Part shown: positions 1 to 40,256 of the stretch, in pieces | How the letters are laid out: each line of letters begins with the position of its first letter | How positions within the stretch are numbered: the stretch's first letter is position 1 | DNA from: Oscillospiraceae bacterium | Lineage (GTDB): Bacteria; Bacillota; Clostridia; Oscillospirales; CAG-272 | Assembly: GCA_015063855.1 (NCBI GenBank) | Contig: SVTI01000012.1 | Span: 1-40,256, forward strand | DNA length: 40,256 nucleotides | Direction of reading: 5' to 3' | Position numbers and translations under genes: made by a program | Notes under the pieces: generated by a model | Seen by the model: only the letters and a program-made list of their open reading frames with translations | What the model was told of the DNA's origin: nothing | Database searches by the model: none

Positions 1-165
1 GGGATGGATGTGAGTACCGCGCTGACGTACGAGAATGTTACCTGCAGTAACTGCCTGTCCGTCTGCTCTCTTTACGCCAAGTCGTTTGCTTTCGCTGTCA
101 CGGCCGTTCTTTGTAGAACCAACACCCTTTTTATGTGCGAAAAACTGTAAACCGATTCTTAACAT
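1..165 (-). CDS. rpmA: 50S ribosomal protein L27 (partial, C-terminus outside the window)
   Basis: Only the first 55 codons are present; the gene runs off the left edge and is too incomplete for the ORF track. The translation starts [20 protein letters not shown] and continues through [23 protein letters not shown], which is diagnostic of L27, a large-subunit protein close to the peptidyl-transferase centre. The first nine residues (through LQFF) form the Firmicutes-type extension that in this family is cut after the FF by the Prp protease to expose the functional N-terminus; prp is the next gene upstream. The ATG at 165 has a strong GGAGGT site 8 bases upstream. It is the third gene of rplU-prp-rpmA. 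Function is certain from sequence; cleavage is inferred from family knowledge. Confidence 0.97.
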
Positions 166-198
166 TATCAAATACCTCCGTTTAGAATGATTGAGGAA

Positions 199-552
199 TT
201 AATCCTCGTCGATCTCGTTGACATCTATATAATCATAGTAGTCATCGAGCATGCTCATGAGCTCAAGATAGTAGGCTTGCATAATTCCTGCTACTGCAAA
301 CTGACGCTTTTCCTCTGTACAAAACTCGGGAAGAGCCTCCATTGCGGTAACGGTTATCCTGTTGGCATCTCCGTCGATCTGGTAATCGACATTCGATGAA
401 TAGGCAACCTCGATGGAATTGGCTACAAGCATGGTCATTGCCGATATCGCTGAACATACTATATCGTTGCCTGCCTCGTCAAAAAGAGCGTGGCCTTCTT
501 CGACAAACTTATAGTATATTCCATTCCTTTTATAGAATGTGATATTAACCAT
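199..552 (-). CDS. prp: Ribosomal-processing cysteine protease Prp
   Basis: A 117-residue protein of the Prp/YsxB family, which removes the N-terminal extension of L27 in Firmicutes. The family hallmark is visible: a GHA motif (His21) followed by GNDIVCSAIS, with Cys33 as the expected nucleophile of the Cys-His pair. It lies between rplU and rpmA, the position typical of this gene, and its likely substrate (the L27 extension LQFFAHKK) is encoded next door. The start ATG is 5 bases after the rplU stop and lacks a clear Shine-Dalgarno site, so translation is probably coupled to rplU. The acidic tail (DDYYDYIDVNEIDED) is a lineage-specific feature of unknown role. Confidence 0.95.
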   Translation of the reverse strand: MVNITFYKRNGIYYKFVEEGHALFDEAGNDIVCSAISAMTMLVANSIEVAYSSNVDYQIDGDANRITVTAMEALPEFCTEEKRQFAVAGIMQAYYLELMSMLDDYYDYIDVNEIDED

Positions 553-557
553 AATGA

Positions 558-869
558 TTAGCCGGCAATCTTTGTGATCTGAACCTTAGTATAAGGCTGA
601 CGGTGACCGATCTTCTTCTTTTCGCCCTTCTTAGGCTTGTATTTGAGAACATGAATCTTCTTACCCTTACCGTTCTTTACTACATTAGCAGTAACGGTAG
701 CGCCCTTAACGCAAGGAGTGCCGGAAACGAACTTGTCGCCGTCACGAACTGCAAGTACCTTGTCGAAGGTAACAACGTCGCCTTCGTTTACGTCGAGCTT
801 CTCGATAAAGAGAATATCGCCCTCATTAACCTTGTACTGCTTTCCGCCTGTTTCGATAATTGCAAACAC
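558..869 (-). CDS. rplU: 50S ribosomal protein L21
   Basis: The translation ([17 protein letters not shown] ... [21 protein letters not shown]) is L21, a large-subunit protein that binds 23S rRNA. The ORF track starts at a GTG at 878, but that GTG lies inside the likely Shine-Dalgarno sequence (GTGAGGTGC). The next in-frame GTG at 869 gives the conserved N-terminus [11 protein letters not shown] and has the site at the right distance, so I choose 869, giving 103 residues, the usual length. It is first in the rplU-prp-rpmA operon and is preceded by a structured leader and a strong sigma-A promoter. Confidence 0.96.
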
Positions 870-969
870 GAAAAGCACCTCACTTTCTTATAGCCGTCTG
901 TGCGGCCGGACTCGCTAAGTCAGGCAGATATATAATACCTTTTGTGGCCTGAACATTATGCGGCAAATT
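870..969 (-). promoter_or_regulatory. Probable L21 (rplU) mRNA leader
   Basis: The ~100 nt between the promoter and the rplU start can fold into several short hairpins on the minus strand: TCAGGC/GCCTGA, GACT/AGTC, and GCCG/CGGC in the segment GCCGCACAGACGGC just before the ribosome-binding site. Firmicutes rplU genes are known to carry an autoregulatory L21 leader; position and the conserved-looking ACAGACGGCTATA segment fit that. I could not score it against the Rfam model. Confidence 0.55.
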
Positions 970-999
970 ATTATAGCACAAAATCAAAGTCAATGTCAA
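970..999 (-). promoter_or_regulatory. Sigma-A promoter for rplU-prp-rpmA
   Basis: On the minus strand TTGACA (999-994) and TATAAT (975-970) are both perfect, with an 18-base spacer. It drives the ribosomal protein operon and is divergent from the amino acid transporter promoter. The ~80 bases between the two promoters hold nothing else I can identify. Confidence 0.85.
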
Positions 1000-1082
1000 T
1001 AGATTCAAATGTAAATAATCGGTGTAAATTCTATGTTTTAAACATTATTTTGCAATTTGTTCAAAAAGTTTTCGCTAAATTA

Positions 1083-1111
1083 TTGACAAGTGAATATAAT
1101 AGTGGTATAAT
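1083..1111 (+). promoter_or_regulatory. Sigma-A promoter for the amino acid ABC transporter operon
   Basis: Perfect TTGACA (1083-1088) and TATAAT (1106-1111) with a 17-base spacer, about 60 bases upstream of the substrate-binding protein gene. Confidence 0.88.
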
Positions 1112-1120
1112 ACACCCATA

Positions 1121-1136
1121 CTTTAGTTCGCTAAAG
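1121..1136 (+). promoter_or_regulatory. 5' UTR stem-loop with UUCG tetraloop
   Basis: CTTTAG-TTCG-CTAAAG forms a 6-bp stem capped by a UUCG tetraloop, essentially at the 5' end of the predicted transcript (10 bases after the -10 box). Such terminal hairpins often stabilise mRNA in bacteria; no operator role is evident. Confidence 0.55.
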
Positions 1137-1173
1137 CGATAAATCATTAAAATCAAGAAAGAGAGAAAACAAA

Positions 1174-2070
1174 ATGAAAAAGTTTTTAGCACTTATGCTT
1201 TGCGCATTCATGATGCTTACCATGTTCGCAGCTTGCGGTACCAAGGACACCGCTGATTCCGCTGACAAGAAGGAAAACAAGGCTGAGGACCTTATCTCCG
1301 CTACAGAAACCGATGAGCCCAAAGAAACCGAGGCTAACGAGGACGAGAATGCAGAGGATGAGGTTGCAGTTATCGAGGACGTTGCAGCAGTTAAGGAAGC
1401 AGGTCAGCTTATCGTTGGTATCACCGAGTACGAGCCTATGAACTATCTTGATGAGAACGGCGAATGGACCGGCTTTGATACAGAGTTTGCACAGGCTTTC
1501 TGTGAGACCCTCGGCGTTGAGGCTAACTTCGTTGTTATCGACTGGGATAACAAGTACACAGAGCTTGAAGCAGGCACTATCGACTGTATCTGGAACGGTA
1601 TGACCATTACCGAAGAGGGTATGCTCAATGCAAGCATCTCTGCTCCTTACGTAAAGAACGCTCAGGTTGTTGTAATGGCTGATGACGTAGTTGAGGATTA
1701 TGCAGATGCTGAAAGCATGGCTGATCTTACCTTCGCAGTTGAAAGCGGCTCCGCAGGTGCAACAGTTGCAGCAGACAACGGCTTCAACGTAGTTGAGGTT
1801 CTTGACCAGGCAACAGCACTTTACGAGGTTTCCAGCGGTTCTTGTGATGCATGTGTGATCGACATTACCATGGCAAACGCTATGACTGCTGACGGTGCAA
1901 GCTATGAGGATTACGGTTACGTAGTTGAGCTCTCCACCGAAGAATACGGTGTAGCATTCAGAAAGGGCTCCGACCTTACAGAGACATTCAACAACGCATT
2001 TGTTGATATGATGAACGACGGTACTCTCGATGCTCTTGCAGCTGAGTACGAGCTTACTCTTGTAAAGTAA
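1174..2070 (+). CDS. Polar amino acid ABC transporter substrate-binding lipoprotein
   Basis: 298 residues. The N-terminus MKKFLALMLCAFMMLTMFAAC is a lipoprotein signal peptide with the acylated cysteine at residue 21, so the protein is tethered to the outer face of the membrane. Residues ~22-70 are a very acidic Glu/Asp-rich linker. From ~75 (LIVGITEYEPMNYLDENG) the protein is a family 3 extracellular solute-binding domain, with the typical GFDTEFAQAFCETLGV and WDNKYTELEAGTIDCIWNGMT segments of glutamine/cystine/general polar amino acid receptors. It is followed by a permease and an ATPase of the same class, so it captures the substrate for this importer. The exact amino acid cannot be told from sequence. 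The ATG at 1174 follows a purine-rich AAGAAAGAGAG site. Confidence 0.9.
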   Translation: MKKFLALMLCAFMMLTMFAACGTKDTADSADKKENKAEDLISATETDEPKETEANEDENAEDEVAVIEDVAAVKEAGQLIVGITEYEPMNYLDENGEWTGFDTEFAQAFCETLGVEANFVVIDWDNKYTELEAGTIDCIWNGMTITEEGMLNASISAPYVKNAQVVVMADDVVEDYADAESMADLTFAVESGSAGATVAADNGFNVVEVLDQATALYEVSSGSCDACVIDITMANAMTADGASYEDYGYVVELSTEEYGVAFRKGSDLTETFNNAFVDMMNDGTLDALAAEYELTLVK

Positions 2071-2096
2071 TTTAAATTAACAATGTACATACTTAC

Positions 2097-2126
2097 CGGC
2101 AGAGGGCAGTTTTGCTCCCTGCCGGT
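2097..2126 (+). promoter_or_regulatory. Intercistronic stem-loop between binding protein and permease
   Basis: CCGGCAG pairs perfectly with CTGCCGG around a 16-base interior that can pair partly. No uridine run follows, so it is not a clean terminator. By analogy with other binding-protein-dependent operons it may protect the upstream message and raise binding protein relative to permease; that is inference. Confidence 0.5.
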
Positions 2127-2153
2127 TTAAGTGCGAAAGGGAATTTTTTTGAA

Positions 2154-3569
2154 ATGATGAAAAAGATACTTTGTATCATGTTGACTCTCTTTTCCTTAGT
2201 ATCTCTTCTCGGCGTCTCTGCTTTTGCAGATGGGGAAGAGAGTAATACACAGGAAAACGTATATACCGAGGCGATAGAATATTGCGTTGAGAAGGGTTAC
2301 GTAACCGAAGACACAAGAGCGCTGCTTGAGGGTGATACCGAGCTTACGCGTTCGACCTTTATAATTATTCTTGCCTCACATTCGGGTGACGATCTCTCCG
2401 GATATACACAGTCCGGCTTCTTTGACGTGACAAAAGAGAAAGATTGTCTTTCTGCCGTAGCATGGGCAAAGGATAAGGAAATCATAGACTCAGCGGATAT
2501 GGGTGGTAAATTCCGTCCCGATGAGCTTATAACGGCTATGGAACTCGATGATATGATGTACCGTTATGCTGATTATAAGGGTAATCTTGCAGAGCAGGAA
2601 ACTTATCTTTCCTATAGCTATTCCGAGGATGATCCTCCTGCGGTTACAGGCGGGGAATTTGCTCTGGTTTTAAAGACCTATGACGAGCTTCATTCCCCAA
2701 AAAACGAGCCCTCTGGCGGCGGTTATCAGATCAAGGAGCCCACTATCCTTTCCTCCGCAAAGAAAAAGGGCGGTGCTGCCGGAAAGCGTACTGCTACCTT
2801 CGGTACCGTTACCAAGAGTCTTCTTGACGGATTTCTTACGACCGTTGAGCTCTTTGGACTGACGCTTTTATTCTCATTACCTATCGGTCTTATATGCAGC
2901 TTTGCCTCTATGTCTAAAGTGAAGCCTGTAAAATGGTTTATGAAGACCTTTATCTGGATCATCAGAGGTACTCCTCTTATGCTTCAGCTTATCGTAGTAT
3001 ATTACGGCCCCGGTCTTGTAGGTACGTGGGCTGCCAGAATATTGACCGATCTTATGACAACGGGAAGCCCCTTCATCACTAAGCTCTATGAATTATGGCC
3101 CTGGCTTGGTCTCAACTTCGCGGAGCTTGTTATCAATCTGCTTGAGTGGCTCTCCACATGGACGACCTTTGACCGTTTCTTTGCAGCCCTTCTTGCCTTT
3201 GTAATAAATTACTCCTGTTACTTCTCCGAGATATTCAGAGGCGGTATAGAGAGTATATCCAAGGGTCAGTACGAGGCGGGACAGGTTCTCGGCATGACCA
3301 AGATACAGGTCTTCTTCAAGGTAGTGCTTCTTCAGGTGGTAAAGCGTATCATCGCTCCCATGAGTAATGAGATCATGACTCTCGTTAAAGATACCTCTCT
3401 TGCGAGAACGATTGCTGTTTATGAGGTCATCTGGGCAGGTCAGAGATTTATAAAGTCTGACGGTCTTTTGTGGCCGCTCTTCTATACGGCTGTATTCTAC
3501 CTGATATTCTGCGGACTTTTGACTATACTCTTCGGAAAATTGGAAAAGAAATTAGATTATTTCAATTGA
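2154..3569 (+). CDS. Amino acid ABC transporter permease with N-terminal SLH-like region
   Basis: The C-terminal half (from ~residue 215) is a HisMQ-type inner-membrane permease: [24 protein letters not shown], the [10 protein letters not shown] loop, and the cytoplasmic EAA loop [21 protein letters not shown] that contacts the ATPase. The N-terminal half is unusual. After a signal-peptide-like segment ([25 protein letters not shown]) come ~150 residues with S-layer-homology-like units, best seen in FFDV...[13 protein letters not shown]...[24 protein letters not shown] basic Gly/Lys linker joins it to the permease in the same frame. There is also a longer than usual insertion around [18 protein letters not shown]...WPWLG. 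The ORF track starts at a TTG at 2112; I use the ATG pair at 2154/2157 because the signal peptide begins there and AAAGGGAA lies upstream. Permease assignment is firm; the SLH call is by motif only. Confidence 0.85.
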
Positions 3570-3579
3570 GGTTAAATTT

Positions 3580-4377
3580 ATGGCAATGCTTGAAGTTAAA
3601 AATATATGTAAGAGCTTCGGAAAGAACGAAGTTTTAAAGGGTATTGACTTTAACCTCGAAGAGGGAAAGGTAATATCTATAATCGGTTCATCGGGAAGCG
3701 GTAAAACGACCCTGCTTCGCTGTATAACCGGTCTTGAAACTGCCGATACGGGTAAGATCACCGTTAATGGCAGAGACACCTTTGACAGCGAAAGAACGAC
3801 AAAGCTTTCAAGGGTAGAAAAGCGTGAGAATCAACTTGCAACGGGTCTTGTATTTCAGTCTTTTAATCTCTTTCCCCAGTACAATGTTCTTGATAACGTA
3901 GTTCTGGCGAAGAAGCTGATAGTTAAGCACGATCTTAAGGCACGTAAGGCATCTCATACTGAAAAGAAGGAAGCCTTTGATGCTATAGTTGAGGAGGCTA
4001 AGGATATAATCGCTCACGTAGGTCTGTCCGATAAGCTGGATCATTTTCCCTGTCAGCTTTCGGGCGGTCAGCAGCAACGTGTGGCTATTGCCCGTGCGCT
4101 TATTATGTCACCCAAGGTGCTCTGCTTTGATGAGCCTACCTCCGCACTTGACCCCGAAATTACCGGTGAGGTTTTAAAGGTAATTGCAGGTCTTGCTCAC
4201 GAGGGAAGAACCATGCTTATCGTTACTCATGAAATGGGATTTGCCCGTGAGGTATCGGACGAGGTAATATTTATGGACGGCGGCGTTATCGCCGAGAAGG
4301 GTGACCCCAAGGAAATGTTCGTAAATCCTCAAACTCACAGATTGCAGGAATTCTTGAGTGCTATGCTTAAGGCATAA
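3580..4377 (+). CDS. Polar amino acid ABC transporter ATP-binding protein
   Basis: 265 residues of the GlnQ/HisP/ArtP class, the cytoplasmic motor of the importer. Walker A is GSSGSGKT (36-43), the Q-loop region is [11 protein letters not shown], the ABC signature is [15 protein letters not shown], Walker B is [14 protein letters not shown], and the switch histidine is in VTHEMGF. It is about 20-25 residues longer than GlnQ because of a lysine-rich insert between the Q-loop and the signature ([19 protein letters not shown]). It starts 10 bases after the permease stop with a GAGG site upstream of the ATG, so it belongs to the same operon. Confidence 0.94.
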
Positions 4378-4381
4378 TGTT

Positions 4382-5056
4382 ATGAAATATACAACGATAC
4401 TTTTTGATTCGGATGATACTCTGCTTGACTTTAAGGCAAGTGAACGAAAGGCGATAGCCGAGGCCTTTGAACGTGCATCGCTTAACTACGATGCTGAGGT
4501 ATCTGCTGATTACAGCGAGATCAACCATAGCTTGTGGAAGGCACTTGAGAGAGGAGAGCTGACTACAGACGAGCTTTTGGTTCGTCGCTTTGAGCTTCTT
4601 TTTGAGAAGCATTCCTATGACTATGATCCTAAGAGCTTTAATGATCTCTATTTCTATTGCTTGTCCGAGACTGATTTTACCGTTGACGGAGCAAGGGAGG
4701 TTCTCGAGTCACTTTATGGCAGATATGAGCTGAATATCATAACTAACGGTGTTGGATATATTCAGAGCTCCAGACTCGGCAACGCAGATATAGCCAAGTA
4801 TTTTAAGCATATCTTTATTTCCGGGGAAATAGGTGCGAATAAGCCGAGTATGATTTTCTTTGATCATGTGCTTGAGAATCTTTGCGAAAAGGATAAGTCA
4901 AGGATATTGGTGATAGGTGATAGCCTTACATCGGATATCAAGGGTGCCTGTAACGCAGGACTGGATTCTATATATATTGGAAATTCTGATAATATCACGG
5001 ATACTATTCCTACTTACACGGTAACCAGTATAAAGGATATATTGAATATTATATAA
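4382..5056 (+). CDS. HAD-superfamily phosphatase, YjjG-like (pyrimidine nucleotidase type)
   Basis: 224 residues. HAD motif I is FDSDDTLLDF with the nucleophile Asp9 and general acid Asp11; motif II is IITNG; the motif III lysine is in GANKPS; motif IV is VIGDSLTSDIKGACNAGL. The C1 cap and the DDTLLDF/GANKP signatures match the YjjG/YfnB group, which dephosphorylates nucleoside monophosphates including non-canonical pyrimidines. The ORF-track start at 4358 overlaps the ATPase gene; the ATG at 4382, five bases after the ATPase stop, gives the canonical N-terminus MKYTTILFDSDDT. It is the last gene of the transporter operon and is followed by a strong terminator. Link to amino acid transport is not obvious. 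Confidence 0.85.
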   Translation: MKYTTILFDSDDTLLDFKASERKAIAEAFERASLNYDAEVSADYSEINHSLWKALERGELTTDELLVRRFELLFEKHSYDYDPKSFNDLYFYCLSETDFTVDGAREVLESLYGRYELNIITNGVGYIQSSRLGNADIAKYFKHIFISGEIGANKPSMIFFDHVLENLCEKDKSRILVIGDSLTSDIKGACNAGLDSIYIGNSDNITDTIPTYTVTSIKDILNII

Positions 5057-5058
5057 AA

Positions 5059-5087
5059 ATCAGACCTCATAGCGGGTCTGATTTTTT
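5059..5087 (+). terminator. Rho-independent terminator of the ABC transporter operon
   Basis: ATCAGACC pairs with GGTCTGAT (8 bp) around an 8-base loop, followed by six T. It ends the 1174-5056 operon. The bases from here to 5713 hold no clear protein gene, but two repeat copies and a putative small RNA, listed separately. Confidence 0.9.
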
Positions 5088-5094
5088 GAATATA

Positions 5095-5173
5095 TAGGAA
5101 ATTACTTCATTTCGTGTGAGTTGTTCGCACTTCAGAAATGGGCGAAATTCGGTGCGCCCGGCGGCGCTTTTTT
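5095..5173 (+). repeat. Dispersed intergenic repeat, copy 1
   Basis: The segment GGAAATTACTTCATTTCG through GGTGCGCCCGGCGGCGCTTTTTT is closely matched by 19757-19834 and more loosely by 5180-5265. It contains GTGTG/CGCAC and GCGCC-CGGC-GGCGC-TTTTTT hairpins, the latter looking like a terminator. It sits directly after the terminator of the preceding operon. Confidence 0.75.
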
Positions 5174-5179
5174 ATTATT

Positions 5180-5265
5180 GGAAATTGTTTTGTTTCGTGT
5201 GAGTTGTTTTCAACGTAGATACGAGCGAAATTGGGTGCGGCAACTTGCCGATTCGACATTTTTTA
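5180..5265 (+). repeat. Dispersed intergenic repeat, copy 2 (diverged)
   Basis: Tandem to copy 1. It shares GGAAATTG, TTTCGTGTGAGTTGTTTT, GCGAAATT and a final hairpin with T-run, but the hairpin is different (CGGCA-ACT-TGCCG, then ATTCGACATTTTTT). Confidence 0.65.
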
Positions 5266-5339
5266 TTGTCAGTATTAAACATAATATATTTTAAAAGTTC
5301 AACAAATTTCACAAAATAACAAAAAATGCCAAAAACATC

Positions 5340-5368
5340 TTGACGAAATTAAGCGAGGATGGTATAAT
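5340..5368 (+). promoter_or_regulatory. Orphan sigma-A promoter upstream of the putative small RNA
   Basis: TTGACG (5340-5345), 17-base spacer, TATAAT (5363-5368). No convincing protein gene follows before the terminator at 5503-5531. Confidence 0.8.
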
Positions 5369-5374
5369 GTTATC

Positions 5375-5535
5375 GCAATACCAAAAATAACCATATATTT
5401 GGTTTGCAGATGCACGTTATGAGATTTCGTGTATCATCTCTTTTCCGTGATAAATACCGCAATATGGATCGGAAAGGGGATAAATCAATTACCACTCCCA
5501 AGAAAAAGGCATCCATGACGGATGCCTTTTTCAAA
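5375..5535 (+). ncRNA. Putative structured small RNA (~160 nt)
   Basis: Between a good promoter and a strong terminator lies a sequence that folds almost end to end: ACCAAA/TTTGGT (5380-5403), GATGCACG/CGTGTATC (5409-5435, one G-U), a 12-bp helix ATCTCTTTTCCG/CGGAAAGGGGAT (5436-5481, two G-U), an unpaired stretch containing ACCACTCCC (5491-5499), and the 12-bp terminator hairpin (5503-5531). The C-rich unpaired stretch is complementary to Shine-Dalgarno sequences, as in several Gram-positive regulatory RNAs. A 43-codon ORF (5410-5541) exists but lacks a ribosome-binding site and runs through the terminator stem. No known RNA family was recognised (not 6S, SRP or tmRNA). Confidence 0.6.
5503..5531 (+). 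terminator. Strong bidirectional terminator
   Basis: AAAAAGGCATCC pairs perfectly with GGATGCCTTTTT (12 bp, 5-base loop ATGAC), with A- and T-runs on the two sides. It closes the putative small RNA. Confidence 0.9.
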
Positions 5536-5653
5536 TTATAGGAATTTACTACAATTCGGGTACTGAAGAAAAAGATTTTAAAATAGTTCAAATCCGATCA
5601 TCGGTCAGACCAACGCCCGCTTTTCGATCTTGTCTAAAAGTTTTATCAAAATA

Positions 5654-5682
5654 TTGCAAATTGATATAAAATATATTATAAT
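5654..5682 (+). promoter_or_regulatory. Probable sigma-A promoter for the dehydratase gene
   Basis: TTGCAA (5654-5659), 17 bases, TATAAT (5677-5682), in a very AT-rich stretch just before the gene. A second TATAAT overlaps at 5682-5687. Confidence 0.65.
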
Positions 5683-5713
5683 ATAATCAGTTTAGAATCA
5701 AAGGGGTGAGTAT

Positions 5714-6712
5714 ATGAAATATCTTGTAACCGGAGGCGCAGGTTTTATAGGTTCTAACTTTATTTCATACATTCTTAATAACTACCCCGATGCAGAGCTT
5801 GTCTGTCTTGACAGCCTTACCTATGCAGGTAATGTAAGCAATTTTGCAGGCTTTGATAAGTGTAGGTTTACCTTTGAGTATGCTGATATATGCGACAGAG
5901 AAAGAGTCTTTGAGCTGACAGAACGGTATATGCCCGATTTTATCGTAAATTTTGCGGCAGAGAGTCATGTGGACAGATCTATTCTTTATCCCACAGCCTT
6001 TGTCAGTACAAATGTGCTTGGTACTGCAAATCTTCTTGATGCGGCAAAGCAGTTTAAGATTTCGCGCTTTCATCAGGTATCCACAGACGAGGTTTACGGT
6101 GATGTGGATGCGCCCCATTTCAGTGTGGAGAGTGATACACTTTGTCCCTCCAGCCCATATTCTGCTTCCAAGGCAAGTGCAGATATGCTTGTTCTGTCAT
6201 ACTTCAGAACCTTTGGCTTGCCCGTGACTGTCTCCCGCTGTTCCAATAATTACGGACCCGGGCAATTCCCCGAGAAGCTTATTCCCTTGATTATATATAA
6301 TATCATGAATGACAAGCCCATCGGAATATACGGCAACGGATTGCAATGTCGTGATTGGTTGTATGTTGAGGATCATTGCCGTGCAGTTGATATGATAATT
6401 CAGCATGGCAGAGAGGGTGAGATATATAATATAGGTAGTATGCATACCGTAACCAATCTTGAAATGGTAGATATGCTTGTCTCAGCTGTGGGTAGAACCG
6501 CTTTGGTGGATCATATCACAGACCGTCCCGGACATGATAAGCGGTATGCTCTGAGTTGTGATAAGATTAAAGGTGAGCTTGGTTGGACACCCTGTGTTGA
6601 TATAGAGAAGGGATTAGCCAAGACTGTTAAATGGTATATGGATAACCGTGATTGGTGCGAGGATATCATGAACGGCAAATATATAGAAAAGAATAAAGAA
6701 TATATTAAGTGA
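5714..6712 (+). CDS. rfbB: dTDP-glucose 4,6-dehydratase
   Basis: 332 residues of the extended SDR family. It converts dTDP-glucose to dTDP-4-keto-6-deoxyglucose, the branch point to rhamnose and other deoxysugars of the cell surface. The NAD-binding motif TGGAGFIG is at residues 6-13, the catalytic STDEVYG has Asp125/Glu126, and the YSASK motif has Tyr149 and Lys153, followed by SRCSNNYGPGQFPEKLIP, typical of RmlB. Length is normal. AAAGGGG precedes the ATG. No other rml genes are nearby; it stands alone with an amidohydrolase, so the remaining pathway must be elsewhere. Confidence 0.93.
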   Translation: MKYLVTGGAGFIGSNFISYILNNYPDAELVCLDSLTYAGNVSNFAGFDKCRFTFEYADICDRERVFELTERYMPDFIVNFAAESHVDRSILYPTAFVSTNVLGTANLLDAAKQFKISRFHQVSTDEVYGDVDAPHFSVESDTLCPSSPYSASKASADMLVLSYFRTFGLPVTVSRCSNNYGPGQFPEKLIPLIIYNIMNDKPIGIYGNGLQCRDWLYVEDHCRAVDMIIQHGREGEIYNIGSMHTVTNLEMVDMLVSAVGRTALVDHITDRPGHDKRYALSCDKIKGELGWTPCVDIEKGLAKTVKWYMDNRDWCEDIMNGKYIEKNKEYIK

Positions 6713-6722
6713 GGAAACAAAA

Positions 6723-7790
6723 ATGTCATTATATAATAAACCTATCATCGACGGACATCTTCATGTTTACACCAACAAGTGTGTAGAGTACTTCTTTGAA
6801 TATAAAGAAAAATACGGCTTTGATGCTATATGTGTAGCCTGCCTTAATAACCTTGATATGACAATGGAGAATGATGCTACACAGAACATCCTTGCAGCGA
6901 TAATGAAGTGTATGGATCCCAAGGGTGTGTATGCTCTCGGCGGTCTGGTATATCCTAAGTTTCCTGTTACCGAGGCGCCCGAAGGCTATTATGACTTTGA
7001 GGCTCAGGCAAGAGAGCTTATCGAGATGGGCTTTGACGGTATCAAGATGCTTGAGAATAAGCCCACTACCCGTAAGATGACCGCACTTTCTACCTGTGAC
7101 CCCATGCTTGACGGCTTCTATAAGTATCTTGAGGATGATCAGGTAGCAGTTATCTCCCATGTAGCCGATCCCGAGACATTCTGGGATTATGATCTTGCCC
7201 CCGAGTTTTCTCATATCGAGGGCTGGTTCTACGGTGACGGAACATTCCTTACCAAGGAGGCTATCTACGAGGAGGTTAGACAGACCCTTACCAAGTTCCC
7301 GAATCTTAAGATAACATTCCCCCATTTCTTCTTCCTCTCGGATCACCTTGACGAAGCGAAAAAGCTCTTTGATAAATATCCCAATCTTAAGCTTGATATT
7401 ACCCCCGGTAGAGAAATGTACGATAACTTCACCCGTCACCATGAAAAGTCAAAGGAGATATTCAACGAATACAGTAACCGCATCATCCTTGGTACAGATA
7501 TGACCTCCACCCATTTTCAGGGTGAGCCCGGAGATATGATCAATACTATTACCCGTTTCCTCTCTACTGAGGACGAGTTCTCTTACTGGGATTTCGATAT
7601 TAAGGGTATAGGTTTAAGTGAAGAGAAGTGCAAGCAGATATGTCACGATAATTTCCTTTCCAATCTCTCCGATGAGCCCAAGCCTATAAATAAGACTATG
7701 CTCAAGGCTTATATCGACCGTTTCCTTCCTCTTGTCAAGAACAAGGAAACAGCGGCATTTATCGCTGATTTTTATAAGAATAATTTGTAA
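6723..7790 (+). CDS. Amidohydrolase-family (TIM-barrel) metal-dependent hydrolase
   Basis: 355 residues, cytoplasmic. It has the metal-site pattern of the amidohydrolase superfamily (Amidohydro_2-like branch): DGHLHV with His12 and His14, His146 in VISHVADPE, His201 in ITFPHFFF, and Asp259 in ILGTDM. The substrate cannot be inferred; related enzymes include decarboxylases and hydrolases. It starts 10 bases after the dehydratase stop with GAGG upstream, so the two genes are probably co-transcribed, which might hint at a role in sugar or envelope metabolism, but that is speculative. A bidirectional terminator follows. Confidence 0.8.
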   Translation: MSLYNKPIIDGHLHVYTNKCVEYFFEYKEKYGFDAICVACLNNLDMTMENDATQNILAAIMKCMDPKGVYALGGLVYPKFPVTEAPEGYYDFEAQARELIEMGFDGIKMLENKPTTRKMTALSTCDPMLDGFYKYLEDDQVAVISHVADPETFWDYDLAPEFSHIEGWFYGDGTFLTKEAIYEEVRQTLTKFPNLKITFPHFFFLSDHLDEAKKLFDKYPNLKLDITPGREMYDNFTRHHEKSKEIFNEYSNRIILGTDMTSTHFQGEPGDMINTITRFLSTEDEFSYWDFDIKGIGLSEEKCKQICHDNFLSNLSDEPKPINKTMLKAYIDRFLPLVKNKETAAFIADFYKNNL

Positions 7791-7792
7791 TC

Positions 7793-7821
7793 AAAAAGAC
7801 AACCAAAACGGTTGTCTTTTT
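7793..7821 (+). terminator. Bidirectional terminator between amidohydrolase and ribU
   Basis: AAAAAGACAACC pairs perfectly with GGTTGTCTTTTT (12 bp, loop AAAAC). It serves the plus-strand operon and the convergent ribU gene. Confidence 0.92.
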
Positions 7822-7825
7822 GCTC

Positions 7826-8434
7826 TTAATGTATCTTATTGAGCAATTTATGTATATGCTTGTAGAGAAGAAAGGTTATTACCGAAACTGCCAGACCCTT
7901 GACGAAGTTGAAAGGTACAACACAAAATGCCGCAAGCTCGGGAACGGAATCAATAATAGGGAATATCTCGTGGCCCATGGCAACTATTGCATTAAGGGGA
8001 AGTCCGTAAAACCTTGAAAAGAAGGGGATAAGGAAGTACGCGTTGAGAAAAAACGCTATCAAGGACATAAATATCGTACCGCAAAGCATTGATACCAGTG
8101 CACCCGATTTGGAACGGTATTTTTTGTATATTAGCCCCGCAGGTACTACAAGTGCACAGCCTACGAGAAAGTTGGCTATTTCACCCACAAAGGCGGTGGA
8201 AGTTCCGGTTATGACAAGGTTGAGTACGACCTTGATAAGCTCGGTCAGTATACCTGCTATCGGTCCCATCGAAAAAGCTCCGATCAGAACGGGTATCTCG
8301 CTGAAATCCATTTCGTAAAAGGCGGGAGCGATTATAAGTAACGGAAATTCAAAGATCATAAGAACAGCCGCAACTGCGCCGAGTATCGCGATTCTGGCAA
8401 GGTAAACTATTCTTTTTCTGCTGTTTGTCTGCAT
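7826..8434 (-). CDS. ribU: Riboflavin ECF transporter substrate-binding (S) component
   Basis: 202 residues with about six hydrophobic segments (for example ARIAILGAVAAVLMIFEFPLLI and GALVSMLCGTIFMSLIAFF) and the conserved region EMDFSEIPVLIGAFSMGPIAGILTELIKVVLNL of RibU. It binds riboflavin in the membrane and works with the shared ECF energy module, which is not in this window. The FMN riboswitch upstream is independent evidence for riboflavin as substrate. The ORF track begins at 8470 inside the riboswitch terminator; the ATG at 8434, with AGAGGAA upstream, gives the correct start MQTNSRKR. The basic C-terminus (YKHIHKLLNKIH) is cytoplasmic. Confidence 0.94.
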   Translation of the reverse strand: MQTNSRKRIVYLARIAILGAVAAVLMIFEFPLLIIAPAFYEMDFSEIPVLIGAFSMGPIAGILTELIKVVLNLVITGTSTAFVGEIANFLVGCALVVPAGLIYKKYRSKSGALVSMLCGTIFMSLIAFFLNAYFLIPFFSRFYGLPLNAIVAMGHEIFPIIDSVPELAAFCVVPFNFVKGLAVSVITFLLYKHIHKLLNKIH

Positions 8435-8450
8435 GGCTTTTTCCTCTTTA

Positions 8451-8483
8451 AAACAAAATACCCAAAGCAATCACGCCTTGGGT
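8451..8483 (-). terminator. Riboswitch-controlled terminator before ribU
   Basis: On the minus strand ACCCAAGGC pairs with GCTTTGGGT (9 bp, one G-U) followed by ATTTTGTTTT, located between the FMN aptamer and the ribU start. It suggests control by transcription termination when FMN is bound. Confidence 0.78.
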
Positions 8484-8504
8484 AATAAATACGAACAGTA
8501 TAAT

Positions 8505-8608
8505 GTCTTTTTTCATCCGGACTATACCGTCGGTTACGGAATCACACCGTATCTGCTTTCGCTCGCGGACTTTACCGCCGATAGGGAATTTCACCCTGCC
8601 CCAAAGAC
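8505..8608 (-). promoter_or_regulatory. FMN riboswitch (RFN element)
   Basis: The minus strand contains the near-invariant RFN segments in order: GGGGCAGGGTGAAATTCCC, the CGGCGGTAAAGTCCGCGAGC block, CGGTGTGATTCCG, and ACCGACGGTATAGTCCGGATG, closed by the P1 helix GTCTTT/AAAGAC. It senses flavin mononucleotide and switches off ribU when FMN is plentiful. No other gene is present in 8435-8779. Confidence 0.97.
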
Positions 8609-8629
8609 GTATATTTAGCTTCTTGATAC

Positions 8630-8658
8630 ATTATATACAAGAAAATGTTGTTTGTCAA
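8630..8658 (-). promoter_or_regulatory. Sigma-A promoter for the FMN riboswitch-ribU transcript
   Basis: On the minus strand TTGACA (8658-8653) and TATAAT (8635-8630), both perfect, with a 17-base spacer. Confidence 0.88.
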
Positions 8659-8712
8659 CAAATATCGGAAAAAATGTTGAAATTTACGGGTGCTCGAAGG
8701 AAAATATAATAC

Positions 8713-8741
8713 TTGCAATTTATCAGATAATATGATATAAT
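8713..8741 (+). promoter_or_regulatory. Sigma-A promoter for the tandem Asn-synthetase-like genes
   Basis: TTGCAA (8713-8718), 17 bases, extended -10 TGATATAAT (8733-8741), about 40 bases before the first gene, which has GGAGGT upstream of its ATG. Confidence 0.82.
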
Positions 8742-8779
8742 TTTATAGATAGTTACAAGAAATTTAATCGGAGGTATTT

Positions 8780-10297
8780 ATGAAAAACAATATCTGTCTG
8801 AAGATCAATTTAAAGGAATTTTCCAAGCTTGATATCATGTACGGTGAACAGAGAGTGTATCGGGAAGATAATGTTGCTGTCGCTACTCTCGGTAACGTTT
8901 ATTCCCTTGAAGGAAAGAGAATAGATGCAAAGAATGTATACGAGCTCTATAAAGAGCATAGCTCCGATGTAAATACACAGCTCAACGGCGTATATACTGC
9001 ATTTATCTTTGATTTTAATGCCAAGAAGGGTTATGTATTCCAGGACTACATGGGTTTCAATCAGGCTGTTTATTACTATAACGATAACGGTATTCTCTAT
9101 ATTACAAATTCACTCAAGACAATCGTAAGAAATGTCGACAGAAAATGGAAATACAACTACAAAAACGTTGACACCTTTATCAAGGTGGGATTCTGTCCCA
9201 ACAGCGGCACTCTTATTGAGGGAATCAATAAGATCCACGGTAAGCACGCCCTCTTTATTAACGGTGAGAGCGTAAAGCTCAAAAAGATCAAGAGAGTTAA
9301 GGCTAAAAAGGAGACCGTAACCGAAGAGGACTACTTCAATGTAGTTAAGAAGCAGTGTGTCGATTGCGCTCATACCGACAGCCAGGGTTCTACTATCTCC
9401 TCGGGATATGATTCCAACTTTATACTTTATAATCTTACACAGAATTTTGATATGAATATCGATACCTTCTGTATCGGCGGTACCATCGGCAGAAACGAGG
9501 TTCCCGATTCCAAGGAGATATGCGATTATTACGATAATGTAACCTTCCATTCAAAGCTTGTAAACGGTTCAAGCTTCAGTATGCTTCCCGAGATCATCTA
9601 CGTTCTTGAGGGTGCGGTATATGAGGGCGGTATATTCCTTCAGTACGAACTTGCAAAGCTTGTAGCGGCTTCGGGTTGTAAGAATATTATGCTTGGTGAC
9701 TGTGCCGATCAGGTGCTCAACTTCCAGATGTATCACCCTGTATACGAGGCGCGTGATCGCTTTAAATACACATGGAAGATGCTTCCCGGCAGAATATTTA
9801 AGGGACTTCATTTCAGACCCTTCCGTGATGTTTACAGCATGGCATCCTATATCGTGTCAAAGAAGAACGGTATTATGATGAACTATTTTGATGTCAATCC
9901 CGAATATGTATATCTGCGTAAGGATATCTACCGTGTGGCTGAGAACTCCATTCAGATAGGCGAGAGACAGAAGGAATTTCATAAGAAGGTTATTCACAAT
10001 AAACTTCCGAAGGAGGTTCTTGACCATATTAAAAAGGTTCCCGGTGCTACAGAGTTAAAGGAACTCTTTATCGGTGAGGTAACCTTTGAGGAGGTCGAAG
10101 ACTTCTGCCGTAAGAGTGAATTCTACGAGGAAAAGAAATTTGCGGATAAGTTCTACGGTATTGATAACCTCGTTAAGATAGTTTATCTTGAGGTGTTTAA
10201 GAAGATGTTCCTTGAAAATAAAGAAAAGTATCTTACCGATGAATTCGGCGGCTTTGATATAACAGAGATACTTCCCGAGCTCAAGGGTGCGAAATAA
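8780..10297 (+). CDS. Asparagine synthetase-like protein, paralogue A (no glutaminase cysteine)
   Basis: 505 residues. Residues ~35-120 resemble the second half of a class II glutaminase domain (LNGVYTAFIFDFNAKKGYVFQDYMGFNQAVYY...ITNSLKTI), but the N-terminal catalytic Cys2 and its surroundings are missing. From ~200 it resembles the AsnB ATP-pyrophosphatase domain: a PP-loop variant SGYDSN (208-213) in place of SGGLDS, and GDCADQ in place of GEGADE. It therefore probably adenylates a carboxylate and joins it to an amine or ammonia rather than using glutamine, as lactam synthetases and lasso cyclases do; the substrate is unknown. It is about 50% identical by eye to the next gene. No RiPP precursor, leader-binding protein or exporter lies adjacent. 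Cytoplasmic; no signal peptide. Confidence 0.72.
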   Translation: MKNNICLKINLKEFSKLDIMYGEQRVYREDNVAVATLGNVYSLEGKRIDAKNVYELYKEHSSDVNTQLNGVYTAFIFDFNAKKGYVFQDYMGFNQAVYYYNDNGILYITNSLKTIVRNVDRKWKYNYKNVDTFIKVGFCPNSGTLIEGINKIHGKHALFINGESVKLKKIKRVKAKKETVTEEDYFNVVKKQCVDCAHTDSQGSTISSGYDSNFILYNLTQNFDMNIDTFCIGGTIGRNEVPDSKEICDYYDNVTFHSKLVNGSSFSMLPEIIYVLEGAVYEGGIFLQYELAKLVAASGCKNIMLGDCADQVLNFQMYHPVYEARDRFKYTWKMLPGRIFKGLHFRPFRDVYSMASYIVSKKNGIMMNYFDVNPEYVYLRKDIYRVAENSIQIGERQKEFHKKVIHNKLPKEVLDHIKKVPGATELKELFIGEVTFEEVEDFCRKSEFYEEKKFADKFYGIDNLVKIVYLEVFKKMFLENKEKYLTDEFGGFDITEILPELKGAK

Positions 10298-10307
10298 GAG
10301 GCGGATG

Positions 10308-11822
10308 ATGGATAACAATATTTGTATTGTAATTGATTTTAATGACTATAGAGCTGTAAAAGCCCTCAACGGGGAAGAGAAGCTCTATACCAAGGATGAC
10401 GTAGCTGTCGCACTCCTCGGTAACTGCTATGACAGACAGGGCGGCAGACTTACTGCTGAGGGCGTTCATGCTCTTTATCTTGAATGCTCTGAGGATATAA
10501 GCTGCAAGCTTGACGGTATTTATACCGTTATGGTATTTGACTACCGTAAGCATAAGGCCTTTGTATTTCAGGATTTCTTCGGCTCTCAGCAGGCTATATT
10601 CTATTACAGCAACGGTGAGAGGATGTATATCACCAATTCTCTTCGCAATATAGTGACAAGCGAGAAGAGAGAATGGCGCATGAATAAGGAATCGGTAAAG
10701 CAGTTTATCCTTCGTGGATACAGCGCTGACAATAAGAGTCTTATCGAGACTATATACAAGATGCCGGGTAAGGGTTATTTAGCCGTTGACGTAGCAGCAC
10801 GAAGCCATACCATCAAGAAATATAAAAAAGAGCCTAATCCCAAGCGCGAGATAACGAGCGATATCTATAATAAGGTTATCGAAGATCAGGTAAGAGCTTG
10901 TCTGCATGATAAGATGGCTACCACCGTTTCTTCGGGCTATGACTCTAATTTCATTATTCATAATCTTAATAAGATGCTCGATAACCGTATCGACGGCTTC
11001 TGTATCGGCGGTGAGACCGGACAGAATGAAATTCCCGATGCCGAGAAGATCTGTGCATATTACGGTAATATAGATCTTCACACCAAGCGTATCGGCGGTG
11101 CCAGCCTTGATAAGTTCCCCGAGATAGTTTATGCTCTTGAGGGCTCTATGTATGAGAGAGGTATATTCCTTCAGTACGAGCTTGCAAAGTTAGTTCGCGA
11201 GCATGGGGTGGAGAATATTATTCTCGGTGAATCGGCTGACCAGGTACTCAACTTTGAAATGTATCATCCCTGGCATCAGAGAAAGAGTATTTTCGATTAT
11301 AACAGAAAGAATTTCTTCAAAAGATATTTCAAGGGTCTGCATTTCCGTCCCTACCGTACCGTTTATGATATGGCAACGTATATCGTTATTAAGAAGAACG
11401 GTATTATGATGAACTACTTCGGAGTTAATACCGAGTATCCGTATATGCGTAAGGAGTATATGAGGACCTGCGAAAACGCGGTAAAGATCGGAGAGAGAAA
11501 GAAGGAATACCATAAGAAGGTATTCAATGAGACTCTTCCCAAGGAGATTACCGATGTGGTACATAAGATGCCGGGTTCTACTGAGCTTAAGGACCTCTTC
11601 ATCGGTAAGATAAGCTATGAGGCAGTGCTTGAGCTTTGCTATAAGAGTGAGTTCTATAAAAAGAAAAAATTCGGCGATATCTATTATGAAATAGACAACT
11701 ATCTTAAGATAACCTATCTTGAGGTGTTCAAAAAGATGTTCATTGAAGAGCCGGACAAGTATCTTACCGACAGCTTCGGTGACTTTGAGCTTGGTGATCT
11801 TTTCCCCGAATTAATTAAATAG
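10308..11822 (+). CDS. Asparagine synthetase-like protein, paralogue B (no glutaminase cysteine)
   Basis: 504 residues, a tandem paralogue of the preceding gene and collinear with it throughout. It also lacks the glutaminase Cys2. The PP-loop variant is SGYDSN (209-214) and the second ATP-site motif is GESADQ, so it keeps the glutamate of GE(G/S)ADE that is Asp in paralogue A. Shared blocks include FCIGG..G.NE.PD, ERGIFLQYELAKLV, KNGIMMNYF and PG(A/S)TEL. The ATG at 10308, with AGAGG 5 bases upstream and 10 bases after the first stop, aligns with the start of paralogue A; the track start at 10287 overlaps gene A. The two probably arose by duplication and may act on different substrates or as a heteromer. 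A terminator follows, so the pair is a complete two-gene operon. Confidence 0.72.
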   Translation: MDNNICIVIDFNDYRAVKALNGEEKLYTKDDVAVALLGNCYDRQGGRLTAEGVHALYLECSEDISCKLDGIYTVMVFDYRKHKAFVFQDFFGSQQAIFYYSNGERMYITNSLRNIVTSEKREWRMNKESVKQFILRGYSADNKSLIETIYKMPGKGYLAVDVAARSHTIKKYKKEPNPKREITSDIYNKVIEDQVRACLHDKMATTVSSGYDSNFIIHNLNKMLDNRIDGFCIGGETGQNEIPDAEKICAYYGNIDLHTKRIGGASLDKFPEIVYALEGSMYERGIFLQYELAKLVREHGVENIILGESADQVLNFEMYHPWHQRKSIFDYNRKNFFKRYFKGLHFRPYRTVYDMATYIVIKKNGIMMNYFGVNTEYPYMRKEYMRTCENAVKIGERKKEYHKKVFNETLPKEITDVVHKMPGSTELKDLFIGKISYEAVLELCYKSEFYKKKKFGDIYYEIDNYLKITYLEVFKKMFIEEPDKYLTDSFGDFELGDLFPELIK

Positions 11823-11829
11823 TTTTTGA

Positions 11830-11862
11830 AAGCAGAGGGTATTTTATCCTCTGCTTCGTTTA
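11830..11862 (+). terminator. Rho-independent terminator after the Asn-synthetase-like pair
   Basis: AAGCAGAGG pairs with CCTCTGCTT (9 bp), followed by a T-rich tail CGTTTATTT. Confidence 0.8.
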
Positions 11863-11920
11863 TTTATAATTTATTTAATATATTATAATATTAATGTTGC
11901 AGTAAAAATGAAAAATTTCA

Positions 11921-11949
11921 TTGACATACATAGCATTATAAGTTATAAT
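11921..11949 (+). promoter_or_regulatory. Sigma-A promoter for lepA
   Basis: TTGACA (11921-11926) and TATAAT (11944-11949), both perfect, 17-base spacer. Confidence 0.88.
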
Positions 11950-11991
11950 GATATATTATAATTAATCTAATTATGCTTAAAGGAGTCCCAA

Positions 11992-13800
11992 ATGTCAGAC
12001 AGACAGAAGAGGATCAGAAATTTTTCGATCATCGCACATATTGACCACGGTAAGTCTACCCTTGCAGACAGATTGCTTGAGAACACCGAAACCCTCACCA
12101 GCCGTGAGATGGAGGAACAGGTTCTTGACAATATGGATCTGGAGAGGGAAAGAGGTATTACCATAAAGGCAAGAGCCGTTAATATGCAGTATAAGGCTGA
12201 GGATGGAGAGATATATTCGCTTAACCTTATAGATACCCCCGGTCACGTTGACTTTAACTATGAGGTAAGCCGTTCGCTTAATGCCTGCGACGGTGCGCTT
12301 CTCGTTGTTGACGCATCTCAGGGTGTAGAGGCACAGACCCTTGGAAATGCTTATCTTGCCATAGATGCGGATCTTGAGATAGTTCCCGTCATCAATAAAA
12401 TAGATCTTCCTGCCGCAGACGTTGAGCGTGTGCGTTCAGAGATAGAGGACATTCTCGGTATTCTCGCAGAGGATTGTCCTGCTATATCCGCGAAGACCGG
12501 TGTTAATATCACCGATGTGCTTAAGAAGGTGGTTACAGATATTCCTGCTCCCAAGGGAGATGAGGATGCACCTCTTAAGGCGCTTATATTCGATTCTTAC
12601 TACGATCCCTATCTCGGAGTCGTGGTATACGTCCGTATTTTCGATGGCAAACTGAGAGCGGGTCAGCGTATCCGAATGATGAATACAGGTGCTGAGTTTG
12701 ACGTTATAGAGGTCGGTTATATGGCACCCTTCGGGCTTCAGAAGACTCAGGAGCTTTCTGCGGGTGAGGTTGGTTATATTACAGCCAGCATCAAGAACGT
12801 ACGTGATACCCGTGTAGGTGATACCATCACCACCGCGCAGAACGGTATTTCAGAGCCGCTTCCCGGCTTTAAGAAGGCTCTTCCCATGGTTTATTCGGGT
12901 ATATATCCTGCAGACGGAGCGAAGTACGACGATCTTCGTGATGCTCTTGAGAAGCTTCAGTTAAACGATGCATCCCTGCTCTTTGAGCCCGAAACCTCTG
13001 CTGCTCTCGGCTTCGGCTTCAGATGCGGCTTTCTCGGACTTCTTCATATGGAGATTATTCAGGAAAGACTCGAGAGAGAGTTTAATCTCGATCTTATTAC
13101 CACCGCGCCCAGCGTTATTTATAAGATAACCAAGACCGACGGCGAGATTCTCTATATAGATAATCCTACCAACTATCCCGATGTGGCAGAAATAGCCGAA
13201 TCGGCTGAGCCTATGGTCAAGGCAAATATAATTACCCCCGTTGATTACGTCGGAGGTATTATGGATCTCTGCCAGGACAGACGAGGTATCTTCCACGATA
13301 TGAAGTACCTTGACGAGACCAGAACAGAGCTTCATTATGAGCTTCCTCTTAATGAGATCGTATATGATTTCTTTGATGCTCTTAAAAGCAGAAGTAAGGG
13401 GTATGCCTCCCTTGACTATGAGCTTATCGGTCATAAGCCCAGCAAGCTTGTCAAGCTGGACATTCTCCTCAACGGAGAGATCGTGGATGCCCTCTCCTTT
13501 ATAGTTCACGTGGACAAGGCATACGGCAGAGCACGTAAGATCGCAGAGAAGCTTAAGGAAAACATACCGCGTCAGCTCTTTGAGGTTCCCGTACAGGCGG
13601 CAATCGGCGGTAAGGTTATAGCCCGCGAGACTGTTAAGGCGCTTCGTAAGGACGTACTTGCAAAATGCTATGGTGGTGATATTACCCGTAAGAAGAAGCT
13701 GCTCGAGAAGCAGAAGGAGGGTAAAAAGAAGATGCGTAAGTTAGGCTCTGTTGAGGTAACGCCCGAGGCGTTTATGGCAGTGCTTAAGCTTGACGAATAG
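11992..13800 (+). CDS. lepA: Elongation factor 4 (LepA GTPase)
   Basis: 602 residues, full length for LepA. It is a translational GTPase that acts on the 70S ribosome and in ribosome biogenesis. G1 is AHIDHGKST (15-23), G2 lies in [10 protein letters not shown]3 is DTPGHVDF and G4 is NKIDLP; the LepA-specific C-terminal domain ends [53 protein letters not shown] precedes the ATG. It heads a probable operon with hemW, a widely conserved gene pair in Firmicutes. Confidence 0.98.
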
Positions 13801-13810
13801 GAGACGGATG

Positions 13811-14992
13811 ATGAAGAGATTAGGATTATATGTACATTTTCCCTTTTGCTTGCACAAGTGTGCTTACTGTGATTTCTATTCGATCACGGATCACGAACGT
13901 ATAAGCGATTATATAGATGCGCTCATGCTTCAGTGTAACGACTATGCTACAGCGGCTGAGCCTTATGCAATAGACAGTATCTTTTTCGGCGGAGGTACCC
14001 CCTCTATTATTCCCGCAAAGTATATGCATGAGTTTATCGATTGTGTATACGAAAAATTCAACGTAAGCGTTAATGCTGAGTTTACAATGGAGGTAAACCC
14101 CGCTACGGTTAAGCTTCCTCAGTTAAGGAAGCTTTATAAGGCAGGCGTTAACCGTATCAGCATCGGTGCTCAGTCAGCTTGTGATAACGAGCTTAAGGCA
14201 CTCTCAAGAATTCATAATTATGAGGAATTTGAGGAATGTTTCAGAACGGTTCGTAAGGCAGGTTTTGAAAACATCAATGTTGATATTATGTACGGTATAC
14301 CCGAGCAGACCTTTGACAGCTTCTGTACCACTCTTGAAAAGATAGTGGCTCTTGATCCCGAGCATATCTCCCTCTATAACCTTAAGATCGAGGAAAATAC
14401 CCCCTTTGGCAAGATGGGAGATTCCCTTGTGCTTCCCGATGAGGACGAGGAGTACAGAATGTACGAATACGCTATAGAATATCTTTCCTCCCACGGTTAC
14501 GATCAGTATGAGATCAGCAATTTTGCAAAGAAGGGTAAGGAATGTGTTCATAATCTTAAATATTGGACCTGCAGTGAATATCTCGGCTTAGGTACAGGCG
14601 CACATTCATATTTCATAAATACACGTTTTTCTTTTATCAAGGATGTAAATGCATTCATTTCCACCCTTAAGGATCTTGATGATGACAGAAAGCTCACAGA
14701 CGAGAACTATACCATCAATCCCGAGGAAAGGGTAGGTGAGTATATCATGCTCAGTCTCAGACTCAAGCAGGGTATCAATCTCGTGGAATTTGAGCGTGTA
14801 TTCGGTGTAGATTTTGAGATGATGTTCTCGGATCTTCTTCCTGTATATATTGAAAACGGATTTATGGAGAAGACCGCAGTAGGCTATGCTTTTACTACCA
14901 AGGGAATGTATGTGAGCAATTATATTTTATCCACCATGCTTGATTTCTCATCTTCCATTGATGAGAATATCGCTAACGGCTCGGATAAATAA
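13811..14992 (+). CDS. hemW: Radical SAM heme chaperone HemW
   Basis: 393 residues. The radical SAM [4Fe-4S] motif is CLHKCAYC (Cys13, Cys17, Cys20), preceded by YVHFPF, and followed by FFGGGTPSI and the HemW region VHNLKYWTCSEYLGLGTGAHS. Proteins of this group, formerly annotated as oxygen-independent coproporphyrinogen oxidases (HemN), lack that activity in tested cases and bind or deliver heme. The residue after the third Cys is Asp and the extra HemN cysteine (CxxxCxxCxC) is absent, which supports HemW. I prefer the ATG at 13811 because AGGAG lies 7 bases upstream; the track start at 13790 overlaps lepA. Confidence 0.93.
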   Translation: MKRLGLYVHFPFCLHKCAYCDFYSITDHERISDYIDALMLQCNDYATAAEPYAIDSIFFGGGTPSIIPAKYMHEFIDCVYEKFNVSVNAEFTMEVNPATVKLPQLRKLYKAGVNRISIGAQSACDNELKALSRIHNYEEFEECFRTVRKAGFENINVDIMYGIPEQTFDSFCTTLEKIVALDPEHISLYNLKIEENTPFGKMGDSLVLPDEDEEYRMYEYAIEYLSSHGYDQYEISNFAKKGKECVHNLKYWTCSEYLGLGTGAHSYFINTRFSFIKDVNAFISTLKDLDDDRKLTDENYTINPEERVGEYIMLSLRLKQGINLVEFERVFGVDFEMMFSDLLPVYIENGFMEKTAVGYAFTTKGMYVSNYILSTMLDFSSSIDENIANGSDK

Positions 14993-15012
14993 TACTATTA
15001 TAAAATGACCTT

Positions 15013-15038
15013 AACGCCCGAAGCTTTATTCGGGCGTT
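15013..15038 (+). promoter_or_regulatory. Intercistronic hairpin between hemW and cardiolipin synthase
   Basis: AACGCCCGAA pairs perfectly with TTCGGGCGTT (10 bp, 6-base loop). No T-run follows, so it is not a normal terminator; it may be a processing or stability element, and cls may be read through from hemW. No separate promoter was found for cls. Confidence 0.6.
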
Positions 15039-15063
15039 ATATACTATGAAGGGAGAAAAAGTA

Positions 15064-16584
15064 ATGAAGAAATTACTGGGAGTATTATTCGGTCGGCAGT
15101 TTATAATAACCTTTTTATTGTTGCTTCAGGCAGCCTTTCTGCTTGGACTGATACTCTTTAAGGGAACAACTCTTGTCTTTGTAGCTCTGTATTTACTGAG
15201 TCTTTTTATAGTATTATACGTGGTAAACAGACGGGATAAGCCCGCTTATAAGATAGTATGGATAATAACTATGCTGTCGATACCTCTTTTCGGGGGACTT
15301 ATGTATCTTGTCCTTAACTGGCAGACCAGATCGGGACGGTTCCGTAAATATGCACGTAAGACGGATATGGAGGCAAAGAGCTATCTTCCCGTAAACGAGG
15401 AGGTCGTGAATGGCTTTATTAAGAATAACCTAAGACATGCGCCGAAGGTGAATTATCTTACAAGATATGCCGGTTATCCTATATATACCAACAGCCGGAC
15501 CCAATATCTTTCACCGGGCGAGACCTTTTTCCCCGTATTCCTCGAGGAGTTGAAAAAGGCGGAAAAATATATCTTTCTTGAGTTTTTTATTCTCTCTCAG
15601 GGGCGTGTGTGGGATGAGACTTTTGCCATTCTCTGCGATAAGGTGAAGGCGGGTGTTGAGGTTCGTCTTATGTACGACGATATGGGCTGTATGACCGGAC
15701 TCCCAAAGGGCTTTGAGAATGATTTAAAGGAGAAGGGAATAAAGGTGACGGTATTTAACCGATTCAGACCCTTCTGGTCATCTCTTCAGAATAACCGTGA
15801 CCACCGAAAGATAGTTATTATAGACGGTAAGACAGCGATAACGGGCGGTATCAATCTTGCGGATGAATATATCAATGAGAAGGAGCGCTTCGGCTATTGG
15901 AAGGATTGTGCTGCAATCGTCAGAGGAGAGGCTGTTCGTAGCTTTGTTGTAATGTTTATGCACCTTTGGACCGCAACGAATATGATATATGAGAACTATA
16001 ACGATTATATCTGCGATATTCCCAAAGGAAGCTATGATGACGGATATTATCTTCCCTATGCTGATGCTCCAAATGACGATGAGAACGTCTGTGAGCACGT
16101 ATATATGCAGATAATAAACAATGCCAAGGATTACGTGTATATCGAGACACCCTATTTCATTGTTGATGACAGTATGCTGTCAGCCTTGATGCTGGCGGCA
16201 AAAAGCGGCGTTGATATCCGTATCATAACACCGGAGATACCTGATAAAAAGCTTGTCCACATGGCTACCCGCTCTTACTATCAATCGCTGATTTCCGCAG
16301 GAGTACGTGTTTATGAATATACTCCCGGCTTTATTCATTCAAAGATAGTCATAAGCGATGACGATACCGCGACCATAGGTACTGCAAATTTTGATTTCAG
16401 AAGCCTTTATCTTCATTATGAGTGTGGTGAGCTTATCTTTTCCTCCTCTGCCGTTGATGAGATGAAAAGGGATTTTCTCGATACTCTGACTCTCTGTCGC
16501 GAGATAACAAAAAACGATATCAAGCGTAATGTTTTCGTCAGATTGGGACAGAGCTTTCTGCGAATTATAGCACCTTTGCTCTGA
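15064..16584 (+). CDS. cls: Cardiolipin synthase (phospholipase D family)
   Basis: 506 residues. Two transmembrane segments lie at the N-terminus (FIITFLLLLQAAFLLGLILF and LVFVALYLLSLFIVLYVV), then two phospholipase D HKD motifs: HRKIVIIDGKTAITGGIN from His247 and HSKIVISDDDTATIGTANFDFRS from His425. This is the architecture of bacterial cardiolipin synthases, which condense two phosphatidylglycerols into cardiolipin at the membrane. The ATG at 15064 follows AAGGGAG by 8 bases; the upstream track start (15046) lacks a site. Confidence 0.93.
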   Translation: MKKLLGVLFGRQFIITFLLLLQAAFLLGLILFKGTTLVFVALYLLSLFIVLYVVNRRDKPAYKIVWIITMLSIPLFGGLMYLVLNWQTRSGRFRKYARKTDMEAKSYLPVNEEVVNGFIKNNLRHAPKVNYLTRYAGYPIYTNSRTQYLSPGETFFPVFLEELKKAEKYIFLEFFILSQGRVWDETFAILCDKVKAGVEVRLMYDDMGCMTGLPKGFENDLKEKGIKVTVFNRFRPFWSSLQNNRDHRKIVIIDGKTAITGGINLADEYINEKERFGYWKDCAAIVRGEAVRSFVVMFMHLWTATNMIYENYNDYICDIPKGSYDDGYYLPYADAPNDDENVCEHVYMQIINNAKDYVYIETPYFIVDDSMLSALMLAAKSGVDIRIITPEIPDKKLVHMATRSYYQSLISAGVRVYEYTPGFIHSKIVISDDDTATIGTANFDFRSLYLHYECGELIFSSSAVDEMKRDFLDTLTLCREITKNDIKRNVFVRLGQSFLRIIAPLL

Positions 16585-16623
16585 CCCTGTATTTCGAAAA
16601 ATATTCCAACCCATATATTACAT

Positions 16624-16653
16624 TTGATTTCGACCTCCTTTTAATGTTAGAAT
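16624..16653 (+). promoter_or_regulatory. Possible promoter for the cell wall hydrolase
   Basis: TTGATT (16624-16629), 18 bases, TAGAAT (16648-16653). A small hairpin CCGTT-AAAT-AACGG (16661-16674) follows in the leader. Confidence 0.45.
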
Positions 16654-16711
16654 AGTATATCCGTTAAATAACGGAGACAAATACTATGCGAACAGAAAAG
16701 GAGGTATTTTT

Positions 16712-17521
16712 ATGTTCGGAAAAAGACTTGCTATGTTGATTATAACAGTTGTATCGCTGATGGCGGTAACCTGTGTTCCCGCCAATGCTCTGACTCTTAA
16801 TGTAAACGGTAACTACCTTGACTGCTATGCAGAAAACGGTATCTCGTATACCTCGGTGAGACGGTTTGCCGAGCTTTACGGCGGATATGACGTAGAGTGG
16901 GACCAAGGTAGTAAGGTAGCGAATATAAGCGGAAACGGACTTGACCTTGACGTATATCTCGGCAGATATTATTCTGTTGCAAATGACAGAGTCCTTATGC
17001 GTGACGGTATCAATACAAGCAGGGATGGACGGGTATATGCCCCGGTGACCGTTCTTGCCGAGGCTGTTGGTGCAAGGGCTGTATGGGAGCCTTCTACAGA
17101 CAGCGTTGTTGTCAGCGGTGGCGGCGCTGCTCTGACACATGGGACAAGCTATTATAACAGTGAAGATCTGTATTGGCTTTCCCGCATCATTCAGGCGGAA
17201 AGCGGAGGCGAGAGCTTTATGGGGAAGTGTGCCGTAGGTAACGTCGTGCTTAACCGTGTTGCCGATCCACAGTATCCCTCGACGGTAAAAGGTGTAATAT
17301 TCGATACGAAATACGGAGTACAGTTTACCCCAAGTGCCAATGGTACCATATATAACACTCCCTCCGAGGAAAGTGTACTTGCCGCAAAGGCGTGTCTTGA
17401 CGGCTTCTCAAGGTCGGACAAGATCCTGTATTTTCTTAATCCGAGAATAGCACAAAGCAACTGGATAGTAAATAACAAAAAATATATGTTTACTATCGGA
17501 AATCATGATTTCTATGCTTAA
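16712..17521 (+). CDS. SleB-type cell wall hydrolase with copper-amine-oxidase-like N-terminal domain
   Basis: 269 residues. A signal peptide (MFGKRLAMLIITVVSLMAVTCVPANA) implies export. Residues ~27-135 look like a copper amine oxidase N-terminal-like domain, common in Clostridia surface proteins (LNVNGNYL...GISYTSVRRFAELYGG...RVYAPVTVLAEAVGARAVWE). From ~150, LYWLSRIIQAESGGESFMGKCAVGNVVLNRV...YPSTVKGVIF...GVQFTP matches the SleB/Hydrolase_2 domain, a lytic enzyme that in spore-formers breaks cortex peptidoglycan; the Glu in QAESGGE is the expected catalytic residue. The SleB domain is shared by vegetative enzymes, so a spore role is not certain. Strong AAAGGAGG site. Confidence 0.88.
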   Translation: MFGKRLAMLIITVVSLMAVTCVPANALTLNVNGNYLDCYAENGISYTSVRRFAELYGGYDVEWDQGSKVANISGNGLDLDVYLGRYYSVANDRVLMRDGINTSRDGRVYAPVTVLAEAVGARAVWEPSTDSVVVSGGGAALTHGTSYYNSEDLYWLSRIIQAESGGESFMGKCAVGNVVLNRVADPQYPSTVKGVIFDTKYGVQFTPSANGTIYNTPSEESVLAAKACLDGFSRSDKILYFLNPRIAQSNWIVNNKKYMFTIGNHDFYA

Positions 17522-17584
17522 TTAATTATCCTTATACATAATCACCAAATTTTAATTAGGCTTTCTAATCCTTATATAAAGCTA

Positions 17585-17613
17585 TTGAAATAGAGATAAT
17601 AGTTTGATATAAT
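17585..17613 (+). promoter_or_regulatory. Promoter for the ABC exporter
   Basis: TTGAAA (17585-17590), 17 bases, extended -10 TGATATAAT (17605-17613). The -10 lies inside a large palindrome. Confidence 0.78.
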
Positions 17614-17630
17614 TAGATATCAAACTATTA
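17597..17630 (+). promoter_or_regulatory. Large palindromic operator over the exporter promoter
   Basis: TAATAGTTTGATAT and ATATCAAACTATTA are perfect inverted 14-bp arms around AATTAG. The palindrome covers the spacer end, the -10 box and the transcription start, the expected place for a dimeric repressor. No repressor gene is adjacent. Confidence 0.75.
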
Positions 17631-17643
17631 TGAGGTGATTGTT

Positions 17644-19641
17644 ATGGGTCCCGGTATGGGAATGGGAAGACCTCCGTGGGAGATAAATGACGGGCTTAAG
17701 CCAAAGAAACCCACCAAGCCTTCTGAGGTGCTTCCTTATTTAAAAAAGGTTTTGGGCGGATTTTTCAAGAGACTTTTCTATATATTCGGATTGGTATGGG
17801 AGGCAAAGCCCATTCTGCTCTTTGTTATGATATTTATGGCTGTATTCAACGGTGTTATGCCTGTTGTCGGCTCATATATATCGGCAAATCTTCTTAATTC
17901 GCTTTCCTCTCTTTTTACAGGCAGCAGAGAACTGAGTGAGGCTGAGCTTGCAAAGCTGATCATAGTACCTTTAGCTTTGCAGTTTGGATATCTTTTCTTT
18001 ACAAGGCTTGTAAATGCGGTAAGCGGTATGATAACGAGCATATCGGGTGAGGTCGTAACCAATCACGTTAAGGTCAAGATCATGAAGAAGGCTAAGGAGA
18101 TCGACCTTGCCAGATACGATATGCCCGAGTTTTATGAGAAGCTGGAGAATGCCAATCGCGAGGCAGGTATGCGTCCGATACATATTCTCAACTCCACCTT
18201 CAGTCTGGTATCGAATATCATCAGTATAGTGAGCTATATTCTGATACTTATAGCTATATCCCCCTTTGCACCCCTTATCGTTATAGTGATATCGGTACCG
18301 AGTGCGATAATTACTTTCGTATATAAAAAGAAGAATTTCCAATATATGCGCCATCGCTCCAAGGACAGAAGACAGATGGCATATTATTCAGAGGTTCAGG
18401 TCAATAAGGATCTCGTTAAGGAGGTCAAGCTCTTCGGTCTCTCGGATACCTTCGTCGATAGATATAACGGAGTTTTTAAAAGCTATTTCAAGGGATTGAA
18501 GAAGCTTATCGTGGGAGAGGGTGTATGGAATGTAGGTATGACCCTCTTTACAACGGTTGTAAATTGCGGCTTGTTCTTCTATATTGCATACAATGTGTAT
18601 AAAGGAAATGGGCAGATAGGTGATTATTCGCTTTATACGGGCGCACTTACGTCTATTTCAAGCGGTGTTACTACCCTTGTCAACGTGATATCCCAGGTAT
18701 ATGAAGGCTCGCTCTTTATAGATAATCTGATAGTCTTTATGAATGAGAAAAAGACTATAACGTCTATTCTTGCCGAGCCTGCACCCTTAAAGCGGCATTG
18801 CGGACATACCCTCGAGCTTCGCGACGTTTCCTTCAGATATCCCGGTACAAGCCGTGACGTGCTGAAAAACATCAATCTTACCATAGAGCCGGGAGATACC
18901 GTTGTTATGGTCGGCCTCAACGGTGCAGGCAAGACCACACTTATCAAGCTTCTTACACGCCTTTACGATCCTACCGAGGGTGTTATACTGCTTGACGGTC
19001 ATGATATACGTGAGTATGACGTGGACGAGCTCTATAAGATGTACGGTATCATATTCCAGGACTTCGGAAAGTATGCGGTAAGCGTTAAAGAGAATATAGC
19101 CTTCGGTAATATAGAGAAGGGAATAGTTGACAGCGAGGTAGTAAAGGCGGCGGGTGCAAGTAATGCCGATGAGTATATCGAGCAGCTGCCCCAAAAGTAC
19201 GATACTCCCCTTATGAGATATTTTGAATCTGACGGTATTGAGCTATCGATCGGACAGTGGCAGAAGCTCTCTATAGCCAGAGCCTTCTACAGCGATTCGG
19301 ATATTCTTATCCTCGATGAGCCTACCGCTTCTCTCGATGCGATAGCAGAGCAGGAGGTGTTCAGTCAGTTTGATAAGCTGAGAAAGGACAAGACTACAAT
19401 ATTCGTTTCCCACCGTCTCTCCAGCGCCACCGTAGCATCAAAAATACTGGTGCTGTCTGAAGGTGAGCTCATAGAACAGGGTAACCATGAGGAGCTTATG
19501 GCGAAGAAGGGTGAATATTACCGTCTTTTCTCCACTCAGGCGAAGCGTTATATTTCCTCTGCGGCTGAAGAAATAAATGACGGCAAAATGCCTTTGTTTC
19601 CTACGAAAGGGAAGGGATTTCCCCCGAAAAGGTTTGATTGA
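17644..19641 (+). CDS. ABC exporter, fused membrane and ATPase domains
   Basis: 665 residues, a half-transporter of the MsbA/multidrug exporter class that would work as a dimer. After a cytoplasmic N-terminus with an odd Gly/Met/Pro-rich start (MGPGMGMGRPPW) come transmembrane helices, e.g. PILLFVMIFMAVFNGVMPVVGSY and IISIVSYILILIAISPFAPLIVIVISVP. The ATPase has Walker A GLNGAGKTT, signature LSIGQWQK, Walker B ILILDEPTASLDA and the switch VSHRLSS. The ATG at 17644 has GAGGTG 6 bases upstream; the GTG at 17635 in the track is part of that site. Substrate is unknown. The promoter is overlapped by a 34-bp palindrome, suggesting induction by a ligand-sensing repressor, as for drug exporters. Confidence 0.88.
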   Translation: MGPGMGMGRPPWEINDGLKPKKPTKPSEVLPYLKKVLGGFFKRLFYIFGLVWEAKPILLFVMIFMAVFNGVMPVVGSYISANLLNSLSSLFTGSRELSEAELAKLIIVPLALQFGYLFFTRLVNAVSGMITSISGEVVTNHVKVKIMKKAKEIDLARYDMPEFYEKLENANREAGMRPIHILNSTFSLVSNIISIVSYILILIAISPFAPLIVIVISVPSAIITFVYKKKNFQYMRHRSKDRRQMAYYSEVQVNKDLVKEVKLFGLSDTFVDRYNGVFKSYFKGLKKLIVGEGVWNVGMTLFTTVVNCGLFFYIAYNVYKGNGQIGDYSLYTGALTSISSGVTTLVNVISQVYEGSLFIDNLIVFMNEKKTITSILAEPAPLKRHCGHTLELRDVSFRYPGTSRDVLKNINLTIEPGDTVVMVGLNGAGKTTLIKLLTRLYDPTEGVILLDGHDIREYDVDELYKMYGIIFQDFGKYAVSVKENIAFGNIEKGIVDSEVVKAAGASNADEYIEQLPQKYDTPLMRYFESDGIELSIGQWQKLSIARAFYSDSDILILDEPTASLDAIAEQEVFSQFDKLRKDKTTIFVSHRLSSATVASKILVLSEGELIEQGNHEELMAKKGEYYRLFSTQAKRYISSAAEEINDGKMPLFPTKGKGFPPKRFD

Positions 19642-19699
19642 CGAAGCATTAAGAAGAAGTCTGGAACCTTAACGGCTTGTATTTGTTGATAAAAAAAGT

Positions 19700-19750
19700 A
19701 CAGAGAATGATTTCGGTGTAACTTTATACACCATCATTCTCTGTTTTTTT
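19700..19750 (+). terminator. Strong terminator after the ABC exporter
   Basis: ACAGAGAATGAT pairs perfectly with ATCATTCTCTGT (12 bp) with an inner GGTGTA/TACACC stem, followed by seven T. Confidence 0.93.
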
Positions 19751-19756
19751 ATTTAT

Positions 19757-19834
19757 AGGAAATTGCTTCATTTCGTGTGAGTTGTTTGCACCAAGAAAGG
19801 GAGCGGGATTCGGTGCGCCCGGCGGCGCTTTTTT
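19757..19834 (+). repeat. Dispersed intergenic repeat, copy 3
   Basis: Near copy of 5095-5173: GGAAATTGCTTCATTTCG, GTGTGAGTTGTTTGCAC and GATTCGGTGCGCCCGGCGGC are all shared, ending in the same GCGCC/GGCGC hairpin with T-run. As at copy 1, it follows directly after an operon terminator, including the joining TATAGGAAATT. Confidence 0.75.
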
Positions 19835-19860
19835 ATATTATTACTTTTAAATTACAGTTT

Positions 19861-19929
19861 GAAGGGCTTTGCCCTTCACCCTGCTCTTCGGGCTTGGAGT
19901 TTGAAAGTATCGTTAATTCAATGCCCGAA
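19861..19929. repeat. GAAGGGC-TTT-GCCCTTC hairpin segment
   Basis: A perfect 7-bp stem with TTT loop (19861-19877), followed by CACCCTGC and then TTCGGGC (19887-19893), which is inverted at GCCCGAA (19923-19929). It looks like a repeat-derived element; no coding signal. Confidence 0.45.
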
Positions 19930-19950
19930 ATAAAGGATTTGCAGTAGACC

Positions 19951-20095
19951 CGTAGGGGACGGCGACTCGACGTCCCTTGAGAATTAAATATACAAATAAC
20001 TATATTTCAAGCCATTAAACCGACAATTTATTTCTTTAAATTATCCTTTATTCATAACTTATTATTTTAGGGATGTCGAGTCGCCATCCCCTACG
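19951..20095. repeat. GTAGGGG-type long inverted repeat
   Basis: CGTAGGGGACGGCGACTCGA... (19951-19977) is inverted at 20069-20095 (...TCGAGTCGCCATCCCCTACG), 27-base arms with two mismatches, separated by ~91 AT-rich bases. Non-coding, in the convergent gap between the exporter and the histidine kinase; typical of small non-autonomous elements. Confidence 0.75.
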
Positions 20096-20151
20096 AGTTC
20101 GTTTGTTTTCCTCGCTTGCCACTTTATATTTCGTCTCAGAAAACTGTTAGC

Positions 20152-20453
20152 TAAATTATAGTTTATCGGTGAGTTTAAACTAATGAAAATGTAAAGCATT
20201 AAACGAAAAGTTTACTGATACTAAAGCGCCCCTTGGCTAAAGGGGAGGGGACCACGGAGTGGTGAGGGGATATAAATAACAAACAATTATATATCTACAT
20301 TATTTTAAGAGTATCCCTCCACCGCTTACCGCCCAACAAGATGTTGGGCTGCGGTCCCCCTCCCTTTAGACAAGGGAGGCGCGGTTTTGTGCAAACTCAT
20401 TGCTTATTTTAAGACGTTTTGTCACAGCAAACTCAACGATAAACTATAATTTA
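20152..20453. mobile_element. MITE-like element (~302 bp) with nested inverted repeats
   Basis: Outer arms TAAATTATAGTTTATCGGTG... (20152-20176) and their inverse (20429-20453) match 24 of 25 bases. Inside, GCGCCCCTTGGCTAAAGGGG... (from 20224) is imperfectly inverted at CCCTCCCTTTAGACAAGGGA... (to ~20386), and a GCCCAACA-AGA-TGTTGGGC hairpin sits in the right half. No ORF of note. The nested palindromic structure is that of a non-autonomous transposable element; target-site duplication was not identified. Confidence 0.65.
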
Positions 20454-20507
20454 TCGTTTTCTTCATTTCGGAGGTAAAGAAACGGTAATTATCGGCTTTA
20501 CAACATA

Positions 20508-21818
20508 TCATTCGTTGCGGGCCGGCGCCTGCAACGGCAACGCACAATGAACACAGAACATACCGTTGTCCTCATAGAATTCTATCATGCCGTTGTATTT
20601 TTCAACGGTGTTTTTGATACTCTTGATACCGAAGCCGTGGTTGAGGGTATCCTTCTTTGATGATTTCAAATCGGGATTTTTGGAAAGTACCGATCCGTTG
20701 ATAGTGTTTTTACAGGTGATATTCTGATATTCGCCTTGCATACGAAAGACTATCTCAATTCGTTTTTCGGCGGAGTCTTGCACACCTTCAATAGCGTTGT
20801 TCAGCATATTGCCGAGAAGGGAGGTCAGATCGAGATCATCAATACCTTCAAGGTTATCCAATGCTCCCGATATTTCAAATTTGATATCCTCGTTCTGTGT
20901 CACCTTGGAATCGAGAATGAAGTCAGCCATGCGGTTTCCCGTGTGATAGAAGCGCTTTGTCTTTTCTAATTCGGATTGCTTGTCCGAAATGTATTTATTG
21001 ACCTCGTCATACTTGTGTTCTTCCATCAAACAATTGATATACATAAGATGCTCACGGATATCATGACGTGTAACACGTAAACGGGAATAGACATTTCCAA
21101 GCTCACGGTAACGTTCTTCCTCTAATTCTCGACGGTTGTTTATCAGCTCAAGCTCATGCTTGGCAGAGGCATTATGCATTGATTTTTTGAATAGTATAAG
21201 AACTGTAAAATTACTTATAAACAATACGCATATTACCGTGATAACGGCAACAGAATATCGGCTTATATCATATTCGATTCCAAACATCAGAAAAATGTAA
21301 AGAGTTAATACAGTACCGGCAGGGAAAACCAGATAAAGGAATAAATCGATTAAAGAAAAGCGTTCCCGTATAACAAATATACGGTTTATTATCATGAGGA
21401 CAGATATCATCGCAATTTTGCACAAGAAAATATATATGTATCTATGAAACGATGAAGCGAAGACGATTTCGTCAAATTTGTTGGGTGAAAACAGTGAATA
21501 TACATATAAGATCAGTGTATTTACTATTATCAATGTCAGCATATATATCAACGGGGAGAGAATCTTTGCAACTATTCTTTTATTTTTAATGCTGAATGCG
21601 AAGCCGTAGAGCATCAGTGTCATGATAACCACGTGGTACTCTGAAAAATGTGTATAATGGGTAAAATAGTTTGACAGTGTCAGAATGGATAAAACACTCA
21701 GAACAAAACCGATAATACTTTTCTTGTTATTTACAGATCCGTTATTAAATCGGAATACAAACCATACTCCGGCGAGGGCGTCGATAAAATTTGCTAAGTA
21801 TTCGATAGGATAATTCAT
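20508..21818 (-). CDS. Sensor histidine kinase, AgrC-like with GHKL ATPase domain
   Basis: 436 residues. About six transmembrane helices fill residues 5-215 (for example VVIMTLMLYGFAFSI and AVITVICVLFISNFTVLILF), a coiled segment (HELELINNRRELEEERYREL) follows, then the phospho-acceptor region VTRHDIREHLMYINC with His252, the N box LLGNMLNNAIEG (Asn340/341) and the G box HGFGIKSIKNTVEKYNG. This is the layout of peptide-sensing AgrC/ComD-type kinases. The track start at 21848 overlaps the regulator gene; the ATG at 21818 has AAGGGAGAG upstream and gives a membrane-starting protein. It is co-transcribed with the LytTR regulator. No AgrB/AgrD-like genes are nearby, so the signal is unknown. Confidence 0.9.
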   Translation of the reverse strand: MNYPIEYLANFIDALAGVWFVFRFNNGSVNNKKSIIGFVLSVLSILTLSNYFTHYTHFSEYHVVIMTLMLYGFAFSIKNKRIVAKILSPLIYMLTLIIVNTLILYVYSLFSPNKFDEIVFASSFHRYIYIFLCKIAMISVLMIINRIFVIRERFSLIDLFLYLVFPAGTVLTLYIFLMFGIEYDISRYSVAVITVICVLFISNFTVLILFKKSMHNASAKHELELINNRRELEEERYRELGNVYSRLRVTRHDIREHLMYINCLMEEHKYDEVNKYISDKQSELEKTKRFYHTGNRMADFILDSKVTQNEDIKFEISGALDNLEGIDDLDLTSLLGNMLNNAIEGVQDSAEKRIEIVFRMQGEYQNITCKNTINGSVLSKNPDLKSSKKDTLNHGFGIKSIKNTVEKYNGMIEFYEDNGMFCVHCALPLQAPARNE

Positions 21819-21828
21819 GATCTCTCCC

Positions 21829-22566
21829 TTATTCCGAGAAGCGTTCACGTTCTCTCATAAATTTGATATATTTTGTCTTAAGCTCAGTATAATACTTTTT
21901 GGCTATGGGAAGACACTCCTTGTTTGACATCACTACATGATCCTCACGTATTGAATGGATATGCTTGATATTGATTACCGTTCCCACATTGATACGAATA
22001 AACAGGGAAGGATCGAGATCTGCTATCAATTCCTTAATACCTCGGCGGTCACGGTATTCTTCGTTTATGCATAGAATTTTTATGTAGTTTGTTGCCTTTT
22101 GCTTTTCTATGTATATCACTCTGTGAACCGATATTTGTGTACAATCGTTTCTGTTGATTAGTGTTATGTATTTGTCCGAGGACAGAAGGTTTTTTACTGC
22201 CGAGGTCAATGCCTCCTCAAGCTCATCGTTAAGATTGGTTTTCCTCAGATAACGGAAGGGGTTGAAGCGCAGAGAATAGAATACATATTCCTTGTAATTT
22301 GTAATAAATATGATAAGCGTTTCGGGATGTAGGTCATAGAAGCTCTGGGCAATCTTCATTCCGTCGATTTCAGGCATGCTTATATCAAGGAACAGAATAT
22401 CTATATATGTATTCTCGGCATAGCTGAGAAGTGCTTCGGGAGGATATATGTATTCGCACCTGATGATCATGTCGCAAAAGCTTTCATTCCTTGCAATGAT
22501 CGATTGCATATCACGGATAAGCTTGTCAGCAAAGACTCTGTCGTCATCACAAACTACAATTTTCAC
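21829..22566 (-). CDS. LytTR-family response regulator
   Basis: 245 residues. The receiver domain has the acidic pocket CDDD (7-9), the phosphorylated Asp61 in ILFLDISMPEIDGM and the K in TNYKEY. From ~140 a LytTR DNA-binding domain follows (SDKYITLINRNDCTQISVHRVIYIEKQK...RINVGTVINIKHIHSI), which binds direct repeats upstream of target genes. The start is GTG at 22566 with GGAGGT upstream. It is the first gene of the two-gene operon with the kinase (10-base gap). Targets cannot be assigned. Confidence 0.93.
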   Translation of the reverse strand: MKIVVCDDDRVFADKLIRDMQSIIARNESFCDMIIRCEYIYPPEALLSYAENTYIDILFLDISMPEIDGMKIAQSFYDLHPETLIIFITNYKEYVFYSLRFNPFRYLRKTNLNDELEEALTSAVKNLLSSDKYITLINRNDCTQISVHRVIYIEKQKATNYIKILCINEEYRDRRGIKELIADLDPSLFIRINVGTVINIKHIHSIREDHVVMSNKECLPIAKKYYTELKTKYIKFMRERERFSE

Positions 22567-22644
22567 AGAATACCTCCATAAATTTATTTGAGTATATTAT
22601 ATCATAAGTCCATTATACCAGAAAAGACTGAAATTATACCTTTT

Positions 22645-22674
22645 TTGACAAAAAGTTTATAAATTTTGTAAAAT
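22645..22674 (+). promoter_or_regulatory. Promoter for the XRE regulator
   Basis: TTGACA (22645-22650), 18 bases, TAAAAT (22669-22674), divergent from the two-component operon. No equally good promoter was found on the minus strand for the latter. Confidence 0.65.
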
Positions 22675-22683
22675 TAGACGTAG

Positions 22684-22706
22684 AATACGAACAATGGGTT
22701 CGTATT
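22684..22706 (+). promoter_or_regulatory. Inverted repeat in the XRE leader (operator or attenuator)
   Basis: AATACGAAC and GTTCGTATT are perfect 9-bp arms around AATGG, followed by GTTTTTG. Placed just after the -10 box and ~28 bases before the XRE gene, it may be an autoregulatory operator or a weak terminator. Confidence 0.6.
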
Positions 22707-22733
22707 GTTTTTGTACACTATTATGGGGGAAAT

Positions 22734-22952
22734 ATGGATTTTAACGATTATTTGTCAGAGCAGATATATCGTGGCAGAAAAAGGGCAGGGTATACCCAGG
22801 CTCATTTGTCACAGAAGCTCGGTGTTTCCGTGCGATGGTATCAGCGCATCGAGAAGGGCGAAAGGCTCCCCGGGGCAGTTGTCCTCATTAAGCTGATGCT
22901 GCTGCTTGATATTGACATCGAGGTGTTCAGAGACTATTTTATGCATAAATAA
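22734..22952 (+). CDS. Small XRE-family (Cro/CI-type) transcriptional regulator
   Basis: 72 residues, essentially a single helix-turn-helix domain: LSEQIYRGRKRAGYTQAHLSQKLGVSVRWYQRIEKGERLPGAVVLIKLMLLLDI. The recognition helix is VSVRWYQRIEKG. There is no effector or dimerisation extension. GGGGGAA precedes the ATG. It could repress itself through the inverted repeat in its leader. The targets and inducing signal are unknown; proximity to the divergent two-component operon may be coincidental. Confidence 0.88.
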   Translation: MDFNDYLSEQIYRGRKRAGYTQAHLSQKLGVSVRWYQRIEKGERLPGAVVLIKLMLLLDIDIEVFRDYFMHK

Positions 22953-23184
22953 ACCTTCAATGATATTTTTCTTTTAGAAAAATGATATATTTCCAAAGGA
23001 AATATGATATATTGCTGACGCAATATGATATATACCAGAAGGGTATATGAAGGTAAAAAACACTCTGTTGCAGTTGAACAGAGTGTTTTTTAACATATTT
23101 TTGAAGAAAATATATCATAGGCGAAGCCTATATCATACACCAAGGGTGTATATCACAGATTTGCTCTGCAAATCTATATCATTA
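22953..23184. repeat. Array of variable short hairpins joined by ATGATATA/TATATCAT linkers
   Basis: Seven small palindromes of different sequence are separated by a constant linker. Left half, linker ATGATATAT: TTTTTC/GAAAAA, TTTCC-AAA-GGAAA, ATTGC-TGAC-GCAAT, TATACC/GGTATA, the set enclosed by ACCTTCA...TGAAGGT (22953-23054). Then a terminator hairpin, then the right half with the linker inverted (ATATCAT): ATAGGC-GAA-GCCTAT, ATACACC-AAG-GGTGTAT, AGATTTGC-TCT-GCAAATCT. No coding potential. Confidence 0.8.
23055..23091. terminator. Bidirectional terminator inside the hairpin array
   Basis: AAAAAACACTCTGTT pairs perfectly with AACAGAGTGTTTTTT (15 bp, loop GCAGTTG). It can end both the XRE transcript and the convergent dehydrogenase transcript. 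Confidence 0.92.
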
Positions 23185-23189
23185 CAGGT

Positions 23190-23990
23190 TTAAGGACGAA
23201 GTCCCATACCGCCCTCAAGGGTGAGGGTTTCGCCTGTGAGATACTTGAAGTCGGGGTGAGCAAGCTGAACACAAACTCTGCCGATCTCGGTCTCGGGATC
23301 GCCGAAGTGTCCTGCGGGAGGCATTTTAACATTTGCCTTAAATGCCTCGGGATAAGCCTTCTCAAAGTTTTCAAGCTGAGCTGTCCATGCAATGGGACAG
23401 ATGATATTTACGTTGATTCCGTCGGGAGCCCATTCTGTTGCAGCAACACGTGTAAGACCTCGGATGCCCTCCTTGGCAGCAGCATAAGCGCACTGACCGT
23501 AGTTTCCGAATAGTCCTGCACCGGATGCAAAGTTGATTACCGCACCTCTTGTCTCCTTGAGGTAGGGGTAGCACGCCTTCATATAATAGAAGGTTGCATA
23601 AAGTCCGGAATACATAGCGAGGTCAAACTGCTCTGTTGTATGATCTGCCAATGTAACACCGGAAGCGGAAGCCTGTGCGTTGTTGATAAGCACGTCTATT
23701 CTGCCGAAGGCCTCCATGGTCTTTGCGGCAACATCCTTTGCGATAGCCTCGTTATCCGCACCTGCGTTGATATCAGCGGCGAGGATAAGCACCTTGATAC
23801 CGTAGAGTCTCTCGAGCTCTTCCTTGGCATCCTCTAATTTCTTTACATTACGTCCTGTGATGACAAGGTTTGCACCTTCCTTGGCGTATGCAGTAGCGAT
23901 ACCGTAGCCGATAGAACCGCAACGTCCGTCGGATAGGGTCGCACGTCCGGCACCTGTAATTATGGCTGTCTTACCTGTTAAATATCCCAT
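23190..23990 (-). CDS. Short-chain dehydrogenase/reductase (SDR)
   Basis: 266 residues, a classical NAD(P)(H)-dependent SDR. The catalytic set is Ser156 in NFASGAG, Tyr169 and Lys173 in CAYAAAKEG, and the structural NNAQA motif replaces the usual NNAG. The glycine-rich cofactor loop is unusual: TGAGR is separated from GSIGYGIA by an insertion ATLSDGRC, whereas most SDRs read TGxxxGIG. Asp73 in AADINA is the adenine-contacting residue. The C-terminus LTGETLTLEGGMGLRP is typical of the FabG/BaiA-like group. The substrate is unknown. AGGAG precedes the ATG, and it is a single-gene transcript. Confidence 0.87.
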   Translation of the reverse strand: MGYLTGKTAIITGAGRATLSDGRCGSIGYGIATAYAKEGANLVITGRNVKKLEDAKEELERLYGIKVLILAADINAGADNEAIAKDVAAKTMEAFGRIDVLINNAQASASGVTLADHTTEQFDLAMYSGLYATFYYMKACYPYLKETRGAVINFASGAGLFGNYGQCAYAAAKEGIRGLTRVAATEWAPDGINVNIICPIAWTAQLENFEKAYPEAFKANVKMPPAGHFGDPETEIGRVCVQLAHPDFKYLTGETLTLEGGMGLRP

Positions 23991-24023
23991 ATTTATTCTC
24001 CTGAATTTTTTAAATTACAATTT

Positions 24024-24052
24024 AGTATACCAAAAATCGACAAATAAATCAA
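24024..24052 (-). promoter_or_regulatory. Promoter for the SDR gene
   Basis: On the minus strand TTGATT (24052-24047), 17 bases, TATACT (24029-24024). Confidence 0.7.
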
Positions 24053-24075
24053 GGGGTAATAAAAATATCTTTTAC

Positions 24076-24104
24076 TTTACAAAAACAAAAAAATATGATA
24101 TAAT
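24076..24104 (+). promoter_or_regulatory. Promoter for the FAD oxidoreductase gene
   Basis: TTTACA (24076-24081), 17 bases, extended -10 TGATATAAT (24096-24104). Confidence 0.78.
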
Positions 24105-24134
24105 AAATTTGTATGACATAACGAAAGGAACATT

Positions 24135-25511
24135 ATGATGAAAAGCGATGTTTTGATAATCGGCGCAGGCCCGGGAGGAATATTTTCCGCTTATGAGCTT
24201 ATGAAGCTCTGCCCCGATCTTAATATAACCGTATTGGAGGCAGGCAATCCCCTTCATAAGAGAAAATGTCCCATCGATGGCAAGAGGATAAAGAGCTGTA
24301 TCGGCTGTAAGCCCTGTTCTATCATGAATGGCTTTGGCGGTGCGGGTGCCTTCTCTGACGGTAAGTATAATATTACAAATCAGTTTGGCGGTACGCTTTA
24401 TGAGTATATCGGTAAGGAAGCGGCCCTTGAGCTTATGCATTATGTTGACGGTATAAATCTTGCCTTCGGCGGAGAGGGAACTAAGCTCTACACCACCGCG
24501 AACTCTTCTATAAAGAAGCTTTGCCTACAGAACCGTCTGCATCTTCTGGATGCATCTGTACGCCATCTCGGAACGGATATAAACTATGTAGTTCTTGAGA
24601 ACCTCTATAATTATATGAAGGATCATGTGAATTTTATCTTCAATTGCCCTGCGGTGAAGGTAGAGAAGACCGATGAGGGTTATAAGGTTACAACCGAAAA
24701 GGAAGAGGTATACGAGGCTCCCAAGTGCATTATTTCGGGCGGCAGAAGCGGAAGTAAATGGATGGAGGGTGTATGTCACGATATGGGCATACCTACCAAG
24801 AGTAACCGTGTTGATATAGGTGTGCGTGTTGAATTGCCTGCGGAGGTATTTTCTCATCTCACAGACGAGCTGTATGAGAGTAAGATAGTTTACCGTACAG
24901 AGAAGTATAACGACCTTGTACGTACCTTCTGTATGAACCCCCGAGGTGCTGTTGTTAATGAGAATACCAACGGTATTGTTACGGTGAATGGTCACAGCTA
25001 TGAGGATCCTGCCCTGCAGACCGAGAATACCAATTTCGCTCTGCTTGTGGCAAAGCATTTTTCCGATCCCTTTGAGGACTCTAACGGCTACGGTGAGAGT
25101 ATAGCGAAGCTCTCAAATATGCTGGGTGGAGGTGTCATAGTACAGCGATTCGGTGATCTTGTTGCAGGTAAGCGTTCCACACATTCAAGGATTCAGGAGT
25201 CATTCACCACTCCTACTTTGGCTGCCACCCCCGGTGATCTCAGCCTTGTTATGCCCAAGCGTATACTTGACGGTATTATAGAGATGATCTATACGCTTGA
25301 TAAGATAGCACCCGGTACTGCTAACGATGATACTCTGCTCTACGGAGTTGAGGTTAAATTTTATAATATGGAGGTATCCCTTGACGAGCATCTTGAGACC
25401 CTCCATAAGGGGCTCTTTGTTATAGGTGACTGCAGCGGTATAACACATTCGCTGTCTCATGCCTCTGCAAGCGGAGTTCATGTGGCAAGGTATATTGCGG
25501 AGAATAAATAA
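24135..25511 (+). CDS. FAD-dependent oxidoreductase with a four-cysteine cluster
   Basis: 458 residues. The Rossmann FAD motif GAGPGG is at residues 10-15, with LEAG at the end of the second strand, and the C-terminal flavin motif is GLFVIGDCSGITHSLSHASASG. It belongs to the poorly characterised group annotated as NAD(FAD)-utilising dehydrogenases (FAD-dependent protein C-like). Cys45, Cys55, Cys58 and Cys61 (CPIDGKRIKSCIGCKPC) form C-x9-C-x2-C-x2-C, which could hold an iron-sulfur cluster or zinc; this is inference. The substrate is unknown. AAAGGA lies 6 bases before the first of two ATGs. It is a single-gene unit ended by a terminator. Confidence 0.8.
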   Translation: MMKSDVLIIGAGPGGIFSAYELMKLCPDLNITVLEAGNPLHKRKCPIDGKRIKSCIGCKPCSIMNGFGGAGAFSDGKYNITNQFGGTLYEYIGKEAALELMHYVDGINLAFGGEGTKLYTTANSSIKKLCLQNRLHLLDASVRHLGTDINYVVLENLYNYMKDHVNFIFNCPAVKVEKTDEGYKVTTEKEEVYEAPKCIISGGRSGSKWMEGVCHDMGIPTKSNRVDIGVRVELPAEVFSHLTDELYESKIVYRTEKYNDLVRTFCMNPRGAVVNENTNGIVTVNGHSYEDPALQTENTNFALLVAKHFSDPFEDSNGYGESIAKLSNMLGGGVIVQRFGDLVAGKRSTHSRIQESFTTPTLAATPGDLSLVMPKRILDGIIEMIYTLDKIAPGTANDDTLLYGVEVKFYNMEVSLDEHLETLHKGLFVIGDCSGITHSLSHASASGVHVARYIAENK

Positions 25512-25524
25512 AAGGCTCACTTCA

Positions 25525-25555
25525 AAAAACTCGCGGATTTTTTTCGCGAGTTTTT
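25525..25555 (+). terminator. Terminator after the FAD oxidoreductase
   Basis: AAAAACTCGCG pairs perfectly with CGCGAGTTTTT (11 bp), loop GATTTTTTT. Confidence 0.9.
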
Positions 25556-25564
25556 ATTTTTCTA

Positions 25565-25593
25565 TTGACAAATCGTTCTACATGGTGTAGAAT
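25565..25593 (+). promoter_or_regulatory. Promoter for the BlaI/BlaR1-type operon
   Basis: TTGACA (25565-25570), 17 bases, TAGAAT (25588-25593). The spacer and -10 are covered by the first operator. Confidence 0.85.
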
Positions 25594-25617
25594 ATAGTTG
25601 TTCTACAAGATGTAGAA
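25576..25617 (+). promoter_or_regulatory. Tandem BlaI-type operators
   Basis: Two identical-arm palindromes, TTCTACA-TGG-TGTAGAA (25576-25592) and TTCTACA-AGA-TGTAGAA (25601-25617), centres 25 bp apart. The TACA...TGTA core matches that recognised by BlaI/MecI repressors. One site overlaps the promoter, the other the transcript start. Confidence 0.85.
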
Positions 25618-25633
25618 TGAGGAGGTATAAATA

Positions 25634-25996
25634 ATGAGTGAGTTACAAATGGGTACAAATGAATCTAAATTTGCCGATATTATATGGTCAAATGAGCCGA
25701 TAAGTGCCGCTATGATAGCAAAAAGGGCGGAGGAAGCTCTTAATTGGAAAAAGACTACCTCATATACGGTACTGAAAAGACTTTGCGAAAAGGGAATATT
25801 CAAAAATGAAAAGGGAATAGTCAGCTCCTTGATCTCAAGAGAGGAATTCTATTCTATGCAGAGCGAAAGATTTGTGGAGGAAACCTTTGAGGGTTCGCTT
25901 CCCGCATTTCTTGCCGCATTCACAAAGCGAAAGGAATTAAAGCCCGAGGAGATTGCCGAGCTTCGCCGCATGGTGGATGAATACGAGGTGAAATAA
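25634..25996 (+). CDS. BlaI/MecI/CopY-family transcriptional repressor
   Basis: 120 residues. It has the winged-helix N-terminal domain of the BlaI family (ADIIWSNEPISAAMIAKRAEEALNWKKTTSYTVLKRLCEKGIFKNEKG), followed by a short helical dimerisation region (FLAAFTKRKELKPEEIAELRRMVDEYEVK). It starts just downstream of two TACA-TGTA operators, so it probably represses its own operon. The next gene, 1 base away, encodes a BlaR1-type membrane protease whose activation would lead to cleavage of this repressor. GAGGAGG precedes the ATG. Confidence 0.92.
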   Translation: MSELQMGTNESKFADIIWSNEPISAAMIAKRAEEALNWKKTTSYTVLKRLCEKGIFKNEKGIVSSLISREEFYSMQSERFVEETFEGSLPAFLAAFTKRKELKPEEIAELRRMVDEYEVK

Positions 25997-25997
25997 T

Positions 25998-28406
25998 ATG
26001 TCACAGATATTTTTGCAGCTTCTCAACATGAGTATAACCGCAGGTATCATCGTGCTTGTGGTGTTGATACTTCGTTTGCTGCTGAGACGTTCTCCTAAAT
26101 GGATACGCTGTATTCTGTGGGGGATCGTAGCATTACGATTGATGATACCCTACTCGATCGAGAGTGTATTCAGTCTTGTTCCCGAGACCGAGCCTATTGC
26201 CGAGGAGATAGTTTATGCCGAGCCCGTGGGTGCGTATACAGGCATCTTTGCCCTGAATACCACTCTCGATGTCACCGATACAACGGTGAACGTAACTGCT
26301 CCCACCCCGATGCCCGAGGAGACAGAGGTCAGCTACAGCGCCGTTGATATAGCGAGTGCTGTATGGCTTTGCGGTATTGGTGTTATGCTTGTATACGCAG
26401 TTGTCAGCTCTGTAAGGATATCCCGATCCGTTGCGGAGGGTGTTGAGGAGGAGAAGGGAATATTTCTCTGCGACAGAATATCATCTCCCTTCATTTTCGG
26501 AATTATAAGACCTAAAATATATCTTCCCTCAAGTATAGATGAGTGCGACAAGCATTATGTTATTGCCCATGAGAGAGCACATATCAGAAGAAAGGATCAT
26601 TGGTGGAAGCCGATCGGATTTATACTGTTAAGTGTTTATTGGTTCAATCCTCTTATATGGCTTGGATATATTCTTCTTTGCCGTGATATCGAGCTTGCCT
26701 GCGACGAAAAGGTTATCTCCGAGATGGGTGAGGAGGCAAAAAAGAGCTATTCCACCGCTTTGATAAATTGCTCCGCCAAGCAAAGGCTTGTGTCTGCCTG
26801 CCCCGTTGCCTTTGGAGAAACCGGGGTCAAGGGAAGGATCAGATCGGTTCTCAACTATAAGAAGCCGGCATTCTGGATAATTATTGTCGCTCTTATTGCC
26901 TGTATTGCCCTTGCGGTCTTTTTCCTTACCGATCCCTTAAAGAAGGATGTTGAAGAGCTTAAGGTGGAATATGATACGGGAATAGGCTATGAGGATCTTG
27001 AGCTGAGGGCGACAGAGCTGACAGCGGAGTCAGGGGCATATTCCTTTGTACAAACCGTGGAAGGTGCTCCCGTTTATCTTATCGGAAGTGATATGTGTCT
27101 TTATGTCGAGGATGAGGAGGGTTATATCCGCTACGGTATTATGAGCGAATGCGAAATGACCGAGGAAAAGTTCGATTCCCGATTTGACAACGGTTACTTT
27201 GAGGGTATTGAAGAGATCAAGAACAACAACGAAAAGATGTGGGAGCTTTATTCTACCTCTAACGGTTATACAAAGGCATTGCATATCCTTCTGCTTCAGA
27301 AGGACGGAACTATCTACATCGGCTGCGGTTATCACGGTATGGGAAGAAACGAACCCAAAAATCCCGACGATTCGCAGATCCGTTGGTTATATAAGGTGAA
27401 GTCAACAGTATCAACTGCCCCAAAAGCCTACCGTGATGTGGATTATGTCTATCATGATCCCAACACCAACGCAATTCTTGCGGCAATTACCGAGGCATAC
27501 ACCTGCAGTGAATCTCCCGAGGAGATACTGAAGCCGACTATTTCTCTCTCCGAATCGGACGGGCGCTTTCAGTTCACCTACAGTATGTTCTCGAGCTATC
27601 TTTGTTCGGGAAAATATGAAAAGACAGGAAATGAGCTGATACTTCGTACCGATGACGGTGAGAATGTCTATTATTTTGAGCGTAAGGGCGAGGATTATAT
27701 ATTTGATGCCAAGCGTTCCTCACCGATGCCGAGGTATAAGTATTCATCAAACGGTAATCCCGAGCCTCCCGTTGCCGACGGTGCGGTGTTCAGCCCCAAG
27801 CCTACACTTACCCCCGTAATAGATTATATCGAGTCGGATATCGACAATGACGGTGTGAAGGAAGCCATTTCCATTACCGTCGGCCCTACCTCGGGACTCT
27901 ATTCCTTCTATCTGAATGTTACAGACGGCGACAAGGATTACCGTGATATGTTTATTACCGAGGCGGGTGCGGTCTCCTTTGTCCTGAATGATGAGGGTGT
28001 TGCCGTTATTAAGCAGGATATGCCGGGTGAGATCACACGCTATCTTGACATAGTGCTTGAAGGCGACCATGCTTATCTCTATGAGGAGGGTGTAAGCATT
28101 GTACATATCTTTGCTCAGGAGGTGACAGAATACTCCTATACTGAGGATATGGCGGATCATGAGGGTATGGTAGAAATGATCAATGTGGATATGCACGAGA
28201 AGATCCCTAATATATCTACTGCCCGTGAGGCTATACTCGAAGCCCACAAGCGTGTCAAGACAAACTATGACAGAGTGGCTGTGGGCTACGATGAGAGTGA
28301 GGATATGTGGAAGATCAATTTCTATACAGAGGGAGTCCTCGGCGGTGATCAGATAGTCTACGTCTCATCTGACCGAAGCCTTATTGCTGTAATATACGGT
28401 GATTAA
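25998..28406 (+). CDS. M56 (BlaR1/MecR1-type) membrane metalloprotease sensor with a non-PBP C-terminal region
   Basis: 802 residues. Four membrane segments are visible: MSITAGIIVLVVLILRLLL, the AVWLCGIGVMLVYAVVSSV helix, IGFILLSVYWFNPLIWLGYILLC, and FWIIIVALIACIALAVFFL (~292-312). The cytoplasmic loop carries the zinc HERAH (His191-His195) in VIAHERAHIRRKDHW, and the later ELACDEKV supplies the third ligand, as in BlaR1. After residue ~315 comes ~490 residues of extracellular sequence that does not show the penicillin-binding SxxK/KTG pattern; it contains two acidic/aromatic domains, a DNDGVKEAIS segment like an FG-GAP-type repeat, and a C-terminal YDESEDMWKINFYTEG module. The stimulus is probably not a beta-lactam in the classical way. 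It is translationally coupled to the repressor gene. Confidence 0.85.
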   Translation: MSQIFLQLLNMSITAGIIVLVVLILRLLLRRSPKWIRCILWGIVALRLMIPYSIESVFSLVPETEPIAEEIVYAEPVGAYTGIFALNTTLDVTDTTVNVTAPTPMPEETEVSYSAVDIASAVWLCGIGVMLVYAVVSSVRISRSVAEGVEEEKGIFLCDRISSPFIFGIIRPKIYLPSSIDECDKHYVIAHERAHIRRKDHWWKPIGFILLSVYWFNPLIWLGYILLCRDIELACDEKVISEMGEEAKKSYSTALINCSAKQRLVSACPVAFGETGVKGRIRSVLNYKKPAFWIIIVALIACIALAVFFLTDPLKKDVEELKVEYDTGIGYEDLELRATELTAESGAYSFVQTVEGAPVYLIGSDMCLYVEDEEGYIRYGIMSECEMTEEKFDSRFDNGYFEGIEEIKNNNEKMWELYSTSNGYTKALHILLLQKDGTIYIGCGYHGMGRNEPKNPDDSQIRWLYKVKSTVSTAPKAYRDVDYVYHDPNTNAILAAITEAYTCSESPEEILKPTISLSESDGRFQFTYSMFSSYLCSGKYEKTGNELILRTDDGENVYYFERKGEDYIFDAKRSSPMPRYKYSSNGNPEPPVADGAVFSPKPTLTPVIDYIESDIDNDGVKEAISITVGPTSGLYSFYLNVTDGDKDYRDMFITEAGAVSFVLNDEGVAVIKQDMPGEITRYLDIVLEGDHAYLYEEGVSIVHIFAQEVTEYSYTEDMADHEGMVEMINVDMHEKIPNISTAREAILEAHKRVKTNYDRVAVGYDESEDMWKINFYTEGVLGGDQIVYVSSDRSLIAVIYGD

Positions 28407-28493
28407 TACCGCCCGACGTACCGAATTTTACCTGTTTCTGCATTGCGAACAATTCACACAAGATAGATAATTTCCTATATATTGAAAAAATAC

Positions 28494-28521
28494 TTGCATT
28501 TTTTCTGATTGATGATATACT
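28494..28521 (+). promoter_or_regulatory. Promoter for the M48 protease gene
   Basis: TTGCAT (28494-28499), 16 bases, extended -10 TGATATACT (28513-28521). Confidence 0.72.
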
Positions 28522-28548
28522 TATGATATCAGCATATCGGAGGTAGTA

Positions 28549-29430
28549 ATGTACATATTCGATTTTATAAGAAGTCTTTTCAAGAAAAGTAAGATAGGCG
28601 TATTTATATGGATACTGTTGAATGTAACGCTTATAGCCGCCCTGTTCAGCGCGGGATTTACCTCTGCCGAGGGAGCGTTTATAGGTGTGGGAGTGTATTT
28701 TATCTCTCTTATGATCGCTCTGTCTCCCATAGGTGAATTTATACTCCGTCTGCAGACAGGCTGTAAGCGTATCAAGGATCCCATTATCAAGAATAGACTT
28801 ACCGAGTTGTTTAATGAGGTATATTTGAAGGCGAAGGAGTATAATCCCGAGCTTCCGAAGAAAATCAAGCTTTATATATCCTATTCTGATGCTCCGAATG
28901 CTTTTGCAACGGGACGAAGGACCGTCTGTGTAACGAGAGGACTTCTTGAATATGACGATGAGCATATTAAGGCTGTGCTCGGTCATGAGGTGGGTCATCT
29001 TGCAAATAAGGATACCGATACGATTCTTGTTGTAGCGGTAGGAAATCTCATTGTAAGCATACTCTTTGTGATAATAAGGCTGTTTGCCAATATTTCCTTC
29101 GGTATAGCTGAGTTTATATCCTCTCTTTTCGGTAATATCGGCGGCTTTATAGGCGGTATATTCAGAATATGCGGAAAACTTATTGCTGATGTTGTTCTGG
29201 TACTTCTTATGCGGCTATGGACACAGATAGGAGTATGGCTGTGTATGTATTCAAGCAGAAAAAACGAGTATGAGGCGGATGCCTATTCGGTTCGTCTCGG
29301 TTACGGAAGAGCGTTGTGTCAGGTGTTGGCAAGCTTTGGTTCATCAGGTTCAAAGGGTCTTTTTGCGGCGCTTTCGTCAAGTCATCCTAAGACCGAAGCA
29401 AGAATAAAGAAAATAGAATCGATACTTTAG
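28549..29430 (+). CDS. M48-family (HtpX-like) membrane zinc metalloprotease
   Basis: 293 residues. N-terminal membrane segments (IGVFIWILLNVTLIAALFSAGF and GAFIGVGVYFISLMIALSPI) precede the catalytic domain. The zinc motif is GHEVGH with His146, Glu147 and His150; the SDAPNAFATGRRTVCVTRGLLE strand before it and the KNEYEADAYSVRLGYG third-ligand motif are diagnostic of M48. Between them lies a long hydrophobic, Gly/Phe/Ile-rich double membrane insertion (~160-225). HtpX-type enzymes degrade damaged membrane proteins. GGAGGT precedes the ATG; a single-gene unit ended by a terminator. Confidence 0.92.
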   Translation: MYIFDFIRSLFKKSKIGVFIWILLNVTLIAALFSAGFTSAEGAFIGVGVYFISLMIALSPIGEFILRLQTGCKRIKDPIIKNRLTELFNEVYLKAKEYNPELPKKIKLYISYSDAPNAFATGRRTVCVTRGLLEYDDEHIKAVLGHEVGHLANKDTDTILVVAVGNLIVSILFVIIRLFANISFGIAEFISSLFGNIGGFIGGIFRICGKLIADVVLVLLMRLWTQIGVWLCMYSSRKNEYEADAYSVRLGYGRALCQVLASFGSSGSKGLFAALSSSHPKTEARIKKIESIL

Positions 29431-29445
29431 AGCTTTTTGATATAA

Positions 29446-29480
29446 AAATCTCCCGAAATTGTAAAATCGGGAGATTTTTT
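29446..29480 (+). terminator. Terminator after the M48 protease
   Basis: AAATCTCCCGA pairs with TCGGGAGATTT (11 bp), followed by a T-run. Confidence 0.9.
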
Positions 29481-29482
29481 GT

Positions 29483-29511
29483 TTGACAATATTCTATAAT
29501 TATGATAAAAT
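29483..29511 (+). promoter_or_regulatory. Promoter for the acyltransferase-transporter-kinase operon
   Basis: TTGACA (29483-29488), 17 bases, TAAAAT (29506-29511). Confidence 0.78.
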
Positions 29512-29541
29512 TATTATAATTAATTATTTTATGGTGATGGT

Positions 29542-30687
29542 ATGACAAGAAAGCATAGGTTTTTTTGGGCGTTTTTCCGTCCTCTTGTGGCAGTTTTTCT
29601 GAAGATTAAATTCGGCTATAAATATGATAAGCCAAAGGATCTGCCCGAAAAGTACATTGTTCTCTCAAACCATTGTACTGATTTTGACCCTGTTTTTGTA
29701 GGGGTATCCTTTAAGAAGCAGATGTATCTTGTGGCAAGCGAGCATATAACCCGTTGGGGCTGGCCGTACAAGCTTCTCAAGTTTGGATTTGAACCGATAA
29801 TCAGATATAAGGCGACTGTGGCTACATCTACGGTTCTTGATATTCTTCGTAAGGTGCGTAAGGGTGCAAGGGTCTGTCTCTTTGCAGAGGGTGTTAAGAC
29901 CTGGGACGGTGTTACCTGTCCCATACTTCCCGCTACGGCGCAGATGATAAAGAAGTCCGGGGCGGCTCTTGTTACCTATAAGCTTATAGGCGGATATTTT
30001 GTCAGTCCCGCCTGGAGTGAGAAGGGAACCAGAAAGGGTAAGATAGAGGGCAGAATAGCAGGTGTGTATACCGCCGAGCGGTTAGCCGAAATGTCAAACG
30101 AGGAAATTGCCGCTGTTATCGAACATGACCTCTATGAGGATGCTTATAAGAGACAACTTGAGAGTCCTGAAAAATACAAGGGTAAGAATAAGGCTAAGGG
30201 ACTTGAGAATCTCATATATATATGTCCCAAGTGTCATAAATACGATAAGCTCGTTTCACAGGGGGATAAGCTTATCTGTACAGATTGCGGAAACGAGATC
30301 GTATATGACGATTATGCAATGCTGACAGGCTGTGATCAGAGAACGGTCTATGAGCTTTTTAAGTGGCAATGTGACTTTACTGCCACGGATGCTTCGGAAG
30401 GTATTCCCTATATTGCTGAAGGTATCAGGTTCTATAGAATTGATAAGGAAAGCTCGCAGCTTTTGTGCGAAGCAGAACTTAGAATGGACAGAGAATCGAT
30501 CTCCTTCGGTCAAAGGCGGTTTGAGTTTGACAGAATAACCGACCTTGCCATTCACGGGAATCACGCATTGGTATTTGAGTCGGATAAGGAATACTATGAA
30601 ATATTACTCCCGACGGGGGTATGTACATATAAATTTTTGCAGTATTACAGAGAAGCTGTAAAGCAAAGTAAATCAGCGAGGGCGTAA
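29542..30687 (+). CDS. PlsC-like acyltransferase fused to a zinc ribbon and a C-terminal PH-like domain
   Basis: 381 residues, longer than typical 1-acylglycerol-3-phosphate acyltransferases (~240). The catalytic HX4D motif is NHCTDFD (His44, Asp49) and the second motif is LFAEGVKTWDG (Glu116, Gly117), so the N-terminal ~205 residues probably acylate a lysophospholipid at the membrane. Then comes a zinc ribbon CPKC...CTDC (Cys228, 231, 246, 249), and a C-terminal beta-rich module (ISFGQRRFEFDRITDLAIHGNHALVFE) that resembles bacterial PH/GRAM-like domains. The upstream region has only a weak ribosome-binding site (GGTGATGGT). It is the first gene of an operon with the transporter (3-base gap) and the kinase. 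Confidence 0.8.
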   Translation: MTRKHRFFWAFFRPLVAVFLKIKFGYKYDKPKDLPEKYIVLSNHCTDFDPVFVGVSFKKQMYLVASEHITRWGWPYKLLKFGFEPIIRYKATVATSTVLDILRKVRKGARVCLFAEGVKTWDGVTCPILPATAQMIKKSGAALVTYKLIGGYFVSPAWSEKGTRKGKIEGRIAGVYTAERLAEMSNEEIAAVIEHDLYEDAYKRQLESPEKYKGKNKAKGLENLIYICPKCHKYDKLVSQGDKLICTDCGNEIVYDDYAMLTGCDQRTVYELFKWQCDFTATDASEGIPYIAEGIRFYRIDKESSQLLCEAELRMDRESISFGQRRFEFDRITDLAIHGNHALVFESDKEYYEILLPTGVCTYKFLQYYREAVKQSKSARA

Positions 30688-30690
30688 TTT

Positions 30691-32070
30691 ATGGATTTTT
30701 CACAGGCAAACACATCTTTATGGAACCCTATAATTCAGATCGGTATTATTGCCGGATTAATATTGGTTGCAAATATTTTAAGAAGGAAATTGGCATTTAT
30801 CAGAAATTCTTTGATACCTACGGCGGTATTGGCAGGCTTCATTCTTTTGGGCTTGAAGTATGCATTTCCTACACTTGTCGATCCTATCTTTCTTGAGAAG
30901 CTTACATATCATGCATTGGCATTTGGATTTATAGCAATGAGTCTTCGTATACCCGAGAAGCAGAACGAATCTACTCCGGGTATTGCGGCAAAAAGCGGTG
31001 CTCTTATAGTCAGTACATATCTTATGCAGGCGATAACAGGTCTTGTAGTGTCTCTTGTCCTCGCATACACCATGATGCCCGATCTCTTTAAAGCAAGCGG
31101 TATACTTCTTCCCATGGCATACGGACAGGGTCCCGGTCAGGCAAACAATGTGGGCTCGACCTATGAGGCTCTCGGTATGGCGGGCGGCAGAAGCTTTGGA
31201 CTTTCGCTTTCGGCGGCAGGATATCTTTGTGCCTGTGTTGTAGGTGTTATTTTCCTCAATATATATGCACGCAAGGGAAAGCTTAGGAGAATCAAGGATA
31301 AGGAATATCTTTCAGGCTCTGTTACCGTTGATACTTTCCAGGATCATAACGAGATACCGATATCTGAATCTATCGATAAGTTCAGTATGCAGATAGCACT
31401 CGTTTGCTTCATATACTTGTTTACATTCCTTTTGATATGGGGTGTATCGGCATTGCTCGGTCTCATTTCCGAGGGACTTGCAGGAACAGTTTCTACATTA
31501 CTCTGGGGATTTAACTTTATTATCGGTTCTGCCCTTGCCATAGCAGTACGAAGCATTATGAAGAATCTTCGCAGATTCAAGGTAATGAATCAGCAGTATC
31601 AAAATAATTACCTGCTCAGCCGTATTTCGGGTCTTGCCTTTGATCTTATGATAGTCTCGGGCATTGCAAGTATTAATTTTGAGGATCTTTCCGGCTATTG
31701 GCTTCCCTTTGGAATTATGGCGATCTTAGGCGGAATAGTTACATTTGCTTACCTTAAATGGGTATGTAACAAAATTTACAAGGGCTATGAAAATGAAGGC
31801 TTCTTCTCTATGTATGGTATGCTGACAGGTACCATAAGCTCAGGAGTTTTACTCCTGCGTGAGATTGATCCCGAGATGAAGACTCCCGCCTCCGACAACC
31901 TTGTTTACGGAAGCTCGTTTGGTATAGTCTTTGGTGCCCCGATGCTTCTTATAATCAGCTTTGCCGCAAAGGGAGAGTATACTGCCATTGTTTCCATCGG
32001 TATAATTATAGTATACCTTGCGGCACTCCTTGCAATCATATTTGCTAAACGAAAGAATAAAAAAGGATAA
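30691..32070 (+). CDS. Sodium/glutamate symporter family (GltS-like) transporter
   Basis: 459 residues with roughly ten to twelve hydrophobic segments. The conserved GltS-type re-entrant region is seen in LPMAYGQGPGQANNVGSTYEALGMAGGRSFGLSLSAAGYL, and a second, similar half begins near YLLSRISGLAFDLMIVSGIASI...FGIVFGAPMLLIIS. The family imports glutamate with sodium, but this is a divergent member and the substrate is not proven. It starts 3 bases after the acyltransferase stop; the ribosome-binding site is weak (GCGAGGGCG), suggesting coupling. Confidence 0.78.
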   Translation: MDFSQANTSLWNPIIQIGIIAGLILVANILRRKLAFIRNSLIPTAVLAGFILLGLKYAFPTLVDPIFLEKLTYHALAFGFIAMSLRIPEKQNESTPGIAAKSGALIVSTYLMQAITGLVVSLVLAYTMMPDLFKASGILLPMAYGQGPGQANNVGSTYEALGMAGGRSFGLSLSAAGYLCACVVGVIFLNIYARKGKLRRIKDKEYLSGSVTVDTFQDHNEIPISESIDKFSMQIALVCFIYLFTFLLIWGVSALLGLISEGLAGTVSTLLWGFNFIIGSALAIAVRSIMKNLRRFKVMNQQYQNNYLLSRISGLAFDLMIVSGIASINFEDLSGYWLPFGIMAILGGIVTFAYLKWVCNKIYKGYENEGFFSMYGMLTGTISSGVLLLREIDPEMKTPASDNLVYGSSFGIVFGAPMLLIISFAAKGEYTAIVSIGIIIVYLAALLAIIFAKRKNKKG

Positions 32071-32075
32071 ATAAA

Positions 32076-33434
32076 ATGAATAGTTTTATTACCTGCGGAA
32101 TAGATATCGGCACTACCACCCTCTCGGCGGTAGTGCTTGATATTACAAACGGGAAGCAGATAGAAGCATTTACCCGTGAGCATAGGGCTGCACTTATATC
32201 CGACAAGAGCTTTGAAAGGATACAGGATGCAGATAGGATTCTTTCTCTTGCGATACAGCTCCTTGATTCTATTCTTGATAAATACCCGGAAATTTCTTCG
32301 ATAGGCTTTACCGGCCAGATGCACGGTATACTTTATACCGACAAGGAGGGAAGAGCCTGCTCTCCTCTCTACACATGGCAGGACGGCAGAGGTAACGAAA
32401 TGATGGGGGCTGTCAGCTACGCAGAGTATATAACCTCAGTAAGCGGCAGGGCTGCGGCAAGCGGCTACGGACTTGTTACCCATTATTATAACTCTGTAAA
32501 TTCTCTCGTTCCCGATACTGCTGTCTCGATATGCAGTATCATGGATTATCTTGTTATGAGCTTGTCGGGAAGAAATAAGCCTATATGTCATCCCTCGGTT
32601 GCGGCGAGCTTCGGTCTTTATGATATTGATAAAAAAGACTTTGACAGAAGTGCTGTTTTAAAGCTTGGAATTGATATCGGTATTCTTCCCGGTATCATGA
32701 CCGAGGATAAGCCTATGGGTAAATACAGAGGTATAGATATCTGTCCCGCTCTCGGTGATAATCAGGCAAGTGTCTTCGGATCGGTTGCCGATGAGGATGC
32801 TTCCGTCCTTGTTAATTACGGTACGGGAAGTCAGGTGTCGGTGATAACAGACGGTGTGGAGGCGGATCCTCCCCTTGAGGTACGTCCTTATATTGGAGAA
32901 AAGAATTTGATCTGCGGCTGTGCTCTCTGCGGCGGCTATGCCTATGAGGTGCTTGAGGGCTTTTTTGCAAGCTATGCAAGAGCTTTGGGCAATAATGGCA
33001 ATCAGTATGCGGTAATGGATTCCCTTGCGGAATGTGCATATTATAACAAGAATAAAGGGAAGCTGAAGGTTGCACCTCTGTTTAAGGGAACACGTGAAAA
33101 TCCCGAAATACGAGGAAGCGTCAGCGGATTGTCTGTCGATAATTTTGACGCAGGTAATTTGATATTGGCTACCGTTGAGGGTATGGCGGATGAGCTGTAT
33201 GATATGTACAGTGCCTCGGACGTATCGGATCGTACTATTCTTGTGGCATCGGGTAACGGTGTAAGAAAGAACAAGGTTCTTCAATCGCTGCTCAGGGATA
33301 GGTTCGGTATGAAGCTTTCTCTTCTTGAAAACAAGGAGGAAGCGGCAATGGGTGCGGCGATGTATTCCGCTCTCTGTATGGGCTATGGGCTTTCCGAAAT
33401 AAAAAAGTGCATATTGTACAGTGATATTGAATAA
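32076..33434 (+). CDS. FGGY-family carbohydrate kinase, sedoheptulokinase-like
   Basis: 452 residues. The ATP-site phosphate 1 motif is CGIDIGTTTLSAVVLD, the sugar-binding loop is GFTGQMHGILY, TWQDGRGNE follows, and the second half has NYGTGSQVS and VASGNGVRKNKVLQSLL with EEAAMGAAMYSAL. The GQMHG and TWQDGR signatures resemble eukaryotic sedoheptulokinase more than xylulokinase or glycerol kinase. It would phosphorylate a ketose such as sedoheptulose to feed the pentose phosphate pathway; the substrate is inferred only. It is 5 bases after the transporter gene and is followed by a terminator-like hairpin. Confidence 0.82.
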   Translation: MNSFITCGIDIGTTTLSAVVLDITNGKQIEAFTREHRAALISDKSFERIQDADRILSLAIQLLDSILDKYPEISSIGFTGQMHGILYTDKEGRACSPLYTWQDGRGNEMMGAVSYAEYITSVSGRAAASGYGLVTHYYNSVNSLVPDTAVSICSIMDYLVMSLSGRNKPICHPSVAASFGLYDIDKKDFDRSAVLKLGIDIGILPGIMTEDKPMGKYRGIDICPALGDNQASVFGSVADEDASVLVNYGTGSQVSVITDGVEADPPLEVRPYIGEKNLICGCALCGGYAYEVLEGFFASYARALGNNGNQYAVMDSLAECAYYNKNKGKLKVAPLFKGTRENPEIRGSVSGLSVDNFDAGNLILATVEGMADELYDMYSASDVSDRTILVASGNGVRKNKVLQSLLRDRFGMKLSLLENKEEAAMGAAMYSALCMGYGLSEIKKCILYSDIE

Positions 33435-33439
33435 AAAAT

Positions 33440-33479
33440 ATAATTCTCCTTATAATAACCAAAAAAGGAGAATTATTTT
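33440..33479 (+). promoter_or_regulatory. Hairpin that is both a terminator candidate and a Shine-Dalgarno-masking stem
   Basis: ATAATTCTCCTT (33440-33451) pairs perfectly with AAGGAGAATTAT (33465-33476), 12 bp, followed by TTTT. The 3' arm contains AAGGAG, the ribosome-binding site of the small ORF starting at 33480. Confidence 0.8.
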
Positions 33480-33683
33480 ATGGAAAAAGATAAGAAAAAG
33501 CAGGATGCCTGCGACTATTCAAGGGATGAATTTCTTTTTAATCCCGTTGCCTCGGTAAACGAAGTGACGGGGTATGTTCAGCGTATTCCCGACGTTGTTT
33601 CAAGAGCTGAGAGCCTGACTGATCTGACTAATGCTACCGTAGACAGTCTTGACGGCGGAGAATCGCCTGCAAAGGAAAGATAG
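33480..33683 (+). CDS. Small hypothetical protein, 67 residues
   Basis: Translation MEKDKKKQDACDYSRDEFLFNPVASVNEVTGYVQRIPDVVSRAESLTDLTNATVDSLDGGESPAKER. It is hydrophilic, without signal peptide or membrane segment; no known domain was recognised. A good AAGGAG site 9 bases before the ATG, and a terminator directly after the stop, argue that it is a real gene. The ribosome-binding site lies in a 12-bp hairpin, so expression may be gated. It follows the kinase operon. Confidence 0.65.
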   Translation: MEKDKKKQDACDYSRDEFLFNPVASVNEVTGYVQRIPDVVSRAESLTDLTNATVDSLDGGESPAKER

Positions 33684-33689
33684 ATACTC

Positions 33690-33716
33690 TTAAAGCCGAC
33701 GAAGTGTCGGCTTTAA
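33690..33716 (+). terminator. Terminator after the small protein gene
   Basis: TTAAAGCCGAC pairs perfectly with GTCGGCTTTAA (11 bp, loop GAAGT), tail TTTGTGCTT. Confidence 0.82.
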
Positions 33717-33723
33717 TTTGTGC

Positions 33724-33752
33724 TTGACTTTATTTATGTAAAGTAGTATAAT
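33724..33752 (+). promoter_or_regulatory. Promoter for the lipoprotein pair
   Basis: TTGACT (33724-33729), 17 bases, TATAAT (33747-33752), just after the preceding terminator. AAGGAGG follows before the ATG. Confidence 0.85.
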
Positions 33753-33774
33753 AACTTTTATAAGGAGGGATGAT

Positions 33775-34470
33775 ATGAAGAGATTTTTACTTATTTTATT
33801 GTCCTTGGTTTGTATCGCTTTCTGTGTCGCCTGCGGTAAGAAGGCACCTAAAATTAATGATGTTGTAAATAAGGATGAGGCGGTGCAGTACAAGGAAATA
33901 TTCTTTGAGAATAATACCGCCTATGATAACAAGAAAATGACTAAAACAGGCATTTTTACCATACTTTACGATGCTTTTAACGATACCGAGCGTTATTACG
34001 TATGGGGTTATGAAAATAAGGATCGTGAAAGCGGCTGGCAGTGGGAATTTTCTGTCAAGGATCCGTCAGAGCTTCCCAAGGCAGGCTCTGAGGTAACCGT
34101 CAGCGGTAAATTTGTCGCAAACGAAAAGGCTCTTGATAAAAAATGGATAGAGAATGCAAGCGTTAAGGTTGAGTCCGAATATAAGGATTCTCCTTGTAAA
34201 TACGATCTTACTACCATGAGTCCTACGCTCTCTGCAAGAGTACAGATGCCTAATATTATAAACCACCCGTCTAAGTTTGAGGATGAAAGCATCTGTGTTT
34301 ACGGTAAGCTTACCGAAGGAAGTGTTTTAAGCTCTCCATATGAGGATATGGCGTGGTCCATTCCCGTTACATCGGATGAGGAATTGCCTGAGGCGGGATC
34401 CTTTGTTACCGTGATAGGTAAGTATGATGAGCACGGACACTTTGTTGTTGAAAAGGTATATACAAAATAA
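33775..34470 (+). CDS. Paralogous lipoprotein 1 (unknown function)
   Basis: 231 residues. Signal peptide MKRFLLILLSLVCIAFCVAC with acylated Cys20 indicates membrane anchoring on the outside. The mature part has two similar beta-rich halves: one around TGIFTILYDAFNDTERYYVWGYENKD...LPKAGSEVTVSGKF and one around ESICVYGKLTEGS...LPEAGSFVTVIGKY. Both halves share a pattern of strand, W-x-(F/I)-x-V, LPxAGSxVTVxGK, reminiscent of OB-fold-like domains. The next gene encodes a close paralogue. No function is known to me. Confidence 0.78.
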   Translation: MKRFLLILLSLVCIAFCVACGKKAPKINDVVNKDEAVQYKEIFFENNTAYDNKKMTKTGIFTILYDAFNDTERYYVWGYENKDRESGWQWEFSVKDPSELPKAGSEVTVSGKFVANEKALDKKWIENASVKVESEYKDSPCKYDLTTMSPTLSARVQMPNIINHPSKFEDESICVYGKLTEGSVLSSPYEDMAWSIPVTSDEELPEAGSFVTVIGKYDEHGHFVVEKVYTK

Positions 34471-34493
34471 ATTAAAATCAAAAGGAGATTGCC

Positions 34494-35387
34494 ATGAAAA
34501 AATTAATTGTTTCTCTTCTTTGTCTCGCTTGTCTTTTGGGTGCAGTTGCATGCTCAAAAACCGAGGAAAAAAAGGATGAGTCCGAAAAGGATGCTGCTAA
34601 GACAACGCAGAAGGTTGACGAGACCACCACCGTCGAGGATAATGAAACAGAGCCTGCCGAGACTGATGCGCCCGAGCATGATCATACCCATACAGAAGAC
34701 GTACCCGTAATAGAGTATGAAGTTGTTGATACTCCTGCGTCCAAGGTGAATAAGGTTGTAAGCGAAGATGACGCAGCGCAGTACAAGGCTGTTTTTATTG
34801 ATAAGAATACCTCTTACGATAATACCGATTTTACAAAGACAGGTATCTTTACCGTTCTTTACGATAAGTTCTACAATGTTGATCGTTATTATGTATGGGG
34901 ATACGATAACGAAGAAGCGAAGACAGGCTGGCAGTGGGAGTTTACCGTTGCCGATCCCACAACTCTTCCCAAGGTAGGATCCGAGGTTACAGTTGCAGGT
35001 AAGTTTACTGCAAATGAGAGCGCTCTTGACGGTAAGTGGATCGAGAATGCAAATGTTACCGTAGTTTCCGAATATAACGATGCACTTTGTAAGTATGACA
35101 TTACAACAATGAGCCCCACCCTTGCGGAGCAGGTTCAGGTGTTCTATTTTGCCAATAATTTCGATCTCTTTGCGGATGATAAGATCGCGCTTTACGGTGA
35201 GATTGGGGCAAATCTTATAATAAACTCTGTAAATGATAAGTCAACAGAAGACGGAACCAAGCCCATGTGGAGCTTCCATGTTGAGACGGGTACCGTTCTT
35301 CCCGAGGAGGGAACTCCCGTTACTGTTGTGGCTACTTTAAATAACCACGGCAGATTGGTGATAGATACGCTTTATATTGAAGGTTAG
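34494..35387 (+). CDS. Paralogous lipoprotein 2 with acidic, His-containing linker (unknown function)
   Basis: 297 residues. Lipoprotein signal MKKLIVSLLCLACLLGAVAC (Cys20). A ~75-residue low-complexity linker rich in Glu, Asp and Thr contains EHDHTHTED, a possible metal-binding cluster. From ~90 it is collinear with the preceding lipoprotein (AAQYKAVFIDKNTSYDN...TGIFTVLYDKF...YYVWGYDNEE...GSEVTVAGKF...CKYDITTMSPTLAEQVQ), about 50% identical by eye in the first half and much less in the second. The pair is a duplication; the linker probably extends this one further from the membrane. AAGGAG precedes the ATG. Confidence 0.78.
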   Translation: MKKLIVSLLCLACLLGAVACSKTEEKKDESEKDAAKTTQKVDETTTVEDNETEPAETDAPEHDHTHTEDVPVIEYEVVDTPASKVNKVVSEDDAAQYKAVFIDKNTSYDNTDFTKTGIFTVLYDKFYNVDRYYVWGYDNEEAKTGWQWEFTVADPTTLPKVGSEVTVAGKFTANESALDGKWIENANVTVVSEYNDALCKYDITTMSPTLAEQVQVFYFANNFDLFADDKIALYGEIGANLIINSVNDKSTEDGTKPMWSFHVETGTVLPEEGTPVTVVATLNNHGRLVIDTLYIEG

Positions 35388-35406
35388 TAATTTAATAATT
35401 TATTGC

Positions 35407-35432
35407 AAAAAGAACCGTTCACGGTTCTTTTT
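35407..35432 (+). terminator. Terminator after the lipoprotein pair
   Basis: AAAAAGAACCG pairs perfectly with CGGTTCTTTTT (11 bp, loop TTCA). Bidirectional in form. Confidence 0.92.
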
Positions 35433-35453
35433 CTATTATTGGTTATTAGGGTA

Positions 35454-35482
35454 TTGCTAATTTCTGTATATTATGGTATAAT
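35454..35482 (+). promoter_or_regulatory. Promoter for the giant surface protein
   Basis: TTGCTA (35454-35459), 17 bases, TATAAT (35477-35482), about 110 bases before the start codon. Confidence 0.72.
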
Positions 35483-35496
35483 AAATCATAAGTACA

Positions 35497-35558
35497 TTCG
35501 GAAATACTGACATGATTTTTGAAGGAACTTGATATGATGCTATAAAGCAGTTTCCGAA
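35497..35558 (+). promoter_or_regulatory. Structured 5' leader of the giant surface protein gene
   Basis: TTCGGAAATACTG (35497-35509) can pair with CAGTTTCCGAA (35548-35558), about 11 bp with a small bulge, enclosing ~38 bases. It begins close to the predicted transcript start. No known riboswitch was recognised. Confidence 0.45.
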
Positions 35559-35595
35559 AAGCTTAAAATATAATTTTTACAGAGAAAGGATTTGA

Positions 35596-38500
35596 ATGAT
35601 GGAAGTACGCAAAACTATAGGAATATCCAAAAGATTACTTTCGGTATTCCTTTTTCTTACAATGCTTTTGGGTATGATGATCCCGGCATTGTCGGTTAGG
35701 TCTGAGGCGGCGGAAGATACCTATAGGATCACCCTTAGGCTTAACAGCGGTAAGTTCGTCAACGAGGGTACCAGCCAATACTGTACCCAAGGCGGCGTAT
35801 CGCAGAACAGAATCTATGATATTCCCTATGGAGTAACAATCTATGATGCTATCCCTTGGGAGGAACAGATTATCTTAAGAAACGGATATGTATTTACCGG
35901 TTGGGTATATACGAATTCAAGCGGTTCTATCCCTTCAAACGGATGGCTTCCCAGCCTTCAGAACAAGAAGCCTATGGATATTTATTATACTTATTTCCGT
36001 AACAACACAGGCTCCTGCGGCGATGTGTATTTTACAGCTATCTGGATCGGTAATGAGTATAAAATGAATTTCGATCCAAAAATGGGTATTATTACAAAGG
36101 GAAGTTATTCCTATGATGTTGCCTTTGATATCGAAGGCGGCGGTGACCAGGGCGTTGAGTATTATAATGCAATGCTCCACGATCTTGAAGCGGGTGACGT
36201 TCCTCACGCAGAGGCAGAAGGCTTTACATTTGTAAGCTGGACGCTCACAGATTATTATTGGTCATTAAAGCCCAGCGATGAGCTCGGAAGACCTTGGGCA
36301 GACGGTGAGCATTACGGCGGTACAGTATCCGAAACATGGGCACTTACCAAGAGTGGTACCTTTGACGGTTATTGGGAATGTAATGCTGATAATTTCGAGG
36401 ATGTTTATATTGCCCCCACTTGTCTCACTGATGGCTTTGACGGTCAGGTATGCTTGACATGTCAGGCTAACAGCGAATATAAGGATTTCATAAATAATTA
36501 TCATGAGCCTGACGGAACTGTTCTTGGTGCTTTGGGTCATGATATGAGTGAATGGATCGATCAAAAGGACGGCACAAGCAGAAGCGATTGCGAACGTGAA
36601 GACTGCGATTATTTTGAAACCCGAAATAACAGCTATACTATTGAATATTTCGATGAAGGCGGCAGTGAATTTTCCGGAACTCACGGTGCAAATGCGCCTG
36701 TTACACATACCTTCGGAACTCAGACAAATCTTGTAAATGCTGCCAATAAGACAGGTATGTATACCTTTGGTGGTTGGTACAGCGATCCCGAATGTACAGT
36801 TGCGATTACCACAATAGAAGCAACAGACTTCAAATCAAGTCTTGACGAAAGCTATAAGATTTATGCAAAGTGGATTCCCGTTGATTATACTATCACATAT
36901 TATCACGGAAGTACAAATATAACCACTAAAACAGCGTATTTCCCAAATGGTCTTCCTGCAACAGGACACAGTTACGGCACAGATACCACTCTTATTGATG
37001 CATATAAGCTCGGCTGGACCTTTGAGGGCTGGTATACAAATACCGCCTTTACCACTCCTACAGAGGGCGCACTCAGCGTTCTTGACGGTGAGGGATATAC
37101 TGCGAATATTAAGCTTTATGCTAAGTTTAGCGAGGATTATTATCCCATCACCTATCTTGATAAGAACGGTGAGCCCTATTCGGGTGATACGGTAATTGCC
37201 GATGCTAAGCTCAGCTATACCTATGATGACGGTATAACCTTCCCCACAGTTACAAAGACCGGTTATACCTTTGGCGGTTGGTTCCTCGAAGAGGATTGTT
37301 CGGGAACAAAGGTAACAAAGTTTGCGGCCGCTACAACAGAGGGTCCCCAAACTCTTTATGCTCTTTGGACTCCCAACAGTTATACGATAACTTACTATTA
37401 TATTCCTGCGGCGACAGGCACTTCAAGTAATGCCTTTGATACTGCGTCAGAAAAAGCATGGCTCAGCGAAGGCTATGTGACTACCCATACATACGATCAG
37501 ATAACCGAGCTTCCCACAGTTACAAGAGAAGGCTGGACCTGGGGCGGCAAGTGGTTTACAAATGCTGCTTGTACTACACCCGCAGAGGGTATGAATGAGC
37601 TTGCAGGTGACGGTTATACTGCTGCAATAAAGCTTTATACACGTGTTGTGGTGAATACCTACAATATCGAGTATTATGATAAGGGTGGCGCGGCATATTC
37701 AGGCGATAATCTTGCATCTCTTCCCACCACCTTTACATACAATGCGGCAAAAACGCTTACCAAGGGTACAAAGACAGGTTATACCTTCGACGGTTGGTAT
37801 ACCGATCCTGATTGTACAGTTAAGGTGAATACCACTCTTGCGGCTAACACCTATGCCCATGATGTGAAGCTTTATGCAAACTGGACTCCCAATTCCTATG
37901 CAATTACATATCTTAACTTTAATACTACAAGCGGCAGCATTAATACAGCTACATATTTTCCCAACGGCTTAGCTCCCGCAACCCATACCTATGATAAGGA
38001 TACAATAATTCCCGTACCCGTACGTGCAAATTATTATTTCCTCGGCTGGTATACCTCAAAGGCGGCGACTGCCGGTACCGAGGTCCCGATGGTAGATGGT
38101 CAATATACCATAGACGGAGCTTCGCATACTGCAAAGTTCACACTCTATGCCAAGTGGGAAAAGGTGAGTGCTCACGTATGTACTCCCGGTGCTGTAGTTA
38201 TCGAGAACAAGGTCGATCCCGATTGTACAAATCCCGGAAGCTATGACGAAGTAACATACTGTACAGTTTCCCAGTGCGGTAAGGAGTGCTCCAGAAATAC
38301 CGTTGCCGTTCCTGCAACGGGACACGCTTATGATAACGGAACTGTGACGATAAAGCCTACCTGCACCGAAGCCGGTGTAAAGACCTTTGTTTGTGCAAAC
38401 GATCCCACACATACCTATACAGAGCCTGTAGAAAAGCTCGGACATGATTATATTGATCATACAGGTAAGTCTGCTACTTGTCTTGAAGACGGTTGGGAAG

Positions 38501-40256
38501 CATATCAGACCTGCTCAAGATGTGATTATAATTCTTATAAAGTAATTCCCGCAACCGGTCATGCTTATGACAACGGAACAGTAACAAAAGATCCTACTTG
38601 TACCGAAGCCGGTGTGAAGACTTTTGTATGTGCAAATGATACAAGTCATACCTATACCGAGCCTGTAGAAAAACTCGGACATAATTATGTAGCTACAGTA
38701 ACACCTCCTACCTGTACAGAGGCGGGATATACCACCTATGTATGTGATCGTTGTGGTGATACATATACCGATAGCGAGCTTGGAGCTCTTGATCACCTTT
38801 GGGGTGCTTGGTATACAGTAACCGAGCCTACATATTTTGCAGACGGTCTTGAAAGAAGAGATTGTCAGAGAGGTGATGCAACAGAGGAAAGAGCTATTCC
38901 CATGCTCAAGGATAATACTCCTCCCACCGTTACCGTAACAACAGATCCCGAATTTGATGTTACCGACGGTGAGACCGATTATTCCAACACAGACGTTGAG
39001 ATTACAATTGAAGCCTTTGATAACGAAACAGGCATTGATGAGATCTATTACATTATCACCGATGAGGACACAAAGGTAGTTGAGGAGGGGATTTACGATC
39101 CCGAAAGCAAGCCTGTTCTTTCCGAAGAGGGTGAATATACCGTAACCGCAAAGGCTGTAGATAATGCAGGCAACGAAACCGAAGTTGTAACAGATACAAT
39201 AGTTATCGACAAGACCGCTCCCGTGATCGGCGGTATCGTTGACGGCGAGATATATTGCGGTGAGGAAGAGATAAGCTTTACTGTTGATGAAAAGTATATC
39301 GACAAGGTATATGTGAATGGTGAAGAGGTAAGCGAATACGTTCTCGAGGGAACTCCCGAGGGTACCGAATACACCGTTACCGTAACCGATAAGGCGGGTA
39401 ATTCCACCGAGGTTACCGTTACCGTTTACAGCGAGCATAATTATGCGGGTACTGTTACCGAATCTCCCTCATGTACAGAAGACGGTGAAATGACCTATGT
39501 TTGTGCAAACTGCGGAGACAGCTATACCGAAGCTATCGAAAGTCTCGGTCATATCGAAGTAACAGACGAGGCAGTAGCGCCCAAGTGTGAAGAAACAGGT
39601 CTTACCGAGGGTAAGCACTGTGAAAGATGCGGCACAGTTCTCGTTGCACAGGAAGTAGTTGATGCCCACGGTCATAACTACGTTGTAACAGACCATAAGG
39701 ACGAGAATTGTACAGAGGACGGCTATGACGTTTATACCTGTACACATGACTCAAACCATACATATACCGATGTTATTCCCGCCCACGGACACAGCTATGA
39801 GTTAACAGACGTTGTTCCTCCTACCTGTACCGAAAACGGATATTCAGTATATACCTGTCCCGACTGCGGTGACAGCTACACAGCAGATCCCGTAGATGCA
39901 GAGGGTCATCAGTATGAATTGACTGTAACAGATCCTACCTGTACCGATGGCGGTCATACCACCTATGTTTGCGGAGTATGCGGAGATACCTACGTATCAG
40001 ACTATACCGATGCACTCGGCCATGAAGAGATAGTAATTCCCGCTGTAGCACCCACATGTACCGAGGACGGTTCGACAGAGGGTAAGTACTGTAACAGATG
40101 CGGTGAGCTTCTTGTAGCTCCCGAGGTCGATCCCGCCCACGGCCATAACTACGTTGTAACAGACCATAAGGACGAGAATTGTACCGAGGATGGCTATGAC
40201 GTTTATACCTGTACACATGACGCAAGTCATACATATACAGTAACATTCACTAAACT
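35596..40256 (+). CDS. Giant secreted surface protein with InlB-B and cysteine-rich GHxY repeats (partial)
   Basis: An open frame of 1553 codons runs to the window edge without a stop; the ORF track omits it. A signal peptide (RLLSVFLFLTMLLGMMIPALSVRSEA) follows ATG ATG at 35596/35599, with AAAGGA upstream. Approximate layout: ~45-345 unrecognised N-terminal region; ~348-855 six InlB-B (Listeria-Bacteroides) repeats with YTITYY...GYTF.GW(Y/F)...LYAKW; ~856-1102 cysteine-rich repeats of the form GHxY...PTCTExGxxTYxCxxCGxxY, likely small zinc-ribbon-like or disulfide-linked units; ~1106-1279 Ig-like modules (VDNAGNETEVV...DKTAPVIGGIVDGE...TVTDKAGNSTEVTVTV); then more cysteine-rich repeats. It probably lies on the cell surface and may mediate adhesion or binding; the anchor would be downstream. 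Confidence 0.88.
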   Translation, partial: MMEVRKTIGISKRLLSVFLFLTMLLGMMIPALSVRSEAAEDTYRITLRLNSGKFVNEGTSQYCTQGGVSQNRIYDIPYGVTIYDAIPWEEQIILRNGYVFTGWVYTNSSGSIPSNGWLPSLQNKKPMDIYYTYFRNNTGSCGDVYFTAIWIGNEYKMNFDPKMGIITKGSYSYDVAFDIEGGGDQGVEYYNAMLHDLEAGDVPHAEAEGFTFVSWTLTDYYWSLKPSDELGRPWADGEHYGGTVSETWALTKSGTFDGYWECNADNFEDVYIAPTCLTDGFDGQVCLTCQANSEYKDFINNYHEPDGTVLGALGHDMSEWIDQKDGTSRSDCEREDCDYFETRNNSYTIEYFDEGGSEFSGTHGANAPVTHTFGTQTNLVNAANKTGMYTFGGWYSDPECTVAITTIEATDFKSSLDESYKIYAKWIPVDYTITYYHGSTNITTKTAYFPNGLPATGHSYGTDTTLIDAYKLGWTFEGWYTNTAFTTPTEGALSVLDGEGYTANIKLYAKFSEDYYPITYLDKNGEPYSGDTVIADAKLSYTYDDGITFPTVTKTGYTFGGWFLEEDCSGTKVTKFAAATTEGPQTLYALWTPNSYTITYYYIPAATGTSSNAFDTASEKAWLSEGYVTTHTYDQITELPTVTREGWTWGGKWFTNAACTTPAEGMNELAGDGYTAAIKLYTRVVVNTYNIEYYDKGGAAYSGDNLASLPTTFTYNAAKTLTKGTKTGYTFDGWYTDPDCTVKVNTTLAANTYAHDVKLYANWTPNSYAITYLNFNTTSGSINTATYFPNGLAPATHTYDKDTIIPVPVRANYYFLGWYTSKAATAGTEVPMVDGQYTIDGASHTAKFTLYAKWEKVSAHVCTPGAVVIENKVDPDCTNPGSYDEVTYCTVSQCGKECSRNTVAVPATGHAYDNGTVTIKPTCTEAGVKTFVCANDPTHTYTEPVEKLGHDYIDHTGKSATCLEDGWEAYQTCSRCDYNSYKVIPATGHAYDNGTVTKDPTCTEAGVKTFVCANDTSHTYTEPVEKLGHNYVATVTPPTCTEAGYTTYVCDRCGDTYTDSELGALDHLWGAWYTVTEPTYFADGLERRDCQRGDATEERAIPMLKDNTPPTVTVTTDPEFDVTDGETDYSNTDVEITIEAFDNETGIDEIYYIITDEDTKVVEEGIYDPESKPVLSEEGEYTVTAKAVDNAGNETEVVTDTIVIDKTAPVIGGIVDGEIYCGEEEISFTVDEKYIDKVYVNGEEVSEYVLEGTPEGTEYTVTVTDKAGNSTEVTVTVYSEHNYAGTVTESPSCTEDGEMTYVCANCGDSYTEAIESLGHIEVTDEAVAPKCEETGLTEGKHCERCGTVLVAQEVVDAHGHNYVVTDHKDENCTEDGYDVYTCTHDSNHTYTDVIPAHGHSYELTDVVPPTCTENGYSVYTCPDCGDSYTADPVDAEGHQYELTVTDPTCTDGGHTTYVCGVCGDTYVSDYTDALGHEEIVIPAVAPTCTEDGSTEGKYCNRCGELLVAPEVDPAHGHNYVVTDHKDENCTEDGYDVYTCTHDASHTYTVTFTK
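39664..40221 (+). repeat. Higher-order direct repeat inside the giant gene (471-bp period)
   Basis: The stretch GCCCACGG(T/C)CATAACTAC... at 39664-39750 recurs almost base for base at 40135-40221, encoding the same GHNYVVTDHKDENCTEDGYDVYTCTHD. The period is 157 codons, spanning several cysteine-rich units. Near identity at silent sites suggests recent duplication or gene conversion. Confidence 0.8.

Follow-up and report, generated by a model that had tools for sequence, protein, structure and literature searches.

Organization of the locus

The window (the whole stretch of DNA that was analysed, 40,256 nucleotides) contains two adjacent forward-strand genes for AsnB-fold synthetases. Copy 1 (asn1, 8780..10297) encodes a protein of 505 aa with the motifs SSGYDSN and GDCADQ, and copy 2 (asn2, 10308..11822) encodes one of 504 aa with SSGYDSN and GESADQ; neither has Cys2. 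The two proteins are 51% identical. Both match the Asn_synthase model PF00733, with 38.2 and 56.9 bits against a gathering score of 21, which agrees with the two paralogues of about 505 residues described in the first-pass annotation.

The genes had also been described as a self-contained two-gene operon, and the signals around them fit this description. A candidate promoter (8713..8741, forward strand) consists of TTGCAA and TATAAT separated by 17 nt, with an extended TG, and a strong intrinsic terminator (11830..11856, forward strand) has a 12-bp stem, a 3-nt loop and a T-rich tail. A −35/−10 pair and a ribosome-binding site (RBS) in a like layout were seen by eye before copy 1 in G001 and G005. 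Copy 2 has its own RBS, AGAGGCGG (10297-10304, forward strand), directly behind the stop of copy 1, followed by in-frame ATGs at 10305 and 10308. These ATGs are preferred as starts over the GTG at 10287 that had been listed, and the one at 10308 gives the protein of 504 aa.

A gene for an ECF S component (RibU-type riboflavin transporter; 7826-8470, reverse strand) is divergent from the operon and shares an intergenic region with it. It is preceded by an FMN riboswitch (8501-8612, reverse strand, 117 bits), and is therefore taken as a riboflavin transporter gene unrelated to the operon. A functional link between the two was rejected on this ground and because the ECF gene that adjoins lepA in G002-G004 is a different one.

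Loss of the glutaminase site and changes in the synthetase site

Alignment with the AsnB of the host and with others showed that the first 40-50 or so residues of the glutaminase domain are absent from both copies, and that the second half of the domain is retained. The segments containing Cys2, RHRGPD, RLSI and NGEIYN are deleted, not merely substituted, relative to the intact AsnBs. The two proteins start with MKNNIC and MDNNIC; the lack of Cys2 reported earlier is thus part of the loss of a whole segment. A Cys at position 5/6 is conserved in the members of the genus, where it is not N-terminal, and is missing in more distant members. Of the glutaminase site, neither copy and none of the relatives aligned has the Cys2, the Arg, the NGE or the Asp, and the Pfam model GATase_7 matches both copies only below its cut-off. 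Because the catalytic half of this N-terminal domain is gone, ammonia is not expected to be drawn from glutamine.

The domain models place the proteins near AsnB. PF00733 matches all 10 aligned members of the family, and the S[GS]GxDS motif and the metal Asp of GxxxD, which are expected in this superfamily, are present in both copies. The closest named model is that of the glutamine-hydrolysing asparagine synthase, TIGR01536 (69.5 and 80.7 bits), whose cut-off of 267 is missed. TIGR03108 ranks second among the NCBIfam models for both copies and for the G531 member, at 39-63 bits against a cut-off of 817; it describes AsnB-like amidotransferases that are encoded in EPS loci (XrtA/PEP-CTERM system), but the present family lacks the glutaminase site. 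A profile of the family recovers E. coli AsnB (1ct9) with 3.9e-12 across both domains. AsnB and the pair are alike in having a two-domain fold, with both domains homologous in sequence, and an ATP pocket formed by SGG.DS, G[ED]xxD and a late Lys. They differ in that the pair lacks Cys2, RLSI, NGEIYN and the Gln-binding Asp, and is about 100 aa shorter.

In a fold search with the model of copy 2, the top matches were human ASNS, beta-lactam synthetase, AsnB, TsnB9 and carbapenam synthetase, and most of this likeness lies in the N-terminal domain. In the predicted structure the retained N-terminal part has fair confidence. The prediction rested on six sequences only, and for this reason the synthetase domain stays below a pLDDT of 50. 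With the PF00733 match, the missing glutaminase residues and the ASNS-type structures at the head of the fold search, the pair is an AsnB-fold protein without glutaminase chemistry, as the first-pass annotation had proposed, and it is real and conserved.

In AsnB, roles are assigned to a P-loop Ser, the metal Asp residues, Glu348 and a late catalytic Lys. Both copies retain the P-loop Ser and the metal Asp in SSGYDSN, and the second metal Asp in GDCADQ (copy 1) and GESADQ (copy 2). Lys419 is by position what we take to be the catalytic Lys of AsnB, the automatic alignment being gapped there. The P-loop Ser and Asp, the GxxAD Asp and Lys419 are all retained in the family alignment, and both copies are presumably catalytic. 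The position of Glu348 is occupied by Asp307 in copy 1 and by Glu in copy 2. This difference between GD and GE, which had been pointed out before, is constant in three of three pairs. It could mean that copy 1 is inactive, as Asp sits where AsnB needs Glu348.

The variant ATP-site motifs that had been listed are all present. However, the Gln that replaces Glu in GxxADQ is not specific to the pair: it also occurs in the nearer single-copy members G002, G019 and G370, and is therefore older than the pair. Only the change from GE to GD is specific to copy 1. AsnB has SxPxY and GEGADE, whereas the family has [IV]FLQY and its near members GxxADQ. This replacement of the AsnB substrate loop is invariant in all 10 aligned members, which suggests that aspartate is not the substrate. 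The residue just before [IV]FLQY (the Arg of YERG in the YERGIFLQY loop) is Arg in copy 2 and Gly in copy 1. With Asp for Glu and Gly for Arg in copy 1, we infer that the two copies differ in substrate or in the step that they would catalyse.

Distribution, phylogeny and selection

Six genomes of the genus were compared. The pair is present in three of them, a single copy-2-like gene in one and no member in the other two, both of which are at least 93% complete. Thus three of the four carriers in the genus have the pair, which is found in G001 and G005 as well as in the host, and its conservation in relatives is confirmed. One further genome with a member was found in the family sample (395 genomes) and two more members in the order sample (394 genomes), and a search of one of those members' families added another. 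The class (391 genomes) and phylum (399 genomes) samples contained no member besides those of the window. The family is rare among the genomes sampled.

Collections of viruses, phages and plasmids gave no close relative. A phage or plasmid origin was rejected, as the three plasmid matches are weak (22-24% identical) and cluster with ordinary AsnB-type proteins, and a defence system was rejected as there is no PADLOC match.

In the tree the family forms a single group against AsnB with support of 100/100, so that it does not fall within ordinary AsnB. The copy 1 sequences cluster together, as do those of copy 2, and the single gene of G002 joins copy 2 (98/95). It follows that copy 1 was probably lost in G002, or that the duplication predates the split. 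Long branches leave the deep order within the family unsure. As single-copy members exist (G002, G019, G370, G531 and G1036), the pairing is a lineage-specific duplication and does not define the family.

The closeness to TIGR01536 and the retained adenylation residues would also suit an ammonia-dependent asparagine synthetase, which would make asparagine from aspartate and free ammonia. Ammonia is plentiful in the gut and rumen, and AsnB mutants without the Cys use free ammonia. Nevertheless, we regard this explanation as improbable. The TIGR01536 scores lie far below the cut-off, the invariant [IV]FLQY loop is unlike SxPxY of AsnB, and the clade is separate from AsnB. In addition, the host genome already holds an intact AsnB elsewhere, beside a folD-like gene, and some relatives lie within EPS loci (see below). 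If this explanation were true, the pair would be of low interest. As a separate observation, an AsnB gene of Collinsella (L065:2309-4189) is immediately followed by a murE-like gene, a position that would suit a role of some ordinary AsnB proteins in cell-wall amidation.

The values of dN/dS between orthologues are about 0.05-0.08 for both copies, which are under strong purifying selection. Copy 1 evolves more slowly than copy 2 (dN of 0.07 against 0.16 for the same genome pair). These values bear on the idea that the two proteins work only as a heteromer, with copy 2 (GE) as the catalyst and copy 1 (GD) as a near-pseudoenzyme that has a regulatory or substrate-holding role. It would explain why the GD/GE split is constant in three pairs, why the YERG Arg has become Gly in copy 1 and why the single-copy genome retains the GE type, and the tight spacing of the genes suggests translational coupling. 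However, conservation is higher in copy 1 than in copy 2, the change from Glu to Asp is mild, and a copy 1 that keeps the P-loop, both metal Asp residues and the Lys would be unusual as a dead partner. We consider the heteromer a possible but doubtful arrangement, which is compatible with the explanation that we prefer, an ATP-dependent ligase independent of glutamine.

Gene neighbourhood and possible substrate

The steady neighbours of the genus genes are ribU and an amidohydrolase-like gene, with lepA in two genomes, and no polysaccharide locus is found there. The amidohydrolase-like gene (6723-7790 in the window, forward strand; its Pfam match is just under the cut-off) encodes a protein more than 91% identical between genomes. 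It lies upstream of the paired copies wherever the contig reaches, in three of three pair loci, and a dTDP-glucose 4,6-dehydratase gene precedes it in two of the three, the contig of the third pair locus starting inside the amidohydrolase gene. An O-antigen-ligase-like gene is found upstream in G001 and G005. Downstream of the pair, these genomes have genes for a large secreted protein, for a fusion of a Lit-like membrane domain and a DXP-synthase-like transketolase (841 aa; L005:15591-18116 and L004:11019-13544) and for a DegT aminotransferase.

A link to lepA/hemW was rejected as positional, since the pair is not beside lepA in G001 and G005, and lepA is present in G003 and G004, which lack the pair. 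In the latter two genomes lepA adjoins an ECF gene with no family member between them, and the family gene is therefore accessory. With the ECF S component and its FMN riboswitch, the amidohydrolase-like gene and lepA as neighbours, no known pathway gene is adjacent, as had been stated.

The first-pass annotation compared the pair with beta-lactam synthetase and lasso cyclase, and the comparison stands for the AsnB fold without glutaminase. Beta-lactam and carbapenam synthetases (1jgt, 1q15) have the same fold and the same loss of Cys2, show no glutaminase activity and keep the adenylation site. Lasso cyclase (NF033535, McjC type) is likewise an AsnB-like amide-bond former that does not use glutamine. 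A peptide or natural-product ligase of the lasso cyclase, beta-lactam synthetase or RiPP amidase type would agree with these likenesses, and the G370 relative adjoins three radical SAM/SPASM genes.

However, the comparison fails for the pathway. Beta-lactam and carbapenam synthetases belong to clavam or carbapenem clusters and act on small amino acids, and the pair has no such cluster. They also use a Tyr-Glu dyad whose Tyr corresponds to Glu348 of AsnB; at this position the pair has Asp (copy 1) or Glu (copy 2). Lasso systems include a precursor gene and B1/B2 leader protease genes, none of which is near the pair according to the ORF lists and the short-ORF comparison. The same lists and the comparison between loci gave no conserved precursor-like ORF around the operon; most of the short-ORF matches fall within the FMN riboswitch stretch, and the conserved upstream short ORFs were for this reason rejected as a RiPP precursor. 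Neither the gene lists nor Pfam revealed a leader peptidase, an RRE, a carboxyethylarginine synthase or another pathway gene near the operon. The lasso cyclase model gives only 25.0 and 28.4 bits against a cut-off of 525. A role as a peptide or natural-product ligase is thus very improbable in our judgement. PesC, an AsnB-like nitrile synthetase, uses glutamine or ammonia (PMC13060819), and is therefore no close functional match to the pair.

The more distant members point elsewhere. Those of G531 and G1036 each lie within a polysaccharide locus with genes for a PIG-L deacetylase, a sugar transferase, an ATP-grasp protein, glycosyltransferases and a D-glucuronyl C5-epimerase, as assigned by Pfam for the G531 locus only and matched to it by eye for G1036. 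The G370 member adjoins a U32 peptidase-like gene, with radical SAM genes, a UDP-sugar dehydrogenase gene and a UDP-sugar epimerase/decarboxylase-like gene near it. Hence G531 and G1036 are inside glycan loci and G370 partly, and the genus of the window and G019 are outside. These surroundings point weakly to surface polysaccharide and not to peptides as the setting of the relatives. The glycan-linked relatives share only 22-28% identity with copy 2, and their substrate may not be that of the proteins encoded in the window.

Two side observations concern AsnB-like genes without Cys2. An EPS locus with a single AsnB-like gene without Cys2 is conserved in two genomes (L037:4420-16593 and L045:1462-16000), together with PIG-L deacetylase, ATP-grasp, C5-epimerase and pyruvyl-transferase-like genes. 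At L036:7400-13632 (reverse strand), an AsnB-like gene without Cys2 adjoins a U32 peptidase-like gene and genes for three radical SAM/SPASM proteins, and this could be a separate pathway.

In the host, an EPS-type locus on another contig has adjacent wecB- and wecC-like genes, so the host probably makes a sugar nucleotide of the uronic-acid type. All genomes of the genus have a sugar dehydrogenase of the wecC-like family, whether they carry the operon or not, and the evidence from the host is therefore not discriminating.

We lean towards the reading that the operon encodes an ATP-dependent carboxylate-amine ligase that is not fed by glutamine, with an acid that may, on weak grounds, be a carboxylate of a surface glycan. 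The first part, an amide synthetase that uses ATP and not glutamine, is probable from the residues retained and lost. MgATP would be bound in the SSGYDSN/GxxAD pocket, the ligase would adenylate a carboxylate, and an amine or free ammonia would attack the adenylate with release of AMP and PPi. The acid is a more tentative matter, and is guessed from the EPS loci of the distant relatives, which include genes for a D-glucuronyl C5-epimerase and a PIG-L deacetylase. On this weak basis a uronic acid of a surface glycan is the likeliest candidate, or else another carboxylate of such a glycan or of its precursor, and an amino compound would amidate it. The fuller proposal is of an undescribed glutamine-independent AsnB-fold family that amidates uronic acids of surface glycans, with the pair, duplicated in one rumen/gut genus, acting at successive or different positions through different active sites; we rate it as unlikely.

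Searches of a literature library turned up no AsnB-like ligase from a polysaccharide locus. To our knowledge, AsnB-fold amide formers that work without glutamine are few, and the known ones make antibiotics or interlocked peptides. If our proposal is true, AsnB-type amide chemistry without glutamine would be extended to surface polysaccharides, and the pair would offer for study two natural variants that differ in having Glu or Asp as the catalytic residue.

Elsewhere in the window, two Gut-1 RNA matches (22958-23036, forward strand; 23107-23184, reverse strand) are oppositely oriented and separated by about 70 bases. They are located between an SDR-like gene and an Agr-like two-component pair of a GHKL sensor kinase and a LytTR regulator (20508-22566, reverse strand).
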